Source: Herbiconiux sp. VKM Ac-1786 (GTDB lineage: Bacteria; Actinomycetota; Actinomycetes; Actinomycetales; Microbacteriaceae). From it: a stretch of 64,000 bases of DNA. This document shows, one piece after another, positions 1 to 64,000 of this stretch. Location: positions 248,001 to 312,000 of the forward strand of contig NZ_JADKSG010000001.1 in the NCBI RefSeq assembly GCF_015350805.1. The letters are read 5' to 3'. The position numbers and the translations under genes were made by a program. Within the stretch, counting starts at the first letter, position 1. The number at the start of each line of letters is the position of its first letter. The notes under the pieces were generated by a model. That model searched no databases. It saw only the letters and a list, made by a program, of their open reading frames with translations, and had not been told where the DNA came from.

Positions 1-495
1 ATCGAGCTCGAGACCGCGATCTCCGACCGGCAGGGGCAGCTCGACAGCCTGAAGTCGCAGAAGCAGTACCTCTCCGACCAGATCGACTACTCGACGCTGA
101 CGCTCGACCTGCAGCAGAAGGGGGCGCTGCCCTCGGCCGCGCCCGGTGACTTCTGGCTAGGCCTCGCGGCCGGCTGGGCGTCGCTCGGCGCGACGGCCTC
201 GGCATTCCTGGTGCTCGCCGGGGTTCTCATCCCGTGGCTGCTGCCGCTCGCAGTGCTCGCGGCGATCGCGCTGCTCATCGTCGCGGTGGTGCGCCGAGGC
301 TCCCGCCGCGCGACCCCGCCCGCGCCCGCCGCGCCCGACACCGCGAGCACAGGCGTGGACACGTCGGCCCCCGCACCCGCCGCGGCAGCATCGGCACCCG
401 CCACATCCGCACCCGCGCCTGCCCCAGACGCACCCACCCCAGCCCCCGACACCTCAGCCACCCCGAGCGACCACCCCCGCCCCGACACCCTCTAG
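1..495 (+). CDS. DUF4349 domain-containing protein, C-terminal part
   Basis: The frame is open from the first base of the window, so the N-terminus lies outside. The visible 164 residues hold a coiled-coil stretch with the ERxDYSTLTLDL-type strand typical of DUF4349, then two hydrophobic segments (about residues 47-65 and 71-95) ending in a basic VVRRGSRR stop-transfer, then a low-complexity Ala/Pro/Thr tail. This suggests a membrane-anchored protein with most of its mass outside the membrane. DUF4349 proteins are usually lipoproteins or anchored envelope proteins of unknown role. The family call rests on the C-terminal third only. Confidence 0.75.
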   Translation: MELETAISDRQGQLDSLKSQKQYLSDQIDYSTLTLDLQQKGALPSAAPGDFWLGLAAGWASLGATASAFLVLAGVLIPWLLPLAVLAAIALLIVAVVRRGSRRATPPAPAAPDTASTGVDTSAPAPAAAASAPATSAPAPAPDAPTPAPDTSATPSDHPRPDTL

Positions 496-513
496 CGACG
501 AGAGCGGCCCGGC

Positions 514-1830
514 TCAGCCCGCCGGGTGCTGCTGCACCCAGAGCTCCCGCCGCAGCGTCAGCACGTGCAGCGCCGCGTCGTCGACCCGCGACGCCGGGAT
601 CGTTCCCGCCCGCACCGCCGCCGCCAGCGACGCCACGAGCGGCGGAAGATCCACCGTGCTGTTGTAGAGCAGCACGTCGTTGCCCGCCGCCACCGCCGCG
701 ATCGCGTTCGCCGTGCGATCCGCGTACGCCGGAACCCCCGACGCCTCGAGCATCAGCAGATCATCCGTCACCGCCACGCCCTCGAACCCGAGCTCCTCGC
801 GCAGCACGCGATGCCACTCGGGCGAGAGCGACGCGGGCCGCGCATCCACCGCCGTGTAGGCCAGGTGCCCGAACATCACGAGCTCGGCCCCGGCATCGAT
901 CCCCGCGGCGAACGGCGGGGCGACCTCGCTCCGCCACTGCTCCAGCGGCAGCGGCGTCGACGGGATCGACGTGTGCGAATCCCCCGCCGTCGCCCCGTGC
1001 CCCGGGAAGTGCTTCAGCGTGCTGAACACGTGCCCGCGCTCCGCCTCCACCGCGGCGGCCACCCGATCGGCCGCCGACGCCGCCTCCGTTCCGAGCGCCC
1101 GCTCGAAGATGAACGACCCGGGATCGGCGGTCACGTCGGCCACGATCCCGAAGTTCACCGTCATCCCGGTCGCCTCCAGCAGCGCCGCCCGCTGCGCGAA
1201 CGCATCGTTCGTCGACGCGACCGGCTCCGACTTCAGGGTGTCCGCCGCCGGATACCCGTCCTCCGCCAGCCGCGCCACGATCCCACCCTCCTCGTCGATC
1301 GCCACGAGGGTGCCGAGGCCCTCGCTCTGCTGCAGCGCATCCGTCAACGCCGTCGCCTGCACGCTCGACCCGGGCACGTTGTCGCCGAGCAGCAGCAGCC
1401 CGGCCGGCTGGTTCGCGGTGAGATACGCCTGCAGCGGCGCCGGATCGGCCCCGCCCACGTGCACCATCACGAGTGACGCGAGCTTCTGCTCGAGCGTCAT
1501 GGTCGACAGTCGCGCCTCGGCATACAAGCGGATGCGCTCCCCCACCGACACGACGGGGAACTCCCCGCGCACCCGCCCGCTCCCCTCCGGTGCCGCCCCC
1601 GAGGCGCCCCCCGCCGCCGACGTCGCACTCCCGGACGGGGCGACCCCCGACCCGCCACCGCCCCCGGCACTCGACGTCGCGGCACCCGCAGGCCCGCCCG
1701 CGGTTCCGCCCCCGAACAGCGCCGACCCCGTGCATCCGGAGACCGCCATCGTCGCCGCGAGCAGCACACCCGACAGCACCCCGAGGCGCCCGGCCGCCGA
1801 ACGGCGCCGGGGAGTGACCACGCGCGTCAT
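514..1830 (-). CDS. glycoside hydrolase family 3 lipoprotein (NagZ-like beta-N-acetylhexosaminidase)
   Basis: The 438-residue product has a lipoprotein signal: basic start, hydrophobic core and lipobox VSGC at Cys33. A Gly/Ser/Ala linker leads to a GH3 domain. Visible GH3 signatures are AIDEEGG, KHFPGHG followed by a GDSH loop (the NagZ Asp/His acid-base dyad), and VTDDLLM holding the nucleophile Asp. It probably removes beta-linked GlcNAc from muropeptides or other glycans at the outer face of the membrane. The start overlaps the stop of the upstream acyl-CoA dehydrogenase as ATGA, so the two are translationally coupled although their functions look unrelated. A longer same-frame extension upstream is rejected because it is antisense-like shadow of that gene. 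Confidence 0.88.
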   Translation of the reverse strand: MTRVVTPRRRSAAGRLGVLSGVLLAATMAVSGCTGSALFGGGTAGGPAGAATSSAGGGGGSGVAPSGSATSAAGGASGAAPEGSGRVRGEFPVVSVGERIRLYAEARLSTMTLEQKLASLVMVHVGGADPAPLQAYLTANQPAGLLLLGDNVPGSSVQATALTDALQQSEGLGTLVAIDEEGGIVARLAEDGYPAADTLKSEPVASTNDAFAQRAALLEATGMTVNFGIVADVTADPGSFIFERALGTEAASAADRVAAAVEAERGHVFSTLKHFPGHGATAGDSHTSIPSTPLPLEQWRSEVAPPFAAGIDAGAELVMFGHLAYTAVDARPASLSPEWHRVLREELGFEGVAVTDDLLMLEASGVPAYADRTANAIAAVAAGNDVLLYNSTVDLPPLVASLAAAVRAGTIPASRVDDAALHVLTLRRELWVQQHPAG

Positions 1831-3017
1831 TCGGGCACGGGCCCGAGCAGCGCGTTCGCGACCGTGGAGTGCGCCGACTCGTCGTCGGAGGGATGGAACA
1901 TGCCCGCGACGACGTCGCGGTAGAGCCGCCCGAGCTCGCTCGAGGAGGCGATGGCCGAGCCGCCTGAGACACGCAGGGCATGATCGACGACGACGCGGGC
2001 GCTGTCGGTGGCGCGCACCTTGAGGCCCACGAGCGCCGGGAACCAGGCCGCACCGCGGTTCTCGAGCGCGTCGACCGCGCGGGCGAGCACCTCGATCTGC
2101 GGCGGGATGCCGTCGTGCTGGATGCCCGCCGAGGCGATGCGCCAGCGGATGTCGGGGTCGTGCGCGTACGACCGCCCGTTCGCCTTCAAGGAGGTGCGCC
2201 GGTGCGCGGCCTCGACGGCGAGCTCGAGCGCCCGCTGGCTGAGACCGGTGTAGACGGCGGCGACCAGCACCTCGAAGTTCGCGAAGATGCCGAAGATCAG
2301 CGGGTCGGCGCTCGGCCCGGCCGGCAGCCGCCGGACCACGCGCGCGGCCGGGGCGACGGCGTCGGTGAGCACCGTGGTCTCGGACTGGCTGGCGCGCATG
2401 GCCAGTGTGTCCCAATCGGAGAGGGTCTCGACGCCGGGCTGCCGCTCGAGGAACGCGTGCACGAGCAGGGGCGCCTCGGGGTCGGTGTCGTCGCGGCCGA
2501 AGACGCCGAGCCTCGTCCAGACGGGGGAGAGGGAGGTGAAGATCTTGGTGCCGGTGAAGGCGTAGCCGCCGTCGGCCTGAGGCGTCGCGACCGTGCGGGA
2601 GCCGAAGAGCACGAGGTCGTTGCCCGCCTCGCTGTTGCCGAAGGCGAACACCTCACCCGCGACAGCGTCGTCGAGCACCCAGGCGATCGAGTCGTCGCCG
2701 CGGTCGAGGAGAACCTTCGCCGTGCCCGTCCAGACGAGGTGCATGTTCAGGGCGAGCGCGGTGGCCGGCGCCGCGGTGGCGAGCCGGGTCTGCTCCCGGG
2801 CGACGCGTTCGAGCCCGAACCCGAGACCGCCGCGGTCGACCGGCGCGAACATCCGCAGGTAGCCGGCGTCGCGCAGTTCGCTCAGGTCGTCGTGCGGGAA
2901 CGTGTTCTCGCGATCGTGCACAGCGGCCCTCGAGCGGATGCGCGCGAGCAGCTCGTCGTCGACGACGGACACGGCGGCCGCCTCGCCGACACCACCGGTG
3001 GGCTCGTTCTCGGGCAT
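1827..3017 (-). CDS. acyl-CoA dehydrogenase family protein
   Basis: At 396 residues this matches the usual length of acyl-CoA dehydrogenases. The N-terminal helical region contains the GGLGFG loop, the middle domain has GTKIFTSLSP and MRASQSETTVL strands as in FAD-binding ACAD middle domains, and the C-terminal helical bundle includes RVSGGSAIASSSELGRLYRD. The obvious catalytic Glu position cannot be assigned by eye, so the substrate is unknown; desulfurisation-type or short-chain members are possible. The start ATG has no Shine-Dalgarno but has TAGCGT six bases upstream, suggesting a leaderless mRNA. Its 3' end overlaps the GH3 gene by 4 bp. Confidence 0.88.
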   Translation of the reverse strand: MPENEPTGGVGEAAAVSVVDDELLARIRSRAAVHDRENTFPHDDLSELRDAGYLRMFAPVDRGGLGFGLERVAREQTRLATAAPATALALNMHLVWTGTAKVLLDRGDDSIAWVLDDAVAGEVFAFGNSEAGNDLVLFGSRTVATPQADGGYAFTGTKIFTSLSPVWTRLGVFGRDDTDPEAPLLVHAFLERQPGVETLSDWDTLAMRASQSETTVLTDAVAPAARVVRRLPAGPSADPLIFGIFANFEVLVAAVYTGLSQRALELAVEAAHRRTSLKANGRSYAHDPDIRWRIASAGIQHDGIPPQIEVLARAVDALENRGAAWFPALVGLKVRATDSARVVVDHALRVSGGSAIASSSELGRLYRDVVAGMFHPSDDESAHSTVANALLGPVPE

Positions 3018-3079
3018 GCCCCCACGCTACCGCCGCCCCCTGACAACCCGGTCAGCGAGGGCGGAACGAGAAGCGCGAG

Positions 3080-3490
3080 CTACTGGCGCCGCAGCTGCAC
3101 GATCTCCGACCCGTCGACGGTCAGCGTCGTCATCACGTCTCCTTCGACGATCGCGGACCCCAGCTCCGAGAACGACGTCGTCATTCCCACGCACGCCCGC
3201 AGCGTCGACAGATCGAGGTCGAAGCTGACCTCGTTCCCCGTCACGCTCGTGGTGCCGCTGACGCCGTTGCAGCCGTCGGTGCCCCGCACGGCCCCGTCGG
3301 CGTCGAAGCTCAGCCGCGCCTCGTCGGGCGCCTCGGCCCGCCACTCCCCCTCGAGCTCCGACGGAGACACCGTGGACGCCTGACCATCACCCGATCCGTC
3401 CCCGGAGCCGTTCTGCGACGACGCGCAGCCCGAGAGCGCGGAGGCGGCGAGAAGGAGAACCACGGCGGTGACGAGGGAGCGAGCAGTCAT
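3080..3490 (-). CDS. META domain lipoprotein (HslJ-like)
   Basis: A 136-residue protein with a lipoprotein signal peptide (lipobox LSGC, Cys22), a short Gly/Ser/Asp linker, and a META/HslJ-type domain. The domain is recognised by LEGEWRAE near the start, the DGCNGVSG core motif, and a C-terminal TLTVDGSEIVQL strand. META lipoproteins are extracytoplasmic and associated in other bacteria with heat-shock or antibiotic tolerance; the precise role is unknown. It is transcribed divergently from the S1 protease gene, with 177 bp between the two starts. Confidence 0.85.
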   Translation of the reverse strand: MTARSLVTAVVLLLAASALSGCASSQNGSGDGSGDGQASTVSPSELEGEWRAEAPDEARLSFDADGAVRGTDGCNGVSGTTSVTGNEVSFDLDLSTLRACVGMTTSFSELGSAIVEGDVMTTLTVDGSEIVQLRRQ

Positions 3491-3589
3491 GGCCCCATCC
3501 GACCATCTGCCGACCGATCGGGCAAGAAGCCGAGTTCTTTCTGCGACCTTTCTCTGTAACTGCCGACAGATGTTGACTATGGTGGAGGG

Positions 3590-3658
3590 CAGGGGGCCGT
3601 TCCGTCACGCAGGTGAGGGCTAGATCTATGCCCCCTGACGGATACACGGAATCAGGGG
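3590..3658 (+). promoter_or_regulatory. candidate RNA switch in the protease leader
   Basis: Two perfect but mutually exclusive pairings are visible. CCCCTGA (3632-3638) can pair with TCAGGGG (3652-3658) around a 13-nt loop, burying the AGGGG Shine-Dalgarno of the protease (nine bases before ATG 3668). Alternatively CAGGGGGC (3590-3597) can pair with GCCCCCTG (3630-3637), which would free the Shine-Dalgarno. This is the architecture of a translational switch or thermosensor. It requires a transcription start upstream of 3590, which I could not prove; GACTAT at 3575-3580 is a weak possible -10. Confidence 0.45.
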
Positions 3659-3667
3659 AAGTCATAG

Positions 3668-5683
3668 ATGACGATGAAGAGAAGACTCGCGTATCTCGCG
3701 GTCGGAACAGTTGCCGTCGCCGGCATGAGCGGCGCGTTCGGGCAGGTCGCCTTCGCGACCGAGGGTGGGGAAGCCCCCGTGTCGGGAGCGGCGTTCGACG
3801 CCTTCGCCCAGACGCTGCTCGCCGATGACGGGATCCAGGCCGTCGCCCAGGGTGCCGACGGCCCCGTGGTCTACACGACCGAGGCGATCGACCAGATCGC
3901 TCCGGATGCCCGGTTCCTCGTCGAGTCGAACAGCAACGTCACCGTGCGCGTGCTGACCGCTCCGCTGCGGGCCTACGACGCCGACGAGGTCGTCGGCGGC
4001 GCCGGCTACTTCGCCGGAGAGGACGCCTCCTCGACGGGCGGCGGGCTCTGCTCCGTGGGCTTCAGCGGCTGGTCGCCCGAGGGCGACCCCGCGGTCATCT
4101 CGGCCGGACACTGCACGGGCGACAACTCGCTCGACGTGAGCCAGCTCACCCTGCCGACCGGTGACCCGGCCGGTGGCGGAGCCACCGACAACAGCGACGT
4201 CCAGCTCGTCACCGGCCTCGGCCAGCTCGCCTTCTCGCAGTTCGGCGGAGCAGGCAACACCCCCGGCGCCGACGGCGACGTCAAGAGCGTCGACATCTCG
4301 GTCATCGACGTCACCAACGACGACCTGACCCTCCTGCCCGAGGTCACCGACTGGAGCACCGCCTCCAGCGAGGACCTCGCCGCGTCTACGACCGACGTCT
4401 CCGCCGTCGGCGAGGCCGAGCTCGGCGCCGTCCGGAAGAGCGGTCGCACGACCGGCTCGACCACCGGCACCATCGAGGCCATCAACGGCTGGGCGACCGT
4501 GACCGACGCGGAGGGCAACAACCCCCGCCAGGTCTACGGCTTCGGCAGCCTGATGACGGCGGCCCCCGGTGACTCCGGTGGATCGCTCGTCCAGGGCGAG
4601 ACCGCGGTGGGCGTCCTGTCCGCCGGTGGCAAGCTCGACACCGGTGAGGACTTCGTCTGGGGCGCCAACCTCGAGGCCGGCCTCGCGCTGACCGGCGGCT
4701 ACACCGTCGCCCTGCACCTCGACGCTCCGGCGCTGACCTCCCCCGCCGACGGCGGCCAGGTCTACACCGGTCGCGCCATCTCGGGCACGGCTCCCGCCGG
4801 CTCGACCGTCGTCGCGACCCAGGGCTCGGGCGAGCCCTTCGAGGTCACGGTCACCGACGGCAAGTGGTCGTTCCCCGCACCGGGCACCCCTGGTGACTAC
4901 GACTACACCGTGCGCGCCGAGCGCGGCTTCGACACCTCCGCGAGCAGCTCGTTCTCGGTCGAGGTCGTTCCGGCCCCGCTGGAGCCGGCCGTCATCAGCT
5001 CGCCGTTCGACGGCCAGGTCGTCGAGACCTCGGTTCCCGTCATCTCGGGCACCGGTGAGCCCGGCGCGACCCTGACCCTGTCGGGTGACGTCGAGAAGAC
5101 CCTCACGGTCGCTCAGAACGGCACCTGGTCGACCGATGTCGACCTCGACTACGGCTCGTACAGCGTCACCGCCGTGCAGACCCGCGAGAACGCCTCGTCG
5201 TCGGCTCCGGTCACCGTCAAGTTCTCGGTCGTGCCGGTCGCCCCGGCGATCACCGACCCGAAGACGGGCCTCGGCTACGACCTCGGCGCCGGCCCGACCT
5301 CGGTCAGCGGCACCGGCATCGACGGCGCCACGGTCACCCTCCAGGTGAACGGCAACGCCGCGGGCACTGCTGTCGTCAAGAACGGCAAGTGGGAGATCGC
5401 GCTGTCGAAGCAGCTCGACGCCGGCACCGTGACGATCACCGCCACGCAGACGATCGACGGCGCCACCAGCGCGGTCGCCACGTCGACCATCACCATCACC
5501 GCTGCGGACAACGGCGGCAGCACCCCGGCACCGGCTCCGGCCGGCTCGGGTGGCAACGGCTCGCTGGCCAACACCGGCGCACCGATCGCCCCGCTCGCCG
5601 GTGGCGGCATCGCGCTGCTGCTGGCCGCCGGTGGCCTGCTGCTGGTCGCCCGTCGCACCAACGCGGCACGACGCGCGGAGTAA
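3668..5683 (+). CDS. secreted S1-family serine protease with Ig-like repeats and LAXTG anchor
   Basis: The 671-residue protein has a signal peptide (cleavage near VAFA-TEG, residue 30), a chymotrypsin-fold domain with catalytic His148 (SAGHC), Asp209 (VDISVID) and Ser303 (PGDSGGSL), and a Cys129-Cys149 pair bracketing the His loop. It resembles streptogrisin-type enzymes. From about residue 350 three bacterial Ig-like repeats of about 90 residues follow, then a Gly/Pro linker, LANTG, a hydrophobic span and a basic tail. LANTG fits the LAXTG signal of class E sortases, so the mature enzyme is probably wall-linked. An AGGGG ribosome site supports the start but lies in a stem-loop. A strong terminator follows at 5702-5733. 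Confidence 0.92.
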   Translation: MTMKRRLAYLAVGTVAVAGMSGAFGQVAFATEGGEAPVSGAAFDAFAQTLLADDGIQAVAQGADGPVVYTTEAIDQIAPDARFLVESNSNVTVRVLTAPLRAYDADEVVGGAGYFAGEDASSTGGGLCSVGFSGWSPEGDPAVISAGHCTGDNSLDVSQLTLPTGDPAGGGATDNSDVQLVTGLGQLAFSQFGGAGNTPGADGDVKSVDISVIDVTNDDLTLLPEVTDWSTASSEDLAASTTDVSAVGEAELGAVRKSGRTTGSTTGTIEAINGWATVTDAEGNNPRQVYGFGSLMTAAPGDSGGSLVQGETAVGVLSAGGKLDTGEDFVWGANLEAGLALTGGYTVALHLDAPALTSPADGGQVYTGRAISGTAPAGSTVVATQGSGEPFEVTVTDGKWSFPAPGTPGDYDYTVRAERGFDTSASSSFSVEVVPAPLEPAVISSPFDGQVVETSVPVISGTGEPGATLTLSGDVEKTLTVAQNGTWSTDVDLDYGSYSVTAVQTRENASSSAPVTVKFSVVPVAPAITDPKTGLGYDLGAGPTSVSGTGIDGATVTLQVNGNAAGTAVVKNGKWEIALSKQLDAGTVTITATQTIDGATSAVATSTITITAADNGGSTPAPAPAGSGGNGSLANTGAPIAPLAGGGIALLLAAGGLLLVARRTNAARRAE

Positions 5684-5701
5684 CTCCCCGCTGAACGCCT
5701 G

Positions 5702-5733
5702 AGGGGGCGGTGACCATCTGGTCACCGCCCCCT
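5702..5733. terminator. bidirectional-looking hairpin terminator after the protease gene
   Basis: Perfect inverted repeat: AGGGGGCGGTGACCA (5702-5716) and its complement (5719-5733) with a nominal 2-base gap, 19 bp after the protease stop. There is no long T-run, as is usual in high-GC actinobacteria. Confidence 0.8.
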
Positions 5734-5762
5734 TCGCCGTCCCCGGCCGTGCCACACGCAGA

Positions 5763-5792
5763 AGCGCCCGGCACCACCAGGCACCGGGCGCT
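5763..5792. terminator. second hairpin, probable terminator of the LLM oxidoreductase operon
   Basis: AGCGCCCGG (5763-5771) and CCGGGCGCT (5784-5792) form a 9-bp stem with a 12-nt loop, about 40 bp past the stop of the convergent LLM gene. It would serve as terminator for the minus-strand operon. Confidence 0.55.
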
Positions 5793-5800
5793 CGAACGCG

Positions 5801-5824
5801 AGATCGCGAGATCGCGAGATCGCG
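5801..5824. repeat. three tandem copies of AGATCGCG
   Basis: A perfect 8-bp unit repeated three times in the 41-bp gap between the hairpin at 5763-5792 and the stop of the LLM gene. Such a unit can vary in copy number by slippage. No function is apparent. Confidence 0.75.
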
Positions 5825-5833
5825 AAGGCGACC

Positions 5834-6880
5834 CTACCCCCGCGCCTCCAGCTCCCGCACCCGCGGGATCACCTGCTCCCCGAACCGCTCCATCTCCCGC
5901 AGGTGCGGTGAGAACTGCAGCAGCAGCAGGTCGACCCCGGCATCCGAGAACTCGCGCACCCGCCGCGCCACCTGGTCGGGTGTGCCGACGAGGTCGGGCC
6001 GCAGCCCCCGGTTCGAGACCGAGTAGTCGCGCAGGTCGACCTTCGTGTCGAGCTGCGACTTCGAGATGAAGTCCTGATACGACTCGTAGGCCGCTCCCCC
6101 GCGCACGTCGGTGATGCGCTCGAGCTCGGCCTGCGCCTCCTCCTCGGTGTCGCGCACGATGGCGTACGCCGCCATGCCGAACGACTGGAACGGCTCGTTT
6201 GTCACGGCAGCCCGCCGCTCGGTGAGGTCGGCGACCTTCGCCCGCAGCTCGTCGGGCGTGCCGCCGTGCGTGACGTAGGCGTCGGCGAACCGCGCGATGG
6301 CCTGCTTGCCGCCCTCGCTCTCCCCACCGGCGTAGACGACGGGAGCCCGCCGCGGCTTCGGCGACAGGTACGTTCCGGACAGCGAGTAGTACTCCCCGTC
6401 GAAGCTGAACGGCGTCTCGGCCCACAGCCCCTTCAGGATCGACACGAACTCCAGGCTCCGCTTGTACCGGTCGTCGTGCTCCGAGAAGATGCCGCCGTAC
6501 TGCCGCGCCTCCTCGGCCCACCAGGCCGACACGACGTTGAGCGAGAAGCGCCCGCCCGAGATCTCGTCGATCGTCGCCGCACGCTTGGCCGCCACGGCCG
6601 GCAGGTGGTAGCCGGGCCGCACCGCCGTCATGATCTCCTGCGTCGAGGTGACCGCCGCGATGGCTGCCGCGAGCTCCCAGGCGTCGAAGCTCGGGCCCTC
6701 CTGGCCCTTGATGTCGTTGAGGTTGAGCTCGGCGATCAGGGTCAGGTCGAAGCCGATGCGTTCGGCCGTCTGCGCGATCTGCTTCACGTGCTCGAAGCTG
6801 AACGGCGTCTGTTCGTCGTCGACGTTGCGCAGCCACCCGCCGAAGACCGGCGTCCAGTACCCGAACCGCATGCCGGCCAT
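5834..6880 (-). CDS. LLM-class flavin-dependent oxidoreductase (alkanesulfonate monooxygenase-like)
   Basis: A 348-residue luciferase-like monooxygenase. MRFGYWTPVFGGW at the N-terminus, the TAERIGFDLTLIAE strand, ISGGRFSLNVVSAWWAEEARQYG and the C-terminal LVGTPDQVARRVREFSDAGVDLLLLQFSP are all typical of the SsuD/SfnG branch using FMNH2. Members cleave C-S bonds of sulfonates or sulfones; the substrate here is unknown. The start overlaps the stop of the ATP-grasp gene by one base (TGATG), so the two proteins are probably made together. No dedicated flavin reductase or sulfonate ABC transporter is next to it, which is unlike classical ssu operons. Confidence 0.88.
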   Translation of the reverse strand: MAGMRFGYWTPVFGGWLRNVDDEQTPFSFEHVKQIAQTAERIGFDLTLIAELNLNDIKGQEGPSFDAWELAAAIAAVTSTQEIMTAVRPGYHLPAVAAKRAATIDEISGGRFSLNVVSAWWAEEARQYGGIFSEHDDRYKRSLEFVSILKGLWAETPFSFDGEYYSLSGTYLSPKPRRAPVVYAGGESEGGKQAIARFADAYVTHGGTPDELRAKVADLTERRAAVTNEPFQSFGMAAYAIVRDTEEEAQAELERITDVRGGAAYESYQDFISKSQLDTKVDLRDYSVSNRGLRPDLVGTPDQVARRVREFSDAGVDLLLLQFSPHLREMERFGEQVIPRVRELEARG

Positions 6881-7851
6881 CAGGCGTTCACCCCGGCGTG
6901 CTCCGAGACCAGCAGCCCGCCCAGGAACTGCGCGATCCGCCGCGGCCCCGACACCGGGCTCGACGCCTCGACGTCGGGGTTGTAGTTCGTGTTCGTGTTG
7001 ATGTCGTAGGTCACGCGCCGCCCGTCGAGCGTCTCCATGAACTCCACGCCCGCGATCTCGATGCCGTTGGCGGCCAGGAACGCCTCGTACCGCGACACCA
7101 GCGGGTCGCTCTCGAACCCTTCCCGCACCGAGAACAGCGGCGCCGCCCCGGGCACCGCGCACGCGTCGGCCGGGCACAGCTCGAAGCTGCCGTCCGAGGT
7201 GTCGACCCGCACGGCGTAGACGAAGCGCCCGCCCACGAACTCGGCGCGCGTGATGAACGGCGCGGCCGCCACGAGGTACTCCTGCAGCAGCGTGATTCCG
7301 TCGATCGGCTCCTCGAACTCGGGCCCGGCGACGTAGGCGTCGAACTCCTGGTAGCTGTCGAAGCGGCGCACGCCGAGGCCCTTTCCGCCCTGGTTGTGCT
7401 TGGAGATGAAGGGCAGCCCGAACTGCCTCGCCGCCGCCGGCAGCCCGCTGCGCCCGAACACGGCGACCGTGCGCGGCACGTCGAAGCCGGCCTGCGCGAG
7501 CAGCAGGTGCTGGGCGATCTTGCTCACCTCGAGGTCGATGACGGGCAGCCCGGATGCCGACGAGGCCCCCGGGTTGCCGTTCACGACCCGGGCTCCCCCG
7601 GCCTGCAGCCACGCGAGCACCGCGCGGGTGTACTCCTTCGCGTGCGGGTTGCCGCGGGTGTGCGCCGAGGCGCTCATGCGCGACCAGTACACCCCGGGCG
7701 GTGGCGGCGACGCGAGGTCGATGCCGCCGAACGGCGACTCCTCGGTCAGCAGGATCTCCTCGAGCGGCACCCCCTCCGCCTCGAACGCGGCGGCGAGCGG
7801 CGGAAGCCACTCGGGGTTCTCGTGGATGACGTAGACACGCGGGGAAGTCAT
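6880..7851 (-). CDS. ATP-grasp superfamily ligase (RimK-like)
   Basis: The 323-residue protein has an N-terminal pre-ATP-grasp region and, from about residue 105, an ATP-grasp domain. Diagnostic parts are the lysine/glycine loop SKHNQGGKGLGV, the adenine-binding LLQEYLV strand, and the metal-binding end GVEFMETLDGRRVTYDINTNTNYN with the expected acidic and Asn residues. Such enzymes form an amide or peptide bond using an acyl phosphate; the substrate is not predictable. TAGAGT lies six bases before the ATG inside the 3' end of the upstream carbonic anhydrase spacer. It is translationally coupled to the LLM monooxygenase, suggesting a shared pathway. Confidence 0.82.
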   Translation of the reverse strand: MTSPRVYVIHENPEWLPPLAAAFEAEGVPLEEILLTEESPFGGIDLASPPPPGVYWSRMSASAHTRGNPHAKEYTRAVLAWLQAGGARVVNGNPGASSASGLPVIDLEVSKIAQHLLLAQAGFDVPRTVAVFGRSGLPAAARQFGLPFISKHNQGGKGLGVRRFDSYQEFDAYVAGPEFEEPIDGITLLQEYLVAAAPFITRAEFVGGRFVYAVRVDTSDGSFELCPADACAVPGAAPLFSVREGFESDPLVSRYEAFLAANGIEIAGVEFMETLDGRRVTYDINTNTNYNPDVEASSPVSGPRRIAQFLGGLLVSEHAGVNA

Positions 7852-7866
7852 TCCTCCACTCTAGAT

Positions 7867-8394
7867 TCAGCCTCCGACGGTGCCGCCCCGGTGGGCCTCC
7901 ACGTGCCCCAGATATGTCGTCGCGTTACGGCGGATGCCCGCCCGCTCCTCCTCGGTCAGCGACCGCCGCACCTTTCCGGGCACCCCGGCGACCAGCGATC
8001 CGGGCGGCACGACGGTGCCCTCCAGCACCACGGCCCCCGCGGCCACCAGCGATCCGGTGCCGATCACGGCCCCGTTCAGCACGGTCGCGTTCATGCCGAT
8101 CAGGCTGTCGTCCTCCACCGTGCAGCCGTGCAGCACCGCGTTGTGGCCGACGCTCACCCCTGCGCCGATGAGTGCCGGATGCCCGGGGTCGACGTGCACC
8201 ACGACGTTGTCCTGCAGGTTCGATCCGGCGCCGAGCGAGATCCGGTCACCGTCGGCCCGCAGCACGGCGCCGTAGAACACGCTCGATCCGGCGGCCAGCC
8301 GCACGTCGCCGATGACGGTCGCGGTCGGCGCGATCCACGCCTCCGCGTCGACGACCGGTGTCTTCCCGCCCACGGTGATGATCAGTCCGCTCAT
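7867..8394 (-). CDS. gamma-class carbonic anhydrase family protein
   Basis: The 175-residue protein is a left-handed beta-helix of hexapeptide repeats (LIGMNATVLNGAVIGTGSLVAAGAVV and similar). The three metal-binding histidines of the family are visible in VVVHVDPGHP and SVGHNAVLHG. Length and motifs match the YrdA/gamma-CA group, many of which have weak or no carbonic anhydrase activity. TAGTGT sits seven bases before the ATG, suggesting leaderless translation. It ends 15 bp before the ATP-grasp gene on the same strand, so the three genes 8394 to 5834 may be one transcription unit. Confidence 0.9.
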   Translation of the reverse strand: MSGLIITVGGKTPVVDAEAWIAPTATVIGDVRLAAGSSVFYGAVLRADGDRISLGAGSNLQDNVVVHVDPGHPALIGAGVSVGHNAVLHGCTVEDDSLIGMNATVLNGAVIGTGSLVAAGAVVLEGTVVPPGSLVAGVPGKVRRSLTEEERAGIRRNATTYLGHVEAHRGGTVGG

Positions 8395-8485
8395 GCCGAG
8401 GACACTACCAACCCGGCCGGGCGGAGCGACCCCGCCGACCGCACCGACCGCACCGCCGAAGGCCCCCGCACCGCCGAGGGCATCC

Positions 8486-10177
8486 TCACAGCCGGTCCCC
8501 GAACCGCGACTCGATCGCCGCCTCCTGGTAGTCGAGCTTCGCCAGGAACTCCCGCGCCGCCTCGTCGTCGAGCAGGTTGCGATCCCGCTCCCGGATGATC
8601 GCCAGCCGCTGCGCCCGGATCACGCGGCGCTGCAGCGCCCCCATCTCGCGCCCGAACTCCGTGGTCGCCGGGTCGGCCTCCCGCTCGGCCGCCGCGGAGC
8701 GCTGCGCCACCCGCTCCTCCACGCCCTTCACCATCTCGGGTGGCATGCTCGCCGGCGGGTTGCGCACGAACTCGGCGAACACCTCGCTCGACGCCTCCCG
8801 GGCCACGTCCTGCGCGTGGGCGGCCTGCTCCTCGTCGATCGCGTCCTGCGCCGGGTCGCTCAGCTTCAGCGAGCGGATCAGCGCCGGCAGCGTCAGCCCC
8901 TGCACGAGGAGCGTGCCCACGGCCACCGTGAACGCGATCGCCTGGATCTCCGGCCGCCCGGGGAACGGCGTGCCGTCGGCGAGCGACAGCGGAACACCGG
9001 CGGCGGCGGCCAGCGTCACCACCCCGCGCATCCCGGTCCACGAGACGACGACGCTCTCCTTCCACGACAGGAAGACGGGGAACTGCCGGGGCTTCCGGCC
9101 GCGGGCCGCCCGGGCGATGTTCTCCCGCTCGATCCGGGCGCGCATCCGCTCGTCGCTCGCCATTTTGCGGCGCATCAGCCGGTCGGTCACGACGTTGCGC
9201 CCGAACGACGCGAACACCCACACCGGGCGGATCAGCAGCACGACGAGCAGAACCAGCAGCGCCGCCCCGAAGACCTGCCAGACCGAGTCGGCGCCGCCCG
9301 CCTCCTGCACGTCCTGGATGACGAAGCGCAGCTGCAGCCCCATGTAGGCGAACACGAAGGCCTCGAGCAGCACGTCGATCGACGACCAGACGTCGCGCTC
9401 CTGCAACCGCGTCGCGTAGCCCGCGCGCCGGGAGCTGGCACCGATCGCGAAGCCGGCGGCCACGACGGCGAGCACGCCGGAGGCCTCGAGCTGCTCGGCC
9501 AGGAGGTAGGCGGCGAACGGCACGATCAGGCCGAGCACGGTCTCCAGCGGCGGGTCGTTCAGGAAGCGCCGGATGAGCGTGGCGACGCCCGCGAGCACGA
9601 CCCCCACCCCGATGCCGACGCCGGCGCTGTAGAGGAACAGCAGCACCGGGCTGTCGATGAACGTGTGCGTGCCGACCACGGCCGAGACCCCGATCGAGAA
9701 CAGCGTCAGGGCGGCAGCGTCGTTGACGAGGCTCTCGCCCGTGAGGATCGACATCACCCGCTTCGGCAGCCCGAGCTTCGTGCCGATCGCGACGGCGGTC
9801 ACCGCATCCGGAGGCGCCACGATCGCGCCCAGCACGATGGCCGTGCCGAGGGTGAGGGCCGGCACCACCCATGACGCGAAGACCCCGACGACGAGCGCGG
9901 TGACCACGACGAGACCGACCCCGAGCCCGACGATCGGCCGCAGGTTCTTCAGGAAGGAGATGAACGAGAAGTTCAGCGCCGCCGAGTACAGCAGCGGCGG
10001 CAGCACGAGCCCGAGGATGATCTCGGAGTCGAGCTCGAGCCCGGTGAACCCCGGGATGAACGAGGCGGCGAAGCCCACCAGGGTGATCACGAGCGCGGGC
10101 TGCAGGCCGCGCCGCTGGGCGATGCCCGTGACGGCGATCGCGCCGACGATCACCAGAAGGAGCTGCACGCCGTTCAT
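8486..10177 (-). CDS. CPA1-family Na+/H+ antiporter
   Basis: 563 residues with about twelve hydrophobic segments in the first 420, including FAxxPDAVTAVAIGTKLGLPKR and LTGESLVNDAAALTLFSIG, the typical acidic pair and ESLxNDxxA motif of sodium/proton exchangers. The region GMRGVVTLAAAAGVPLSL is the conserved RGVVTLA helix. A hydrophilic 130-residue tail follows in the cytoplasm. It should exchange sodium or potassium for protons at the membrane. TAGAGT lies six bases before the ATG (leaderless signature). A paralogous antiporter is at 25765-27369. Confidence 0.92.
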   Translation of the reverse strand: MNGVQLLLVIVGAIAVTGIAQRRGLQPALVITLVGFAASFIPGFTGLELDSEIILGLVLPPLLYSAALNFSFISFLKNLRPIVGLGVGLVVVTALVVGVFASWVVPALTLGTAIVLGAIVAPPDAVTAVAIGTKLGLPKRVMSILTGESLVNDAAALTLFSIGVSAVVGTHTFIDSPVLLFLYSAGVGIGVGVVLAGVATLIRRFLNDPPLETVLGLIVPFAAYLLAEQLEASGVLAVVAAGFAIGASSRRAGYATRLQERDVWSSIDVLLEAFVFAYMGLQLRFVIQDVQEAGGADSVWQVFGAALLVLLVVLLIRPVWVFASFGRNVVTDRLMRRKMASDERMRARIERENIARAARGRKPRQFPVFLSWKESVVVSWTGMRGVVTLAAAAGVPLSLADGTPFPGRPEIQAIAFTVAVGTLLVQGLTLPALIRSLKLSDPAQDAIDEEQAAHAQDVAREASSEVFAEFVRNPPASMPPEMVKGVEERVAQRSAAAEREADPATTEFGREMGALQRRVIRAQRLAIIRERDRNLLDDEAAREFLAKLDYQEAAIESRFGDRL

Positions 10178-10250
10178 GCCGAAACTCTAGCGATCGGCCA
10201 CCGGGTCGCCGCACCCGCTCGACGTCGCGGGCAGGCAATAGGGTGTGAGC

Positions 10251-10667
10251 ATGGACGATCCGGTCGACGCAGTCTCGTTGATCACCGAGCTGTTCAGCTG
10301 GATCGGCATCGGCCTCGGCGTGCTGCTGCTCGTGGTCGGCTACGTGCGCGGCGCGTTCTTCCGCAACTGGCCCGAGACCCTCGGTGTCGTCGTGCTCGCC
10401 GACGGCGGCGAGCTCGTCTACCGCTGGATGGGCGAGGACGGCGTGCTCTACGAGGCCCCCTGCTCCGACGACCACGGGCACTCCCCCGAACCGGGCGACG
10501 ACGTCACCGTGCACGTGAACCCCCGCGACCCGGCGGTCGGGCGCATCGACGACCCGTCACACGAGGGCCGCGCGTTCCGCACCACGGGGTGGATCCTGCT
10601 CGGCATCGGCGTGGCCGCGGTCGTGATCCAGTTCGTGCTGCTCATCGTCTCGTCGACGGCGTCATGA
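10251..10667 (+). CDS. DUF3592-like small membrane protein
   Basis: A 138-residue protein with a transmembrane segment near each end (about residues 12-30 and 110-132) flanking a hydrophilic beta-rich domain, the organisation of DUF3592 proteins. Start choice: TAGGGT stands exactly six bases before ATG 10251, which fits a leaderless transcript better than the GTG six bases upstream. The stop overlaps the next start as ATGA, coupling it to the LtrA gene. Function is unknown. Confidence 0.7.
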   Translation: MDDPVDAVSLITELFSWIGIGLGVLLLVVGYVRGAFFRNWPETLGVVVLADGGELVYRWMGEDGVLYEAPCSDDHGHSPEPGDDVTVHVNPRDPAVGRIDDPSHEGRAFRTTGWILLGIGVAAVVIQFVLLIVSSTAS

Positions 10668-11929
10668 GCACGCGTCGGCGCAGCATCGTCCCGGTGCTCC
10701 GGATGCGCGGCCGCAGCATCCACGAGAAGGGCCGCGTCTCGACGCCGCTCGAGCTGCTCTTCGACCTCACCTTCGTCGTCGCCGTGGCCTCGATCGTCGC
10801 CCAGCTCGCCCACGCCGTGGCCGAGGACCACATCGCCACCGCGCTACCGAACTTCCTGATGGTGTTCTTCGCGATCTGGCTGGCGTGGCTGAACTTCACC
10901 TGGTTCGCCTCGGCCTACGACACCGACGACGTGCCCTACCGGCTGCTCACCATGCTGCAGATGGGCGGGGTGCTGGTGCTGGCGGCCGGCGTGCCCGGTG
11001 CCTTCAACGAGGAGGACTGGGGGCTGGTCACCCTCGGCTACTTCATCATGCGCGTGGCCCTCGTCGGCCAGTGGCTGCGCGCGGCGGTGCAGGACGAGCC
11101 CGGTCGCCGCACCGCCCTCGGCTACGCCATCGGCATCTCGATCGTGCAGGCGCTGTGGATCTTCCGGCTCCTGGTGCTGAACGACCTGCCGTTCGCCGCG
11201 CAGGTCGCGGTGTTCGCGCTGCTCGCGCTCTGCGAGCTGGCCGTGCCGCTGATCGCCGAACGCGGGCGCCACATCGCGTGGCACCCGCACCACGTCGCCG
11301 AACGATACTCGCTGTTCACGATCATCCTGCTCGGGGAGTCGGTCGCGGCGTCGAGCTCGGCGGTGCAGGGCGTGCTGAGCGCCGGGGCGGCCACCGGCGA
11401 GTTCGTGCTGATCGCCGCCTCGGGGCTGGCGCTGCTGTTCGGGCTGTGGTGGGTCTACTTCCTCGAGCCGGCCCACGAGGGGCTCGAGAAACACCGGTCG
11501 CGCTCCTTCTTCTGGGGCTACGGGCACTACCTCGTGTTCGCGGCGCTCGCGGCGCTCGGCGCCGGACTCGAGGTGGCGGTCGAGTCGATCGGGCACGAGC
11601 TCGAGGTGCCGTCGACCGTCATCGGCTACGCCACCGGCATCCCGGTCGCGGTGTTCTTCGTCATGATGTGGGTGCTCTACCGGCCGCTGACCGGGCCCAC
11701 CGTCATCCCGCCCGCGGTGAGCCTGGGTGCCGCGCTCGCGGTGCTGCTGCTGCCGCTCGCGGCCCCGGCGATCTCGCTGGGCGGTGTGGTGCTGCTGATC
11801 GCGCTCGTGGTCGCCGCGGTGATCGGCATCACGGTGGTCTACCGGCGGGGGCCGGCGCTCCCTGCGGCGCCGTCGTCGTCGGGGTCGGCGTCACCGGCGC
11901 CGTCGGCGTCGGCCGGCCCCTCCGCGTAG
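10664..11929 (+). CDS. low temperature requirement protein A (LtrA) family
   Basis: 421 residues, about twelve predicted membrane helices. The N-terminus carries the LtrA signature ELLFDLTFVVAVASIVAQLAH, with HHVAERYSLFTIILLGESVAA in the middle, a conserved motif of the family. LtrA was named from Listeria growth at low temperature; the biochemical role is unknown. Translationally coupled (ATGA) to the upstream DUF3592-like gene. The last 91 bases are also coding on the other strand as the tail of the XRE regulator gene. Confidence 0.92.
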   Translation: MSTRRRSIVPVLRMRGRSIHEKGRVSTPLELLFDLTFVVAVASIVAQLAHAVAEDHIATALPNFLMVFFAIWLAWLNFTWFASAYDTDDVPYRLLTMLQMGGVLVLAAGVPGAFNEEDWGLVTLGYFIMRVALVGQWLRAAVQDEPGRRTALGYAIGISIVQALWIFRLLVLNDLPFAAQVAVFALLALCELAVPLIAERGRHIAWHPHHVAERYSLFTIILLGESVAASSSAVQGVLSAGAATGEFVLIAASGLALLFGLWWVYFLEPAHEGLEKHRSRSFFWGYGHYLVFAALAALGAGLEVAVESIGHELEVPSTVIGYATGIPVAVFFVMMWVLYRPLTGPTVIPPAVSLGAALAVLLLPLAAPAISLGGVVLLIALVVAAVIGITVVYRRGPALPAAPSSSGSASPAPSASAGPSA

Positions 11930-12120
11930 CTCAGGATGTCGCCGGGCTGGCAGCCCAGCACCCGGCAGATGGCGTCGAGCGTCGAGAAGCGCACGGCCTT
12001 GGCGCGCCCGTTCTTCAGGATCGAGATGTTCGCCACGGTGATGCCCACGGCCGCCGCGAGATCGCTGACCGACATCTTCTTCTTCGCCAGCTCGACGTCG
12101 AGGTTGATCACGATCGGCAT
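11839..12120 (-). CDS. XRE-family helix-turn-helix regulator (YozG-like)
   Basis: 93 residues. Residues 1-66 form a compact XRE domain: MSVSDLAAAVGITVANISILKNGRAKAVRF with a helix-turn-helix, then DAICRVLGCQPGDILSY. The tail is Ala/Asp-rich and unlike the family, and its DNA is antisense to the LtrA 3' end. Start overlaps the stop of the DUF2975 gene by one base (TGATG). DUF2975 plus YozG-like XRE is a recurrent pair in Gram-positive bacteria, presumed membrane sensor and repressor. A 19-bp dyad upstream of the operon at 12631-12649 is a candidate target. Confidence 0.85.
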   Translation of the reverse strand: MPIVINLDVELAKKKMSVSDLAAAVGITVANISILKNGRAKAVRFSTLDAICRVLGCQPGDILSYAEGPADADGAGDADPDDDGAAGSAGPRR

Positions 12121-12596
12121 CAGACGACCTCGGCGAGCTCGTCGTGCAGGCCGGTCGCGCGATGCAGCAGCCTCCGCATGACGTCGACGAGCAGGGCCAG
12201 GGCAGCGGCCGCGGCAGCCACCGCCGCCGCGAGCACCGCGACGGTCGCGCCGGCCGGCGTGGAGGCGGCGCCACTGACCAGCAGATAGCCGAGCCCCACC
12301 GTGGCGAGGGCGCCACCGATCGCGAGGGCCGCGACGGCTCCGCGCACCCACCGGTCGGGGCGCCGCTCGGCCTCGAAGATGCGACCGTCGCGGGCCAGTG
12401 GCGCGAGCGCCCAGACGCACACCAGCACGACCTCGACACAGACCAGCCCCGCCACCGCGAGCACGGCCACGACGACCGCCGCACCCTCGCCCAGCACGGC
12501 CCGCGCCACCGCGTAGCCCGCCACCTGGGCGGCGACGGCCCCGGCGAACAGCAGCACGAGCAGCGCTCTCAGGGCGCCGAGCATCACCGAAGCCAT
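12120..12596 (-). CDS. DUF2975 family membrane protein
   Basis: 158 residues with four hydrophobic segments and a charged loop ARDGRIFEAERRPDRW between the second and third, as in DUF2975 proteins. The start at 12596 is chosen because AGGAGG lies just upstream; a same-frame ATG 36 bases earlier lacks a ribosome site. It is coupled to the XRE regulator and may act as its membrane partner. The operon is divergent from the diiron gene at 12682. Confidence 0.8.
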   Translation of the reverse strand: MASVMLGALRALLVLLFAGAVAAQVAGYAVARAVLGEGAAVVVAVLAVAGLVCVEVVLVCVWALAPLARDGRIFEAERRPDRWVRGAVAALAIGGALATVGLGYLLVSGAASTPAGATVAVLAAAVAAAAAALALLVDVMRRLLHRATGLHDELAEVV

Positions 12597-12630
12597 GGAT
12601 CCTCCTGATTTATCGAAAGACGTGCGTTTC

Positions 12631-12649
12631 ATATCGTTCTTCGATATGT
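12631..12649. promoter_or_regulatory. dyad operator between DUF2975/XRE operon and diiron gene
   Basis: CATATCG (12631-12637), 5-nt spacer TTCTT, CGATATG (12643-12649): a perfect 7-bp-arm inverted repeat in the AT-rich 85-bp divergent intergenic region. The adjacent XRE protein is the obvious candidate binder. Confidence 0.6.
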
Positions 12650-12681
12650 TAACGCCTCAAACACTACCGCAAGGAGCGATC

Positions 12682-13537
12682 GTGACCGAGCAGCAGCGCA
12701 CGAGAGAACGACCTTTCGCCGAATGGGCGGAGTACTTCGAGGGGCAACCTCGCCCGGCACGAGCGGCTCGACCGCACCATCCCGTGGGGATCGATCTCGC
12801 CCCTCCCGGCCGGTCACATCGCGGCCATCGCCCGCTCGCTGCAGCGCTTCGAGCTCGGCGAGAGCGGCGAGGGGCAGGGGCTCCGCTCGAAGGCGGCCCG
12901 ACTGGGCGACCCCGACCACGACACCGCCCTCGGCCTGTTCGTGGCCGAGGAGCAGAAGCACTCCGCACTGTTCGGCCGCGCGCTCCGCCGCTTCGGCGTC
13001 GGCCCTCTCGAGGCGCACTGGTCGGACGCGGTGTTCGTGCGGCTGCGGCGGCTGATGGGCCTCCGCACCGAGGTGACGCTCTTCCTCGTCGCCGAGACCG
13101 TGGCGCTGGAGTACTTCGCCGCGCTCGAGCGCTCCGCCGACCCGGTGCTGCGGGGCGTGGCGCGGCGGGTGCTGACCGACGAGGTCGAGCACATCCGCTT
13201 CCAGGTGGCGCAGCTGCAGCTCGGGTTCGCGGGCACGTCGACGGGCTTCCGGATGCTCGCGGCTGCCGCCGCCTGGGTCGTGGCGGTGGGCGCGGCCACC
13301 GTCGTGGCGATCGACCACGGACCGGCACTGCGCGCCGGCGGCCTGACCCCGCTCGCCTTCTGGGGCCGGGGCCTCCGGCACTTCCGACGCGCGGCGGCGG
13401 ACGCCTTCGGCTCGGCCGCGCCGCGCGTCCACCCCGGATCGGGTGCCCTCGCGCATCCGGAACCCCACGCCGCCGAACGACGTCACAGAGCAGGAGGCGC
13501 CGCCGCGCATCCGGAACCCGCCCGGAGGGCCGCCTAG
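12682..13537 (+). pseudogene. ferritin-like diiron protein, interrupted by a 1-base frameshift
   Basis: GTG 12682 has an AAGGAG ribosome site and begins MTEQQRTRERPFAEWAEYFEG. The reading frame then fails at GGGG 12741-12744. Dropping one G gives a continuous protein of about 284 residues: the second frame reads NLARHERLDRTIPWG and continues to the stop at 13537 with no start codon of its own before 12941. Ferritin-like metal ligands are visible: EEQKH, ETVALEY and EVEHIRF helices carrying E and ExxH residues. It would be a diiron oxygenase or ferritin-like protein. Either the gene is inactivated or there is a homopolymer sequencing error. Its TAG stop shares CTAG with the convergent ligase stop. 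Confidence 0.7.
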
Positions 13538-15261
13538 GCGGCGGGCGTCTCGTCGAGCAGCGCCTTGAGCTCTCGGCGCAGCACCTTGCCGACGTTCGTC
13601 TTCGGCAGCTCGTCGCGGAACTCGATGCGGTGCGGGCGCTTGTACCCGGCCAGCTCGCCCTTGAAGTAGGCGGTCAGCTCGTCCTTCGTGATCGTCGGGT
13701 CGGAGGGCACCACGAAGAGCACCACCGACTCCCCCGAGCGGTCGTCGGGCACGCCGATGGCGCCGGCGTCCTTCACCTTGGGGTGCGACATCGCCACCTC
13801 CTCGACCTCGCTGGGGTAGACGTTGAAGCCCGAGACGACGATCATGTCCTTCTTGCGGTCGACGATCGTGATGAAACCGTCGTCGCTCATGGTGGCGACG
13901 TCGCCGGTGCGCAGCCAGCCGTCGACGAGCACCTCGGCGCTGTTCTCGGGCTGGTTCCAGTAACCCGACATCACCTGCGGCCCGCGCACGCACAGCTCGC
14001 CCCGCTCACCGAGTGCCACCGGATTGCCGTCGTCGTCGCGCAGCTCGATGTCGGTGGAGGGCAGCGGCAGGCCGATGGTGCCGACCCGCGGATGCTCCCA
14101 GGTCGGGTTCACGCAGACCACCGGCGAGGCCTCGGTGAGCCCGTAGCCCTCGAGCATGTCGCTGCCGGTCGCCTCGCGCCAGGCGTCGGCGGTGGCGCTG
14201 CGCACGGCCATGCCGCCGGCCACCGCGAGCTTCAGGCCCGAGAAGTCGAGCGCCCGGAAGGCCTCGGTGTCGAGCAGCTGGGCCGCCAGCGTCGACACCA
14301 GGATGTAGACGCTCGGCTTCGTCGACTGCAGCGTCTTCACGAGGTCGGCGGTCTCGCGCGGGTTCGTGACGAGCACGTTGTGGGCGCCGTAGGCGAAAAA
14401 GGCCAGGCCGTTCACCGTCATCGAGAAGATGTGGTAGAGCGGCAGGGCGGCGAGGATCGTCTCCTCGCCCGGGGTCAGCCGCAGCTTCATCGGCGCCAGC
14501 ATCTGCGCCTGGTTCGCGAGCAGGTTGGCGTGGGTGAGCACGGCGGCCTTGGTGCCGCCGGTCGTGCCGCCCGTGTACTGCAGCAGGGCGGTGTCACCCG
14601 GTTCGACGACGGGCCGGTCGACGGATGCGCGGCCGCTCCCGCGCGCCTCGGCCACGCTCTTCGCCCCCGCCGCCAGCGCCTGCCGGAACGGGATCGTGCC
14701 GGTGAGGCCGTGCGGCGGCACCATCTTGCGCACGCGCTTCACGACGAAGTTGGTGACGACGCGCTTCGGTGCCGGCAGCAGGTCGCCGACCTCGGTGAGG
14801 ATGACGTGCTGCAGAGAGGTCTCGCCGATGATCTTCTCGAGCTTGTCGGCGAAGTTCTCGAGCGCCACGATCGCCACGGCACCCGAGTCGATGAACACCT
14901 TCTTCATCTCGCTCGCGCTGTAGAGCGGGTTCGCGCCGACCACGACGAGTCCGGCCTTCAGGGCGCCGTAGACCGCGATCGGGTACTGCAGCAGGTTGGG
15001 GCTCTGCACGACGATGCGGTCGCCCTTGGTGAGCCCGAGGTCACCGAGCAGGAAGGCGGCGAAGGCGTCGCTCAGCCGGCCGACGTCGGCGAAGGTGAGC
15101 ACCTTGCCGAGGTTGGAGAAGGCGGGGCGGTCGGCGTAGCGGCGGCAGGTCGCGTCGACGAGCGCGCCGACGGAGTCGACCTCGCGCTCGCCGATCGTGG
15201 GGGCGAGGTCGGGCGAGTAGCTCGCCAGCCAGGGACGGCTGTCGTAGGCGTTCGTGGTCAT
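13534..15261 (-). CDS. long-chain fatty acid--CoA ligase (AMP-binding)
   Basis: 575 residues. Adenylate-forming signatures include LLQYTGGTTGGTKAA (P-loop-like motif), EGYGLTEASP, the WLRTGDVATMSDDG hinge and the C-terminal KTNVGKVLRRELK lysine motif. Substrate is a free fatty acid, converted through an acyl-adenylate to acyl-CoA at the membrane or cytosol. Typical full length, no membrane segment. The stop overlaps the convergent diiron gene stop by 4 bp. No ribosome site or leaderless motif is obvious at the start. Confidence 0.93.
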   Translation of the reverse strand: MTTNAYDSRPWLASYSPDLAPTIGEREVDSVGALVDATCRRYADRPAFSNLGKVLTFADVGRLSDAFAAFLLGDLGLTKGDRIVVQSPNLLQYPIAVYGALKAGLVVVGANPLYSASEMKKVFIDSGAVAIVALENFADKLEKIIGETSLQHVILTEVGDLLPAPKRVVTNFVVKRVRKMVPPHGLTGTIPFRQALAAGAKSVAEARGSGRASVDRPVVEPGDTALLQYTGGTTGGTKAAVLTHANLLANQAQMLAPMKLRLTPGEETILAALPLYHIFSMTVNGLAFFAYGAHNVLVTNPRETADLVKTLQSTKPSVYILVSTLAAQLLDTEAFRALDFSGLKLAVAGGMAVRSATADAWREATGSDMLEGYGLTEASPVVCVNPTWEHPRVGTIGLPLPSTDIELRDDDGNPVALGERGELCVRGPQVMSGYWNQPENSAEVLVDGWLRTGDVATMSDDGFITIVDRKKDMIVVSGFNVYPSEVEEVAMSHPKVKDAGAIGVPDDRSGESVVLFVVPSDPTITKDELTAYFKGELAGYKRPHRIEFRDELPKTNVGKVLRRELKALLDETPAA

Positions 15262-15328
15262 GTGAGGTTCTGGGTTCGCGTCGCTGCGGGCGGCGGGGTT
15301 CGTCGACGGGGGCCTGGGCGCGACGCGC

Positions 15329-15607
15329 TCAGACCCGCTCGGGACGGCCGTCGGCGTTGCCGAGCGGGTCGTCGGCGATCGGCCCGGCGGGTGCGGCGGC
15401 GGCCGGGTCGTCGCTCGTGGCGGGATCGGTGTCGGCGTCGGCGATCAGCTCGGCGTCCCAGTCGACGACGGCCTGCTCGGCCTCGGCGCGCGTGGCGAAC
15501 GGGCCGAGCGACGGGGCGTCGGGGAAGTCGTCGGGGTTCAGGTCGGTGACGACGTAGTAGGTGACGGTGTCGTCTTGCTCGTGCTCGACGATGCGCAGAT
15601 CGGTCAT
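15329..15607 (-). CDS. small hypothetical protein with SPOR-like N-terminal domain
   Basis: 92 residues. The first 55 (RIVEHEQDDTVTYYVVTDL and GPFATRAEAEQAVVDWD) read like a single beta-alpha-beta unit used in proteins that compare a value with 'parameter' loops, similar to SPOR-type modules. The rest is an acidic Ala/Asp/Pro tail. ATG 15607 is preferred over GTG 15616 because TAGGGT lies seven bases upstream. Unknown function; 67 bp downstream is the acyl-CoA ligase start on the same strand. Confidence 0.6.
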   Translation of the reverse strand: MTDLRIVEHEQDDTVTYYVVTDLNPDDFPDAPSLGPFATRAEAEQAVVDWDAELIADADTDPATSDDPAAAAPAGPIADDPLGNADGRPERV

Positions 15608-15699
15608 ACCGTTCACCCTATCCAGTCGACAGCCGTCTGCCGCGCGCGTCGCCTGCCTCGTTCGGGCGCGGTACCCGCCCCGCGGTGGGCCGGGTGCCT

Positions 15700-16458
15700 C
15701 TAGAAGTCGAAGCCGCCGCCGAAGTCGCCGCCACCGAAGTCGCCCCCGCCGAAGTCGCCCCCGCCACCGAAGTCGCCGCTGCCGCCCGACCAGTCGCCGC
15801 CCGAGGCGTCGACCGAGCCGGCGTCGCCGCCCACGTCACCGCCGGAGCCCGCGTCGCCGCCGGTGTCGCCGCCGTCCGCACCGGCGTCCCCGCCATCGGC
15901 CCCGGCGTCGCCGCCGTCGGCCCCGGCCTGGTCGAAGCCGACCGGCGGGAGGAAGGCACTCACGAGCGCCGAGCCGATCACGAAACCGGCCACCGTGCCG
16001 AGCATCGAGGAGGCCATCATCGAGCCGAAGCCCATTCCACCGCCGCCGCCCATGCCGCCGCCCTGGCGTCCGGCGCCCGCGAAGGCGCGCTCCATGGTGC
16101 CGGGCTGACGGATCTCCGACCGCGTCGCCGACTGCGCGAGCGAGTGCGGGTCGTCGCCCTTGGGCTGGTCACCGGCGGGCGCGTTCTCGCTCAGCTGGGT
16201 GAACAGGATGCGCCGCTGCTCGGGCGTCAGCTTGGTGAACGCCTCCTCGTGGACCTGCTCGATGGTCTCGGGCGGGGCCGTGCGCAGGAGGTAGCGGTAG
16301 CGCTCCACCGCGATCTCGTCGTCGCTGCGCTGAGCGCCCTGCGCGCCCTGGCCCTGACCGGCCGGCGCGGCGGGAGGCTGCTGCCCGTACCCGCCCTGGC
16401 CGTAGCCGGGGTTCTGCGGCGGTTCTTCCCGGCCAAGCAGTCGGTCGAGGAATCCCAT
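15700..16458 (-). CDS. hypothetical protein with Gly/Asp repeat tail
   Basis: 252 residues in three parts. Residues 1-45 are MGFLDRLLG plus a Gly/Tyr/Gln-rich stretch. The middle is a helical domain (ERYRYLLRTAPPETIEQVHEEAFTKL and so on) of unknown family seen only in actinobacteria in my memory. After a Gly-rich hydrophobic segment (FGSMMASSMLGTVAGFVIGSALVSAFL) comes a tail of GADGGDA units and FGGGDFGGG units ending FDF. The tail is acidic, disordered and prone to copy-number change. A ribosome site GGAG supports the start. Function unknown. Confidence 0.65.
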   Translation of the reverse strand: MGFLDRLLGREEPPQNPGYGQGGYGQQPPAAPAGQGQGAQGAQRSDDEIAVERYRYLLRTAPPETIEQVHEEAFTKLTPEQRRILFTQLSENAPAGDQPKGDDPHSLAQSATRSEIRQPGTMERAFAGAGRQGGGMGGGGGMGFGSMMASSMLGTVAGFVIGSALVSAFLPPVGFDQAGADGGDAGADGGDAGADGGDTGGDAGSGGDVGGDAGSVDASGGDWSGGSGDFGGGGDFGGGDFGGGDFGGGFDF

Positions 16459-16474
16459 GCTGATCGCTCCGATC

Positions 16475-17833
16475 TCAGGCGGCGCCGCGTGCGCCGTCGC
16501 TTCCTCTCATCTTTCCCACGCCGTCTGTGCTTTGACTGTGCACCGGCTGCACCGGCTGCATCGCGGCGAGGAGCTCGGGCGAGACGGTCTCGGGCCGGAT
16601 GCCCCGGCCGATCAGCCGCGGAGCGACGGCCTGCAGCATCGGCACGATCAGCGACAGCGCGATCCGCTGCAGCCGCGTCGGCGGGCTGGCGAGGAGCGGC
16701 CCCGCGCCGGGCTTCGCGATCGTGGCGTGCACCCGCAGCTGGAGGGCTTGCATCAGCCGCACCGGCGGCAGCCGACGGCGCTGGATCGCCGCCAGCTGCA
16801 CGCCGGTGACCGCGGCGCCCCCGCCCGAGCGCAGGGTCGTGACGAGCGCGTTCGCGGTGGCCACCGCATCCTGGATCGCGTAGTTCACGCCCACGCCGAA
16901 CGCCGGGGACATCGCGTGCGCCGAGTCGCCGATGCAGAGGAGCCCAGGCCGGTGCCACCGCTCGAGGTGGGAGACCTGCACGCTGAGCAGCTTCACCTGG
17001 TTCCAGTCGGTGAGCGTGCCGACCACGCTCGTCAGCGGCTTGGCGGTGACCGCGAGGTTCCGCCGGAACGCCTCGAGCCCCGCCGCCTTGACCTCGTCGA
17101 AGCGCCCCTTGGGGATGATCTGGCCCGCCTGGAAGTGGTCGCGCCGGTCGATGGTGAGCACGAAGGTCCCGTCGGCGACGTAGAGCAGCGTGGGCTTCAG
17201 CGTCGCGCGGGGCTTCGGCAGTGAGAACCACAGCACGTCGATGGCGACCCCTGACTCCGTCGGTACGAAGCCCGCCGCCGACCGCACCGTCGAGCCGCGG
17301 CCGTCGGCGGCGACCGTCAGGCCGGCGTGCACCTCGAGCGGGCCGTCGGCGTCCTCGGCGGTCGCACCGGTGATGCGCCCGCCCTCCTCGAGCACCCCGG
17401 TGGCGGCCGTGCCCATCAGGATGCGGAACGAGGCGAACTCGGACGCCTTGCGCGTGAGGAAGAAGAGGAAGTCCCACTGCGGCATGAAGGTCAGGAAGTC
17501 GTCCTCCCCACCGAGCCGGGCGAAGTCGACGGCGTGGATGCGCGTGCCGTTCACCACGGCGTCGAGCGCGCCCACCTCGCTGTGCGGCAGCTCGAGGAAC
17601 TCCTCGCGCAGGCCCAGCTGCCCGAGGAGCGCCAGCGTCGAGGGGTGGATCGTGTCGCCCCGGAAGTCGCGGAAGAAGTCGGCGTGCTTCTCGAGCACCA
17701 CGACGTCGACCCCGGCGCGCGCGAGCAGGTACCCGAGCATCACCCCCGCCGGCCCACCGCCCACGACGCACACCTCGGCGTGCACCTCGCGCACTGCCGT
17801 TCCACCCCCTGGCCCCGCCCCAACCCCGCTCAT
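16475..17833 (-). CDS. FAD-dependent monooxygenase (PHBH fold)
   Basis: 452 residues. The N-terminal Rossmann motif VVGGGPAGVMLGYLLARAG, the FRGDTIHPSTLALL segment (DG-type region of aromatic hydroxylases), VAADGRGSTVRSAAG, and LLCIGDSAHAMSPAFGVGVNYAIQD (FAD ribityl-binding GD motif) mark a class A flavoprotein monooxygenase or related halogenase-like oxidoreductase. Substrate unknown. TAGCCT sits six bases before the ATG (leaderless). It ends 16 bp before the Gly/Asp-repeat gene start on the same strand. Confidence 0.85.
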   Translation of the reverse strand: MSGVGAGPGGGTAVREVHAEVCVVGGGPAGVMLGYLLARAGVDVVVLEKHADFFRDFRGDTIHPSTLALLGQLGLREEFLELPHSEVGALDAVVNGTRIHAVDFARLGGEDDFLTFMPQWDFLFFLTRKASEFASFRILMGTAATGVLEEGGRITGATAEDADGPLEVHAGLTVAADGRGSTVRSAAGFVPTESGVAIDVLWFSLPKPRATLKPTLLYVADGTFVLTIDRRDHFQAGQIIPKGRFDEVKAAGLEAFRRNLAVTAKPLTSVVGTLTDWNQVKLLSVQVSHLERWHRPGLLCIGDSAHAMSPAFGVGVNYAIQDAVATANALVTTLRSGGGAAVTGVQLAAIQRRRLPPVRLMQALQLRVHATIAKPGAGPLLASPPTRLQRIALSLIVPMLQAVAPRLIGRGIRPETVSPELLAAMQPVQPVHSQSTDGVGKMRGSDGARGAA

Positions 17834-17877
17834 ACGCCCAGGCTAGGGCCTGCTCAGCCAACAGGACAGACCACTGC

Positions 17878-17906
17878 GTGACAGTGATACAAGAATGATC
17901 TATCCT
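17878..17906 (+). promoter_or_regulatory. candidate sigma70-type promoter of the CWB2 gene
   Basis: GTGACA (17878-17883), 17-nt spacer, TATCCT (17901-17906), 28 bp before the start codon, with GGAGA near the start as ribosome site. The spacing is ideal and each hexamer has one or two mismatches to consensus. Confidence 0.5.
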
Positions 17907-17934
17907 CATTTCATTACACGGATTCGGAGATTCC

Positions 17935-19890
17935 ATGCTGCGCTCACCAGGCCGCACTCGCTTCACCCTGATCGCAGGAGCACTCGCGTTGGTCGCCGGG
18001 CTGGCGACCTCCTCGACCGTGTCCTTCGCCGCATCATCTCCCCGCGCCATCGAACTCGAACGAATCTCCTCTGCGATTCCCGACCCGGCATCGGGAGGGA
18101 TGGGAGCCGCTCAAGTCGATCCGACGACGGGCCGAGGATTCGTCGTCGACACCTATCTGAACAAAGTCGAGACGTTCGCCGTCACGTCGACATCGATGAC
18201 ACCGACGGGGCCTCTGTCCATCGGAACCGCCCTACCGATGGCTGCCGCACTCGACGATCAGAACCACGTGCTCTACGTCGTCGACCGATCGACTCCAAAT
18301 CGCGTCGTCGCGGTCAACGTCGACCCGGCATCGAGCATGCGCGACAAAGTGATTGGGACCTATCTGACAGGTGGCACGGACCCACTGAGCATCGCCGTAG
18401 ATTCGATTTCCCACACGGTCTACGTCATGAACGTGACGTCGAACGATGTGACAGTCATCGACGTTCCTACCGGGGCAGTTCGTTCCGTCGCTACCGGCAA
18501 GAGCCCGGACGACATGGCGGTCGACTTCGACAGTCACCGCGCGTACGTGACGAGTACGGAGGACGAGAGCATCACTACCGTCTTCGCGACGGGCTCGTCG
18601 ACATCGACGCCCATGAACAGGCCGCTTTCCATCGCACTCTGCAAAGACACGATCTTCGTTTCGACCGACCGGCCGTACGGATACCACATCGAGAAGTACG
18701 ACGTAGGCATGCGCTTGCTGGCTACGTCGCCTCCCTTGGCCTCCGCTCCCAACGAGATGCTCCCTGACTGCCGTCGCCACGCTCTCTACACAGCCGACGC
18801 AGCTGCGGGCGTTCCCGGTCTGCAGGTCTTCCGCACCAGCGATCTGAAGCTCGAAGGGGGATCGAACGTGGATTACTACCGAACGCTCACGATGGATCCC
18901 AGTGGCAATCGACTCTTCGCCAGCGAGACCGGTCGGACGGCCGGCTCAGCGATCGTGATGTTCGAGCCACACTTCAGTCCTCCGGCAGCGGTGGAGCGGG
19001 TCGCCGGGGCGGATCGATTCGAGGTGTCCGCTGCGATCTCGCGCCAGAACTTCCTGCCGAACTCCGCCGTGGCGTACGTCGCATCGGGCGCCGGCTTCGC
19101 CGATGCCCTCTCGGGCTCCGCGGTCGCGGGCGAGAGGAGGGCACCGGTGCTGCTGGTGACGAAGGACGGTGTTCCTGGAGCCATCGCCGATGAATTGGCG
19201 CGCTTGAAGCCACGGACGATCGTGATCCTCGGTGGCACCGCAGCCGTCAGCCCGGGTGTAGAGGAGAGCCTCAAGAGGTACTCCGGTTCGGTCACGCGCA
19301 TCAGTGGGGCCGACCGGTTCGTGGTATCGGCGGCGGTCTCGGCGTCAGTGTTCAAGCCGAAGGTGCCGGTCGCGTACCTGGCCTCGGGAGCAAACTTCCC
19401 GGACGCTCTGTCAGGATCCCCAGCGGCCGGGCGGGCGCACGCACCCGTGCTATTGATCGAGAAGGATCGCATCCCCGACGCCGTCGCCGCCGAACTGGCC
19501 CGGCTCGATCCGGGTGAGATCGTGGTACTCGGCGGGCCGAACGCGATCAGCGAAGCCGTGCTGGATCAGCTTTCGACGACGAAGACGGTTTCGCGCATCG
19601 AGGGCGCTGATCGGTTCGAGGTCTCGGCGGGGATCTCGGCGCAGAAATTCCACGACGGGGCGTACATGGTCTACATCGCATCAGGTCAGACGTTTCCCGA
19701 CGCCCTGTCCGGGGCGCCGGTAGCGATCGCCGACGGGGCACCTGTGCTCCTGGTGACGCGAGACAGCATTCCAGACCCCGTCGCAGCCGAGCTCGAGCGA
19801 CTGCATCCGTACCGGATCGTCGTGCTCGGCGGGACGGCAGCCGTCTCGGACGGGGTCAGCGAGCAGCTGAAGAGCTACCTGACCGACTGA
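17935..19890 (+). CDS. cell wall-binding repeat (CWB2) protein with N-terminal beta-propeller
   Basis: 651 residues. A signal peptide ends near FAASSP (about residue 31). Residues 40-345 contain YVTN/YncE-like blades (HTVYVMNVTSNDVTVIDVPTG, DSHRAYVTSTEDESITTVF). From about 355 to the end are three CWB2 repeats of about 97 residues, each starting VxRIxGADRFEVSA and containing FPDALSG and IVVLGGTAAVS. CWB2 repeats attach proteins to the wall in clostridia and are common in actinobacterial surface proteins. Base composition is lower in GC than its neighbours, hinting at transfer or different selection. It ends 3 bp from the convergent methyltransferase stop. Confidence 0.9.
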   Translation: MLRSPGRTRFTLIAGALALVAGLATSSTVSFAASSPRAIELERISSAIPDPASGGMGAAQVDPTTGRGFVVDTYLNKVETFAVTSTSMTPTGPLSIGTALPMAAALDDQNHVLYVVDRSTPNRVVAVNVDPASSMRDKVIGTYLTGGTDPLSIAVDSISHTVYVMNVTSNDVTVIDVPTGAVRSVATGKSPDDMAVDFDSHRAYVTSTEDESITTVFATGSSTSTPMNRPLSIALCKDTIFVSTDRPYGYHIEKYDVGMRLLATSPPLASAPNEMLPDCRRHALYTADAAAGVPGLQVFRTSDLKLEGGSNVDYYRTLTMDPSGNRLFASETGRTAGSAIVMFEPHFSPPAAVERVAGADRFEVSAAISRQNFLPNSAVAYVASGAGFADALSGSAVAGERRAPVLLVTKDGVPGAIADELARLKPRTIVILGGTAAVSPGVEESLKRYSGSVTRISGADRFVVSAAVSASVFKPKVPVAYLASGANFPDALSGSPAAGRAHAPVLLIEKDRIPDAVAAELARLDPGEIVVLGGPNAISEAVLDQLSTTKTVSRIEGADRFEVSAGISAQKFHDGAYMVYIASGQTFPDALSGAPVAIADGAPVLLVTRDSIPDPVAAELERLHPYRIVVLGGTAAVSDGVSEQLKSYLTD

Positions 19891-19893
19891 CTC

Positions 19894-21525
19894 TCAGGGG
19901 GCGGGGAGGAGGAAGACGTCGGCGAGGAGGGCGCGGAGGCGGGGGGCGAGGGCCGCGCGGAGCGCCGCCTCGTCGACGGAGAGCACCTGCGCGATGGCCG
20001 CCGCGATGGCCGAGGCCGAGAGGTCGCCGTCGCAGGCGCCGACGAAGGCGGCGAGGCCGGTGTCGAGGTCGATCGAGCGCGAGAAGCCGCCACCCTGGCG
20101 CAGCGTCATCACCACGGGGTCGTCGTGGCCCGGCCAGTAGTGGCGCTCCTCCGTGACGTCGGAAGCGTAGACGTAGGTTCCGGCGAGCAGCTCGTCGTCG
20201 TCGCGGTGGGCCTGCCAGTCGTGACCTGCGAGGCAGACCGCCAGATGGTCGCCGAGGCCGATCGGGTTCGAGCCGATCGCGGCGTCGACGCGCTCGTAGC
20301 GGTCGAGGGTCGGCGCGGCCGCGGGAACGCGCGACCCGACCGCGGGCGCCGCCGCCGGCCGCCGCAGCAGCACGTACCCGAACCCCACCTCCCGCACGCC
20401 CCGCGCCTCGAAGTCGTCCAGCCAGCTCGAGTAGAGGGAGTCGAACGCCGGCGTCCCGGGCCGCGTCCCGCCGTCCCGGATCCACGTCTCCGCGTACAGC
20501 GGCGCATCCTGCCGATCGCGCTCGATCACCCACGCGTCCACCACGACCGGCGACGACGCCACCCACGACCGCACCCGGTGCAGCCCGTCCGACGCCCCGT
20601 ACTCCCAGTTGCCGAGCAGCTGCGCGATGCCGCCCGGCGCCAAATGCGACGGGGCCGAACGGATGACCGACGCCACCAGCGCATCCCCCACCAGCCCGCC
20701 GTCACGGTACTCGTAGAGCGGCACGCCCTCCTGCCGCGGCGTGATGACGAACGGCGGGTTCGAGACGATCCGGTCGAACCGCTCCCCCGCGACCGGCTCG
20801 AACAGGCTGCCGTGCCGGAACTCGATCGAGTCGATGCCGTTCAGCCGCGCGTTGAACGCCGCGATCGCGAGGGCCCGGCGCGAGATGTCGGTGGCCACGA
20901 CCCGGCGCGCGTGGCGGGCGGCGTGCAGGGCCTGGATGCCGCATCCGGTGCCGAGGTCGAGCACCGAGTCGACCGGCGTCGGGATCATCAGCCCCGACAG
21001 CGTCATCGACGCCCCGCCGATGCCGAGCACGTGGTCGGGGTCGAGCGGCCGGCCGAGCACCGACTCGCCGAGGTCGGACGCGATCCACCAGCTCCCCGCT
21101 CCGAGCGAGTCGACGAAGCTGTAGGGCCGCAGGTCGAGGCGGGCACGAACCCCGCCCGCAGTGCCCGCGGGCCCGATGAAGCCGAGCGCCTCGAGGCCGG
21201 CGACGCCGAGCGTCGGCAGAGCATCCGCCACCTCGTCGGCCGGCACCGTCGACCCCAGCAGGAAGAGCCGGGCCAGCGTCGACACGGGCGAGACGGGGGC
21301 TCCGGATGCTCGAGCCCGCGAGATCGCGCGCACCGCCGGCTCGCGCTGCCCCCGGTGCAGGGCGGCCGCCGCCGAGGGCCCCCACAGCGCGTCGATCACG
21401 TCGACCCGGAAGCGCGCGGCCACCAGGTCGTCGCGGAGCGCATCCACCAGCGCCACGTCCTCGGGCGCCGACGAGCTGAGGGCGGGCGGCAGGGCGATCG
21501 AATCGTGGCTCACCGCTCCATTCAA
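19894..21525 (-). CDS. class I SAM-dependent methyltransferase with NPPF motif (DUF7059-type)
   Basis: 543 residues. An alpha-helical N-terminal domain (1-140) resembling DUF7059 precedes a Rossmann methyltransferase domain with motif I VLDLGTGCGIQAL (188-200), VVATDIS, and catalytic NPPF at 256-259, as in HemK/PrmC and RlmG enzymes that methylate amide or exocyclic amino nitrogens. A C-terminal domain of about 170 residues is family-specific. The target (protein Gln or nucleic acid base) is not known. The start lies only 16 bp from that of the divergent carboxylesterase; GTG 21513 (VSHDS) is an alternative start. Confidence 0.85.
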   Translation of the reverse strand: MNGAVSHDSIALPPALSSSAPEDVALVDALRDDLVAARFRVDVIDALWGPSAAAALHRGQREPAVRAISRARASGAPVSPVSTLARLFLLGSTVPADEVADALPTLGVAGLEALGFIGPAGTAGGVRARLDLRPYSFVDSLGAGSWWIASDLGESVLGRPLDPDHVLGIGGASMTLSGLMIPTPVDSVLDLGTGCGIQALHAARHARRVVATDISRRALAIAAFNARLNGIDSIEFRHGSLFEPVAGERFDRIVSNPPFVITPRQEGVPLYEYRDGGLVGDALVASVIRSAPSHLAPGGIAQLLGNWEYGASDGLHRVRSWVASSPVVVDAWVIERDRQDAPLYAETWIRDGGTRPGTPAFDSLYSSWLDDFEARGVREVGFGYVLLRRPAAAPAVGSRVPAAAPTLDRYERVDAAIGSNPIGLGDHLAVCLAGHDWQAHRDDDELLAGTYVYASDVTEERHYWPGHDDPVVMTLRQGGGFSRSIDLDTGLAAFVGACDGDLSASAIAAAIAQVLSVDEAALRAALAPRLRALLADVFLLPAP

Positions 21526-21541
21526 TCGCTACAGTGACCCC

Positions 21542-23125
21542 ATGACGCACCTCCCGGGCGATCCGCTCCTCGTCGAGACCGAGTCCGGAGCCGTGCGCGG
21601 CACGCTCAGACGGGGAGTGCGCTCCTGGCGCGGCATCCCGTACGCCGCCCCTCCGCTCGGGCCGCTCCGGTTCCGGGCGCCCGCCCCGGCCGAGCCGTGG
21701 GACGGCGTGCGCGAGGCGCTCGACTTCGGCCCGGCCGCGGTGCAGCACGAGAACAAGGCGGTCGCGCTGCCCGAGGGCGTCACCCAGTCGGAGGACTGCC
21801 TCAGCCTGAACGTGCTGGCCCCGCCGCGCGAGCCGGGGTTCGACGACGGGCCGTTCCCGGTGATGGTCTGGATCCACGGCGGCGCGTACGTCGCCGGCTC
21901 CAGCGCCCAGCCGCTCTTCGACGGCACCGAGCTGGTGGCGAACGGCGACGTGATCGTGGTGAGCCTGAACTACCGCCTCGGCGCGCTCGGCTTCCTCGAC
22001 TTCTCGAGCCTGGGCGACGGTTTCGAGACCAACGTCGCCCTGCGCGACCAGCTCGCCGCGCTGGCGTGGGTGCAGCGCAACATCGGGGCGTTCGGCGGCG
22101 ACCCCGGCAACGTCACGCTGTTCGGGGAGTCCGCGGGCGCCGGCTGCGTCACGACGCTGCTCACCTCGCCCGCCGCCGACGGGCTGTTCCACCGGGCCAT
22201 CGCCGAGAGCCCCCCCGCCACGAGCGTCTACGACCGCGAGCGGGCCGCCCGGGTGTCGCGCCGCTTCCTCGGCCTGCTCGGGCTTGACGCCGACGCCGAC
22301 GCCTCCACGACGGCGGCCGAGCTCCGCACGATCGAGGCCGACCGCCTCGCCCGAGCGACTTTCGACCTCGTCGCCGCGGTGGCCGCCGAGCAGCCCGGAA
22401 CCCTCGCCGTCGCGCCGGTGGTCGACGGGGAGCTCGTGCCCGAGCATCCGGTCGACGCCTACCGCGCGGGCCGTCAGCTGCCGGTTCCGCTCGTCATCGG
22501 CACGAACCACGACGAGGCGTCGCTGTTCCGCCTGATGAAGTCGCCGCTGATGCCGATCACCGCCGGCTCGGTGCACGTCATGTTCGAGGAGCTGGCGGCC
22601 GAGCATCCGGAGTTCGCCGCCGCCGAGAACCGCATCGAGGCCGCCTACCCGCGCTTCCCGCACCACCGCACCCCGGCCGAGCTCTCGCGCGACGCCGGCT
22701 TCCGGATGCCCAGCATCTGGCTCGCGTCGGCCCACAGCCGTGTCGCCCCCACCTGGATGTACCGCTTCGACCACAGCACCCCCGCGCTCACCCTGCTCGG
22801 CATCGGAGCGACGCACGGCGCCGAGATCGCCTACGTCTTCGGCACCCTCGGCGTCGGCCGCCGCGACCCGAGCTTCCGGCTCGGCGGCCTGGCCGAGGCG
22901 AGACGCCTGTCGGAGGCGGTGCAGCACCGCTGGCTCTCGTTCGCCGCGGAGGGCGAGCCGGCCGGCCTCAGCTCCCTCGAGAGCGCCGGCACAGCACCCG
23001 AGTGGCCACGGTACGACGAGGAGCGGAGGGCGACGATGCTGTTCGATCACGGCGAGCGCGTGTCCGACGACCCCGATGCGGCCATCCGGGAAGCCTGGGG
23101 AGACTCCACGATCTCCTTCGACTGA
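21542..23125 (+). CDS. type-B carboxylesterase
   Basis: 527 residues. Carboxylesterase signatures: SEDCLSLNVLAP, oxyanion hole WIHGGAYVAGS, nucleophile elbow FGESAGA, and the His region ATHGAEIAYVFG. No signal peptide, so likely cytoplasmic, acting on esters, lactones or carbamates. TACAGT (21530-21535) is six bases before the ATG with no ribosome site, so translation is probably leaderless and the promoter lies inside the divergent methyltransferase gene start. Confidence 0.93.
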   Translation: MTHLPGDPLLVETESGAVRGTLRRGVRSWRGIPYAAPPLGPLRFRAPAPAEPWDGVREALDFGPAAVQHENKAVALPEGVTQSEDCLSLNVLAPPREPGFDDGPFPVMVWIHGGAYVAGSSAQPLFDGTELVANGDVIVVSLNYRLGALGFLDFSSLGDGFETNVALRDQLAALAWVQRNIGAFGGDPGNVTLFGESAGAGCVTTLLTSPAADGLFHRAIAESPPATSVYDRERAARVSRRFLGLLGLDADADASTTAAELRTIEADRLARATFDLVAAVAAEQPGTLAVAPVVDGELVPEHPVDAYRAGRQLPVPLVIGTNHDEASLFRLMKSPLMPITAGSVHVMFEELAAEHPEFAAAENRIEAAYPRFPHHRTPAELSRDAGFRMPSIWLASAHSRVAPTWMYRFDHSTPALTLLGIGATHGAEIAYVFGTLGVGRRDPSFRLGGLAEARRLSEAVQHRWLSFAAEGEPAGLSSLESAGTAPEWPRYDEERRATMLFDHGERVSDDPDAAIREAWGDSTISFD

Positions 23126-23160
23126 CGCCCGCCGGGCACTACGCTCTGGGCAGGGGTGCT

Positions 23161-24984
23161 GTGAGGCAGGAGGCGAGGGATCCAGCGACTGGTCGGGCCC
23201 CGCTCGGCGCGCCCGCCCTCCTGCGGAACGGCCGCCGGCCGGTGCTCGTGCTGCTGGGCGTGACCGTCGCGCTGCTGATCGCCTCGCTGGTCGCGCTGTT
23301 CCTCCCCGGTGCGCACCCGCTGCTCGAGGGAGTGCTCTCGCTCGGCACGGAGTGGGCCGCCGTGCTCACCTGCATCGTCGCGGTCGTGCTCAGCCGGGCG
23401 CACCGGGCCGCGCCGGTGCTGGCGACGGCGGCGGTCGCCGCGACCGTGCTGGGCGACACGCTCTCGGTCGGCCTCGCCGACGGCAGCGGCGCGGTGCCCT
23501 TCCCCTCCTGGCCCGACGCCTCGTACACGGCCTTCTACCTGCTGCTCTACGCCGCCATCGTCGTGCTCGCCCGCCGCCACCTCGTCGCCCCGACCACCAC
23601 CGTCGTCTTCGACGTCGTGATCACGGCGTTCGGCCTCGCCGCCCTGCTGGCGCTGGCCCTCACCCCGGTGCTCGACGAGGCGCTGATCGGCACCGAGACG
23701 ACGGCTTTCGTGCTCTCGACGATCTATCCGCTCGTCGACGTGCTGCTGATCGCGACGATCGTGGCCATCGCCGCCTCCGACCGCTGGGGCGGCTACTGGC
23801 GGCTCGTGGCGGCGGCGCTGCTCCTGTACGCCGCGGCCGACACGGTGCTCGCGCTGCAGCTGCCGAGCGACGACTACCGCGCCGGCACCCCGCTCGACGC
23901 GGCCTGGATCGTCGGCTCGATCATCCTGACCGTCTGGGTCTGCGCGATCACCACCCACGCCGAGACACCCGCCCCGCCGGCCTCGGCCACTCGCGCCGGC
24001 ACGACTCTCGCCATCGTCGCGATGGGTGCCGCGCTGGTGGTGCTCGTGCTGGCCCCGCTGATCGACGGGTCGCTGATCGCGGTCGCACTGGCCATGATCG
24101 CGCTGCTGACGACCGTGCTCTCGGTGGCGCTGCGCCGTGGTGCTCTGCCGGCGTTCGGGCAGACGGCCGAGCGCCGTCGCACCGTGCGCGAACTCCGCAC
24201 CCGCGGCAGCCAGGAGCAGCTCGTGCTGCTCTACCAGCCGAAGGTGCGGCTCGCGACGGGCCGCATCGACGGCGTCGAGGCGCTCGTGCGCTGGAACCAC
24301 CCCGTCCGCGGCCTGCTCGGCCCCGCCGAGTTCCTGCCGCTCCTCGACGAGGCCGGCACCCTGCGCGCCTGGACCACGCGCATCTTCACCCTCGCCCTCG
24401 ACGACGCCGCGCGCTGGCGCCGCCGCGGCACCCCGGTGAGTGTCGCGGTCAACGTCACCGCCGAGTGGCTCCAGGATGCCCGGGCCGTGCACGAGGTGCT
24501 GCCGGCGCTCGGGCTCCGCTCGCTGCCCGCCTCGGCCCTCACGATCGAGATCACCGAGCAGTCGCTCGTCGCCGAACCCGAGGCCGTCGCGCGCCGGATC
24601 GAACCCCTCCGTGCCGCGGGCGTGCGCATCTCGCTCGACGACTTCGGCACCGGCTACAACTCGCTCAGCGTGCTGCACGACTTCGCGGTCGACGAGGTGA
24701 AGATCGACCGCAGCTTCGTCGAGGCCGTCGGCTCCGACACCCGGGCCCGCGCACTGGTGCGCTCGACCATCGCCCTGGCGGGCGCGCTCGGCAGCGAGAC
24801 CGTGGCCGAAGGTGTCGAGACGGAGGAGCAGCGCCTGCTGCTGGCCGAGATGGGCTGCACCTTCGCGCAGGGCTTCCTGATCTCGGAGCCGGTGCCCGCG
24901 GAGCGGATCGACGACCTGCTAGCCTCGCCTGGAACCCCCACCACCCCGCTGCGACCGCAGCCGACAGAGGAGAACTCCGCTTGA
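23161..24984 (+). CDS. membrane-bound EAL-domain c-di-GMP phosphodiesterase
   Basis: 607 residues from GTG 23161 (AGGGG upstream). The first 330 carry about nine hydrophobic helices forming a membrane sensor. The EAL domain follows from about residue 350: YQPKVRLATGRIDGVEALVRW, NVTAEWL, IEITEQ, DDFGTGYNSLSVL, KIDRSF and EGVETEEQ are all intact, so it should hydrolyse c-di-GMP. No GGDEF domain is present. The stop TGA overlaps the TTG start of the HAD gene (TTGA), coupling the two. Confidence 0.9.
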   Translation: MRQEARDPATGRAPLGAPALLRNGRRPVLVLLGVTVALLIASLVALFLPGAHPLLEGVLSLGTEWAAVLTCIVAVVLSRAHRAAPVLATAAVAATVLGDTLSVGLADGSGAVPFPSWPDASYTAFYLLLYAAIVVLARRHLVAPTTTVVFDVVITAFGLAALLALALTPVLDEALIGTETTAFVLSTIYPLVDVLLIATIVAIAASDRWGGYWRLVAAALLLYAAADTVLALQLPSDDYRAGTPLDAAWIVGSIILTVWVCAITTHAETPAPPASATRAGTTLAIVAMGAALVVLVLAPLIDGSLIAVALAMIALLTTVLSVALRRGALPAFGQTAERRRTVRELRTRGSQEQLVLLYQPKVRLATGRIDGVEALVRWNHPVRGLLGPAEFLPLLDEAGTLRAWTTRIFTLALDDAARWRRRGTPVSVAVNVTAEWLQDARAVHEVLPALGLRSLPASALTIEITEQSLVAEPEAVARRIEPLRAAGVRISLDDFGTGYNSLSVLHDFAVDEVKIDRSFVEAVGSDTRARALVRSTIALAGALGSETVAEGVETEEQRLLLAEMGCTFAQGFLISEPVPAERIDDLLASPGTPTTPLRPQPTEENSA

Positions 24985-25742
24985 CGACGAACGTCCGCCT
25001 GGTCGCCTTCGACCTCGACGACACGCTCGCGCCCTCGAAGGCGCCCCTCGACCCGCGCATGGCGCAACTGCTCGTCGAGCTGCTCGACGTCGTGCCCGTG
25101 TGCGTCATCTCGGGAGGCCAGTTCGGCCAGTTCGAGTCGCAGCTCGTGGCGAACCTGCCCGCGTCGGCCGGCGACAAGCTCGCGCGCCTGCACCTCATGC
25201 CCACCTGCGGCACCCAGTACTACCGCTACGAGAACGACGGGTGGACCCAGGTCTACGCCGAGAACCTCACCGACGAGCAGAAGGCCGAGGCCCAGGCGGC
25301 GCTCGAGTCCGAGGCCAAGCGGCTCGGGCTCTGGGAGACCGAGACCTACGGCCCGGTGCTGGAAGACCGCGGCTCGCAGATCACCTTCTCGGCCCTCGGC
25401 CAGGCGGCCCCCGTCGACATCAAGTCGGCCTGGGACCCGGACGGCGCCAAGAAGGAGCTCCTCCGCGCCGCCGTCGCCGAGCGGCTGCCCGAGCTCGAGG
25501 TGCGCTCGGGCGGATCGACCTCGGTCGACATCACCCGCAAGGGCATCGACAAGGCCTACGGCATGAACCGCCTGGCCGAGCTGACCGGCATCGCGCAGGA
25601 CGACATGCTCTTCGTGGGCGACCGCCTCGACGAGGGCGGCAACGACTACCCGGTCAAGGCGATGGGGATCGACACCGTGGCCGTGCACAACTGGCACGAC
25701 ACCGCGGCGTTCGTCGAGGGCTTCCTGGCCGAGCGCCGCTAG
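24981..25742 (+). CDS. HAD-IIB family hydrolase
   Basis: 253 residues from TTG 24981; GAGGAG eight bases upstream supports this unusual start, and no ATG exists before the conserved motif. Motif I is VAFDLDDTLAPSK, motif II CVISGG, and the C-terminal GSTSVDITRKGIDKAYGMNRLAE plus LFVGDRLDEGGNDYPV supplies the lysine and acidic motifs of Cof/phosphomannomutase-type HADs. It likely dephosphorylates a sugar phosphate. Translational coupling to the EAL protein is by overlap only; no functional link is evident. Confidence 0.88.
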   Translation: MTTNVRLVAFDLDDTLAPSKAPLDPRMAQLLVELLDVVPVCVISGGQFGQFESQLVANLPASAGDKLARLHLMPTCGTQYYRYENDGWTQVYAENLTDEQKAEAQAALESEAKRLGLWETETYGPVLEDRGSQITFSALGQAAPVDIKSAWDPDGAKKELLRAAVAERLPELEVRSGGSTSVDITRKGIDKAYGMNRLAELTGIAQDDMLFVGDRLDEGGNDYPVKAMGIDTVAVHNWHDTAAFVEGFLAERR

Positions 25743-25764
25743 GCGCTGCGGCGGTCGGCGCCCG

Positions 25765-27369
25765 TCACTCCCCCTTGCGGGGCTTGCCGATGTTGAGCTC
25801 GGTCTCCTCGACGTCGATCTTGGCGAGCACCGACTTCACGGCCCGCTCCTGGTAGCGGCCCTCCGAGCGTGCCTGCAGCACGGCCTGTCGCTCGGCCTCG
25901 ATCATGATGCGGCGCAGGCGGTTGTAGGCGCGCGCCGGAGGTTCGGCTCCCTCCGGTGAGGGGTTCTCGAGGGCATCCGTCAAGAAGGTCGCGTTCAGAC
26001 GCAGGCGGTCGACGACCCGCTGCTCGTCGGCGTCGGTGACCTCGCTCTCGAGCCGCGCGAGGCCCTGGCTCTGGGCCTCGGACATCAGCATGTGCACCTC
26101 GGTCATCTCCTGCGAGAAGTCGGGCGGCGGCAGCTTCAGCCGGCGGATCACGAACGGCAGGAACGCGCCCTCGACGAGCGTGCCGACCACCACGACGAAG
26201 GCCAGGAACTGCAGGAACGAGCGCTGGGGCGTCTCCTCGGGCAGCAGGAACACGGCGGCGAGGGTCACCACCCCGCGGATGCCCGCGAACGACACCGCCG
26301 TTCCGGTGCGGTAGCTCCAGCCGCGGTTGCGCAGCCACTGCGGGCCGAAGCGGTACGCGGTCGTGGTCATCATCATCCAGACGAAGCGCGAGAGGAAGAT
26401 CGCCAGGAGCAGCACCGCCGAGATGACCACCGTCGGCCAGAGGCCGGGTCCGCCGTTCGCCACCCCCTGGAAGATGCCGAACAGGCTGAGGCCGATGAAC
26501 AGGAACACCGCGTTCTCGAGCAGGAACTGGATGGTGCGCCAGTTCAGCGACTCGGCGATGCGCGACTCGGCGGTCTGGATGACGGGCGCCTTGAATCCCA
26601 GGTAGAGGCCGGCGACCACGACGGCGAGCACCCCCGAGCCGTGCAGCAGCTGGGCCGGGATGAACGCCACGAACGGCGTGACCAGCGAGAGGCTGGTGTC
26701 GAGCACCGGTGAGCGCAGCGGCTTGCGGATGAGCGCGAAGACCCAGCCCACGAGGAAGCCGACCCCGACGCCCACGACCACCGCGACCACGAACTCGAGG
26801 ATGATGCCCCACGGCGTCAGAGGCTCGGCGCCGGGCGTGTTCGCGCTGACGATCGCCGCGATGGCCGCGTTCAGCGCCACCAGCGCGGTCGCGTCGTTCA
26901 GCAGGCTCTCGCCCTCGAGCACGGTGACCAGGCGGCGGGGCAGCTTGAGACGGCCGGCGATCGCGGTGACGGCCACCGCATCCGTCGGCGCCACGACCGC
27001 CCCGAAGGCGAAGGCCGCCGCGAGCGAGATCGCCGGGATGATCAGCCAGGCGGTCAGCCCGACGGTGACGACCGTGAACACCACGAGGCCCACCGAGAGC
27101 AGCAGGATGCCGTCACGTCTCGCCCGCACGTCGGCGAACGAGGTGCGGATGGCCGCCGCGAACAGCAGCGGCGGCAGCAGCCCGTAGAGGATGAGATCGG
27201 GCTCCACCGCAATCGTCGGCACGCCCGGGATGAACGAGACGAGCGCCCCGACCGCCACCAGGGCGACCGGTGCCGACCAGCCGACGCGGCCCGCGACTCC
27301 GGTGACGGCGACCGTGACGACCACGAACGAGACGATCCACACGATGGTCCCGACCGCATCCGCCTCCAT
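25765..27369 (-). CDS. CPA1-family Na+/H+ antiporter (second copy)
   Basis: 534 residues from ATG 27369. This start is chosen over ATG 27378 because CATAAT lies seven bases upstream, a leaderless signature. Twelve or so membrane helices include VAPTDAVAVTAIAGRLKLPRR, LEGESLLNDATALVALN and GIRGVVTLAAVFLLP, the same motifs as the antiporter at 8486-10177. A cytoplasmic tail of about 120 residues follows. Sequence divergence from the other copy suggests different ion or pH specificity rather than recent duplication. Convergent with the HAD gene, 22 bp apart. Confidence 0.92.
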   Translation of the reverse strand: MEADAVGTIVWIVSFVVVTVAVTGVAGRVGWSAPVALVAVGALVSFIPGVPTIAVEPDLILYGLLPPLLFAAAIRTSFADVRARRDGILLLSVGLVVFTVVTVGLTAWLIIPAISLAAAFAFGAVVAPTDAVAVTAIAGRLKLPRRLVTVLEGESLLNDATALVALNAAIAAIVSANTPGAEPLTPWGIILEFVVAVVVGVGVGFLVGWVFALIRKPLRSPVLDTSLSLVTPFVAFIPAQLLHGSGVLAVVVAGLYLGFKAPVIQTAESRIAESLNWRTIQFLLENAVFLFIGLSLFGIFQGVANGGPGLWPTVVISAVLLLAIFLSRFVWMMMTTTAYRFGPQWLRNRGWSYRTGTAVSFAGIRGVVTLAAVFLLPEETPQRSFLQFLAFVVVVGTLVEGAFLPFVIRRLKLPPPDFSQEMTEVHMLMSEAQSQGLARLESEVTDADEQRVVDRLRLNATFLTDALENPSPEGAEPPARAYNRLRRIMIEAERQAVLQARSEGRYQERAVKSVLAKIDVEETELNIGKPRKGE

Positions 27370-27460
27370 GCCCACCATTATGACGGGCGCCGCCCGCCCC
27401 CGTGACGGGGTGGATTCGGCGCGATCGGCGGGCGAGCATCCGTCGACCTACCCTGGAGTC

Positions 27461-27940
27461 ATGGCCAGAACCATCTCCACCACCACCGAGGTCGACCGCG
27501 ACGGCATGCTGGCTTTCGTGCGACCCAGGCACCGGATGCTCGTCGCCACCACCCGCGCCGACGGCCGACCCCAGATGTCCCCGGTCTCGGGCGGGGTCGA
27601 CGCCGAGGGCCGCATCGTCATCTCCACCTACCCCTCGCGCGCGAAGGCACGCAACGCGTCCCGCCGCCCCGCCGCCTCGGTGCTCGTGCTCTCGGACGAC
27701 TGGAACGACGCCTGGATCCAGGTCGACGGCGACGCCGAGGTGCTGCACATGCCCGAGGCGGCCGACGGCCTCGTGGACTACTACCGCTGCATCGCGGGCG
27801 AGCACCCCGACTGGGCGGAGTACCGCTCCGCGATGGCCCTCCAGGACAAGTCCCTTCTCCGCATCACACCGACCCGCTGGAGCCCCATCGCCACGGGCGG
27901 CTTCCCGCCCGACGTCGCGGCCCGCCTCGACGCCCTCTGA
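27461..27940 (+). CDS. PPOX-class (F420-dependent type) flavin/deazaflavin oxidoreductase
   Basis: 159 residues with the split beta-barrel of pyridoxamine-phosphate-oxidase-like proteins: MLVATTRADGRPQMSPVSGGVDAEGRIVISTYPSRAKARNAS-type opening, VSVLVLSDDW strand and LRITPTRW at the C-terminus. Actinobacterial members bind F420, FMN or haem. The substrate is unknown. TACCCT six bases before the ATG suggests leaderless expression; GGAG also occurs there but too close to act as a ribosome site. Confidence 0.88.
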   Translation: MARTISTTTEVDRDGMLAFVRPRHRMLVATTRADGRPQMSPVSGGVDAEGRIVISTYPSRAKARNASRRPAASVLVLSDDWNDAWIQVDGDAEVLHMPEAADGLVDYYRCIAGEHPDWAEYRSAMALQDKSLLRITPTRWSPIATGGFPPDVAARLDAL

Positions 27941-28040
27941 CCCGCTGTCTCGCTGCCCCTCTGCTGTCCCCGGGTGAACACCTGACGAACCCGGGCCGCC
28001 CCCGATTGCCACGCCTTCCGTCGTCGCGCACACTCTTAGT

Positions 28041-28268
28041 GTGACCCCGGACGCGCCCCGACCTCCCCGAGCCTCGCGCCGCACGCCCGCCGTCGCGGCA
28101 CTCCACACCGCAGGAGTCACCACCCTCGCGATCGCGATCGCGATCGCGACCCTCGGCCTCGTCATCTACCTCGGCGGCAACGAGGTCGCGTTCCTCCTGC
28201 TGCTCCTCGGCCTCGTCATCTTCGTCCTGGGCATCGGTCTCCTGACGGCAGCCCGCCGCCTCTCCTAG
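28041..28268 (+). CDS. small two-helix membrane protein
   Basis: 75 residues from GTG. Two hydrophobic helices (about 22-45 and 48-68) with a short Gly/Asn/Glu turn. The first helix is encoded by about four GCGATC hexamers (AIAIAIA). CACACT six bases upstream of the GTG could be a -10 for leaderless expression. Unknown family and function; a chance open frame is possible but the hydrophobic pattern and codon bias support a gene. Confidence 0.55.
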   Translation: MTPDAPRPPRASRRTPAVAALHTAGVTTLAIAIAIATLGLVIYLGGNEVAFLLLLLGLVIFVLGIGLLTAARRLS

Positions 28269-28286
28269 CCGGGTGGTACCGAGCGG

Positions 28287-28631
28287 CTACTTCGTCGCGT
28301 TCGGGTGGTGCGTGTGGACCTGCTCGAGATGGACGACCTGCGCCTCGACGTAGAACCAGATGCGCGCATCGCCCTGCCGCGTCGGCTTGTGCTGCCATCG
28401 CACGTACTCGGCGCCTCCGCGGGTGACGATCCCCAGGGCACCCTTGAGCGGATAGTTCGTCAGCGTGACGTCGAGCGGCGTTCGGGTCAGGAAGTCCCAC
28501 GCATCGACCAGGGCGTTCCGATTGGTCGCTCGAAGATCAACCCAGCCCTTCTGTGCCTGCACTGAGGCGAAGCGGATTTCGTACTCGCTCTTCTTCGTCG
28601 GCCGCTCGACCTTCGAGTGCGCTCCGGCCAT
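28287..28631 (-). CDS. RelE-like toxin
   Basis: 114 residues. Conserved stretches KGWVDLRATNRNALVDAWDFL, YPLKGALG, EYVRWQHKPTRQGDARIWFYV and the end VHTHHPNATK fit an actinobacterial RelE/ParE-superfamily toxin, with the Arg/Lys/His-rich C-terminal half expected for an mRNA-cleaving enzyme. The start overlaps the stop of the antitoxin by one base (TGATG). No other operon members. Confidence 0.75.
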   Translation of the reverse strand: MAGAHSKVERPTKKSEYEIRFASVQAQKGWVDLRATNRNALVDAWDFLTRTPLDVTLTNYPLKGALGIVTRGGAEYVRWQHKPTRQGDARIWFYVEAQVVHLEQVHTHHPNATK

Positions 28632-29065
28632 CAGGGGCGTTCGACCGGCATCTCGTCGTCCAGCCAGTCCACGGGCGAATCCTTCATTTCGGCGGCGAGC
28701 GCCGATGCGGTCTCGCGCCACGAGGTCAATTCGGCGGCGATCACGTGGGCCTGGCCGATGGCGAAGGACGCCCGTGCCGCGTCGACGAGGTCATGGGCGC
28801 AGCGTTCTCGATCTGCCCGGCTCAGTGCGAGCATCCACGGGTAAGCGTTCGCCATCCTGTCGGCCAGACTCCCACGATCGTCGATGGCCACCGCGATCAA
28901 CTGAGCGGCGAACTGGAGGAGCTGCTCGCGGGAATCGGCATCCCGCTGCGACATCAGCACGAGATCCTGTCCATCCCGTCGGGTCACGCTGACGGGACCC
29001 TCTTCGGCCGCCGCGAAGACCCGAGGGGCATTACGGCTGAGATCGGACGACGGAAACTCACGCAT
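28631..29065 (-). CDS. Phd/YefM-type antitoxin
   Basis: 144 residues. The N-terminus FPSSDLSRNAPRVFAAAEEGPVSVTRRDGQDLVLMS is a Phd-fold DNA-binding domain; the remaining 90 residues are an alpha-helical neutralising region longer than in classical Phd. ATG 29065 is chosen: TACGAT stands exactly six bases upstream (leaderless), and typical Phd proteins start here, not at GTG 29101. The -10 is embedded in a perfect dyad, implying autoregulation. Confidence 0.8.
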   Translation of the reverse strand: MREFPSSDLSRNAPRVFAAAEEGPVSVTRRDGQDLVLMSQRDADSREQLLQFAAQLIAVAIDDRGSLADRMANAYPWMLALSRADRERCAHDLVDAARASFAIGQAHVIAAELTSWRETASALAAEMKDSPVDWLDDEMPVERP

Positions 29066-29077
29066 ACGATCATCGTA
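29065..29077. promoter_or_regulatory. antitoxin operator overlapping its -10 and start codon
   Basis: TACGAT-C-ATCGTA, a perfect 13-bp dyad. On the minus strand its first half is the TANNNT -10 of the antitoxin gene and its second half abuts the ATG. Confidence 0.6.
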
Positions 29078-29142
29078 CTTCAGAACGTATTCAGATATCA
29101 CCGCCGCCTCGCCTTGTCGTCATTAATTGAGTTGCACTCATC

Positions 29143-29161
29143 TTGGCAGAGTGAGTGCCAA
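29143..29161. promoter_or_regulatory. inverted repeat upstream of the toxin-antitoxin operon
   Basis: TTGGCA-N7-TGCCAA between the antitoxin promoter and the convergent deacylase stop. A further GCACTC lies just left at 29134-29139. It may be a second operator; not a canonical HrcA (CIRCE) site. Confidence 0.35.
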
Positions 29162-29193
29162 CAGCAAGTAGTGATGTCCGACGCCGTCGGGCC

Positions 29194-29682
29194 TCAGTCG
29201 GCGGCGACCCGCACCGTCGGGCCCGCCGTGAGGGCGGTGAGCTGGGCGAACGTCAGGGGCACCACGGTGTGCGGCGTGCCGGCTGCAGCCCAGAGGGTCT
29301 CGTAGTCGGCGAGCGCCTCGTCGACGACCGTGCGCACGGGTGCAGGATGCCCGACCGGCGCGACCCCGCCGATGGCCTGCCCCGTCACCTCGCGCACCCG
29401 CTTCGCGGGCGCCATCACGACGGCCTGCGCGCCGAGCTGCTCCGCGAGGATGTCGGTGTCCACCCGGTGACGGCCGCTGGTCATCACGAGCACCGGCTCC
29501 CCGTCGGCCAGGAACAGCAGGCTGCTGGCGATCGCGCCGACCTCGCAGCCGAGCGCCTCGGCCGCTTCCGCGGCGGTCCGCGTCGAGGAGGGCAACTCGC
29601 GCACGCGAGCGTCGATCCCGGCGTCGATCAGGTGCTGCTGCACGATGCGGCTGCGCTCGGGCAGCTGCCGTTCATCGGTCAC
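29194..29682 (-). CDS. YbaK/EbsC-type aminoacyl-tRNA deacylase
   Basis: 162 residues from GTG 29682. The YbaK fold is recognised by SSTRTAAEAAEALGCEVGAIASSLLFLADGEPVLVMTSGRHRVD, followed by GQAIGGVAPVGHPAP with the conserved GxxPxGH motif. These enzymes hydrolyse misacylated tRNA such as Cys-tRNA(Pro). Overlaps the upstream small membrane protein gene by 11 bp. Confidence 0.88.
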   Translation of the reverse strand: MTDERQLPERSRIVQQHLIDAGIDARVRELPSSTRTAAEAAEALGCEVGAIASSLLFLADGEPVLVMTSGRHRVDTDILAEQLGAQAVVMAPAKRVREVTGQAIGGVAPVGHPAPVRTVVDEALADYETLWAAAGTPHTVVPLTFAQLTALTAGPTVRVAAD

Positions 29683-29920
29683 GGTCGACGCTCCCTGACC
29701 CCGCGCTCGCGATCGACGGACCCGCAGCCCGCTTGTCGGCCACGTACTTCCGGCGCGCGCGAACCAGCTGCGCGATCCCGAGCGCCAGCCAGGCGACCGG
29801 GAACAGCCAACGCCAGAGCTCCACGTCCCCACCGCCGAAGAGCACGGGCACGCTGGCCCCCGCGACGACGAAGAACACGACGGCCAGCCCTGCGGTCGCC
29901 TTCCAGCCCAATCCGTTCAT
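29672..29920 (-). CDS. small two-helix membrane protein
   Basis: 82 residues from ATG 29920, with GGGGG as ribosome site; TTG 29932 is a possible earlier start. Two hydrophobic helices (about 7-27 and 33-53) and a basic cytoplasmic tail RARRKYVADKR. No family recognised. Its 3' end overlaps the YbaK-type gene by 11 bp, so they are co-transcribed. Confidence 0.6.
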   Translation of the reverse strand: MNGLGWKATAGLAVVFFVVAGASVPVLFGGGDVELWRWLFPVAWLALGIAQLVRARRKYVADKRAAGPSIASAGSGSVDRDR

Positions 29921-30033
29921 CCGATCCCCCAATCGCGAGCGACTCTACCGGCCCGTGCGACCGACCCGACACCCCCAGCCCGAGGCAGCCGGCACACGCC
30001 CGCCGAGCCGCCCGACGCGGACGAGAACGTCCC

Positions 30034-31056
30034 CTACCCCGCCGAGCGGGCCGAGACTGGCCGTCGCCGCAGAGAACCATCCAGCACCTCCGGGCCCCGA
30101 TAAACCATGTCCATCGCCCCGATGCTCTCCCCCGGCGGAACGATCGCATCGATCCGATCGAGCACCTCATCCGACAGCGAGACCGACGCCCCTGCCAGTG
30201 TGTCCTCGAGCTGCGCCATAGTGCGCGGCCCGGCGATGGCCGAGGTCACCCCCGGATGCGCCACGGCGAACGCCATCGCCAGATGCGTCAGCGGCATCCC
30301 CGCCTCGTCGGCCAGCGCAATGAGCTGCTCGATGGCACCGAGCCGCCGCTCATCCTGAAAATGCCGCATGCCCGTGCTCGCCCGGAAGTTCTCGTTCGCC
30401 TGCCCCGCCCGGTACTTTCCCGACAGCGCCCCGCCCGCGAGCGGGCTGTACACCAGCGTGCCCATCCCGTACCGCTCGGCGACCGGCAGGATCTCCCGCT
30501 CGATCTCCCGATCGAGGATCGAGTAGTTCGGCTGCTCGGTGCGGAACCGCTCGAACCCGCGCCGCTCCGAGACCCACTGCGCCTCGACGATCTCCGACCC
30601 GCGCATCGACGACGACCCGATCGCGAGCACCTTGCCCTCGCGAACGAGGTCGGTGAGCGCCGAGAGCGTCTCGTCGATGTCGGTGTCGGGCTGCGGCCGG
30701 TGCAGCTGGTACAGGTCGATCCGGTCCGTCCGCAGGTTGCGCAGCGACCGCTCGACGGCCTGCCTGATCCACCGCCGCGATGCCCCGCGGTGGTTCACGT
30801 CGTCGTCGACCGGCCCCCAGAACTTGGTGGCGAGCACGACGTCATCGCGCCGCCCGACGAGCGCCTCGCCCACGACCTCCTCCGAGTCGCCGTAGCGGTC
30901 GGCCGTGTCGATGAAGTTGATGCCGCCGTCGAGCGCGCGGTGGATGATCCGCACGCCCTCCTGGCGATCGGGGTTACCGAACGAGCCGAGCATCATGGCG
31001 CCGAGCGCATAGGGCGTCACCATGATCCCGGTGCGTCCGAGGGGTCGATACTGCAT
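30034..31056 (-). CDS. aldo/keto reductase
   Basis: 340 residues. Catalytic and cofactor regions are standard: LGAMMLG, INFIDTADRYGDSEEVVGEAL (Asp and Tyr of the tetrad), VLATKFWGP (Lys), LYQLHRPQPDTDIDETL (His), and the NADPH-binding TSAIAGPRTMAQLEDT near the end. It reduces aldehydes or ketones with NADPH. AGGAGG precedes the start. It is divergent from a TetR regulator, with two strong operators in the 91-bp gap, so expression is probably induced by a ligand of that regulator. Confidence 0.93.
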   Translation of the reverse strand: MQYRPLGRTGIMVTPYALGAMMLGSFGNPDRQEGVRIIHRALDGGINFIDTADRYGDSEEVVGEALVGRRDDVVLATKFWGPVDDDVNHRGASRRWIRQAVERSLRNLRTDRIDLYQLHRPQPDTDIDETLSALTDLVREGKVLAIGSSSMRGSEIVEAQWVSERRGFERFRTEQPNYSILDREIEREILPVAERYGMGTLVYSPLAGGALSGKYRAGQANENFRASTGMRHFQDERRLGAIEQLIALADEAGMPLTHLAMAFAVAHPGVTSAIAGPRTMAQLEDTLAGASVSLSDEVLDRIDAIVPPGESIGAMDMVYRGPEVLDGSLRRRPVSARSAG

Positions 31057-31081
31057 GGGGTCCTCCTGTTAGGATCAGATA

Positions 31082-31128
31082 CGGAACACCGTTCCGCTAC
31101 ACCGACCACTATACGGAACACTGTTCCG
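31082..31128. promoter_or_regulatory. tandem TetR operators between aldo/keto reductase and TetR genes
   Basis: CGGAAC-ACC-GTTCCG (31082-31096) and CGGAAC-ACT-GTTCCG (31114-31128), the second extended by one base pair on each side. Centres are 32 bp apart, three helical turns. Confidence 0.85.
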
Positions 31129-31147
31129 TTTATGCAAGGGCCCTTCT

Positions 31148-31714
31148 GTGACCTCGACGACCGAACCGCGAAAAGTGCGAGCGGATGCGCGGCAGAACCT
31201 CGACGCCCTCCTCACCGCCGCGCGCACGGTCTTCGCCCGCGCGGGAGTGGACGCGCCAGCCCGCGAGATCGCCACCGAAGCCGGAGTCGGGGTCGGCACC
31301 CTCTACCGCCACTTCCCCAACCGCGCCGAGCTCGTGGCCGCGGTCTTCACCTCGGAGATCGACGCCACGGCAGCGGCGGCGGGTGAACTGCTGGCCGAGC
31401 ATCCGCCCAAGGAAGCGCTCGACCTCTGGATCACCCGCTTCACCCGCTTCGTCGCCACCAAGCAGGGCCTCTCGGCCGCGCTGCGCTCGGGCGACCCGGC
31501 GTTCGACGCCCTGCCCGCGCTGCTCATGGGCAAGCTCGGCCCAGCCCTCGCCTCGCTGCTCGACGCGGCCGCGGCGGCCGGCGACATCCGCGACGACGTC
31601 GACCCTCTCGAGCTCCTGCAGGCGGTCGGCGATCTCAGCCACCGCGCCCCCTCCGCCGACGGAACGCCGAACCCGATGGTGCGCCTCCTCCTCGACGGCC
31701 TCCGCGCTCGGTAG
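31148..31714 (+). CDS. TetR/AcrR-family repressor
   Basis: 188 residues from GTG 31148. The N-terminal HTH is ALLTAARTVFARAGVDAPAREIATEAGVGVGTLYRHFPNRAEL; the C-terminal ligand domain contains ALDLWITRFTRFVATKQGLSAAL, typical of the SbtR-like group. Divergent from the aldo/keto reductase and next to two palindromic operators, it very likely represses both itself and the reductase. Confidence 0.92.
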   Translation: MTSTTEPRKVRADARQNLDALLTAARTVFARAGVDAPAREIATEAGVGVGTLYRHFPNRAELVAAVFTSEIDATAAAAGELLAEHPPKEALDLWITRFTRFVATKQGLSAALRSGDPAFDALPALLMGKLGPALASLLDAAAAAGDIRDDVDPLELLQAVGDLSHRAPSADGTPNPMVRLLLDGLRAR

Positions 31715-31766
31715 AACTGCGCCTCGAACCAGTGCGCTCGCGGGCCCGCTCCGCGATACTCGGTGC

Positions 31767-32270
31767 ATGGAACGCACCGATCACCCCGCGACCTGGGACG
31801 AACGATCGACCCTGCTCACGATGCTGCAGTACACCCGCGACACCGCCATCGAGAAGGCGACGGGTCTGACGGATGCCCAGGCCGCCGCCGCCCCGATCGC
31901 CACGTCGCCGCTGATGAGCGTCGGCGGCGTGCTCAACCACCTGCGCTGGGTCGAGCACTCCTGGATCGAGAACCGCTTCGTCGGCGGCCCCGACCTCGGA
32001 CCCTGGACCGACGAGTCGCCCGACCAGGAGTTCATCGACGGCGCGACCCTGCCTCTGCAGGCCGTGATCGACGGCTACCGCGCGCAGGCGGTCACGACCG
32101 ACGCGATCATCACCCGCCTGCAGCTCGACGACCGTTCGCTGACGGGGTTCCGCTCGGGCGAGCATCCGACGCTCCGCTGGGTGATCCTGCACCTCATCGA
32201 GGAGAACGCCCGCCACAACGGGCACCTCGACATCCTCCGCGAGCTCGCCGACGGCACCACGGGCGACTGA
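31767..32270 (+). CDS. DinB/DUF664 family protein
   Basis: 167 residues, four-helix bundle. The metal-binding histidines of the DinB-like fold are in VGGVLNHLRWVEHSWIENRF and LIEENARHNGHLDILRE. Such proteins may act as thiol transferases with mycothiol or bacillithiol; the substrate is unknown. GATACT six bases before the ATG, with no ribosome site, suggests leaderless translation. Confidence 0.88.
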   Translation: MERTDHPATWDERSTLLTMLQYTRDTAIEKATGLTDAQAAAAPIATSPLMSVGGVLNHLRWVEHSWIENRFVGGPDLGPWTDESPDQEFIDGATLPLQAVIDGYRAQAVTTDAIITRLQLDDRSLTGFRSGEHPTLRWVILHLIEENARHNGHLDILRELADGTTGD

Positions 32271-32321
32271 CCGTCCACCGCGCCCCTCGCTTCAGCCGAG
32301 CTGTTGCTTAACCGGTCGGCA

Positions 32322-32337
32322 AGTGAAAGACTTCACT
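32322..32337. promoter_or_regulatory. operator-like dyad directly before the membrane protein/wHTH operon
   Basis: AGTGAA-AGAC-TTCACT, ending two bases before ATG 32340. TTGCTT (32304-32309) with a 17-nt spacer to AAGACT (32327-32332) would give a leaderless promoter overlapped by the dyad. The winged-helix protein of the same operon is a natural candidate autorepressor. Confidence 0.5.
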
Positions 32338-32339
32338 GT

Positions 32340-32819
32340 ATGGAAAGCGACATCGAGAGCAGCAACGGGGCCGGCCGCACCGACGGGGCCGCGGCGCGCG
32401 ATGCCCTGTCGGCACTGGACGCCGACCGGCAGGCACTGGCCGACCGCATCCGCACACCGGCGTGGTACTACCCGCTGCTGGGATTGTCGACGGCCCTGAT
32501 CATCGGCTCACCGGGCCCGGGCGCGCCGACGCAGTTCGTGCTGGTGGCGTTCGGCTGCCTCGGCATCACCTTCCTCTCGCTGGCCTACCAGCGCATCACG
32601 GGCATGACCATCTCGCGGATGGCCGGGCCGAAGAGCCTCGTGGTCTCGATCGTGCTCGGCATCGTGATCGTGCTGCTGCTCGGCGTCTCGCTCACCCTGA
32701 CCGCCGTCGGGCATCCGGAGTGGGTCGCGGCCAGCGCGGCGGTGGCCTTCGCGGCGATGTGGGGCGGCGGCCGGTTGTACGACCGCGTCTACGACCGCGA
32801 GCTGCGCGATGGACGCTGA
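32340..32819 (+). CDS. hypothetical four-helix membrane protein
   Basis: 159 residues: a hydrophilic N-terminus with a helix ALSALDADRQALADRIRTP, then two pairs of hydrophobic segments (about 45-78 and 100-140). No ribosome site precedes ATG 32340. It overlaps the winged-helix gene by 11 bp. This pairing of a small integral membrane protein with a one-domain regulator is common in actinobacteria; the membrane protein may be the regulated function. Family not recognised. Confidence 0.7.
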   Translation: MESDIESSNGAGRTDGAAARDALSALDADRQALADRIRTPAWYYPLLGLSTALIIGSPGPGAPTQFVLVAFGCLGITFLSLAYQRITGMTISRMAGPKSLVVSIVLGIVIVLLLGVSLTLTAVGHPEWVAASAAVAFAAMWGGGRLYDRVYDRELRDGR

Positions 32820-33120
32820 CGCCGGGTTCGACGAGCAGATCCACGCCCCGACCCGACTGCGCATCTGCGGGCTGCTGCGACCGGTCGACGCGGCGGAGTT
32901 CGCGGTGCTCCGGTCGACGCTGGATCTGTCGGAGGCGAACCTCTCGAAGACGCTCCGCGCGCTCACCGACATCGGCTACGTGCGCGTCACCAAGGCCTCG
33001 TCGTCGAGCCGCGGCGACCAGCGCCGCACCACGACCGTGGCGTTGACGGCGGACGGGCGCCGGGCCTTCGACGGGCACGTGGCGGCCCTCCGCCGCATCG
33101 CGGGCGACCTCGGCAGCTGA
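32809..33120 (+). CDS. winged-helix transcriptional regulator
   Basis: 103 residues. RLRICGLLRPVDAAEFAVLRSTLDLSEANLSKTLRALTDIGYVRVTK is a MarR/ArsR-like winged helix, followed by a wing with RTTTVALTADGRRAF, typical of the 'transcriptional regulator' HTH_34-type family. Co-transcribed with the membrane protein and probably acting on the dyad at 32322-32337. Confidence 0.88.
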   Translation: MDADAGFDEQIHAPTRLRICGLLRPVDAAEFAVLRSTLDLSEANLSKTLRALTDIGYVRVTKASSSSRGDQRRTTTVALTADGRRAFDGHVAALRRIAGDLGS

Positions 33121-33140
33121 GGCCCCTGTTCCGTGGTCCG

Positions 33141-33458
33141 TCAGCGTGGGCGGTCGGTGATTCGCCGCGCCCACACCCGCAGCAGCATGGGCACGAAGAG
33201 GTAGACCGCAGGCGGGATGACCGCCACCGTCACGATCAGCGAGCGCAGCACGGTGGCGCCGATCGGTTCGGTGGGCGACAGGATCCAGTTCACCAGCGCG
33301 ACCTCGGGGAAGATCACGAGCCACGTCAGCAGCGCTCGAACGTGCACCGATGGCTGCCGCGGGGCAACGCCGACCGCCTGCCGCGACGCGCCGGCACCCA
33401 CGCTCACGCCTGGCTGCTCAGCCGCACCCGCCCCGCCGCCCGCGCCCGCCTCACCCAT
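33141..33458 (-). CDS. small membrane protein
   Basis: 105 residues. The first 40 are a Gly/Ala-rich disordered region; then two hydrophobic helices (LLTWLVIFPEVALVNWILSP and LRSLIVTVAVIPPAVYLFVPMLLRVW). The helix pair resembles the membrane tail found at the end of some antibiotic-biosynthesis-monooxygenase proteins, but the catalytic part is absent. It overlaps the MFS gene end by 8 bp and is co-directional with it. The true start may be internal. Confidence 0.6.
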   Translation of the reverse strand: MGEAGAGGGAGAAEQPGVSVGAGASRQAVGVAPRQPSVHVRALLTWLVIFPEVALVNWILSPTEPIGATVLRSLIVTVAVIPPAVYLFVPMLLRVWARRITDRPR

Positions 33459-34695
33459 CCCGCGCCACCGCCAACGCCCGCGTCGTCGGCGCCCCCGGCC
33501 GCCGCCGGCGAATCAACGTCAGCACCACCAGCACCGCCGACAGCACGATCATGCTCACCGCCCCGATCATCACCGCGTTCAGCAGGCTCGAGAACGTCGC
33601 GACGAGCCCGAGCACCACCGCGACAGCCCCCTGCGACGCATACGCCGCGAGGTAGAACGCCGAGATCGCACCGGCTCGATGATGCGGCGGCGCGTGCAGG
33701 CTCACGTACCCGAGCCCGCCCGAGAACGCGGCCGCGTACGCTCCCCCGCCGAACGCGGCGGCGAGCAGGAAGTACACCACCGACCCGAGCAACGCAGAGA
33801 CGGCGAAGAGCACGAACGCACCGATCGCGAAGATCCCGCCCACCCGCATCGACACCCGCGGTCCCAGCCGACGCGACACGACCGCCACGATCCCGGCCAC
33901 GACGAACATGGTGCCGAGCAGCGAGCCGATCACCAGAGAGTTCTGGGCGTCTAACAGCTGCCGCGCGATGCTGGCCCCCAGGGCGAGCAGGATGCCGCCG
34001 GTCATGTAGGCGATGCTCGCCGCCAGCGCCGCAGTCGCGAAAATGAGCCCCTGCCCGGGCGGGATCGCGACGTCGACGGATGGCCGCCACCGTCCAGACG
34101 TGACGGCGACGGCGCCGGCGGGCTCGGGCAGGAACACCACGAGAACTCCCACCACCACGATCACGACGATCAGCACCCAGTAGTCGAGCGACAGCGGGAA
34201 CGGCCCGTACTGCACGAGCCCGCCGCCCACGACAGTCGAGAGCACCACGCCCAGAGCGGTGGCGGCCGTGGTGACGGAGGCGGCCACCCGCGCCCGTCCG
34301 CGTTTGCTGAACTCCAGCACGGCCGCACTGGCGGGGCTGAGGGCGAGACCGACCCCGATGCCCATGAACGCTCGGCCGACGAACAGCATCTGCACGTCGA
34401 GGGCGACAGCGAAGAGCAGGGTGCCGACGAGCATCCCGGCTACACCGAGCAGAATCGCGATGCGCCGGCCGACGTGGTCGCTGAGGCTGCCCGTGAGGAG
34501 CAGGGTGACGACCAGGGCCACGGGGTAGGTGCCGAAGACGGCAGTGACGACGACCGGGCTGAGGTCCCACTCGGCCGAGTAGAGGGGGTACGAGGTGCTC
34601 GGTGCGCCGCTGGTCCAGAGGGCGATGAGGGCCACGGCGGCGGCGGTCCAGTAGGCGCCCGCGCGCCCCAGTCGGCGGTGTGCGCGTCCTCCCAT
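33451..34695 (-). CDS. MFS transporter
   Basis: 414 residues, twelve predicted helices. The loop 2-3 motif GSLSDHVGRRIAI (MFS motif A) is clear, and a second copy-like region PRVSMRVGGI occurs after helix 8. It is a proton-coupled drug or metabolite exporter candidate; substrate unknown. ATG 34695 has TAGCGT seven bases upstream, whereas the longer in-frame extension lacks a promoter-like signal. Divergent from the cupin gene. Confidence 0.9.
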   Translation of the reverse strand: MGGRAHRRLGRAGAYWTAAAVALIALWTSGAPSTSYPLYSAEWDLSPVVVTAVFGTYPVALVVTLLLTGSLSDHVGRRIAILLGVAGMLVGTLLFAVALDVQMLFVGRAFMGIGVGLALSPASAAVLEFSKRGRARVAASVTTAATALGVVLSTVVGGGLVQYGPFPLSLDYWVLIVVIVVVGVLVVFLPEPAGAVAVTSGRWRPSVDVAIPPGQGLIFATAALAASIAYMTGGILLALGASIARQLLDAQNSLVIGSLLGTMFVVAGIVAVVSRRLGPRVSMRVGGIFAIGAFVLFAVSALLGSVVYFLLAAAFGGGAYAAAFSGGLGYVSLHAPPHHRAGAISAFYLAAYASQGAVAVVLGLVATFSSLLNAVMIGAVSMIVLSAVLVVLTLIRRRRPGAPTTRALAVARDG

Positions 34696-34837
34696 GACCT
34701 CCACGCTAGAGGGGCGACGTCGGCGACGGCCCCGACAGGAGTCGGAATCGAGTGGGGCCGCATCCGTTCTCTGTGTGCATTCGCGGCGCACCTCGGGCAC
34801 ACTGGCCCAACACATCCCTGCGACGAGGAGTTCGACG

Positions 34838-35314
34838 ATGAGCACTGACGAGATCATTCTGGGCGACCTGCCCGCCGGCATCGTGCGGGCCGACGAGGCG
34901 TTCGGCGGCCGCGTCTGGAACGTGCTGGGCCACACCTACACGACCAAGATCGAGAGCGCGAACACCTACTCCTGGCTCTCGTTCGACCCGGCCGGCACCG
35001 GCGTGCCGCCGCACGTGCACCCCACGCAGGACGAGTTCATCTACGTCTTCGAGGGCGTCTACACCCTCTACCTCGACGGCCAGTGGACCACCGCCGGCCC
35101 CGGCGACCTGGTTCAGATGCCCCGCAACCTCCCCCACGCCTACTACAACAAGCAGGAGACGGATGCGAAGTCGCTCTTCTGGGTGAGCCCCGGCGGCAAG
35201 CTGGCGAACCTCTTCAGCCTGCTGCACAACGTCACCGACCCCGACGAGGTCGTGCGTCTCTCGGCGGCGAACGGCGTCGACTTCCTGGCACCGGGCTCGG
35301 TCGAGGGCGCGTGA
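34838..35314 (+). CDS. cupin domain protein
   Basis: 158 residues. The cupin metal motifs are PHVHPTQDEFIYVFEGVYTLY and PGDLVQMPRNLPHAYYN, giving the usual His2-Glu-His set. Probably a small dioxygenase or isomerase of the quercetinase-like group. GAGGAG seven bases before ATG supports the start. Its stop overlaps the GTG start of the following hydrolase (GTGA). Confidence 0.88.
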   Translation: MSTDEIILGDLPAGIVRADEAFGGRVWNVLGHTYTTKIESANTYSWLSFDPAGTGVPPHVHPTQDEFIYVFEGVYTLYLDGQWTTAGPGDLVQMPRNLPHAYYNKQETDAKSLFWVSPGGKLANLFSLLHNVTDPDEVVRLSAANGVDFLAPGSVEGA

Positions 35315-36060
35315 CGGCGACGGATGCTCGTCCGCACGGCTTCCTCGAGGCCGACCTCGTGCGGCGGTACGGCCCGCACGCCGACCAGTGGGTCGAGCTC
35401 TGGAATCCGGATGCGCGTGCTCTCACCGGCTCGCCCGGCACCGTCGTTCTGATCCACGGCGGCTACTGGCGTGCGCCCTACACCGCCGAGCTCATGCGGC
35501 CGCTCGTGCCGCAGTTCACGGCCCGTGGCTGGACGGTGGGGAACATCGAGTACCGGCGGGGCGCGGACGGCTGGGGCGCGCTGCGCGACGACCTGGCGTC
35601 GGCGCTGACCGCTATCCGCGCGGAGGGCCCGACGTCGCGACTGGCTCTCGTCGGCCACTCGGTCGGCGGCCAGCTCGCCCTTCTCGGCGGCGAGGCGGGC
35701 GACGCGGTCGTGGCACTGGCTCCCGTCACCGACGTCGTCCGCAGCTACCACGAGGGCGTCGGCACCGGCGCGGCCGCCGAGTTCTTCCGCGGCGCCCCCG
35801 ACGAGCTCCCCGACACCTACGCCGCGGCATCTCCCCTTGCCCAAGGGCCCCCACCTGCTGAGGTACTCATCATCCACGGCACAGACGACGCCCGAGTCCC
35901 CATCGCCCACACCCACGCCTACCTCGAGGCAGCCCGCGAGGCGGGCGGCACCGTGACGCTCGTCGAGCCACCGCACCTCGCGCACATGGACGCGATCGCC
36001 CCCGAGGCACCGCACTTCGCGGCCGTGCACGAGTGTCTCGACCGCTGGGCCGAGCGCTAG
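35311..36060 (+). CDS. alpha/beta hydrolase, kynurenine formamidase-like
   Basis: 249 residues from GTG 35311. The oxyanion motif HGGYW, nucleophile elbow GHSVGG, Asp in HGTDDARVPI and His in PHLAHMD form the triad. HGGYW with this length is characteristic of arylformamidase (kynurenine formamidase) of the alpha/beta fold. Coupled to the cupin gene; a role in degradation of an aromatic formamide with the cupin as partner is an inference. No other kynurenine-pathway gene is present. Confidence 0.85.
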   Translation: MTATDARPHGFLEADLVRRYGPHADQWVELWNPDARALTGSPGTVVLIHGGYWRAPYTAELMRPLVPQFTARGWTVGNIEYRRGADGWGALRDDLASALTAIRAEGPTSRLALVGHSVGGQLALLGGEAGDAVVALAPVTDVVRSYHEGVGTGAAAEFFRGAPDELPDTYAAASPLAQGPPPAEVLIIHGTDDARVPIAHTHAYLEAAREAGGTVTLVEPPHLAHMDAIAPEAPHFAAVHECLDRWAER

Positions 36061-36086
36061 TGGCGGCAGCACCTCTCTCGATCTCG

Positions 36087-36377
36087 CTAAACGCCTCTCG
36101 AGCCCTCGTGCACCGTTAGTTCTAGATCGATGAACGCGGCGATCATCGCACGGTAGGTTCGCTCAACAACCTCGGGTGACGCCCCCGCCTCGTCGGCCAG
36201 GGCGCGCACCTTGTCAATGACCTTCTCCACTCGATCCGGCGCCCGCACAGCCTGACGATCCTGCTTCAGCGTGCCCGCTTCGACCACCCACTGCTGCCGC
36301 TGAGCGATCAGCTCCACGAGTTGCCGATCCAAAGCGTCGATGTCCGCGCGAACATCCTCGATCCCACGTTCAGCCAT
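36087..36377 (-). CDS. chorismate mutase (AroQ class, type II)
   Basis: 96 residues from ATG 36377; TACGGT is six bases upstream. The AroQ helical fold is visible as VRADIDALDRQLVELIAQRQQWVVEAGTLK, then RVEKVIDKVRALADEAGASPEVVERTYRAMIAAFIDLE. Active-site Arg, Lys and Glu/Gln positions are present. It is a stand-alone cytosolic enzyme converting chorismate to prephenate, or a salicylate-type lyase homologue. Convergent with the hydrolase, and the first gene of the accessory region. Confidence 0.88.
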   Translation of the reverse strand: MAERGIEDVRADIDALDRQLVELIAQRQQWVVEAGTLKQDRQAVRAPDRVEKVIDKVRALADEAGASPEVVERTYRAMIAAFIDLELTVHEGSRGV

Positions 36378-36511
36378 GCCGCAACCGTACCCACATACCT
36401 CCGCTGCCTTCAGACGCGTCCTGTATTGCGCCTCGACGGCCCCAGGATGACGCATGAACACTTTGGCCCTAGGCTGATCTGCTGCTCGATCGCGAACTGG
36501 GAGGTGAAGTC

Positions 36512-37231
36512 GTGCAGACCATCGTCACCGCGGAGTACGGCTCGCGCGCCATCGGCGTCGCGACTGAAGACTCCGACCACGACCTCATGAGCGTCTTCGT
36601 CGAAGCCCCCGAGTACATCCTCGGCATCGAGACGATCGACACCGAGGCATCCTCCACCGCACCCGCCGGCAGCCGTTCCACCCGCGAAGACACCGATACC
36701 ACGCGATACCCGCTGCGGAAATGGTCCCAGCTCGCCGCCATCGGCAACCCCACTGTGCTGTCGCTGCTGTTCCTAGACCCCATCGAGAGCACCGAGCACT
36801 GGAAGCTCTTGAGAAGCATTCGGGATGCATTCATCTCACGCGAGGCCGGCCGGCGATTCCGGGGCTACTCGCTGGGACAGCGGCAGGCGATCGTGGGGGC
36901 GCGCAACAAGCGCACCAACAGGCCTGAGCTGATCCACAAGCACGGCTACGACACCAAGTTCGCCTATCACATGGTCCGCACCGCGATGCAGGGCATCGAG
37001 CTCATGACCACCGGCGCACTACGCCTCCCCATGGCGCCGAGCGACCTCGAGATTCTCCGCTCGATCCGCGCTGGATCCATCACCAAAGACGCCGTTCTCG
37101 CCCTCGCTTCTGAACTCGACGACAACCTCGCGGTCGCCATCGAGCGCACCGAGGCCAACGATCAGCCAGACCGGAGACTCATCAACTACACCCTTCGCCG
37201 CATCTACCTCGACTCGTGGGGCTCCCGATGA
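36512..37231 (+). CDS. RlaP-type nucleotidyltransferase (DNA polymerase beta superfamily, COG3541)
   Basis: 239 residues from GTG 36512 (GGAGGTGAAGT ribosome site). The N-terminus has the minimal nucleotidyltransferase motif: Gly10-Ser11, ten residues, Asp22-x-Asp24 in GSRAIGVATEDSDHD. The helical C-terminal half contains YDTKFAYHMVRTAMQGIELMTTG, conserved in PF10127. That family was named RlaP because it neighbours RNA ligases in predicted RNA repair operons. Here the stop overlaps the start of a Pnkp-like phosphatase (ATGA). No RNA ligase is seen in the window. Reaction not established; nucleotide addition at a damaged RNA end is inferred. Confidence 0.8.
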   Translation: MQTIVTAEYGSRAIGVATEDSDHDLMSVFVEAPEYILGIETIDTEASSTAPAGSRSTREDTDTTRYPLRKWSQLAAIGNPTVLSLLFLDPIESTEHWKLLRSIRDAFISREAGRRFRGYSLGQRQAIVGARNKRTNRPELIHKHGYDTKFAYHMVRTAMQGIELMTTGALRLPMAPSDLEILRSIRAGSITKDAVLALASELDDNLAVAIERTEANDQPDRRLINYTLRRIYLDSWGSR

Positions 37232-37719
37232 ACCCCGCGGTCATCGTGGACGTCGACGGCACCCTCGCTGACGTGTCGGGCATCCGCCACTACGTCCTCG
37301 ACAACCCGCACAAGAAGCTCTTCGCCAAGTTCCATGGGGCATCGGCACTCGTGCCCCCGATCGCCGAGGTCGCTGCCGTCACTCGAGCGCTCCACTCGGC
37401 CGGCCTCACGATCGTCGTCCTCACCTCCCGCCGCGAGCAGTGGCGGCACATCACCCGCCGCTGGCTCGCAAAGTGGGAGATTCCCTTCCACGCGCTCGGC
37501 ATGCGGGCCGACCACGACAACCGCCGCGACGACGACGTGAAGCGCGACCTGCTCAGCCAAATGCGGCACCTGTACGACGTCGACCCCGTCCTTGCGATCG
37601 ACGACAATCCCACCGTCATCGCCCTCTGGCGCTCCCTCGACATCCCCACCGTGCGCGTCCCCGGCTGGGACGAGCAACCGACCACTGCCATGCCACTGGG
37701 CCCCAATCACCGACGATAG
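37228..37719 (+). CDS. T4-Pnkp-like polynucleotide 3'-phosphatase (HAD superfamily)
   Basis: 163 residues, matching only the phosphatase domain of T4 polynucleotide kinase-phosphatase. Motif I VDVDGTLAD (Asp8, Asp10), motif II VVLTSR (Thr66/Ser67), TRRWLAK, then DNRRDDDVKRDLL with the catalytic Lys105, and motif III AIDDNPTVIALW (Asp125, Asp126). No kinase P-loop is fused. It would remove 3'-phosphate or 2',3'-cyclic phosphate from RNA or DNA ends. Translationally coupled to the RlaP-type gene. Confidence 0.85.
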   Translation: MNPAVIVDVDGTLADVSGIRHYVLDNPHKKLFAKFHGASALVPPIAEVAAVTRALHSAGLTIVVLTSRREQWRHITRRWLAKWEIPFHALGMRADHDNRRDDDVKRDLLSQMRHLYDVDPVLAIDDNPTVIALWRSLDIPTVRVPGWDEQPTTAMPLGPNHRR

Positions 37720-37735
37720 CGAAAGGAGAGTCCCG

Positions 37736-37939
37736 ATGGCTGCGGATGAGATCGACTACGAGGCCTTGGCAGCCCGGCTCACTGACCCCGAAGTTGAGAC
37801 GGTAGCCCAGCGGGAACTGTATGGCGAAGAGGCGGCCGCTCATGGCCGGGCCCTCCTGCTGCGGGAGTACGGCTCCGAGGAAGCACTCAAGGCATCGTTG
37901 CGACCAGGCAGGCCCAAACTCAGCATCAGAAAGCCGTGA
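37736..37939 (+). CDS. truncated antitoxin-like protein
   Basis: 67 residues, AAAGGAGAG ribosome site. EIDYEALAARLTDPEV, AAAHGRALLLREYGSEEAL and GRPKLS resemble the N-terminal part of CopG-type antitoxins that normally continue into a ribbon-helix-helix domain, which is missing here. Starts 16 bp after the phosphatase, so may be co-transcribed. In the next frames after the stop no complete toxin can be found. Could be a remnant or a distinct small protein. Confidence 0.5.
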   Translation: MAADEIDYEALAARLTDPEVETVAQRELYGEEAAAHGRALLLREYGSEEALKASLRPGRPKLSIRKP

Positions 37940-38142
37940 CCTTCGCCAGCAGTGCGCACTCGCGCTACTCCGCGACGGCTTCCACTACCGCCCGAGGCCT
38001 CACCGAACCCAATGGTGCGACCCCTCCGCGACATCGTCCGTTTCCGCCGATCACGACATCCGTCGGTGAAATCGGCAACGAAGCCTCGATCGAGCGGCGA
38101 CGATCAAAGCTCCTCGTCGCTTCAGACCGGGTCGAGGGGCCC

Positions 38143-38382
38143 TCAGGGCAGCAAGTCGAACATCTGCGGTCGAGCCTTCATCGAGTGGATGATGAGCTCG
38201 TTCCCACTGTCGAACCGCAGCACCACGAGTTCCAGCAATCGACCGCCGGTATCGAATCCGAGACGGAGCTGGCGGGCGGGACTGTCATCATCGAGGTCCT
38301 CGACCCACAACGGCCACGTCGCGGCCTGGATCGAATCATCAGGGTCCACACCATGCTTCAACGCGGAGGGATGAACTTTCAT
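38143..38382 (-). CDS. putative toxin (BrnT/RelE-like small protein)
   Basis: 79 residues: HPSALKHGVDPDDSI, RQLRLGFDTGGRLLELVVLRFDSG and NELIIHSMKARPQMFDLLP. The LGFDTxGRLLELVV...IHSMKARP pattern is a recurrent actinobacterial toxin-like family paired with ribbon-helix-helix antitoxins. The ATG overlaps the antitoxin stop (ATGA). An RNase activity is inferred from fold similarity only. Confidence 0.65.
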   Translation of the reverse strand: MKVHPSALKHGVDPDDSIQAATWPLWVEDLDDDSPARQLRLGFDTGGRLLELVVLRFDSGNELIIHSMKARPQMFDLLP

Positions 38383-38642
38383 GCGGCCGACGCGGCCAGA
38401 GCCTCACGAACCACTTCAGACCGGGACTTCTGCTCGCGTGCAGCGCGTTCGTCGATCTCGGCGAGTTCCTCAGCGGTGAGTCGTATGGCAACGACCTGAG
38501 TGGGCTCCGCGCCGCGCCCTGGACGCCCGCGACCGCGCTTCTTAAGCGACTTCACGTCATATCCCGTCTCAGCCTCGGCTGCCCAGGCTTGGATCTGCTC
38601 CTCCGTGACAGGAACACCGTCGATCGTCTCTCGCTCATCCAT
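38379..38642 (-). CDS. ribbon-helix-helix antitoxin
   Basis: 87 residues. The C-terminal half TQVVAIRLTAEELAEIDERAAREQKSRSEVVREALAA is a clear RHH domain (beta strand plus two helices); the N-terminal half is an acidic/basic linker containing KKRGRGRPGRG. TACGAT lies seven bases before the ATG, with no ribosome site, so the mRNA is probably leaderless. A TCGTA-A-TACGA dyad covers the -10. Confidence 0.8.
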   Translation of the reverse strand: MDERETIDGVPVTEEQIQAWAAEAETGYDVKSLKKRGRGRPGRGAEPTQVVAIRLTAEELAEIDERAAREQKSRSEVVREALAASAA

Positions 38643-38650
38643 ATTCTTTA

Positions 38651-38661
38651 TCGTAATACGA
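38651..38661. promoter_or_regulatory. antitoxin operator over the -10 element
   Basis: TCGTA-A-TACGA perfect dyad overlapping TACGAT (minus strand 38655-38650), the -10 of the RHH antitoxin gene. Classic layout for autorepression. Confidence 0.55.
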
Positions 38662-38869
38662 AATCCGCACCCGCGACAGCGCCGAGCGCCCGGGAAAAAC
38701 CTCTGCCTTGGCGTGGCGCTCGAAGTTCGCCGTTTCGAATCGATCGCAGTAAAGCTGATGAGCATGCCGCCGACTCTATGTGCGCGACACCTGACGATGG
38801 CAGCCCCGAGCGCGGCACAGGGAGAGACTCGCCGACACACTTCCGCCCAAGCCCATCTTGAACAAGCGA

Positions 38870-40246
38870 TTACATGCCGTCGGATTCCGTCTGGGCCTCG
38901 GTTTCCTTGGATACTGCCTTTTTGTCTACCCGTCGCCTGAAGAGCGACCCGAGCGCATCGTTGACGTTCGACGCTGCGCCCTTGACGGCAGCTCCAGCGT
39001 TCTCGGCCGCTACTGCAGCCCTGGCTTTATCCGGCACTCCATCGCCATCGGTGTCGACCGAACGGAACACACCGGATGCTCGGTCGAAGGTCTCGGCGCC
39101 GAAGCGTCCAGCGGCGGTGACGCCTCCGGATGCCGTGGAGACCGCCTTGTCTCTCACATCACCAACGGCCTGACCCCAGCGCTTTGCGACCTTCGATTCA
39201 TGGCCAGACTCGATTCCCAACCGCTGGCGAAAATCGTGCACGCCCGTTGCAAGTTGGTTGCTCGACTTCACAGCGGCAGGGGCATCAAACGGGTTGAGAA
39301 GCACAGCGGAATTCGCTCGATGAACGGTCTCATTCATCTGAGTGAGAAGGCGTGCCGTACTGCGGGCGATGAGCTCGACACGATTCCGACGAGCCTTGGC
39401 CAAACCAACTCGATGGCTTTCCAGATCCGACGGCGCAGAGTCGAGCACTCGATCGAGTTCGAGGATGAAGACCCCATCCTGCAGCTGGACCGTGCGCGCC
39501 AAGACAGCAATCCACTCCTGAACCTTCGGCTCGGCGTCTTTAGTCGCCTTCGCGATGTCTCCGAGATCAGCCTTCTTCTCGAGCTTCTCTGCAATGGCAT
39601 CAAGTTGACGAAGCGCGTACGCCTGGGTTCGTGCGAGCGTCATGCCGCTCGCCTGAACCTTCGACCAGGTGATCTCAGACACTCGCCCAACCTGGTCTCG
39701 CACGGTGAGGGCTTCTTCGATGATCAAGTCCACGCCGATCATGTCTGCCAACACGGCGTCTCTCTGCCCGCGCAAGATGTCATCGACCTTCTCGTTGATC
39801 TCCTGCAGGTACTCGACGATCTCATCCATCTGCTCCTGCATCGCGCGCTGCTGCATCATGGTGGACAGCGCCGTCAGGGCGAATGGTCCACTCAGCAAGA
39901 GCGTCGGAGCTTGTGCTATCTGAAGCCACTGCTTGATGTCGCCCGCATCTCCGATCATGGCGTGACTGACACCAGGGGTCTTCGTTGGCATCAACCCGAA
40001 CTTCTTGACAGCCTCTGCCGACTCGGCCGTCAGCTTCACCCACCGTCCTGAATTCGCCGCGATATCTGCACCCACCTGAACCACTGCCGCGCCCGTCCCG
40101 GAGAGAGACCAAAGCCGGTGGAGATCTACTGGCCGTGACGGAACGGTCTCCAGTCCAGCCGAAAGGAAGAACCGCTCGACATCGGAGGGTGAGCCGATAG
40201 CCACGAGGCCGTCGCCGTCACTCACAAGCTCGACTTCGCCGCTCAT
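38870..40246 (-). CDS. hypothetical coiled-coil protein of the accessory region
   Basis: 458 residues from ATG 40246 (AGGAG ribosome site). Residues 1-110 are a mixed alpha/beta domain. A hydrophobic segment at about 113-131 is followed by a coiled coil (QQRAMQEQMDEIVEYLQEINEKVDDILRGQRD, about 132-163) and a long helical region to about 330. The tail has a calcium-loop-like DTDGDGVPDKARAAV and an Ala-rich basic end. No known family is recognised. It is third in line on the minus strand behind the 5'-nucleotidase and RmuC-like genes, with a 335-bp gap before it. Confidence 0.7.
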   Translation of the reverse strand: MSGEVELVSDGDGLVAIGSPSDVERFFLSAGLETVPSRPVDLHRLWSLSGTGAAVVQVGADIAANSGRWVKLTAESAEAVKKFGLMPTKTPGVSHAMIGDAGDIKQWLQIAQAPTLLLSGPFALTALSTMMQQRAMQEQMDEIVEYLQEINEKVDDILRGQRDAVLADMIGVDLIIEEALTVRDQVGRVSEITWSKVQASGMTLARTQAYALRQLDAIAEKLEKKADLGDIAKATKDAEPKVQEWIAVLARTVQLQDGVFILELDRVLDSAPSDLESHRVGLAKARRNRVELIARSTARLLTQMNETVHRANSAVLLNPFDAPAAVKSSNQLATGVHDFRQRLGIESGHESKVAKRWGQAVGDVRDKAVSTASGGVTAAGRFGAETFDRASGVFRSVDTDGDGVPDKARAAVAAENAGAAVKGAASNVNDALGSLFRRRVDKKAVSKETEAQTESDGM

Positions 40247-40581
40247 CGTCACTCCTGTCGCAAATGAGCGCTCTGGGTGAATCAGCTTGATCCGCGCGTC
40301 TCGCTGCACTCTACTGTGACCCGAACGCCGTCAACGGGCTAGGCAATGTTGTTACCCGAACATCGCATTCCTGGCGGCCCACCAACGAACAACGGGGTGC
40401 ACGAGCCGCCTTCGTGATCCCGCTCCTCCTCACCGGCGCTGACACGCACCGGGCTACGGATCGCCAAGTTGAGCTAACCGCTACGAACGCGGAAGAGCAG
40501 AAGCGTCATCCGCCGCACCGACTACAACGGCCCCCCAAGACGTTACCGCGGCAAGACGGAGGGGTTGTCTCATCCGCGTTG
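40247..40581. other. 335-bp non-coding gap
   Basis: No supported gene on either strand. Only a weak stem ATGTT/AACAT (near 40349-40366) and imperfect GC pairing are visible; no convincing terminator, tRNA or repeat. Confidence 0.5.
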
Positions 40582-42303
40582 CTAGCTCGCACCGTTTGAA
40601 ATGTGGGCAGTTTCGTCCGCATGCGCGCCGAGGAACTCGACTATTTCGTCATCAGCTACGACTTCGTTGGCGCCTTCCTCAAGTACCCCTGGTGCTCCGG
40701 ATTCAACGTCGCGAAGCCTTCTCTCGACCGCGCGAGTGCGTGTGCTGACTTCGGTCACGGTGTTTTGAGCGGTTTGAAGCTGCTTACCCAGCTTCTCCCA
40801 AACCTTCCCGTACTTTGTAAATTCAACTTTCGCTGCGCTTAAGACTTGCCAAACCTCTGAGCTTCGCTTCTCAATGGCCAGCGTCCGGAAGCCCATCTGA
40901 AGACTGTTTAGAAGTGCCATCAACGTCGTTGGGCCAGTAATGAGCACCCGATGGTCATTCTGTAGTCGGCTAGCAAGTCCTGGCTGACGCAGCACCTCGG
41001 CGAAGAGCCCTTCGGTCGGAAGGTAAAGAATGGCAAAGTCTGTTGTCGTGGGCGGATTGATGTACTTATCTGCGATCGACTTGGCCTGGACCACGATCGC
41101 TCGTTCCAGTCCTTTACTGGCAGCATCGATATCGGCTTTGTCGCCCTTTTCCTGCGCCTGGAGGAGTCGCTCACAGTCTTCCTGAGGAAGCTTCGAGTCG
41201 ATGGGAAGGTAGACGGTAGAGTCCTGATCTCGTCCGGGAAGGTGGATGGCGAACTCCACGCTCTCCCTCGTCGATGGCTTCACGACAACATTTCTTTCGT
41301 ATTGTTCTACGGTCAGCGAGTCTTCAAGCTGTCGAGACAACTGCACCTCGCCCCACGTGCCTCGGCTCTTTACGTTGGTAAGCACTCTCTTGAGACCACC
41401 GACGTCTGACGCGAGACCCTGCATCTCGCCGAGACCCTTCTGGACCTGCTCTAGGCGTTCGCTGACGAGCGCAAAAGACTCGCCAAGCCGCTTTTCAAGA
41501 GTTCCCTGGAGCTTTTCATCAACCGTCTCGCGCATCTTCTCAAGCTTCGCCTCGTTGCCAGTGCGCATTTTTTCGAGTTCAGCTTGGAGCGCGGAGCGCA
41601 ACTCCTGATGCTTCGTCGAATTGGATTCGATGAGAGCCTTGATTCTCTCAGCGTTGCCTTGCAGAGATTCCGAGTTGGCGGACTGAAGCCTCTCGATCGA
41701 TTCACGAACTTGCTCCAGTTTCAGTTCGTTGCCGTTTCGTAGCTTTTCAAGCTCGGCACGAACTGAAGACTGAAGGTTGATGTGGTTGATCGCGTTGGCA
41801 TCACCAAGGACCTTTATCTGATCGGTGCTGCCTTGAAGCGCAAAAGAGTTAGAAGACTCAAGCTTCTCGATGGCCTCGCGGATCTTCTCTAACCGCTCAT
41901 TGTTAGCCGAGCGAAGCCCGTCAAATGTCTCCACAATCTCAAGTCTGAGCCGGGCGCTGGTCGCCTCTGCTCCCAACGCTTGCGCTTGCAGTTTTTCGTT
42001 CACTTTTCGGACTTCAGCGCCAAGCAGGTTCAGCTGGTCCGCTTGCGCCGTGACGGCATGCTGCATGCGAGTGTCGAGCTGATGATGCCCTTGTGAAGTT
42101 ACCTCGCGCAGCTCGCCCCTTTGCGTGGTCAAATCTTGGCGGAGGTCTCCCGCCATAGTGCGAAGTTCACCCCGCACCACATCTTGAAGCGCGAAAGTGG
42201 ATTCGGCCGGGCTGCCCTTTCGACCGCGGAAGGAGAGCAACGCGAGCAGCACGAGGCAGACTATGAGATTCCCCGCGATGAGTATGAGGACAAGAACTTC
42301 CAT
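40582..42303 (-). CDS. rmuC: RmuC-family DNA recombination protein with internal coiled-coil repeats
   Basis: 573 residues from ATG 42303 (GGAAGG upstream). An N-terminal membrane anchor (2-24) precedes a long coiled coil. Residues 131-188 and 189-246 are gapless 58-residue repeats (RSANNERLEKIREAIEKLES versus RNGNELKLEQVRESIERLQS), with a partial third copy from 247. The RmuC nuclease-like core follows: RGTWGEVQLSRQLED, DSKLPQEDCERLLQ, FAILYLPTEGLFAEVL and LITGPTTLMALLNSL. RmuC limits inverted-repeat rearrangements and has been linked to phage restriction. The repeats are unusual. Base composition is much lower in GC than the flanking chromosome. Confidence 0.88.
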   Translation of the reverse strand: MEVLVLILIAGNLIVCLVLLALLSFRGRKGSPAESTFALQDVVRGELRTMAGDLRQDLTTQRGELREVTSQGHHQLDTRMQHAVTAQADQLNLLGAEVRKVNEKLQAQALGAEATSARLRLEIVETFDGLRSANNERLEKIREAIEKLESSNSFALQGSTDQIKVLGDANAINHINLQSSVRAELEKLRNGNELKLEQVRESIERLQSANSESLQGNAERIKALIESNSTKHQELRSALQAELEKMRTGNEAKLEKMRETVDEKLQGTLEKRLGESFALVSERLEQVQKGLGEMQGLASDVGGLKRVLTNVKSRGTWGEVQLSRQLEDSLTVEQYERNVVVKPSTRESVEFAIHLPGRDQDSTVYLPIDSKLPQEDCERLLQAQEKGDKADIDAASKGLERAIVVQAKSIADKYINPPTTTDFAILYLPTEGLFAEVLRQPGLASRLQNDHRVLITGPTTLMALLNSLQMGFRTLAIEKRSSEVWQVLSAAKVEFTKYGKVWEKLGKQLQTAQNTVTEVSTRTRAVERRLRDVESGAPGVLEEGANEVVADDEIVEFLGAHADETAHISNGAS

Positions 42304-42416
42304 TTCAACCTTCCACATGCTGCAAATCGGTCGACCACTCAAGAAAGTGAATCGCCGCATCGAGGGGAACCGCACTAGGACCTCAGCGAGGGGTGCCGCG
42401 CGTGATATCCGTATCG

Positions 42417-43403
42417 CTAGTCGCGGACTGATTGATCGCCAGCGCCCAATTGCTCCTCACCAACCGGAGCGGTGGTCCTCTCATTCTTGATTCCGAATGG
42501 AACGTGAACGCTTGGCACCACTTTGGCGGCCGAAAGGAGGTGACCCTCCTGATCATCGAAGAATATGTGGGGTTTCAAGACCTTCAGAATCTCGGCCTTT
42601 TCAACGCCGCCAAGGAAGAAAGCGTCGTTGACGGTAACGCCCCACTTCTTGAGGCTCCGGATTGCCCGTTCATGAGAAGGGGCATTTCGTGCGGTAACAA
42701 GAGCCACATGCACGCGAATCCGGTAGTCGGGGTTCTCCTTTAGGAGCGCTTCCTCTCGACGCTGAATACGGTTGATGCCCTGCAATAGGTTCATCAGCGG
42801 CCCGGTTGGCAGCGGTTCATCGATGTGCTCGACTTCATGCTCATGAAACGCGACCAGACCGTTGCTCGTCATGAAGCGCTCCGATGAGTCATCGGCCAAT
42901 ACGCCATCGAAGTCGAATGCAATTCGGAGGTCGTCACCATTTTCCGACGCCGTCGACGTGTCGAGCACTTGGCCCGCCGGAAGATTCTCATCCACAGCTC
43001 TTCGCACATCGTCACCATCTGCCGACAGAAATAGCGACATGTTGAACGCGGGCATGAACTTATGCGGAGAACGCCCCTGCCGGAAGACCGCACGAGTGAT
43101 CGCCAGCCCGTGATGTGCAACTGATCGCATGACTCGGAGACCCGTGTCTGGGTCATTCTTCGAGAGAATTACCACTTCCACGAATGGCTCTTCACCGACA
43201 CCGGCGAGGTCGTTGAGCGAGAGCAAGCGCCGAATGAATGGGAAGGCTACGCCCGGTTCAAGAGCATCCGCGATGTGCGCTTCTTGATACTTCCGGTACG
43301 ACTCTTCACCCTGAGTTCGAAACACTTTGTCCGACGCTCTCAGGTCGAACAAGGCGCTTGACGCTACCCCGATCACCAGCTGATTCGATAGGTCGTGTGG
43401 CAC
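42417..43403 (-). CDS. cytosolic 5'-nucleotidase (PF06189-type)
   Basis: 328 residues from GTG 43403. The haloacid-dehalogenase motif IAFDFDGVLADDSSE is central, preceded by FVEVVILSKNDPDTGLRV and followed by HVALVTARNAPSHERAIRSLKKWG and HIFFDDQEGHL, the arrangement of the NT5C1-like 5'-nucleotidase family. It should dephosphorylate nucleoside monophosphates. 113 bp upstream of the RmuC-like gene on the same strand, so likely co-transcribed. In an accessory region such an enzyme could act in nucleotide depletion. Confidence 0.85.
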   Translation of the reverse strand: MPHDLSNQLVIGVASSALFDLRASDKVFRTQGEESYRKYQEAHIADALEPGVAFPFIRRLLSLNDLAGVGEEPFVEVVILSKNDPDTGLRVMRSVAHHGLAITRAVFRQGRSPHKFMPAFNMSLFLSADGDDVRRAVDENLPAGQVLDTSTASENGDDLRIAFDFDGVLADDSSERFMTSNGLVAFHEHEVEHIDEPLPTGPLMNLLQGINRIQRREEALLKENPDYRIRVHVALVTARNAPSHERAIRSLKKWGVTVNDAFFLGGVEKAEILKVLKPHIFFDDQEGHLLSAAKVVPSVHVPFGIKNERTTAPVGEEQLGAGDQSVRD

Positions 43404-43843
43404 CCCAACACCCTCGTTTCGATTCGGATCAAACTGAAGACCGTTACGAGACTACGGTGACAGATGTAGATCAGTATTTGCTCAGGTAAGACGCAAGATT
43501 TGCGCACGTCGCCGCCGCAGTAGTGTTCACCTTTCGATAACTAGAACGGCAGCAGCAGAGGCCGAGGCAGCTGCGGACGGCCGCAGAGCTGACTCCGATA
43601 ACGGCGATCGTGTCGAGAGCGCTCTCGACACGAGCCGCCGTGGCAAGGGTGAATCCATGACCCGGCGTCCTACGCGGACGAGCTGCGTGCATCCGCTGGA
43701 CTCTCACCATGCACCAGCTCGACCCTGCCGTTGCGACGACGCTTTCAGCCGGGGGCCCGACTCGCTCGACTCGTCTCGGGTCGTGGCTGGTCGAGTTCGC
43801 CCTCGCCGTGCGGCTGTGTGCGGGACGCCACCTACACCTCCGA
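43404..43843. other. 440-bp gap with palindromes
   Basis: No gene is supported; open frames here lack codon bias. It contains a 26-bp perfect palindrome (43608-43633) and a stem CTGCGG-ACGG-CCGCAG (43571-43586). Confidence 0.5.
43608..43633. repeat. 26-bp perfect palindrome
   Basis: TCGTGTCGAGAGC followed directly by its reverse complement, no spacer. Too long and perfect for chance. Could be a binding site for a dimeric protein, a recombination site or a terminator between the 5'-nucleotidase promoter region and the RHH gene. Confidence 0.75.
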
Positions 43844-44038
43844 TCAGGCGGAACCCATGAAGTCTTGACGCCCAGTTCCATGCGTCGAGTCAGTCCCACC
43901 CTGGACGTAGCGAGTAAGCGCGTCACGGACGACGTCACTGACCGTTCGCCCCTCATCTGCGGCCTTTGCCTGCGCGGCTTCGTAGAGATCAGTTGGAATG
44001 CGAAACCCTCGCTTGGGTGTCTTGGGCTGATTCGGCAC
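43844..44038 (-). CDS. ribbon-helix-helix protein (orphan antitoxin-like)
   Basis: 64 residues from GTG 44038. KRGFRIPTDLYEAAQAKAADEGRTVSDVVRDALTRYV is a complete RHH domain followed by a short polar tail. No toxin gene is adjacent. It is divergent from another small RHH-like gene at 44119 with an operator between them. Confidence 0.72.
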   Translation of the reverse strand: MPNQPKTPKRGFRIPTDLYEAAQAKAADEGRTVSDVVRDALTRYVQGGTDSTHGTGRQDFMGSA

Positions 44039-44083
44039 GACGCCAGTCTCTCAGAAGCCGATCGAGGAATCATCATTTCATGC

Positions 44084-44112
44084 TTGTCAGGTGTGGCCAC
44101 ACCAGATAGAAT
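44084..44112 (+). promoter_or_regulatory. strong leaderless promoter with operator in its spacer
   Basis: TTGTCA (44084-44089), 17-nt spacer, TAGAAT (44107-44112), then six bases to ATG 44119. The spacer holds a perfect 14-bp palindrome GGTGTGG-CCACACC (44090-44103), ideally placed for repression. Confidence 0.75.
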
Positions 44113-44118
44113 CGCAGT

Positions 44119-44265
44119 ATGACAGCCAACAGAGTGGAGCTAATCGCCGGGGTTCCCGACCAGCTCGAACGGACGGCTCGTCTTATTGCCGCGGCACGAG
44201 GCGAGGACATCAATGCAGTGGTCTGCGCGGCCCTGCGCGATTACATCGGGGCGGTGCCACTGTGA
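44119..44265 (+). CDS. RHH-like DNA-binding microprotein
   Basis: 48 residues: RVELIAGVPDQLERTARLIAAARGEDINAVVCAALRDYI has the strand-helix-helix spacing of a ribbon-helix-helix domain with almost nothing else. The promoter is nearly consensus and leaderless, with a palindrome in the spacer, so autorepression is likely. The stop overlaps the GTG start of the zinc-ribbon microprotein by 4 bp (GTGA). Confidence 0.65.
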   Translation: MTANRVELIAGVPDQLERTARLIAAARGEDINAVVCAALRDYIGAVPL

Positions 44266-44420
44266 GCACGCACGAGCGGTTCGCCGGCCGGCTTCGGCGC
44301 TGCCGGCAATGCGGCATCCGGGTGCCCCGCAGCGAGATGGTCTACGGCCACCGCGCCTGCTCCGAAGACTGCGCCAACAACCTCTGGTTCAAGGAGACGT
44401 TCGACGCTTTCGTGGAATAG
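44262..44420 (+). CDS. zinc-ribbon microprotein
   Basis: 52 residues from GTG 44262. Two cysteine pairs, CRQC and CSEDC, separated by 14 residues form a plausible zinc ribbon; the C-terminus is an amphipathic NLWFKETFDAFVE. Unknown family. Coupled to the RHH microprotein, suggesting a small regulatory or toxin-like partner. Confidence 0.55.
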   Translation: MSTHERFAGRLRRCRQCGIRVPRSEMVYGHRACSEDCANNLWFKETFDAFVE

Positions 44421-44462
44421 AGGAAGGACTTGGCGGCGCATCTGGCTCGGTAGCATGAGCGC

Positions 44463-44864
44463 ATGATCGCTCTCGCCTCATCAGCACGAGCGCTCAGAGT
44501 GTTCCAAGTCGTGTGGGTGCTCGGCTTCCTCGTGGGAACAACCACTCACACGGCGGATCTGATCGTCGGCGGAGTGAACGCCTACAGCGACTTCCCGCTC
44601 GGCGTCAGGCTGTTCTGGGTGTCACTGACGTTCCTGGATCCGGCCACCGCTGCGCTGATCATCTTTCGTCGGCGCTCCGGCATCGTGCTCGGCATCGCCG
44701 TGATCGTCGCCGACATCGCAGTGAACTGGACCGTCTTCGTTGTCGTCGGTGGACTCTCGTTGTTCGGCGTCATCAGTCAAAGCCTGTTTGCGGTGCTCAT
44801 CTTTGTCACGGCTCGCCCCCTGTGGAGATGGTTCGGGCGCATCGGGCGTGGCTCAGACATCTGA
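44463..44864 (+). CDS. four-helix membrane protein
   Basis: 133 residues with four hydrophobic helices (about 11-28, 48-68, 72-96, 98-118) and short loops, ending in a basic tail. TAGCAT six bases before the ATG suggests leaderless expression. No family recognised. It closes the accessory region; after it no gene occurs for 417 bp. Confidence 0.7.
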   Translation: MIALASSARALRVFQVVWVLGFLVGTTTHTADLIVGGVNAYSDFPLGVRLFWVSLTFLDPATAALIIFRRRSGIVLGIAVIVADIAVNWTVFVVVGGLSLFGVISQSLFAVLIFVTARPLWRWFGRIGRGSDI

Positions 44865-45281
44865 ACCAGAAGGTCCGTTCTTATGAGTAACTGAGTTAGT
44901 CATAAAGTCGACTGATCGGCATTATGGGTAACCGCGGCTCCGATCGTCGCTCCGTGCAGTGTCCGATTCACGACAGCTGGTCGCCCAGATCGACGCGATC
45001 AGGAAGAGTTGGCAGAGCCGGCTGACCGCACGACGATCCAGCAACGCCTGGCCGTTGGTCGCCGTAATCGCTCAACGGCCGGTCATCGACTCCGCCACGA
45101 CTGCCGTCATGAGACGCGAACGCAGCGGAGTGACTAAGTGGGCGCGTCCGAAGCGGCAGCTGAAGTTTCTGCTCAGCTTTTGCTCAAGACGACGGGGCCG
45201 ACACGCGTGGCCCACTAGCGTTCAGGTGCTGGAGTGGGCCGCATCACCCGTGCGGCCCCGGCGCTGAGCATCCGAGGACCT
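44865..45281. other. 417-bp gap upstream of the glycosyltransferase
   Basis: No gene supported: open frames here look random in codon use. A TAACT-G-AGTTA dyad (44888-44898) and the hairpin at 45236-45258 are the only structures seen. No tRNA or attachment site was recognised. Confidence 0.5.
45236..45258 (+). promoter_or_regulatory. leader hairpin before the glycosyltransferase gene
   Basis: GGGCCGCA-N7-TGCGGCCC, an 8-bp perfect GC stem ending 23 bp before ATG 45282. It may be a terminator of upstream transcription or an attenuator in the leader. Confidence 0.5.
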
Positions 45282-47789
45282 ATGTCGAGATCGACGAGAC
45301 CGCCGTCCACGAGACGGCGGCAGTGGGGATCCGAGCGCACCCGCACTCCCCTGCCCACCGTGCACCGCCGCCCGAGCGACGCCAAGATCGTGTGGGGGCG
45401 CGTGGCCGTCATCGTCACCGTCACCGCCTGGCTGCTGTACCTGGTGACGACGATCGCGCGCCAGATCTTCGAGTACGGCAACCAGGACTTCCGGCTGTCG
45501 ATGGAGGCGATCTTCTACCTGGTCGTCGTGACCTTCCTCACGTTCTCGGCGCTGATGTACCTCGTCGCCCGGCAGGGTGCGCTTCAGCGGTTCCGTGACC
45601 ATGTGCGGGTGCCTCGGGCCGAGCTCGACCACCACTTCGCCGCCCCGCATCCCGACGGCATGACCGTGCTCGTGCCCTCCTACGCCGAGGAGCCGTCGGT
45701 CATCCGCAAGACCCTCTGGTCGGCCGCGCTGCAGGAGTACCCCGCCCTGCGCGTGGTGCTGCTGCTCGACGACCCGCCGACGCCGAGCGACCCCTTCGTC
45801 GCCGCCCGCCTCGAGGCCACGCGGGAGATCTCGGACGACATCGCCCGCGCCCTCGAGGAGCCGGCGGCCCGGTTCGCGGATGCCCTGCTCACCTTCGAGC
45901 ACGAGCTGCTGCTGACCGGCCGTGTCTCGCTCGACGCCGTCGAGATCCTCGCTCGCGAGTACGAGGAGGCGGTGCGGTGGCTGCGGGCCATGGCAGAAGC
46001 CGAGCCGCACGAGGACCACGTCGACACCTTCTTCATCGACCAGGTGCTCGGCGGACTCGCCGACGACCTCGAGCTCACCGCGCTCGCCCTCGACGCAGCG
46101 CTGCTCGCCGAGACCGTCGACACTGCCGAGTCCAACGCCGACGCCGAGACCGCCGGGGCCCCCGAGTCACCCGTCAGCGGCGACCGGATGCTCGAACTCC
46201 ACCGCCGCCTAGTCTGGATCTTCGGCGTCGAGACGGCCACCTTCGAGCGCAAGACCTACGCCTCGCTCTCGCACGAGGCGAACAAGGCGATGAACCTCAA
46301 CGCGTACATCGGCCTGATGGGCGGCCGCTTCCGCGAGGAGCGGATCCCCGAGGGCGTCGTCCTGCGCCCGGTCGCCGGCGCGCAGTCGGCCGATCTCGTG
46401 GTGCCGAACGCCGAGTACCTGCTCACCCTCGACGCCGACTCCCTGCTGCTGCGCGACTACTGCCTGCGCCTGGTCTACCTGCTCGAGCAGCCCGACAACG
46501 CACGGGTCGCCGTGACGCAGACCCCGTACTCCTCGTTCCGCGGCGCACCGACCCGCCTCGAGCGGCTGGCCGGTGCGAGCACCGATCTGCAGCACATCCT
46601 GCACCAGGGCATGACCGAGTACGACGCGACCTTCTGGGTGGGGGCGAACGCGGTGATCCGGATGGAGGCGCTCGACGACATCCTCGAGATCGAGACCGCC
46701 GGCGGCTTTGAGGTGCGCCGCTACGTGCAGGACCGCACGGTGATCGAGGACACCGAGTCGAGCATCGACCTCGGCGAGCACGGCTGGACGCTGGTGAACT
46801 ACCCCGAGCGCCTCAGCTACAGCGCCACCCCGCCCGACTTCGGCTCGCTCGTGGTGCAGCGCCGGCGCTGGGCCAACGGCGGCCTGCTCATCCTGCCCAA
46901 GTTCTTCCGGCAGATGAAGGCGCGCAAGCGTGCCGGCCACCCCGTGCGCCTGACCGAGATCATGCTGCGCGTGAACTACATGGCCTCGATCGCGTGGGCG
47001 AGCTTCGGCCTCGTCTTCCTGCTCGCCTACCCGTACGACAGCCGGCTGCTGAGCCCGCTGGTGCTCCTCGCCGCGCTCCCCTACTTCCTGGCGCAGGCCA
47101 GCGACCTCAAGGCCTGCGGCTACCGGTACAGCGACATCTTCCGCATCTACGGCTTCAACCTCATCCTCCTGCCCGTGAACCTGGCCGGGGTGCTCAAGTC
47201 GATCGAGCAGTCGCTGACGGGCAAGAAGATCCCGTTCGCGCGCACGCCCAAGGTGCGCAACCGCACCGCCACCCAGCTGCTCTACGTGGTGGCGCCCTAC
47301 GGGATCGTGGCGTTCTCGGTGCTCACCGCCTGGCGCAACGTCATCGACCAGAACTGGGGCAACGCGGCCTTCGCGGCCTTCAATGCGTTCTGCGCCTCCT
47401 GGGCCATCCTCGGCAACATCGGCCTGGTCAACTCGCTCGCCGACGTCTGGCTGGGACTCACCGACTGGATGTGGGTCGACAGGAAGCGCCGCGACGACGA
47501 CCACCACGCGAACGCGAACGCCGGGTTCGACTGGCAGACCGCGCTGTACCACGGACATGCCCCGGCCGGAGCTGCCGGCGGATCGCGGCGGGTGGCGCGG
47601 CTGGCAGACCGGCCGGCGCATGCCCGCGCATCAGCCGTACCGACCGCACCTCTCGCGCCCGCACCCCTCGCACCCGCATTCGTCGCGCCCGTCGCGCCGA
47701 CGGCTTCCACCGCGCGGCATGCGGCATCCCCCACCCCGGGCGACCCGGCCGGCACCTTCCCCGCAGAGAACGAGACCCTACCCGCATGA
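45282..47789 (+). CDS. cellulose-synthase-like family 2 glycosyltransferase
   Basis: 835 residues from ATG 45282 (GAGGA upstream). Two membrane helices at the N-terminus, then a GT-A domain with VLLLDDP, LTLDADS, EDTESS and QRRRW, the D,D,D,QxxRW set of processive synthases, then five or so C-terminal helices and a long Ala/Pro/Thr tail. An insertion of about 150 residues, acidic and helical, separates the first two Asp motifs (about 160-310). It should polymerise a beta-linked polysaccharide across the membrane. The stop overlaps the GH18 gene start (ATGA). Confidence 0.88.
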   Translation: MSRSTRPPSTRRRQWGSERTRTPLPTVHRRPSDAKIVWGRVAVIVTVTAWLLYLVTTIARQIFEYGNQDFRLSMEAIFYLVVVTFLTFSALMYLVARQGALQRFRDHVRVPRAELDHHFAAPHPDGMTVLVPSYAEEPSVIRKTLWSAALQEYPALRVVLLLDDPPTPSDPFVAARLEATREISDDIARALEEPAARFADALLTFEHELLLTGRVSLDAVEILAREYEEAVRWLRAMAEAEPHEDHVDTFFIDQVLGGLADDLELTALALDAALLAETVDTAESNADAETAGAPESPVSGDRMLELHRRLVWIFGVETATFERKTYASLSHEANKAMNLNAYIGLMGGRFREERIPEGVVLRPVAGAQSADLVVPNAEYLLTLDADSLLLRDYCLRLVYLLEQPDNARVAVTQTPYSSFRGAPTRLERLAGASTDLQHILHQGMTEYDATFWVGANAVIRMEALDDILEIETAGGFEVRRYVQDRTVIEDTESSIDLGEHGWTLVNYPERLSYSATPPDFGSLVVQRRRWANGGLLILPKFFRQMKARKRAGHPVRLTEIMLRVNYMASIAWASFGLVFLLAYPYDSRLLSPLVLLAALPYFLAQASDLKACGYRYSDIFRIYGFNLILLPVNLAGVLKSIEQSLTGKKIPFARTPKVRNRTATQLLYVVAPYGIVAFSVLTAWRNVIDQNWGNAAFAAFNAFCASWAILGNIGLVNSLADVWLGLTDWMWVDRKRRDDDHHANANAGFDWQTALYHGHAPAGAAGGSRRVARLADRPAHARASAVPTAPLAPAPLAPAFVAPVAPTASTARHAASPTPGDPAGTFPAENETLPA

Positions 47790-49474
47790 GCACCCTCCCC
47801 CAGCCCGCCGGCCCGCACGCCGGCAAGCGCCTGTCGTTCTGGCGGGTGCTGCTCGGCCTCGTGGTCGTGGCGGCCGTGGCCGCGGTGGCGGTGTTCGGCT
47901 TCCGGTTCTTCGTCGTCGACCAGGCCAGGGCGAGCACCACCGCGCCGTGGTTCGCCGGCTATGTGGATGCGACACTCACCCCCGAGTACGCCTTCGAGAC
48001 CCCCGAGACGCGAGCCCAGGGTGACGTGGTGCTCTCGTTCATCGTGGCGGCGTCACCGACCGACTGCACACCCAGCTGGGGCGCGGCCTACTCTCTCGAC
48101 GCGGCCGCCGAGGATCTCGACATGGAGCGCCGGATCGCCCGCCTGCGCCAGCTAGGCGGCGACGTCGTGGTGTCGTTCGGCGGAGCGATCAACGCCGAGC
48201 TCGCCACCGCCTGCTCGAGCGTGGAGGATCTCACCGAGGCCTACGGCTCGGTCGTCGATCGGTACTCCCTCTCGACCATCGACCTCGACGTCGAGGCCGA
48301 CGACCTGACCGACTCGGTCGCCGGCGAGCGCCGTGCGACCGCCATCGCGGCCCTGCAGGCCGAGCGGGCGAAGGGCGGCCACGACTTGGCGGTCTGGGTC
48401 ACCCTGCCCACGATGCCCACCGGCCTCACCGCCGACGGCACCCACCTCGTCGATCAGATGCTCGCCGCCGGGGTCGACCTCGCCGGGGTGAACGTCATGA
48501 CGATGGACTACGGCATCGACCTCGGCACCGAGACCATGGGCGACGCCGCCGTCGACGCGCTGAACGCCGTGCACGGTCAGCTGTCGCACGCCTACTCGGC
48601 GGCGGGCGAAGAGCCCACCGACGCGACCCTCTGGTCGAAGCTCGGAGCGACCCCCATGATCGGGCAGAACGACGTGCCGGGCGAGGTCTTCACGCTCGAC
48701 GACGCGCACCGGCTGAACGAGTTCGCCCAGCAGCAGCAGCTCGGCCGCCTCTCGGCCTGGTCGCTCAACCGCGACCGCTCCTGCGGCCCGAACTACCTCG
48801 ACACGATCACGGTGTCGAACCTCTGCAGCGGGGTCGAGCAGGGCGACGAGACCTTCGCCGAGGTGCTCGCCACCGGTCTTTCGGCGGGCGGGGAGGCAGG
48901 CACGCCGACCGCTTCGGGACAGCCCGCATCCGGCGACCTTCGCCCCACCCCGACGGCGACCACCGGCGGCACCGGGAGGGGCACGCCCGGCGAAGCGAAC
49001 CCGGGCCACGAGGGCGAGCCCGCGGCGGACGACCCGGCCACCAGCCCGTACCCGATCTGGTCGCCCGGCACCGTCTATCTGTCCGGCTCGAAGGTGGTCT
49101 GGCACGGCACCGTCTACTCGGCCAAGTGGTGGACCAGGGGCGACCGGCCCGACGACCCCGTGGCCGACACGGCCGACACGGCGTGGACGCTGATCGGCCC
49201 CGTGCTCCCGGGTGAGACCCCGTACACGCCCCCGACCCTGCCCGCGGGCGCCTACCCCGAGTGGTCGGGCACGAGCATCTACGAGGAAGGCGATCGGGTG
49301 CTGTTCGAGAACATCCCGTTCGAGGCGAAGTGGTGGACGCAGGGCGACAGCCCGGCCGCGACCGAGCGCGACTCGGACGGCTCGCCGTGGGTGGCACTCA
49401 CCGCGGCGCAGATCGCCGAGGTCGCCGCAGCGACCGCAACGCCCCCGGCAGGAGCACCCCCGGCGGGCGGCTGA
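47786..49474 (+). CDS. membrane-anchored GH18 glycosidase with two carbohydrate-binding modules
   Basis: 562 residues. One N-terminal membrane anchor (20-44), then a GH18 domain with VVVSFGGA (SxGG motif, 130-133) and IDLDVE (D166, D168, E170: the DxDxE catalytic motif). A Pro/Thr/Gly linker leads to two CBM5/12 chitin-binding-like modules, each with WSPGTVYLSGSKVVWHGTVYSAKWWTRGD-type sequence. Predicted to cut or trim a GlcNAc-containing polymer outside the cell. Coupling to the synthase suggests it processes that product, as PgaB-like enzymes do for PgaC. Confidence 0.87.
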   Translation: MSTLPQPAGPHAGKRLSFWRVLLGLVVVAAVAAVAVFGFRFFVVDQARASTTAPWFAGYVDATLTPEYAFETPETRAQGDVVLSFIVAASPTDCTPSWGAAYSLDAAAEDLDMERRIARLRQLGGDVVVSFGGAINAELATACSSVEDLTEAYGSVVDRYSLSTIDLDVEADDLTDSVAGERRATAIAALQAERAKGGHDLAVWVTLPTMPTGLTADGTHLVDQMLAAGVDLAGVNVMTMDYGIDLGTETMGDAAVDALNAVHGQLSHAYSAAGEEPTDATLWSKLGATPMIGQNDVPGEVFTLDDAHRLNEFAQQQQLGRLSAWSLNRDRSCGPNYLDTITVSNLCSGVEQGDETFAEVLATGLSAGGEAGTPTASGQPASGDLRPTPTATTGGTGRGTPGEANPGHEGEPAADDPATSPYPIWSPGTVYLSGSKVVWHGTVYSAKWWTRGDRPDDPVADTADTAWTLIGPVLPGETPYTPPTLPAGAYPEWSGTSIYEEGDRVLFENIPFEAKWWTQGDSPAATERDSDGSPWVALTAAQIAEVAAATATPPAGAPPAGG

Positions 49475-49583
49475 CCCTCGACCCCCACCGCTCGCCCCGA
49501 TGATGTTCGTGGTCGGTGTTGCAGACGGCGCCTCCCGGAGCATGTACAGATCGAGACCGAGATCCGGTCGACCGAGGGGGATC

Positions 49584-50123
49584 ATGTCCAGCGACGACAG
49601 TGCGGGCTTCACCGCCGCGTACGACGCGAACTACGCCGACGTGCTGAGGTACGTCCAGCGCCGCGCACCCGCCTCCCACGTCGACGACGTCGTGGCCGAC
49701 ACGTTCGCCGTGGCCTGGCGCCGCCGGGGTGCGCTCCCGCCCGAACCCCGGGCCTGGCTCTTCCGCACGGCGTCGAACGTGATGAAGAGCACCGCCCGCC
49801 GCGAATCCCGGCAGCAGACGCTCGCCGTCCGAGCCTGGGAACCGGGCGCGGGCATCAGCACGGGCGCCGGCACCGACGTCGACAGCAGCCTCGACCTCAT
49901 CACCGCCTGGCGCGGGCTCTCCCGCAAAGACCAGGAGGCGATCGCCCTGCACGCCTGGGAGGAGCTCACCGACACCGAAGCCGCCACGGTTCTCGGATGC
50001 ACCCGCGCCACCTACACGATGCGGCTCACCCGCGCGAAGCGGCGCCTCGCCCAGCTGATGAACCCCGCGCACGAACCGGCCATCGCCGAACGGCAGCTCC
50101 AGCCGAGAGAAGGAACGTCATGA
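49584..50123 (+). CDS. ECF-type RNA polymerase sigma factor
   Basis: 179 residues from ATG 49584 (GAGGGGG upstream). Region 2 includes YADVLRYVQRRAPASHVDDVVADTFAVAWRR; region 4 includes LSRKDQEAIALHAWEELTDTEAATVLGCTRATYTMRLTRAKRRL. Overlaps the next gene by 4 bp (ATGA), whose product is probably its membrane partner. The target promoter is not evident from the short upstream region. Confidence 0.92.
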   Translation: MSSDDSAGFTAAYDANYADVLRYVQRRAPASHVDDVVADTFAVAWRRRGALPPEPRAWLFRTASNVMKSTARRESRQQTLAVRAWEPGAGISTGAGTDVDSSLDLITAWRGLSRKDQEAIALHAWEELTDTEAATVLGCTRATYTMRLTRAKRRLAQLMNPAHEPAIAERQLQPREGTS

Positions 50124-51214
50124 CCCCCTCCGACCTGATCGCCGACGTGCGGGCCCTCAACCCCGCACCCGCGACACCGTTGACCGCTGACGAAGAGCAG
50201 CGGATGCGCCACCTCCTCGAGCGCCTTCCGCACGACGCGAGACGGCCGAGCCGCCACCGCACCGCCGAGGCCGAGACCGAGACCCGACCCGCTCGCCGCC
50301 GCGCCCTGCCCGTGATCGGCTTCTCCCTCCTGGGAGCCGGTGCGCTCACGGTCGTGCTCGTCGCATCCAACGTCCTGGGTCTGGCCGGCTGGCGGGGTGG
50401 CGCCGACTCGGCCGCCGCCAGCGCTCTCGAGTCCGCAGCCGTCGCGTCCATCGAGGCGAGCGACCCGGTCGTCGGGCCCGGTCAGTACCTGCGGATCACG
50501 ACGAACGCGGTGTACTCCGCCAGCACCGGCGACGGCGCGGGAGGCTTCACCTCGTTCCTCGACGGCTCCCGCGACGAGCTCTACGTTCCCTACGATCGCC
50601 AGGGCGACTGGGTCTGGATGCGGCATGCCCGCGAACCGGTGCAGACGTTCGGGCCGGCCTCCGAGGCGTTCGCGGCCGAGATGCACGCCCTGGAAGAAGA
50701 CGAACTGCTGCGCGCCCCGGCCGGCACCTTCTACGGCGGCTCTCCCACCGAGATCAGCGGCGACTACGACGCGCTCCCCCGAGACCCGAACCAGCTCCTC
50801 AATGCGATCTACGCCAAGACGCTCACACAGGGGCAGTCCCGCGACGGGGCAGCCTTCGTCTGGATCGCGGACGTGCTGCGCAACGGCACCGTGCCGGCCG
50901 AGCTGCGCGCCGCCCTGTACCAGGCCGCGGCGCGCATCCCGGGCGTGACGATCACGGAGCAGCAGGCGAGCCTCGACGGCACCACCGGCATCGCGATCGG
51001 GCGCGTGGAGCCGAGCACGAACATCCGGCAGGACATCATCATCGACCCCGGCACCGGACAGTTCATCGGCGAACGCGAGATCAGCCTCGTCGCGAACAAC
51101 GGCCTCCCCGCCGGCACGCCATCGGAATCCACGACGGTGTCGATCACCGTCGTCGACACCGCACCCGAGGGCGGCACCGTCTACGGCAACCACCCGCCGG
51201 GCGACCAGCTCTGA
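50120..51214 (+). CDS. CU044_5270-type membrane protein (putative anti-sigma partner)
   Basis: 364 residues: cytoplasmic N-terminus of about 65 residues, one membrane helix (PVIGFSLLGAGALTVVLVAS), and a large extracytoplasmic domain containing GPGQYLRITTNA and LPRDPNQLLNAIY, the pattern of CU044_5270 family proteins. These regularly sit after ECF sigma genes in actinobacteria. Anti-sigma function is an inference from position and topology. Confidence 0.82.
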   Translation: MTPSDLIADVRALNPAPATPLTADEEQRMRHLLERLPHDARRPSRHRTAEAETETRPARRRALPVIGFSLLGAGALTVVLVASNVLGLAGWRGGADSAAASALESAAVASIEASDPVVGPGQYLRITTNAVYSASTGDGAGGFTSFLDGSRDELYVPYDRQGDWVWMRHAREPVQTFGPASEAFAAEMHALEEDELLRAPAGTFYGGSPTEISGDYDALPRDPNQLLNAIYAKTLTQGQSRDGAAFVWIADVLRNGTVPAELRAALYQAAARIPGVTITEQQASLDGTTGIAIGRVEPSTNIRQDIIIDPGTGQFIGEREISLVANNGLPAGTPSESTTVSITVVDTAPEGGTVYGNHPPGDQL

Positions 51215-51222
51215 TCGACGCC

Positions 51223-51792
51223 TCAGGCCGTTGCGGGGCGGTAGAGCAGGGCGATGGCGCCTGAGCGGAAGTCCTGGCGGTCGACGAGCTCGAGCTCGAC
51301 CCTCTCGCGCAGGCCCGCGAAGAGGGTCGGGCCGTGCCCCGCGATCACCGGATGCACGACGAACGCGTACTCGTCGATCAGCCCCAGCTCGGCCAGCGCC
51401 AGCGGCAGCTGCACTCCCCCAACCGACAGGCTCTCCCCCGGCTCCTCCTTGAGCCGCCGCACGGCCTGCTCCAGATCGCCATCGCCCCGCACGAGTTCGG
51501 CGTTCCAGTCGACCTCGCCCAGGGTGCTCGACACGACGTACTTCTTGGTGCTGTCGATGCTCTCGGCGAACGGGATGTCGGACTCGCCCATCCAGTCCGG
51601 CCACGCGCCCGAGGCCGGCCGTCGCCAGGCGGACTCCATCATCTCGTAGGTGACGCGGCCGTAGAGCAGGGCGTCTGCTCGGTCCATCTCGTCGGCCCAG
51701 TAGCGCATCGACTCCTCATCGGGGGCGATGCCCGCCTCGTGATGCACGCAGCCGTCGAGGGTGATGTTGATCCCGTAGCGCAGTGACCTCAT
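51223..51792 (-). CDS. dihydrofolate reductase family protein (RibD C-terminal type)
   Basis: 189 residues. RYGINITLDGCVHHEAG, LLYGRVTYEMMESAW, KYVVSSTL and LSVGGVQLPLALAELGLIDEYAFVVHPVIAGHGPTLF are typical of the DfrA/RibD-like NADPH-binding family, common in actinobacteria as free-standing reductases. Substrate unknown, probably not folate. Start overlaps the stop of the upstream membrane protein gene (ATGA). Confidence 0.9.
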   Translation of the reverse strand: MRSLRYGINITLDGCVHHEAGIAPDEESMRYWADEMDRADALLYGRVTYEMMESAWRRPASGAWPDWMGESDIPFAESIDSTKKYVVSSTLGEVDWNAELVRGDGDLEQAVRRLKEEPGESLSVGGVQLPLALAELGLIDEYAFVVHPVIAGHGPTLFAGLRERVELELVDRQDFRSGAIALLYRPATA

Positions 51793-52370
51793 CCGTTGTT
51801 CTCCTCTGACGTCGGGGCAGTAGGCGACCTCTCGTCGAAGGCGCCCGATTCGGCCATCGCCGCGGTCAGGTCGAACTGCTTCATGATCAGCGCCACGGTG
51901 CTCGCGAAGGCGGCGGCGAGTGCGAGGACGATCGACGGGACGAACGCCGAGGCGGGCGGAACCCAGCCCCCGATCACCCACGGCAGCACCACCAGCACCA
52001 CGACCGCCGCCGTGCACGCCCACTGGTTGACCACGAGGCCGATGGATTCGCCCGAGCCGCCGCGGGCGAGCATCCGTCGCCCCGTATCGATCGTGCAGAG
52101 CAGGACGATGACGCTCAGCGCGATGAAGGTCAGCGCGCCCCACAGCGGTTCGAACACCGCGAGAGTCAGGGCCACGAAGAGCGGGAGGGCGTAGACGGCG
52201 AACACCCAGCGCACGCTGGAGCGCAGGTAATGGTCGGCCGCGTCGGACGACATCATGACGCGGTGCAGATCGGTGTCGAGGTAGAAGAACACTCCGACGA
52301 TGAACGTGCCGATCAGGGTCGCGGAGATCCCCGCGACCCCCAGCAGGAACTCGCTCGAATTCATCAGCAT
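51789..52370 (-). CDS. hypothetical membrane protein
   Basis: 193 residues from ATG 52370 (GTG 52388 and ATG 52364 are alternatives). About five hydrophobic helices: LLGVAGISATLIGTFIVGVFFYL, WVFAVYALPLFVALTLAVF, LTFIALSVIVLL, WACTAAVVVLVVLPWVIGG and IVLALAAAFASTVALI. No family recognised. Co-transcribed with the DHFR-family gene by ATGA overlap. Confidence 0.7.
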   Translation of the reverse strand: MLMNSSEFLLGVAGISATLIGTFIVGVFFYLDTDLHRVMMSSDAADHYLRSSVRWVFAVYALPLFVALTLAVFEPLWGALTFIALSVIVLLCTIDTGRRMLARGGSGESIGLVVNQWACTAAVVVLVVLPWVIGGWVPPASAFVPSIVLALAAAFASTVALIMKQFDLTAAMAESGAFDERSPTAPTSEENNG

Positions 52371-52413
52371 CGTCGTCGACCCGCTCACGCTAGATGTTCG
52401 GTTGTCGAGAAGG

Positions 52414-53607
52414 CTAGCGGGTCGTCGCCCTGCCCGGCAGAGCGATCAGCGACACGAGCGCCGTGAGGGTCGAAGCGCCGAGGACGATCCACGCCACCAT
52501 CGATGTGCCGGCCGCGCCGACGACCACCCCCGCCGCGAGCGTTCCTGCCCCGACCCCGAGCGTCATGGCGCTGACGACCCAGCCGTTCGCCTCGGTGAGG
52601 GCGGCGGCGGGGCTGAGCTCGGAGATACGCTCGAAGACCTGGCCGAGCGTCGGCGGGAGCATCAGCCCCGAGATGCCGGCGACGACGACGTACGCCCAGG
52701 TGGGGAGCGCGGTCGCGGCGAGCGGGAGATAGCCGACGGCGAGGAGCACGCCGCACACGGTGAGGAGGCGCGCCGGCGTGGAACCGAGCGGACGGATGCC
52801 GACGACGGTCGCCCCGACGAGGGCTCCGAGAGCGTTCACGGCGAGCATCCACCCTGCAAGGCCTTCGCTCGAGCGGGCCGCCTCGGACGCCGTCGCGACG
52901 ATGGTCAGCGCGCCGACGGGCACACCGATGCCGAATGTGAAGACGGCCACGCGCGCAACCGCGGGGATGAGGATGGGCGAACGGTGGTGGGGGCCACGAC
53001 TCTGCCGGCTCCTCGAGGCCGCGCGCGGGGCGGCGTCGAGCACGAAGGCGACGGCGCCGACCAACCCGAGCGCGCCCGCGAACAGCAGGTTGCCGACCGG
53101 ACCGAACACCGCGATGCCGACGACGGTGAGCAGCGGGCCGAGGATGAAGATGACCTCCTGCGCGCCGGCGTCCAGGCTGAAGGCCGCCTTCAGCTGCGGC
53201 CCGGGCGCCACGAGTCGCGGCCACAGTGCCCGCAGCGCCGGCTCTAGGGGCGGCGTGAACACCCCGGCGGCTGCGGCGAGCGCCACCGCCAGCGCCGGCA
53301 GTGGTTCGAGGGTCAGCGCCATGCCCGTGAAGGCGAGAAAGCTCAGGATGCCGCTGACGGTCAGAACGGCGACCTGCCCGAGACGGTCGATCAGTCGTCC
53401 GAGAAGCGGCTGCCCCACCGCGCCGGCGATGACGTAGACGGCGGTGATGAGGCCGGCGAAGGCGAAGTCGCCGCTGGTGGCGCGCACGAGCTGGACGATC
53501 GCGAGGGCGGCCATGGCGCCGGGGAGGCGGCCGAGCAGCGACGTCGCGAGCAGGTACCCCGTGTGCCTCGCGCGGAGAACGTCGACGACGGGGTAGGAGG
53601 TTCTCAC
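52414..53607 (-). CDS. MFS transporter
   Basis: 397 residues from GTG 53607, twelve helices. GQPLLGRLIDRLGQVAVL (motif A) and a second-half homologue are visible. Similar to YfcJ-like or drug-efflux MFS proteins; substrate unknown. No ribosome site is present; CACACT lies seven bases upstream of the GTG. Independent of the MFS transporter at 33451. Confidence 0.88.
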   Translation of the reverse strand: MRTSYPVVDVLRARHTGYLLATSLLGRLPGAMAALAIVQLVRATSGDFAFAGLITAVYVIAGAVGQPLLGRLIDRLGQVAVLTVSGILSFLAFTGMALTLEPLPALAVALAAAAGVFTPPLEPALRALWPRLVAPGPQLKAAFSLDAGAQEVIFILGPLLTVVGIAVFGPVGNLLFAGALGLVGAVAFVLDAAPRAASRSRQSRGPHHRSPILIPAVARVAVFTFGIGVPVGALTIVATASEAARSSEGLAGWMLAVNALGALVGATVVGIRPLGSTPARLLTVCGVLLAVGYLPLAATALPTWAYVVVAGISGLMLPPTLGQVFERISELSPAAALTEANGWVVSAMTLGVGAGTLAAGVVVGAAGTSMVAWIVLGASTLTALVSLIALPGRATTR

Positions 53608-53767
53608 GTAGGCAAGTGTGGCAGCAGCCGGCCTGGCGTCGACCGGTATCGGGATCCGATCGCCTCCGCCGCGCGCCTCTGGACGCACGGCGGAGGTGCG
53701 GATGCCGGTCAACGTCGCTCCGCAGACCGCCCGGCCGCGATCAGCCTTCGACCTGGACCTGGCCCTC

Positions 53768-56395
53768 TCAGCGCCGGCCGGAGGGGCGCAGCCGCCGCCG
53801 GGAGACGAGGAGCAGCGCCAGACCGGCGAATCCGAGCATCCCGATGCCCGCCACCTGAGCCACGACGGGGCTACCCGTCGCCGCGAGAGAGCCGCCCTTG
53901 CCGCTCGACTCGGGCGCCGGAGAGGACCCGGCGGCCGCCACGTCCACCGTCACCGAGACGGCGTTGGCCGGTTCGGAGAAGTCGATCACAGTGACGGAGG
54001 CCGAACCGGCGACGGTGGGCGTGCCGGTGATGGTGCCCGTGTGCGGATTCACCGTGAGACCCTGCGGAAGACCCGCCGAAGTTCCTGCGAGACCGAAGTT
54101 CGAACGGGTGCCACGGGCTTCGACGAGGTCGGCGCTGTACGGAGCGCCGACGGTCGCGCCCGGCAGCGCGGTGCCGCGGAAGGTCGTCGGGACCTCCGAG
54201 ACTGTCATCGAGTACGACGCGAAGGTCTCGGGTGCTTCCTCGTCCATGAGGGAGAACTCGTAGCGTCCCCCGATGGTCGGGGTTCCGCTGAGCACTCCGG
54301 TGACCGGGTCGAGGGAGAGTCCGGCCGGGAGCTCGCCCTGCACGACCTCTAGTTCCATGCCCGACGGCACCTCCGGTACGAGCGCTTCGGAGAACGCCGA
54401 GCCCACGGTCGAGGTCAGGTCCCGGTCGTCGCCGAAGGCCGCGGCGACGTCGTGGACGTAGAGCACGACGGTCTGCTCCTGCGGCTCCCCGCCGTCGGAG
54501 GGCGTATCGGTCACGGTGACGCTGTACTGCCCAGGCGTGGTCGGGGTGCCGCTGATGACGCCCGTAGCGGGGTCGAACGTCAGACCGTCCGGAAGTCCGG
54601 ATGCGACGCCCAGCTCCATCGCGCTCCCCTCGTTCGTGACGAGGTCGAAGCGGTAGGCCTCCCCGCGTCGGGCGTCGTCGGTGGTGCCCGCGAAATTCGT
54701 CGGGTAGACCGTTGCCGCCGACGCCGAGGCACCGGTCGTCGCACCGACCGTCACGAGTGGAACGGCTCGGACGGCATCCGACTGGAGTCTGTCCGGGGTT
54801 CCGGCCTCCACGATCTCGACGCCGAGGAACCGGGTCACCCCTGTGGACTTCTGCACGGTGAATGTCGAATCGGTGGCTCCTGCGATCTCCTGGGCCTCCT
54901 TGCCGTCGCCGTCGGTCACGTACCACTGGTACTCGAAGATCGGGTCGGTGGTTCCAGCGGACGCAGGCACGTCCCACGAGCCGGGACAGGCCCGCAGCAC
55001 GGTGCCGACCGCGACGGTCGCGCTGGGGGTCGTCGGCGAGGTGCAGGACGAGGCGTCCGTGATCACCGGCTTCGATCCGGCACTCAGGGTGGCCTCTGGC
55101 CCGGCGTTGCAGTTCTTGCCGTGGTTCTGGCCCACGACGCGCAGCTTCATCACGTCGGCGGCGCCGACGTTCACCGGGTAGCTGCCGGTTGAGTTGACCT
55201 TCCACGAGATGGAGCGGTGCGCGGAGTCGAGGACGTCGATGTTCTTCGCGAACTGCCAATCTCCGGTCATCGTCCAGACGTTCCCCGTCCAGGTCGACAT
55301 CAGCCACTTGCGGGGCTTGACGGGCAGTGTGAGCGAGCCGGTGCGCGTCTGGGCGTCGGCGTGGGTTATGACCTGTTCGCCGCCGAACTTGAACCCACCC
55401 TTGAGTGTGAAGCCCCAGACGTCGAGCACCTTCGACATGTACTCGGCGTCGCCGTGGATCTCCTCGGAGAATTTCAGGTCGAGGCCGTTGCTCACCGTGT
55501 TCGAGGTGCCGACACCGATCGTGAGGGTCTGGTCGAAGTTGCTGTTCTGGATCTGCGGGACCATGTTGCCGAACGCCGTTCCGCAGCCGAAGTTCCCTGA
55601 GGTCATGTGACCGAGCGCCGAGAGCGCGGAGGGATCCTGAGGCTCGTACCCGGCTGCGGAACCCGCGGCGGCGATGGTGCAGCTCTTCGCATCCTCACCG
55701 CAATGAGACGAGGCGTAGGCGGTGGCCAGGTTCAGGATGTTGCCCCACTCGCGGTAGATACCATCGGGGTTGGGGGTTTCGTTATAGATTCGGTACTCCT
55801 GGCCCGGGTCACCCTCGGAACAGGTCTTCAGCTGGGGCGTCTCGCGCAGGAAGTCCCCCGTGAAGTTCAGGCCACCGCTGGCACTCCAGACGCACTGGTG
55901 CGTCATCGCACTCACCACGTAGAAGTACTGCCCACCGCGATCCATCTTCGGCGCCGACGTGGGGTTGTGGTTCTGGGGCACGAAGTAGAACTTCTGCGTG
56001 GGGACGTTCTGGCACTGCGCGGCCCACAGCTGGCCCTGAGGGAACGGAGAGGGCATCACCTGCAGGCAGTCGCTCCCCATCTGGAGGAGCACCGTGTTGT
56101 CGCTCTGCACGCTGATGCGGTACGAGAGGTGCCTACCGCCCGGCTCGAAGGGATCGTTGAACCGCTCGAACTGCACGTCCTGGCCGAAGCTCCCGGTGGG
56201 AGGGGCGGTGATCGGCACGTCGGGCTGAAGAGGCGCTTCGGAGACCGCCGCAGCCTGGGCCTCGGTGATCGGAGCCACCGGCAGCTCGTCCGCCTGCGCC
56301 GTGGTCGGCACGGCGACGAGCGCGGCCGAGGCGAGGGCCAGTGCTCCGAGACCGGTGAGCAGTCGTCGGGCGAGTGATGGGCGTCGTTCGGGCAC
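53768..56395 (-). CDS. large surface protein: ricin-like head, possible aerolysin-like core, Ig repeats, LAXTG anchor
   Basis: 875 residues from GTG 56395. Signal peptide ends near AQADEL (about residue 37). Residues 80-220 (QSDNTVLLQMGSDCLQVM, AAQCQN) look like a beta-trefoil-type fold. Residues 260-430 contain Ser/Thr/amphipathic strands (NTVSNGLDLKFSEEI, QVITHADAQTRTGSLTLPV, WLMSTWTGNVWTMTGDWQF) suggestive of an aerolysin/ETX-MTX2 pore-former. Then an Ig-like domain and three putative-Ig cadherin-like repeats (LPDGLTFDPATGVISGTPT). It ends LAATG, a helix and SRRRLR. Wall anchoring by a class E sortase is expected. The pore-forming reading is low certainty. Confidence 0.8.
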   Translation of the reverse strand: MPERRPSLARRLLTGLGALALASAALVAVPTTAQADELPVAPITEAQAAAVSEAPLQPDVPITAPPTGSFGQDVQFERFNDPFEPGGRHLSYRISVQSDNTVLLQMGSDCLQVMPSPFPQGQLWAAQCQNVPTQKFYFVPQNHNPTSAPKMDRGGQYFYVVSAMTHQCVWSASGGLNFTGDFLRETPQLKTCSEGDPGQEYRIYNETPNPDGIYREWGNILNLATAYASSHCGEDAKSCTIAAAGSAAGYEPQDPSALSALGHMTSGNFGCGTAFGNMVPQIQNSNFDQTLTIGVGTSNTVSNGLDLKFSEEIHGDAEYMSKVLDVWGFTLKGGFKFGGEQVITHADAQTRTGSLTLPVKPRKWLMSTWTGNVWTMTGDWQFAKNIDVLDSAHRSISWKVNSTGSYPVNVGAADVMKLRVVGQNHGKNCNAGPEATLSAGSKPVITDASSCTSPTTPSATVAVGTVLRACPGSWDVPASAGTTDPIFEYQWYVTDGDGKEAQEIAGATDSTFTVQKSTGVTRFLGVEIVEAGTPDRLQSDAVRAVPLVTVGATTGASASAATVYPTNFAGTTDDARRGEAYRFDLVTNEGSAMELGVASGLPDGLTFDPATGVISGTPTTPGQYSVTVTDTPSDGGEPQEQTVVLYVHDVAAAFGDDRDLTSTVGSAFSEALVPEVPSGMELEVVQGELPAGLSLDPVTGVLSGTPTIGGRYEFSLMDEEAPETFASYSMTVSEVPTTFRGTALPGATVGAPYSADLVEARGTRSNFGLAGTSAGLPQGLTVNPHTGTITGTPTVAGSASVTVIDFSEPANAVSVTVDVAAAGSSPAPESSGKGGSLAATGSPVVAQVAGIGMLGFAGLALLLVSRRRLRPSGRR

Positions 56396-56540
56396 GGTGC
56401 CGCTCCGTTCTTGTGACGACTCGGCGCGCGTCGCCCGTCGATCGGCCCCCAGTGTGTCAGCGTCGCCGACGCGGGACCAGAGGCGCAGCACCCCCCGACG
56501 TGGGTAGCCGAGCGAACCGTCACCCGGTCAGTGCGCGGCC

Positions 56541-56604
56541 GCTCGCGCGAGCAGCGCGTGCACACCCCTCGCGATGGCGAAGAGTCCCGCCCGGCGAGCG
56601 CCCC
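56541..56604. repeat. degenerate copy of the DUF445 gene 3' end
   Basis: About 64 bp aligning with 57064-57128 at roughly 85% identity, encoding the minus-strand residues ARGVHALLAR equivalent to ATGVHALLA. The stop codon of the original is changed. It lies just downstream of the VOC gene, so the pair forms direct repeats flanking that gene. Confidence 0.75.
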
Positions 56605-56619
56605 ACAGCCCAGCGGCGG

Positions 56620-57009
56620 CTAGGCGCCCCGCTCGGCCCGGCTGCGCAGGATGCAGAACTCGTTGCTCTCGGGGTCGGCCAGCACGACCCAGCCCGAGCC
56701 GTCGGATCGGCGGCGGTCGTCGACCTGCCGGGCACCGAGCTGCAGCAGGCGCGCCAGCTCCTCGTCGCGCGTGCTCCCCGCCTCGGGCTCGAGATCGAGG
56801 TGCAGCCGGTTCTTGAGCTCCTTCGCCTCGGGCACCTCGATGAAGAGCAGCCGCTGCGTGCCGTCGCTCGAGAAGATCATGCACTCGTCGTCGCCCGGCA
56901 CGTTCGGGTCGTCGGGGTCCTCCGCGAAACCGAGCACAGCGCTCCAGAACACCGACTGCGCCAGGGCGTCGCGGCTGTCGATCGTCGTGTGTGAGATGCG
57001 GGCTGCCAT
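56620..57009 (-). CDS. VOC family (glyoxalase-like) protein
   Basis: 129 residues, single VOC domain: ISHTTIDSRDALAQSVFWSAVLGF, MIFSSDGTQRLLFIEVPEAK, NRLHLDLEPE, and ELARLLQLGARQVDD...VVLADPESNEFCIL. Metal ligands His and Glu are at expected places. Possible bleomycin-resistance-type or lyase function. TAGGCT six bases before the ATG suggests leaderless expression. The gene sits between two copies of a 64-bp sequence. Confidence 0.9.
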   Translation of the reverse strand: MAARISHTTIDSRDALAQSVFWSAVLGFAEDPDDPNVPGDDECMIFSSDGTQRLLFIEVPEAKELKNRLHLDLEPEAGSTRDEELARLLQLGARQVDDRRRSDGSGWVVLADPESNEFCILRSRAERGA

Positions 57010-57063
57010 GCGGCGAGCCTAGCCGCGAGAGCCCTCCAGCCCCAGGGTCAGGGTCACGCTCAC

Positions 57064-57128
57064 GCTCACGCGAGCAGCGCGTGCACCCCCGTCGCGATCG
57101 CGAAGATACCGACCCCCGCGAGCGCCCC
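57064..57128. repeat. original copy of the flanking repeat (end of DUF445 gene)
   Basis: Last about 20 codons and stop of the DUF445 gene; counterpart of 56541-56604. Confidence 0.75.
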
Positions 57129-58343
57129 CACGACCGTCCCGTTGATGCGGATGAACTGCAGATCCCGCCCCACCTGCAGCTCGATCTTCTCCGTCGTCTC
57201 GCGCGCGTCCCACCGCTGCACCGTGTCACTGATCACCGACGCGAGGTCGTGGCGGTACTTCTGCACCGCATACCCCGCCGCGTCGGCGATCCACGCGTCG
57301 ATCTTGGTGGCGAGCATCCGATCGCTGGAAAGACGCGCCCCGAGGTCGACCAGCGCCGACGTCGCCGCCGACCGCAGCTCGCTCGACGGGTCGGCCAGGG
57401 CTTCGGCGAGCGTCGTCTTGGCCGCTTCCCAGAGCTGGCCGGCGAACGAGCGCAGGCGCGGGCTTTCGAGGAACTCGGCCTTGATCTGCTCGACCCGCTG
57501 CGACATCGCGGGGTCGTGCTGCAGCCGGTCGGTGAGGTCGTCGAGGTAGCCGTCGATGGCCAGGCGAAGCGGATGCTCGGGGTCCTCCCTCACCGCCTGC
57601 AGCAGTTTGGTGAGCTCACGGTGCGCCCGGTCGTCGGCGAAGTCGCGGGCGAAGCCGGGCACCCAGCGCGGGATGCGGGTCGAGACGACGGTTCCGAGGG
57701 CATCCGGATGCTCTGCGAGCCATTTCTCGGCCGCCTCGACCAGCGCGTCCACGACGGCCCGCTGCTGATCGGCCGCCACGAGCTCGGACCCCATCCGCCC
57801 GAGGGCCGGCGCCCACTCCTTCTCGAACAGGTGCTCGCGGGCGAGGCGCTCGATGAGGCTCTCGACGTCGCGGTCGCTGAGGAAGCGGAGCAGGCCCTGC
57901 GCCATAACGGCGCCCTCGGTGCTCGCGCGCTGGGCGTTCGCGGGGTCGGCGAGCCAGGCGCCGAGCCGGTCAGCCACGCTGAAGGTCGCCAGCTTGCTGC
58001 GCACGACCTCGTCGGAAAGGAAGTTCTCCTCGACGAACTCGCCGAGGCTCACGCCGATCTCGTCCTTGCGGTTCGGGATGATCGCCGTGTGCGGGATGCG
58101 CAATCCCAGCGGGTGCCGGAACAGCGCCGTCACGGCGAACCAGTCCGCGAGGGCGCCGACCATCGCGCCCTCGGCGGCGGCGCGCACGTAGCCGAGCCAC
58201 GGGTACCGGTCTTCGAGCGCGAAGGCGACGGCGAAGATCACGGCCGAGACGATGAGCAGGCTCGTGGCGAGCACCTTCATCCGCCGGAGCGCGGCGCGGC
58301 GCTCGAGGTCGGCGGGGCCCAGCTGGGTGGTCGTCGTCATCAT
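57066..58343 (-). CDS. DUF445 family membrane protein
   Basis: 425 residues from ATG 58343; the in-frame ATG 58340 has better spacing from GGAGG. Two N-terminal helices (LLIVSAVIFAVAFAL, YVRAAAEGAMVGALADWFAVTALFRHPLG), conserved HTAIIPNRKDEIGVSLGEFVEENFL, a long helical region, and a C-terminal helix VVGALAGVGIFAIATGVHALLA. This matches DUF445/YheB-type envelope proteins of unknown role. Its 3' end is duplicated beyond the VOC gene. Confidence 0.9.
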   Translation of the reverse strand: MMTTTTQLGPADLERRAALRRMKVLATSLLIVSAVIFAVAFALEDRYPWLGYVRAAAEGAMVGALADWFAVTALFRHPLGLRIPHTAIIPNRKDEIGVSLGEFVEENFLSDEVVRSKLATFSVADRLGAWLADPANAQRASTEGAVMAQGLLRFLSDRDVESLIERLAREHLFEKEWAPALGRMGSELVAADQQRAVVDALVEAAEKWLAEHPDALGTVVSTRIPRWVPGFARDFADDRAHRELTKLLQAVREDPEHPLRLAIDGYLDDLTDRLQHDPAMSQRVEQIKAEFLESPRLRSFAGQLWEAAKTTLAEALADPSSELRSAATSALVDLGARLSSDRMLATKIDAWIADAAGYAVQKYRHDLASVISDTVQRWDARETTEKIELQVGRDLQFIRINGTVVGALAGVGIFAIATGVHALLA

Positions 58344-58497
58344 GCTCCTCCCTTGTCGCGGCACCCACCACCGTACGCGGCCCGGCGGGCACCGCCGCTC
58401 CCGGATGGCCGCCTACGGCCCTGCTCTTCTCGGCCAGTACCCGGTCGCACTAAGGTGATGCCAGCAGCCGGGCCCGACCGGCTCAGGGGGAGGAAAC

Positions 58498-58884
58498 ATG
58501 AAGCGTCCTGGTGGAGTCACCCTCGTGGCCGTGATCGTCTGGATCTCGGGCGCACTTCAGCTGATCGGCGGCGTCATCGGCCTGATCACCGCCTCGACGA
58601 CGGCCCAGGTGAACGGCGTCTCGGCCGGGTCGTTCACGACCGGCGCGATCGTGTCGATCGTGCTCGGCATCATCACGATCGTCGTCGGCGCCGCCCTCCT
58701 CCGCGGCAGCCAGCTCGCCCGCGTGCTGACGACCATCGTGCTGGCCCTCAACCTCGCGAGCGCGGTCTACACGCTCGTCGCCGTGCCGTCGACGCTCTGG
58801 CAGGGCGTCATCAACGCGGCCCTGGCCCTCCTCGGCATCATCCTCCTCTACACCCGCAGCGCGAACGCCTACTTCCGCCGCTGA
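58498..58884 (+). CDS. four-helix membrane protein (DUF7144/DUF4064-like)
   Basis: 128 residues with GGAGGAAAC before the ATG. Helices at about 8-30, 48-66, 72-96 and 100-118. The pattern VIVWISGALQLIGGVIGLI with RVLTTIVLALNLASAVYTL resembles DUF4064-like actinobacterial membrane proteins. Function unknown. Confidence 0.68.
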   Translation: MKRPGGVTLVAVIVWISGALQLIGGVIGLITASTTAQVNGVSAGSFTTGAIVSIVLGIITIVVGAALLRGSQLARVLTTIVLALNLASAVYTLVAVPSTLWQGVINAALALLGIILLYTRSANAYFRR

Positions 58885-58916
58885 CCCCAAACGGCGCGGC
58901 GGCGTCACGCTATCTA

Positions 58917-58952
58917 TTGTTATTTCGTCAGATGTGATGGAAAATCATCACA
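58917..58952. promoter_or_regulatory. promoter and operator of the MNT/HEPN-like pair
   Basis: TTGTTA (58917-58922), 17-nt spacer, GAAAAT (58940-58945). A dyad TGTGATG-N6-CATCACA (58933-58952) has the -10 hexamer exactly as its spacer, so bound protein would block the promoter. Confidence 0.6.
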
Positions 58953-58971
58953 ACCGACGAAGCAGCGAGAG

Positions 58972-59625
58972 GTGAGCGTGCAGATCCAGTCCCCGTTCCT
59001 GGCCGTCACGCGTTCGCTCGACGGAGCGGTCCTCGAGGCCCTCGTCGGAGCGAACGGATCGATGAGCATCGCCGAGATCGCGCGGTCGACCGACAACTCC
59101 TACGCCGGCGTACGCAGTTGCGTGCTGCGACTGACCGCTCAGGGAACCGTGGTGGCCAGCCCGGCGGGCAAGCTCACCATCTACGCGTTCAACCCCGAGC
59201 ACATCCTCGCCCCGGCCATCCGCGAGATCGTCGGCGCGAAGGCCCGGCTCTGGGAGCGCACCTCGATCCTCATCGCCGACACGTTCACCGATCCCCCGGT
59301 CTACGCCGCCGTGTTCGGCTCGGCGGCGACCGGCACCATGCGGGAGGACAGCGACATCGACATCTACCTGGAGCGCGCCGAGGAAGCCGATGTCGACGCC
59401 TTCGACGTCGAAGCCCACCTGCTCGCCCGGCAGGTGTCCCTGCTGACCGGCAACGAGGTCCGTCCGCTCATCTACGGTGAGAACGAGGTCGCCGGTGAGA
59501 TGGCCGATCAGCGCGTGCTCGCTGAGATCGCACGCGACGGGGTCACGGTGGCCGGTGACGCCGCCGAGTTCCGCAGCCGCCTGCGCCGCGGTGGCCGATC
59601 GCGGGCCCGCGATGTCGCGAGTTGA
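58972..59625 (+). CDS. winged-helix/minimal nucleotidyltransferase (MNT) protein
   Basis: 217 residues from GTG 58972. Residues 1-75 form a winged helix (SIAEIARSTDNSYAGVRSCVLRLTAQGTV); the MNT domain has GSAATGTMREDSDID, exactly GSx10DxD, as in MntA antitoxins that AMPylate HEPN toxins. The built-in DNA-binding domain probably reads the dyad at its promoter. Overlaps the partner gene by 14 bp. Confidence 0.85.
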   Translation: MSVQIQSPFLAVTRSLDGAVLEALVGANGSMSIAEIARSTDNSYAGVRSCVLRLTAQGTVVASPAGKLTIYAFNPEHILAPAIREIVGAKARLWERTSILIADTFTDPPVYAAVFGSAATGTMREDSDIDIYLERAEEADVDAFDVEAHLLARQVSLLTGNEVRPLIYGENEVAGEMADQRVLAEIARDGVTVAGDAAEFRSRLRRGGRSRARDVAS

Positions 59626-59995
59626 CCGCGACCCTGCCGTCATCGACGGTCGCACCACGAAGATGCGCCAGTTCGTCGAGGCCACCGAGATCCTCCTCGA
59701 GCTGGCCGACGACGACGAGCTGCGCGACGCGGTCGTGACCCTCGCCGTGCATGCCGGCATCGCCGCCTCCGACGTCATCTGCCTGCGCCGCCTCGGCTAC
59801 TACTGGCAGAGCGGCAACCACCACGAGGCCATCGAGCACCTGCAGCGGGCCGAACCGGCGTGTGCGCGGCACCTCACTACGCTCCTCGCCCTCAAGACCC
59901 GCGCGGGCTACGGTCACGATGCGATCTCGCCGAGCAACGTGGCGCGGTCCGTCCGCGCGATGCGGCACCTCGCCGACGCCGCCCGCGCTGCCTAG
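59612..59995 (+). CDS. HEPN-like partner protein
   Basis: 127 residues, all helical: MRQFVEATEILLELAD, TLAVHAGIAASDVICLRRLGYYW, NHHEAIEHLQRAEPACARHLTTLL, ALKTRAGYGHDAISPSNVARSVRAMRHL. The AHAGIAASD...HxEAIxLL pattern matches actinobacterial HEPN-type proteins that follow MNT genes. The catalytic RX4-6H motif of HEPN ribonucleases is not evident here (nearest Arg to His is nine apart), so it may be inactive or use other residues. Confidence 0.7.
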   Translation: MSRVDRDPAVIDGRTTKMRQFVEATEILLELADDDELRDAVVTLAVHAGIAASDVICLRRLGYYWQSGNHHEAIEHLQRAEPACARHLTTLLALKTRAGYGHDAISPSNVARSVRAMRHLADAARAA

Positions 59996-60026
59996 AGGGA
60001 GCAGCGCGGGCGCGGCGCCGAGAGGT

Positions 60027-60179
60027 CTACGGCCGGAAGACCGCCCGCACGCATCCGTCAGTCTTCTCCTTGAACAGCTCGTAGCCCTCGGGCCCCTGCG
60101 ACAGCGGCATCACGTGGGTGGCGAGATGCTCGGTGACGAGCTCGTCCCGCGCCATCCGCTCGAGCAGCAACCTAGGGAC
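60027..60179 (-). pseudogene. remnant: C-terminus of a zinc-dependent alcohol dehydrogenase
   Basis: The minus strand reads LLLERMARDELVTEHLATHV, then MPLSQGPEGYELFKEKTDGC and VRAVFRP before a TAG stop. This is the last 50 residues of a formaldehyde/alcohol dehydrogenase (LKEAPEGYKLFKEKxDGCVRxVxRP type). No start or cofactor domain precedes it, so a large 5' part has been deleted. Confidence 0.8.
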
Positions 60180-60240
60180 GCGCCCAGCCGACCGCAGGGG
60201 GATTCACATCCGCGCGATCAGGAGAGACAATGCTCCGTGC

Positions 60241-60831
60241 CTAGGAGCGCGGCAGGTCGAACACCGCGTCGACCGCGAACGCCAGCGTCGCCGCCTGATG
60301 CACGAGGTAGTCGGGGCGGTGCGGCAGCGCGCGCTCGATCGAGAGGCCGTCGACGACCGTGAGCAGCAGGTGCACGCGCCGCTCGGTGTCGCCGGGCGGC
60401 AGCACACCCTCCTCCTCGAGGATGGCGAGCCACGCACCCACCCGGCGCTCGGCCTGCGAGACGATCAGGTCGTAGCCGGCGCGCGCATCCGGAGTCGTGT
60501 CGGCGCCCGGGAACGCCTGGAACAGGCTCTGCCAGACCGCGAAGGCATCGGCGTCGTTCGTGCCGAAGGGCTCGAACAGTCGCCAAAGGCACTCGCGCAG
60601 CCGTTCACGCGGCGGCAACGCTGTGTCGCGGATGCGCTCGTCGGGCATCGCCGCGTCGTACGTCGCGGTGAGGGCGGCGTTGATGAGGTCGCGCTGGGTG
60701 GGGAAGTAGTGGCGCAGCGTGCTCGCGCCGACCCCGGCGTGGGCGGCGACCGCGCGCACGCTGAGGCGCTCGACGCCGTCGCGCATCATCGCCGTGACCG
60801 AGGCGAGGATGCGGTCGCGCGTGCTCTCCAT
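60241..60831 (-). CDS. TetR/AcrR-family regulator
   Basis: 196 residues from ATG 60831 (GGAGG upstream). HTH: SVRAVAAHAGVGASTLRHYFPTQRDLINAAL; the ligand domain has the YDLIVSQAERRVGAWLAILEEEGVLP pattern of the BetI-like C-terminal (TetR_C_6) group. Divergent from the GPP34 gene across a near-perfect 30-bp palindrome, which it probably binds, repressing both genes. Confidence 0.92.
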   Translation of the reverse strand: MESTRDRILASVTAMMRDGVERLSVRAVAAHAGVGASTLRHYFPTQRDLINAALTATYDAAMPDERIRDTALPPRERLRECLWRLFEPFGTNDADAFAVWQSLFQAFPGADTTPDARAGYDLIVSQAERRVGAWLAILEEEGVLPPGDTERRVHLLLTVVDGLSIERALPHRPDYLVHQAATLAFAVDAVFDLPRS

Positions 60832-60869
60832 GTAGACCTCCGCGTCGAGTCTAAATGGATTTCGGGAAG

Positions 60870-60899
60870 TTAGCACACCGTACTAGTACAGTGTGCTAA
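60870..60899. promoter_or_regulatory. 30-bp TetR operator
   Basis: TTAGCACAC (60870-60878) and GTGTGCTAA (60891-60899) flank the perfect decamer GTACTAGTAC (60880-60889); only the base pair 60879/60890 breaks symmetry. It abuts TAATCT, the -10 of the GPP34 gene. Confidence 0.85.
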
Positions 60900-60908
60900 T
60901 CTCGAGGC

Positions 60909-61604
60909 ATGTCCCCCACGAACCCCGCAGCGGCCGCCGGTGACCGGCTGATCGCCGAAGACGTCCTCCTCGTCCTCTTCCAGCCCTCGTCGGGCACCAT
61001 CGCCGGCGAGAACACCCTCTTCTACGTGCTCGGAGGCGCCGTGCTGACCGAGCTGGGCCAGCGGGGCCTGGCGTCGGTGCAGGATGCGGGCCTCCGAGGC
61101 GCTCTCGTCAGCGCGACCGGCGAGCGCCCCGACGACGAGCTCCTCCGTCCCGCCTGGGACTACGTCGCCACGAAGCCGCGCGGCGTGCAGAGCGTGCTCG
61201 CCGCGAGCGGTCCGACCCTGCGCGGGCCCCTGCTCGACCGCCTGGTCGGGCGCGGCGACCTCGACCGGGTCGAGAAGCGGATGCTCGGCCTCATCCCCAC
61301 CGCCTCCCTCCGTGAAGGCGGCTCGGGCCGACGCGCCGAGCTGATCGCCGCCATCCGTGCCGTGCTCGTCGACGGTGAGGCGCCGAGCGAACGCATCGCC
61401 GCCGTCACCGCCCTCGTCTCGGCGAGCGGCGCGCTCCCCGTGCTGCACCCCGAGATCCCGTGGTCGACCGACACGGCCACCCGGGCCAGGGCCCTCGCCC
61501 AGGGCGACCAGGCGGCGGACGCCGCCGCGGCCGCTGTCACCCGCACCATGACCGCGGTCGTCACGAACGCGCTGATCGCCGCACTGGTGGCCGGTACCCG
61601 CTGA
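60909..61604 (+). CDS. GOLPH3/GPP34-family protein
   Basis: 231 residues. LIAEDVLLVLF, TLFYVLGGAVLTELGQRGLASV, LLDRLVGRGDLDRVEKRMLGLIPTASL, and the C-terminal helices match the GPP34 domain, which in eukaryotes binds phosphatidylinositol-4-phosphate. The bacterial role is unclear; actinobacterial homologues are numerous. TAATCT six bases before the ATG gives a leaderless promoter overlapped by the TetR operator, so expression is probably inducible. Confidence 0.9.
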   Translation: MSPTNPAAAAGDRLIAEDVLLVLFQPSSGTIAGENTLFYVLGGAVLTELGQRGLASVQDAGLRGALVSATGERPDDELLRPAWDYVATKPRGVQSVLAASGPTLRGPLLDRLVGRGDLDRVEKRMLGLIPTASLREGGSGRRAELIAAIRAVLVDGEAPSERIAAVTALVSASGALPVLHPEIPWSTDTATRARALAQGDQAADAAAAAVTRTMTAVVTNALIAALVAGTR

Positions 61605-61680
61605 CACCACCTCCCCCACCACGCTGCGGGACTCGCAGCGCTGTTCGTCGCGCCTGCGACACCGATCCTCTGGAGAGACC

Positions 61681-62256
61681 ATGGACGTCATCGCGTTCTT
61701 CCAACAAGCCATGTCGCACGTGCCCGTCATCGTGCAGCCCCTTCTCGTCGCGCTGGCGGGGGTGATCCCGTTCGTCGAGGGCGAGCTCGCCGCCGTGCTC
61801 GGCGTGTGGGCGGGCCTGAATCCCGTCGTCGCGGCGCTCGCCGCTGCGGCGGGCAACTTCGCCTCCGTCTTCGTCGTGGTGTTCTTCGGGGCGCGCATCC
61901 GTGCCGCCGTCGTCACACGCCGCGCCCGGAAGGCGGCCGCCGCTCGGGCAGCCGCCCCGGTGCCGGTGGGCGGGCGCCCGGGTGAGACCGCCGAGACGGA
62001 GCCCGAGACGACGCCGAAGCCGAAGCCCGAGTCGAAGGGCGTCCAGCGGTTCAAGCGGTTCCTCGTGCGCTTCGGGGTTCCCGGGGCGAGCATCCTGGGC
62101 CCACTCGCCCTGCCCACCCAGTTCACCTCGGCGGTGCTGGTGTCGACGGGCGTCGCGAAGGGCTGGGTGCTGCTCTGGCAGGCCGTCGCGATTGTGCTCT
62201 GGACCACCGTCACGACCCTCGGCGCCGTCGGCGTGCTGGCCCTGCTCGAGGGCTGA
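61681..62256 (+). CDS. small multidrug export-like (PF06695) membrane protein
   Basis: 191 residues, GGAGAG before ATG. Helices at about 20-45, 48-68, 125-150, 155-190 with a basic/Pro loop of 45 residues between the second and third (RRARKAAAARAAAPVP). The RFGVPGASILGPLALPTQFTSAVLV segment is conserved in PF06695 and related DedA-like proteins. Transport function is not established. Confidence 0.75.
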   Translation: MDVIAFFQQAMSHVPVIVQPLLVALAGVIPFVEGELAAVLGVWAGLNPVVAALAAAAGNFASVFVVVFFGARIRAAVVTRRARKAAAARAAAPVPVGGRPGETAETEPETTPKPKPESKGVQRFKRFLVRFGVPGASILGPLALPTQFTSAVLVSTGVAKGWVLLWQAVAIVLWTTVTTLGAVGVLALLEG

Positions 62257-62343
62257 CGCACCGCCGCCCGTCGCCCGCGCGCAGTGGTACCGGGCGACCG
62301 GCCGCGGGCTGACGGCGCCGCGGCGGTCGGCTAGCCTGGCCGC

Positions 62344-62571
62344 ATGGCGAAGCAGGCACCGATCGACGACGTCTCCATCGGCGGGGAGATGATCCGGCTG
62401 GGGCAGTTCCTCAAGTTCGCGGGGCTGCTCGACACCGGCGGGATGGTCAAGGAGGTCATCGCCGACGGGTACGTGACGGTCAACGGCGAGGTCGAGCTGC
62501 GGCGGGGGCGGCAGCTCGCGGCGGGCGACGTGGTGGGGTTCGACGGGCGGCTCGCCCGCGTCAGCCCCTGA
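62344..62571 (+). CDS. S4-domain RNA-binding protein (YbcJ/YaaA-like)
   Basis: 75 residues: IRLGQFLKFAGLLDTGGMVKEVIADGYVTVNGEVELRRGRQLAAGDVV is a complete S4 domain, the minimal RNA-binding fold of the YbcJ family. TAGCCT six bases before the ATG indicates leaderless translation. It ends 10 bp before the stop of the convergent SIS gene. Confidence 0.9.
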   Translation: MAKQAPIDDVSIGGEMIRLGQFLKFAGLLDTGGMVKEVIADGYVTVNGEVELRRGRQLAAGDVVGFDGRLARVSP

Positions 62572-62581
62572 CGCTCCGCCC

Positions 62582-63142
62582 TTACTCGAAGTTGCGGTGA
62601 CGGGCCACCAGGTCCTCGAACCGTGCGCCGGTACGGCGGACGAGCATGAGGTAGAGCACGTCCCAGAAGATCCAGAGCGACTGCTCGAACAGGCTGCCCA
62701 TGGCCTGGATGGTCGGCACGACGTCGCCCTCGGCACCGTAGGTGTGCGCGGGGATGGTGAGCACGATGTCGGCCAGCTGAGCGGTGGGCCCGTCGGGGAT
62801 CGCCGTTGCCACCAGCAGGGTCGCGCCGGTCTTCTTCACCTGCTCGGCGATGTAGTGCAGGTGCGGGATGTTCGCCGGCCCGGTCGGCATGATGAAGAGG
62901 TCGTCGGCGGTGACCGCCGGCGTCGTGTCGTCCCAGCCCCAGTGCACGGTCTTCCCGAAGTGCGTGAGTCGCATGGCGAAGGCCTTGGAACCGAGGCCTT
63001 CGCGACCGATGCCCAGGACGAAGATGCGCTGATGCTTCTCGAGGGCGTCGAGCGCGGCCTCGATGTTGTCGAGCGGAACCCGGCGGAACACCTCCCCCAG
63101 TTCCTCGACGACGGTCGAACTGATCTCACGGAACTCTGACAT
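62582..63142 (-). CDS. SIS-domain phosphosugar isomerase (HxlB-like)
   Basis: 186 residues. IFVLGIGREGLGSKAFAMRLTHFG and FIMPTGPANIPHLHYIAEQVKKTGATLLVAT match the SIS fold, and FEQSLWIFWDVLYLML near the end is typical of 6-phospho-3-hexuloisomerases. It should interconvert hexulose and fructose 6-phosphate-type sugars. AAAGGA precedes the start; the upstream ABC permease stops 21 bp before, so they form one sugar operon. Confidence 0.85.
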   Translation of the reverse strand: MSEFREISSTVVEELGEVFRRVPLDNIEAALDALEKHQRIFVLGIGREGLGSKAFAMRLTHFGKTVHWGWDDTTPAVTADDLFIMPTGPANIPHLHYIAEQVKKTGATLLVATAIPDGPTAQLADIVLTIPAHTYGAEGDVVPTIQAMGSLFEQSLWIFWDVLYLMLVRRTGARFEDLVARHRNFE

Positions 63143-63163
63143 CTGCGGTCCTTTCGTTCAGGG

Positions 63164-64000
63164 TCAGCGTAGGCCGGGCTTGGCGCCGAAGCGGCCGACC
63201 AGCAGGGCGATGAGGATCACGGCGCCGTAGACGGCGTTGATCCAGAAGGTCGGCACACCTGCGAGGGTGAGGACGTTGGTGAGGGTGCCGAGCAGCAGCA
63301 CGCCCATGAGGGCGCCGATGATGCGGCCCTGTCCTCCGGTGAGCTGCACTCCGCCGATCACGGCCGCCGCCAGGGCGCTGAAGATGAGGTTCTCCCCCAT
63401 TCCGCTCGTGACGGATGCCAGTCGGCCGGCGAGCATGAGGCCAGCGAAGGCGGCCAGGGTGCTCGCGGCCACGAAGGCCGTGATCAGCACGAAATCCACC
63501 CGCACACCGGCCGCTTTGGCTGCATCGGCGTTGCCGCCGATGGCGTAGAGCGCCCGACCCCAGGAGGTGTAGCGGAGCACCAGCCCGGCGATGATGAACA
63601 GGATGGCCGTGATCCAGATCGCTGCGGGCACACCGGCCCAGCGAGCCGATCCGATGTAGCGGAACGCCTCGGGCAGGCCTGCCAGCGTCTTGCCCTGACT
63701 GATCCCCAGCGTGACTCCGCGCAGGAGGATCAGCATCGCCAGCGTCACGATGAACGGATCGAGTTTCACCTTCACGACGAGGAACCCGTTGAACAGCCCG
63801 ATGCCGGCTCCGATCACCAGGGTGATGAGGATGGCGAGCAGCGGGTCGATCTCGGTACCGAGACCGCCGACCGCGGCCGGGATGACGAGCCAGGCGGCCA
63901 CCATCGGCGCCAGTCCCACTGTCGACTCGAGTGAGATGTCGAGCTTGCCGGTGAGCAGGATGAACGTCAGACCGATCACGACGATGCCGAGCTCGGCCGA
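63164..64000 (-). CDS. ABC sugar transporter permease (RbsC-like), partial
   Basis: 279 residues up to the window edge; the frame is open beyond 64000, so the N-terminus is missing. About eight helices. GLFNGFLVVKVKLDPFIVTLAMLILLRG and the YAIGGNADAAKAAGVRVDFV loop (the RbsC/AraH-type ATPase contact) are clear. It imports a pentose or related sugar with a periplasmic-type binding protein and ATPase presumably encoded upstream. Confidence 0.92.
   Translation of the reverse strand, partial: SAELGIVVIGLTFILLTGKLDISLESTVGLAPMVAAWLVIPAAVGGLGTEIDPLLAILITLVIGAGIGLFNGFLVVKVKLDPFIVTLAMLILLRGVTLGISQGKTLAGLPEAFRYIGSARWAGVPAAIWITAILFIIAGLVLRYTSWGRALYAIGGNADAAKAAGVRVDFVLITAFVAASTLAAFAGLMLAGRLASVTSGMGENLIFSALAAAVIGGVQLTGGQGRIIGALMGVLLLGTLTNVLTLAGVPTFWINAVYGAVILIALLVGRFGAKPGLR

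Follow-up and report, generated by a model that had tools for sequence, protein, structure and literature searches.

What does a bacterium gain from a gene pair that appears able to repair the 3' end of an RNA and yet encodes nothing to rejoin it? The question is raised by two overlapping genes in the window, the 64,000-nucleotide stretch of Herbiconiux DNA analysed here. The first encodes a nucleotidyltransferase of the RlaP family and the second a 3'-phosphatase of the polynucleotide kinase-phosphatase (Pnkp) type, and the unit contains neither a kinase nor a ligase.

The two genes and their layout

The features of the locus are as follows.

36500..36504, + strand: ribosome-binding site GGAGG, 7 nt 5' of the GTG start, read directly in the sequence
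36512..37231, + strand: RlaP-family (PF10127) Pol-beta-fold nucleotidyltransferase, 239 aa, GTG start, predicted catalytic residues D22, D24 and D62
37228..37231, + strand: ATGA stop/start overlap, with the first gene's TGA stop at 37229-37231 and the second gene's ATG start at 37228
37228..37719, + strand: stand-alone Pnkp-type 3'-phosphatase (HAD_PNKP, PF25109), 163 aa, with D8, D10, R68, D101, K105 and D126
37736..37939, + strand: 67-aa open reading frame, 16 nt 3' of the phosphatase gene, with an AGGAG site and no Pfam family

As the first-pass annotation had described, both open reading frames (36512-37231 and 37228-37719) lie on the + strand and share the 4-nt overlap ATGA. The same overlapping pair occurs in four further chromosomes of the genus (G015, G008, G005 and G009) and in a phage contig (L001), and is therefore conserved beyond the window; the G005 pair is the same as that of Herbiconiux ginsengi L025, and the G009 pair the same as L026. 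The overlap sits at the same place throughout, as ATGA in G015 and L025 and as GTGA in G008, L001, L026 and the viral contig L185. Over aligned codons, the identities of RlaP and phosphatase to those of the window are 81% and 85% in G015, 51% and 70% in G008, and 70% and 86% in L001, respectively. On the RlaP side, the neighbour of the pair is a chorismate mutase gene. Among the stretches compared, homologues of the 67-aa open reading frame were found only beside a phosphatase fragment in G002 (L097 5821-6021 and 6621-6818), and we therefore do not count it as a member of the pair.

An RlaP nucleotidyltransferase and a kinase-less Pnkp phosphatase

RlaP (PF10127) is named for its genomic association with RNA ligases, which is a tendency and not a sequence criterion; Burroughs and Aravind (2016) is reportedly the founding paper. 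The window protein is assigned to the family by profile only, with 90.2 bits (E 2.2e-25) against a Pfam cut-off of 23; it also matches phrog_388 'nucleotidyltransferase' in PHROGs (8e-56) and is the single match to the family in its genome (E <= 0.001). Its GS-x10-DxD motif is formed by G10, S11, D22 and D24, and D62 provides the third carboxylate. S11, D22 and D24 are present in all 35 aligned rows, and all rows but one keep G at position 10 and, likewise, D at position 62 (34/35 each), so that the motif and PF10127 layout proposed at first pass are borne out. Since a sequence search of the PDB gave no convincing match (best E 1.1), a structure model was folded; the model and the alignment together predict a helical C-terminal half in which K149, H153 and R156 are kept in 35/35 rows.

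The second gene matches HAD_PNKP (PF25109) at E 2.6e-21 and 76.7 bits against a cut-off of 27.6, and phrog_415 'polynucleotide kinase' at 3.1e-44; it too is the only member of its family detected in the genome (E <= 0.001). The four further Pfam models listed for it all fall below their own cut-offs, and a housekeeping HAD was rejected because HAD_PNKP is the sole family to pass; neither of the two refuting conditions set at first pass, a housekeeping HAD or a pair that is not conserved, therefore applies. Structures matched by the phosphatase profile in the PDB are exclusively Pnkp (4xrp, 5uj0 and 1ltq, E 6.5e-12 to 2.8e-10; next match E >= 0.36), the best being Pnkp1 (4xrp), with 5uj0 and 1ltq representing T4 Pnkp. 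When T4 Pnkp is aligned with the window protein, its SGR, KDDxxK and DD stretches fall on TSR 66-68, RDDxxK 100-105 and DD 125-126, and D8, D10, R68, D101, K105 and D126 are found in all 16 aligned sequences, the row for L182 having been left out on account of a stop codon. T4 Pnkp R176, which we take to be a catalytic residue, lies one column off R20 of the window protein, a position that is R in 10/16 relatives. A 5'-kinase domain is absent: PF25109 is the only Pfam model over its cut-off, and a protein of only 163 aa has no room for one. Profile, PDB alignment and length thus agree with the earlier description of T4 Pnkp phosphatase motifs without a kinase.

Phage relatives and a second pairing

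Both families are represented in phages. Among 50,697 phage records, relatives of RlaP occur in 475 and relatives of the phosphatase in 1932, the best places all showing <60% identity. In L001, the pair is preceded by two large genes that presumably encode a helicase/methyltransferase and a DNA methyltransferase. A prophage of G011 (L093) is syntenic with this contig, matching 6 of the 17 L001 genes called, the first at 92%; these calls, like those for the ligase operon described below, come from our own crude gene caller. The slot that holds RlaP and phosphatase in L001 holds in the prophage an RtcB gene and, 1.2 kb further on, a phosphatase, with no RlaP. The prophage RtcB and phosphatase lie at L093 6844-9722 (G011 C18), and a second RtcB of that genome is on C70. 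The pair was most likely acquired from phages, a direction of transfer that we infer.

On the viral contig L185, a GTGA overlap joins a distant-branch RlaP (Pfam E 7.4e-24) to a stand-alone phosphatase. When 48 RlaPs were placed in a tree (a quick reconstruction without bootstraps and with a midpoint root, in which L204 has a long branch), the six paired RlaPs of the window, G015, G008, L025, L026 and L001 formed one clade (SH-aLRT 99) within a nine-row group (SH-aLRT 98) that also includes two viral contigs and phage Big4. With SH-aLRT 100, the L185 RlaP groups with those of L399 and L204, both of which are accompanied by an Rnl1-like ligase and by a Pnkp of ~300 aa whose N-terminus has a P-loop. 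Compared with the phosphatase of L185, that of the window shows 46% identity and the phosphatase part of the L204 Pnkp 33%. Because two RlaP branches are each joined by the same overlap to a stand-alone phosphatase, the pairing most simply arose twice, although a single ancient pairing followed by many losses may account for it instead. We regard the occurrence of the pairing in two RlaP branches as the strongest sign that a 3'-phosphatase is the partner that RlaP would need.

Of five phages with RlaP in an annotated collection (Big4, I3, Azula, RB49 and DirkDirk), only I3 has, in the stretch examined, a phosphatase recognised by the model, ~6 kb from RlaP across the joined ends. In Big4 (L056 8888-11013), RlaP is followed within 3 kb by genes annotated as phosphoesterase, metallophosphoesterase and phosphatase, none of which matches the Pnkp-phosphatase model. 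Stand-alone phosphatases of six actinophages include Anaya gp87, which precedes the RtcB gene gp88, and I3 gp268; the other four have no match to the RlaP or ligase models in view. At 10471-12223 of Anaya (L333, NC_042031), gp87, which is annotated as hypothetical, encodes a stand-alone phosphatase of the Pnkp type and is followed immediately by gp88. Of 28 viral phosphatase loci, 3 contain RlaP, the L001 contig among them, and 0 contain RtcB.

A proposed function

Metal-independent RNases leave a 3'-phosphate or 2',3'-cyclic phosphate, and nucleotidyltransferases of the Pol-beta superfamily, to which RlaP belongs, need a free hydroxyl. We favour, with somewhat more belief than doubt, a phage-derived two-gene cassette that strips the 3' phosphate from an RNA and afterwards extends the freed end with nucleotides. 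In a first step, the Pnkp-type HAD phosphatase would remove the 3'-phosphate, and perhaps open a 2',3'-cyclic phosphate, to give a 3'-OH; in a second, RlaP would add one or a few nucleotides to this hydroxyl, replacing those removed by a nuclease. The 4-nt overlap would let both proteins be made together. The product would be a refilled 3' terminus that either does not have to be sealed or is joined by a ligase outside the three families discussed below. The RNA substrate, the order of the steps, the addition of nucleotides and the biological trigger are what we infer from the families and their arrangement.

A passage in PMC7824862 gives the prediction that RlaP restores lost nucleotides at RNA ends before ligation; a biochemical test of RlaP was not found in the literature searched. 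A lesion that matches the nucleotide-restoring step is known: RloC cuts out the wobble nucleotide, a loss that according to the authors could defy phage repair (PMC2610378). As a tentative extension, which we would sooner doubt than accept, the pair could represent a ligase-independent form of RNA repair, in which coupled enzymes heal and refill RNA 3' termini without sealing, moved by phages and kept by a host in which the main known RNA ligase families searched for gave no match. Targets of such refilling might be tRNA acceptor ends, or a 16S rRNA 3' end trimmed by a toxin.

RNA ligases in relatives and a ligase search of the host genome

That RlaP lies near RNA ligases, as the first-pass annotation stated, holds in phages and in one actinobacterial operon. 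Within up to 8 kb on each side of viral RlaP genes, 13 of 80 loci hold an RNA ligase against 0 of 80 controls; the 80 are the best of 107, and the 13 do not amount to 13 events because some loci are closely related and several come from a single phage cluster, while the controls were loci chosen by an arbitrary 16-base pattern and cover 0.73 Mb versus 1.24 Mb for the RlaP loci. The ligases are 7 RNLX (PF09414-like), 2 Rnl1-like and 4 RtcB, one of the last (L126) being a partial gene at the end of its stretch. A phosphatase is present in 7/80 of the same loci (8/80 with looser filters) and in 0/80 controls.

These neighbourhoods lend themselves to another reading, in which the pair is the 3' half of classical ligase-dependent tRNA repair and obtains an RNA ligase and a 5' kinase from the host or from a co-infecting or resident phage. 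Rnl1, Pnkp and RlaP occur together in L129 and L204, and RNLX, Pnkp and RlaP in five further loci (L134, L136, L141, L142 and L147); on an actinobacterial chromosome, L399 (G519 C14, 4796-7584) is a contiguous operon of Rnl1-like ligase, RlaP and full-length Pnkp. RtcB, moreover, is found in 11/16 genomes of the genus, and is complete in the pair carriers G005, G008 and G015 and a fragment at a contig end in G009. We nevertheless consider this reading unlikely, since the window's own genome, which is 99.9% complete, gave no match with RtcB, RNA_ligase (PF09414) and RNA_lig_T4_1 (PF09511). Three ligase models built for this analysis gave no match in the two pair-carrying phage contigs, L001 and L185 (of 48.9 kb and 55.2 kb, divided into seven pieces for the search), or in L025, L026 and the window. 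Across the genus, PF09414 matches 5/16 genomes at E <= 0.001, 2 of them over the cut-off, and PF09511 matches 0/16; in control runs, PF09511 had no match in the control genomes, whereas of seven virus records it matched the four that contain an Rnl1-like gene and none of the other three.

The chemistry of the known ligases bears on the same point. According to a published account, RtcB joins 3'-P or 2',3'-cyclic-P ends and ATP-grasp ligases need a 5'-P and a 3'-OH (PMC7824862). Given these requirements, the phosphatase would make ends for ATP-grasp ligases and remove the substrate of RtcB. The earlier suggestion that the unit borrows a ligase from elsewhere is thus unsupported here, three families giving no match in the genome and RtcB chemistry clashing with a 3'-phosphatase. 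On two viral contigs, RtcB lies immediately beside RlaP (L122, 7875-9956; L130, 6761-8732), a chemically odd neighbourhood because RtcB wants a 3'-P and RlaP a 3'-OH. In the Cluster K paper, RtcB is the subject of the speculation that it counters tRNA cleavage (PMC3203893).

Activities other than RNA repair

The pair might act on something other than a damaged RNA. One could imagine that the pair makes and edits a short DNA or RNA oligonucleotide, in the way of HalB of Hailong, as part of a signal or guard system. We judge this improbable, because any fold similarity to HalB is partly common to other Pol-beta enzymes, because the window RlaP lies directly between the genes for a chorismate mutase and the HAD phosphatase, with the membrane effector by which Hailong is recognised absent beside it, and because some RlaP relatives adjoin RNA ligases and Pnkp. 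PADLOC, in addition, returned one match for RlaP, at E 0.037, and none for the phosphatase.

Still less probable, in our view, is that RlaP transfers nucleotides to a protein or small molecule, in the manner of MNT antitoxins and aminoglycoside nucleotidyltransferases, with the HAD enzyme acting on a related phosphate. The next nucleotidyltransferase models score 14.5 and 12.9 bits against 90.2 for RlaP, the partner is not a HEPN protein, and the ligase and Pnkp neighbours of some relatives also speak against it. An MNT-HEPN type VII toxin-antitoxin system was rejected on similar grounds, the partner being HAD_PNKP and the MntA model reaching 12.9 bits against a required 60; for the MNT antitoxin and known defence families in general, the pair gave weak matches only.

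Spread in actinobacteria and the surrounding region

Surveys of the genus, family and class show pairing that is kept within the genus and recurs in two RlaP branches, and that is narrowly distributed among actinobacteria as a whole. The phosphatase matches in 10/16 genus genomes at E <= 0.001, and 7/16 carry a close relative (E <= 4.4e-39): five of these have an open pair, G011 has the prophage phosphatase without RlaP, and G002 retains a fragment (phosphatase residues 88-163) with no RlaP in the stretch read. G012 has a fragment of RlaP (residues 1-112) and no phosphatase match. Among 299 genomes of the family, RlaP was found in 5 and the phosphatase in 13, with G040 and G104, from other genera, having the phosphatase and lacking RlaP. 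In the class, only L399 among 40 RlaP loci (a choice from matches in 103/394 genomes, two of the loci coming from one genome) has a phosphatase or a ligase of the three models within 6 kb. Of 30 RlaP loci from named genomes, 2 have a phosphatase, these being the pairs, and 2 a ligase. Many class genomes contain two side-by-side RlaP-like matches, the second covering the N-terminal half of the model only (for example G519 C9 331651-332693 and G602 C9 261589-262699).

Between the window and G015, dN/dS is 0.26 for RlaP and 0.18 for the phosphatase by a simple Nei-Gojobori estimate, which indicates that the pair is under purifying selection. That the pair is a stranded phage relic without present function, as the fragments in G012 and G002 and the patchy distribution might suggest, is the least probable reading of all, given these ratios and five genus chromosomes in which both genes are open and paired. 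A comparison with empty sites in the genus yielded no clean empty site, because the flanking genes map to scattered places; a hydrolase gene that lies 0.45 kb from the pair in the window is ~13-18 kb from the pair or fragment in G012, G002 and G015.

The region around the pair had been described as accessory and rich in toxin-antitoxin genes. GC in 2-kb bins is 0.57-0.65 from 36 to 46 kb and 0.65-0.74 in the other bins; the richness in toxin-antitoxin genes is weaker than described, since only two ribbon-helix-helix genes are antitoxin-like by a passed Pfam cut-off among the 11 window proteins scanned. A BrnT toxin proposed for 38143-38382 (E 0.18) was not accepted. The features are as follows.

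38379-38840, - strand: ribbon-helix-helix protein, Pfam cut-off passed
40582-42375, - strand: RmuC, in the low-GC stretch 38143-44038
42417-43403, - strand: PF06189 5'-nucleotidase, in the low-GC stretch 38143-44038
43844-44038, - strand: ribbon-helix-helix protein, Pfam cut-off passed

Implications and comparison with known systems

The pair offers a very small system in which the predicted refilling of RNA ends by RlaP can be tested, housed in a genome that matches none of the three ligase families. Protection of a ligase-free cell by the pair would mean that RNA can be repaired without being rejoined; a lack of protection would turn the search to another ligase. In addition, RlaP becomes a possible partner of those actinophage 'polynucleotide kinase' genes that lack a kinase, six of which were examined here. 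No description of an RlaP-phosphatase pair was found in the literature searched, a search that did not extend to the founding RlaP paper.

With the RlaP family (PF10127), the window protein shares a profile score far above the cut-off, the GS..DxD motif, the third carboxylate and a predicted helical C-terminal half; the association with RNA ligase that gives the family its name is missing from the window unit, which has no ligase at the locus or, for the three families, in the genome. With the T4-type Pnkp phosphatase domain (PF25109), the second protein shares the profile and the equivalents of the SGR, KDDxxK and DD stretches, but T4 Pnkp is bifunctional with a kinase, whereas the window phosphatase stands alone and has its R176 equivalent offset by one column. 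Phage and bacterial RNA repair operons of the ligase type (L399; L136 and its kin) draw on the same RlaP and phosphatase families, in L399 as a tight operon, while the window unit has neither their ligase nor their kinase. The Pnkp1-Rnl-Hen1 complex (4xrp) includes Pnkp1, whose phosphatase gave the second gene its highest-ranking match in the PDB; it has a ligase and Hen1, and the part of its description considered here names no RlaP (PMC4411300), whereas the window pair has no ligase. HalB of Hailong is 14-17% identical to the window RlaP, and its partner and neighbours differ. Both protein families and the predicted pathway are known, and what is new is the reduced overlapping pair, its presence in two RlaP branches and its residence in a genome that gave no match to the three ligase families.
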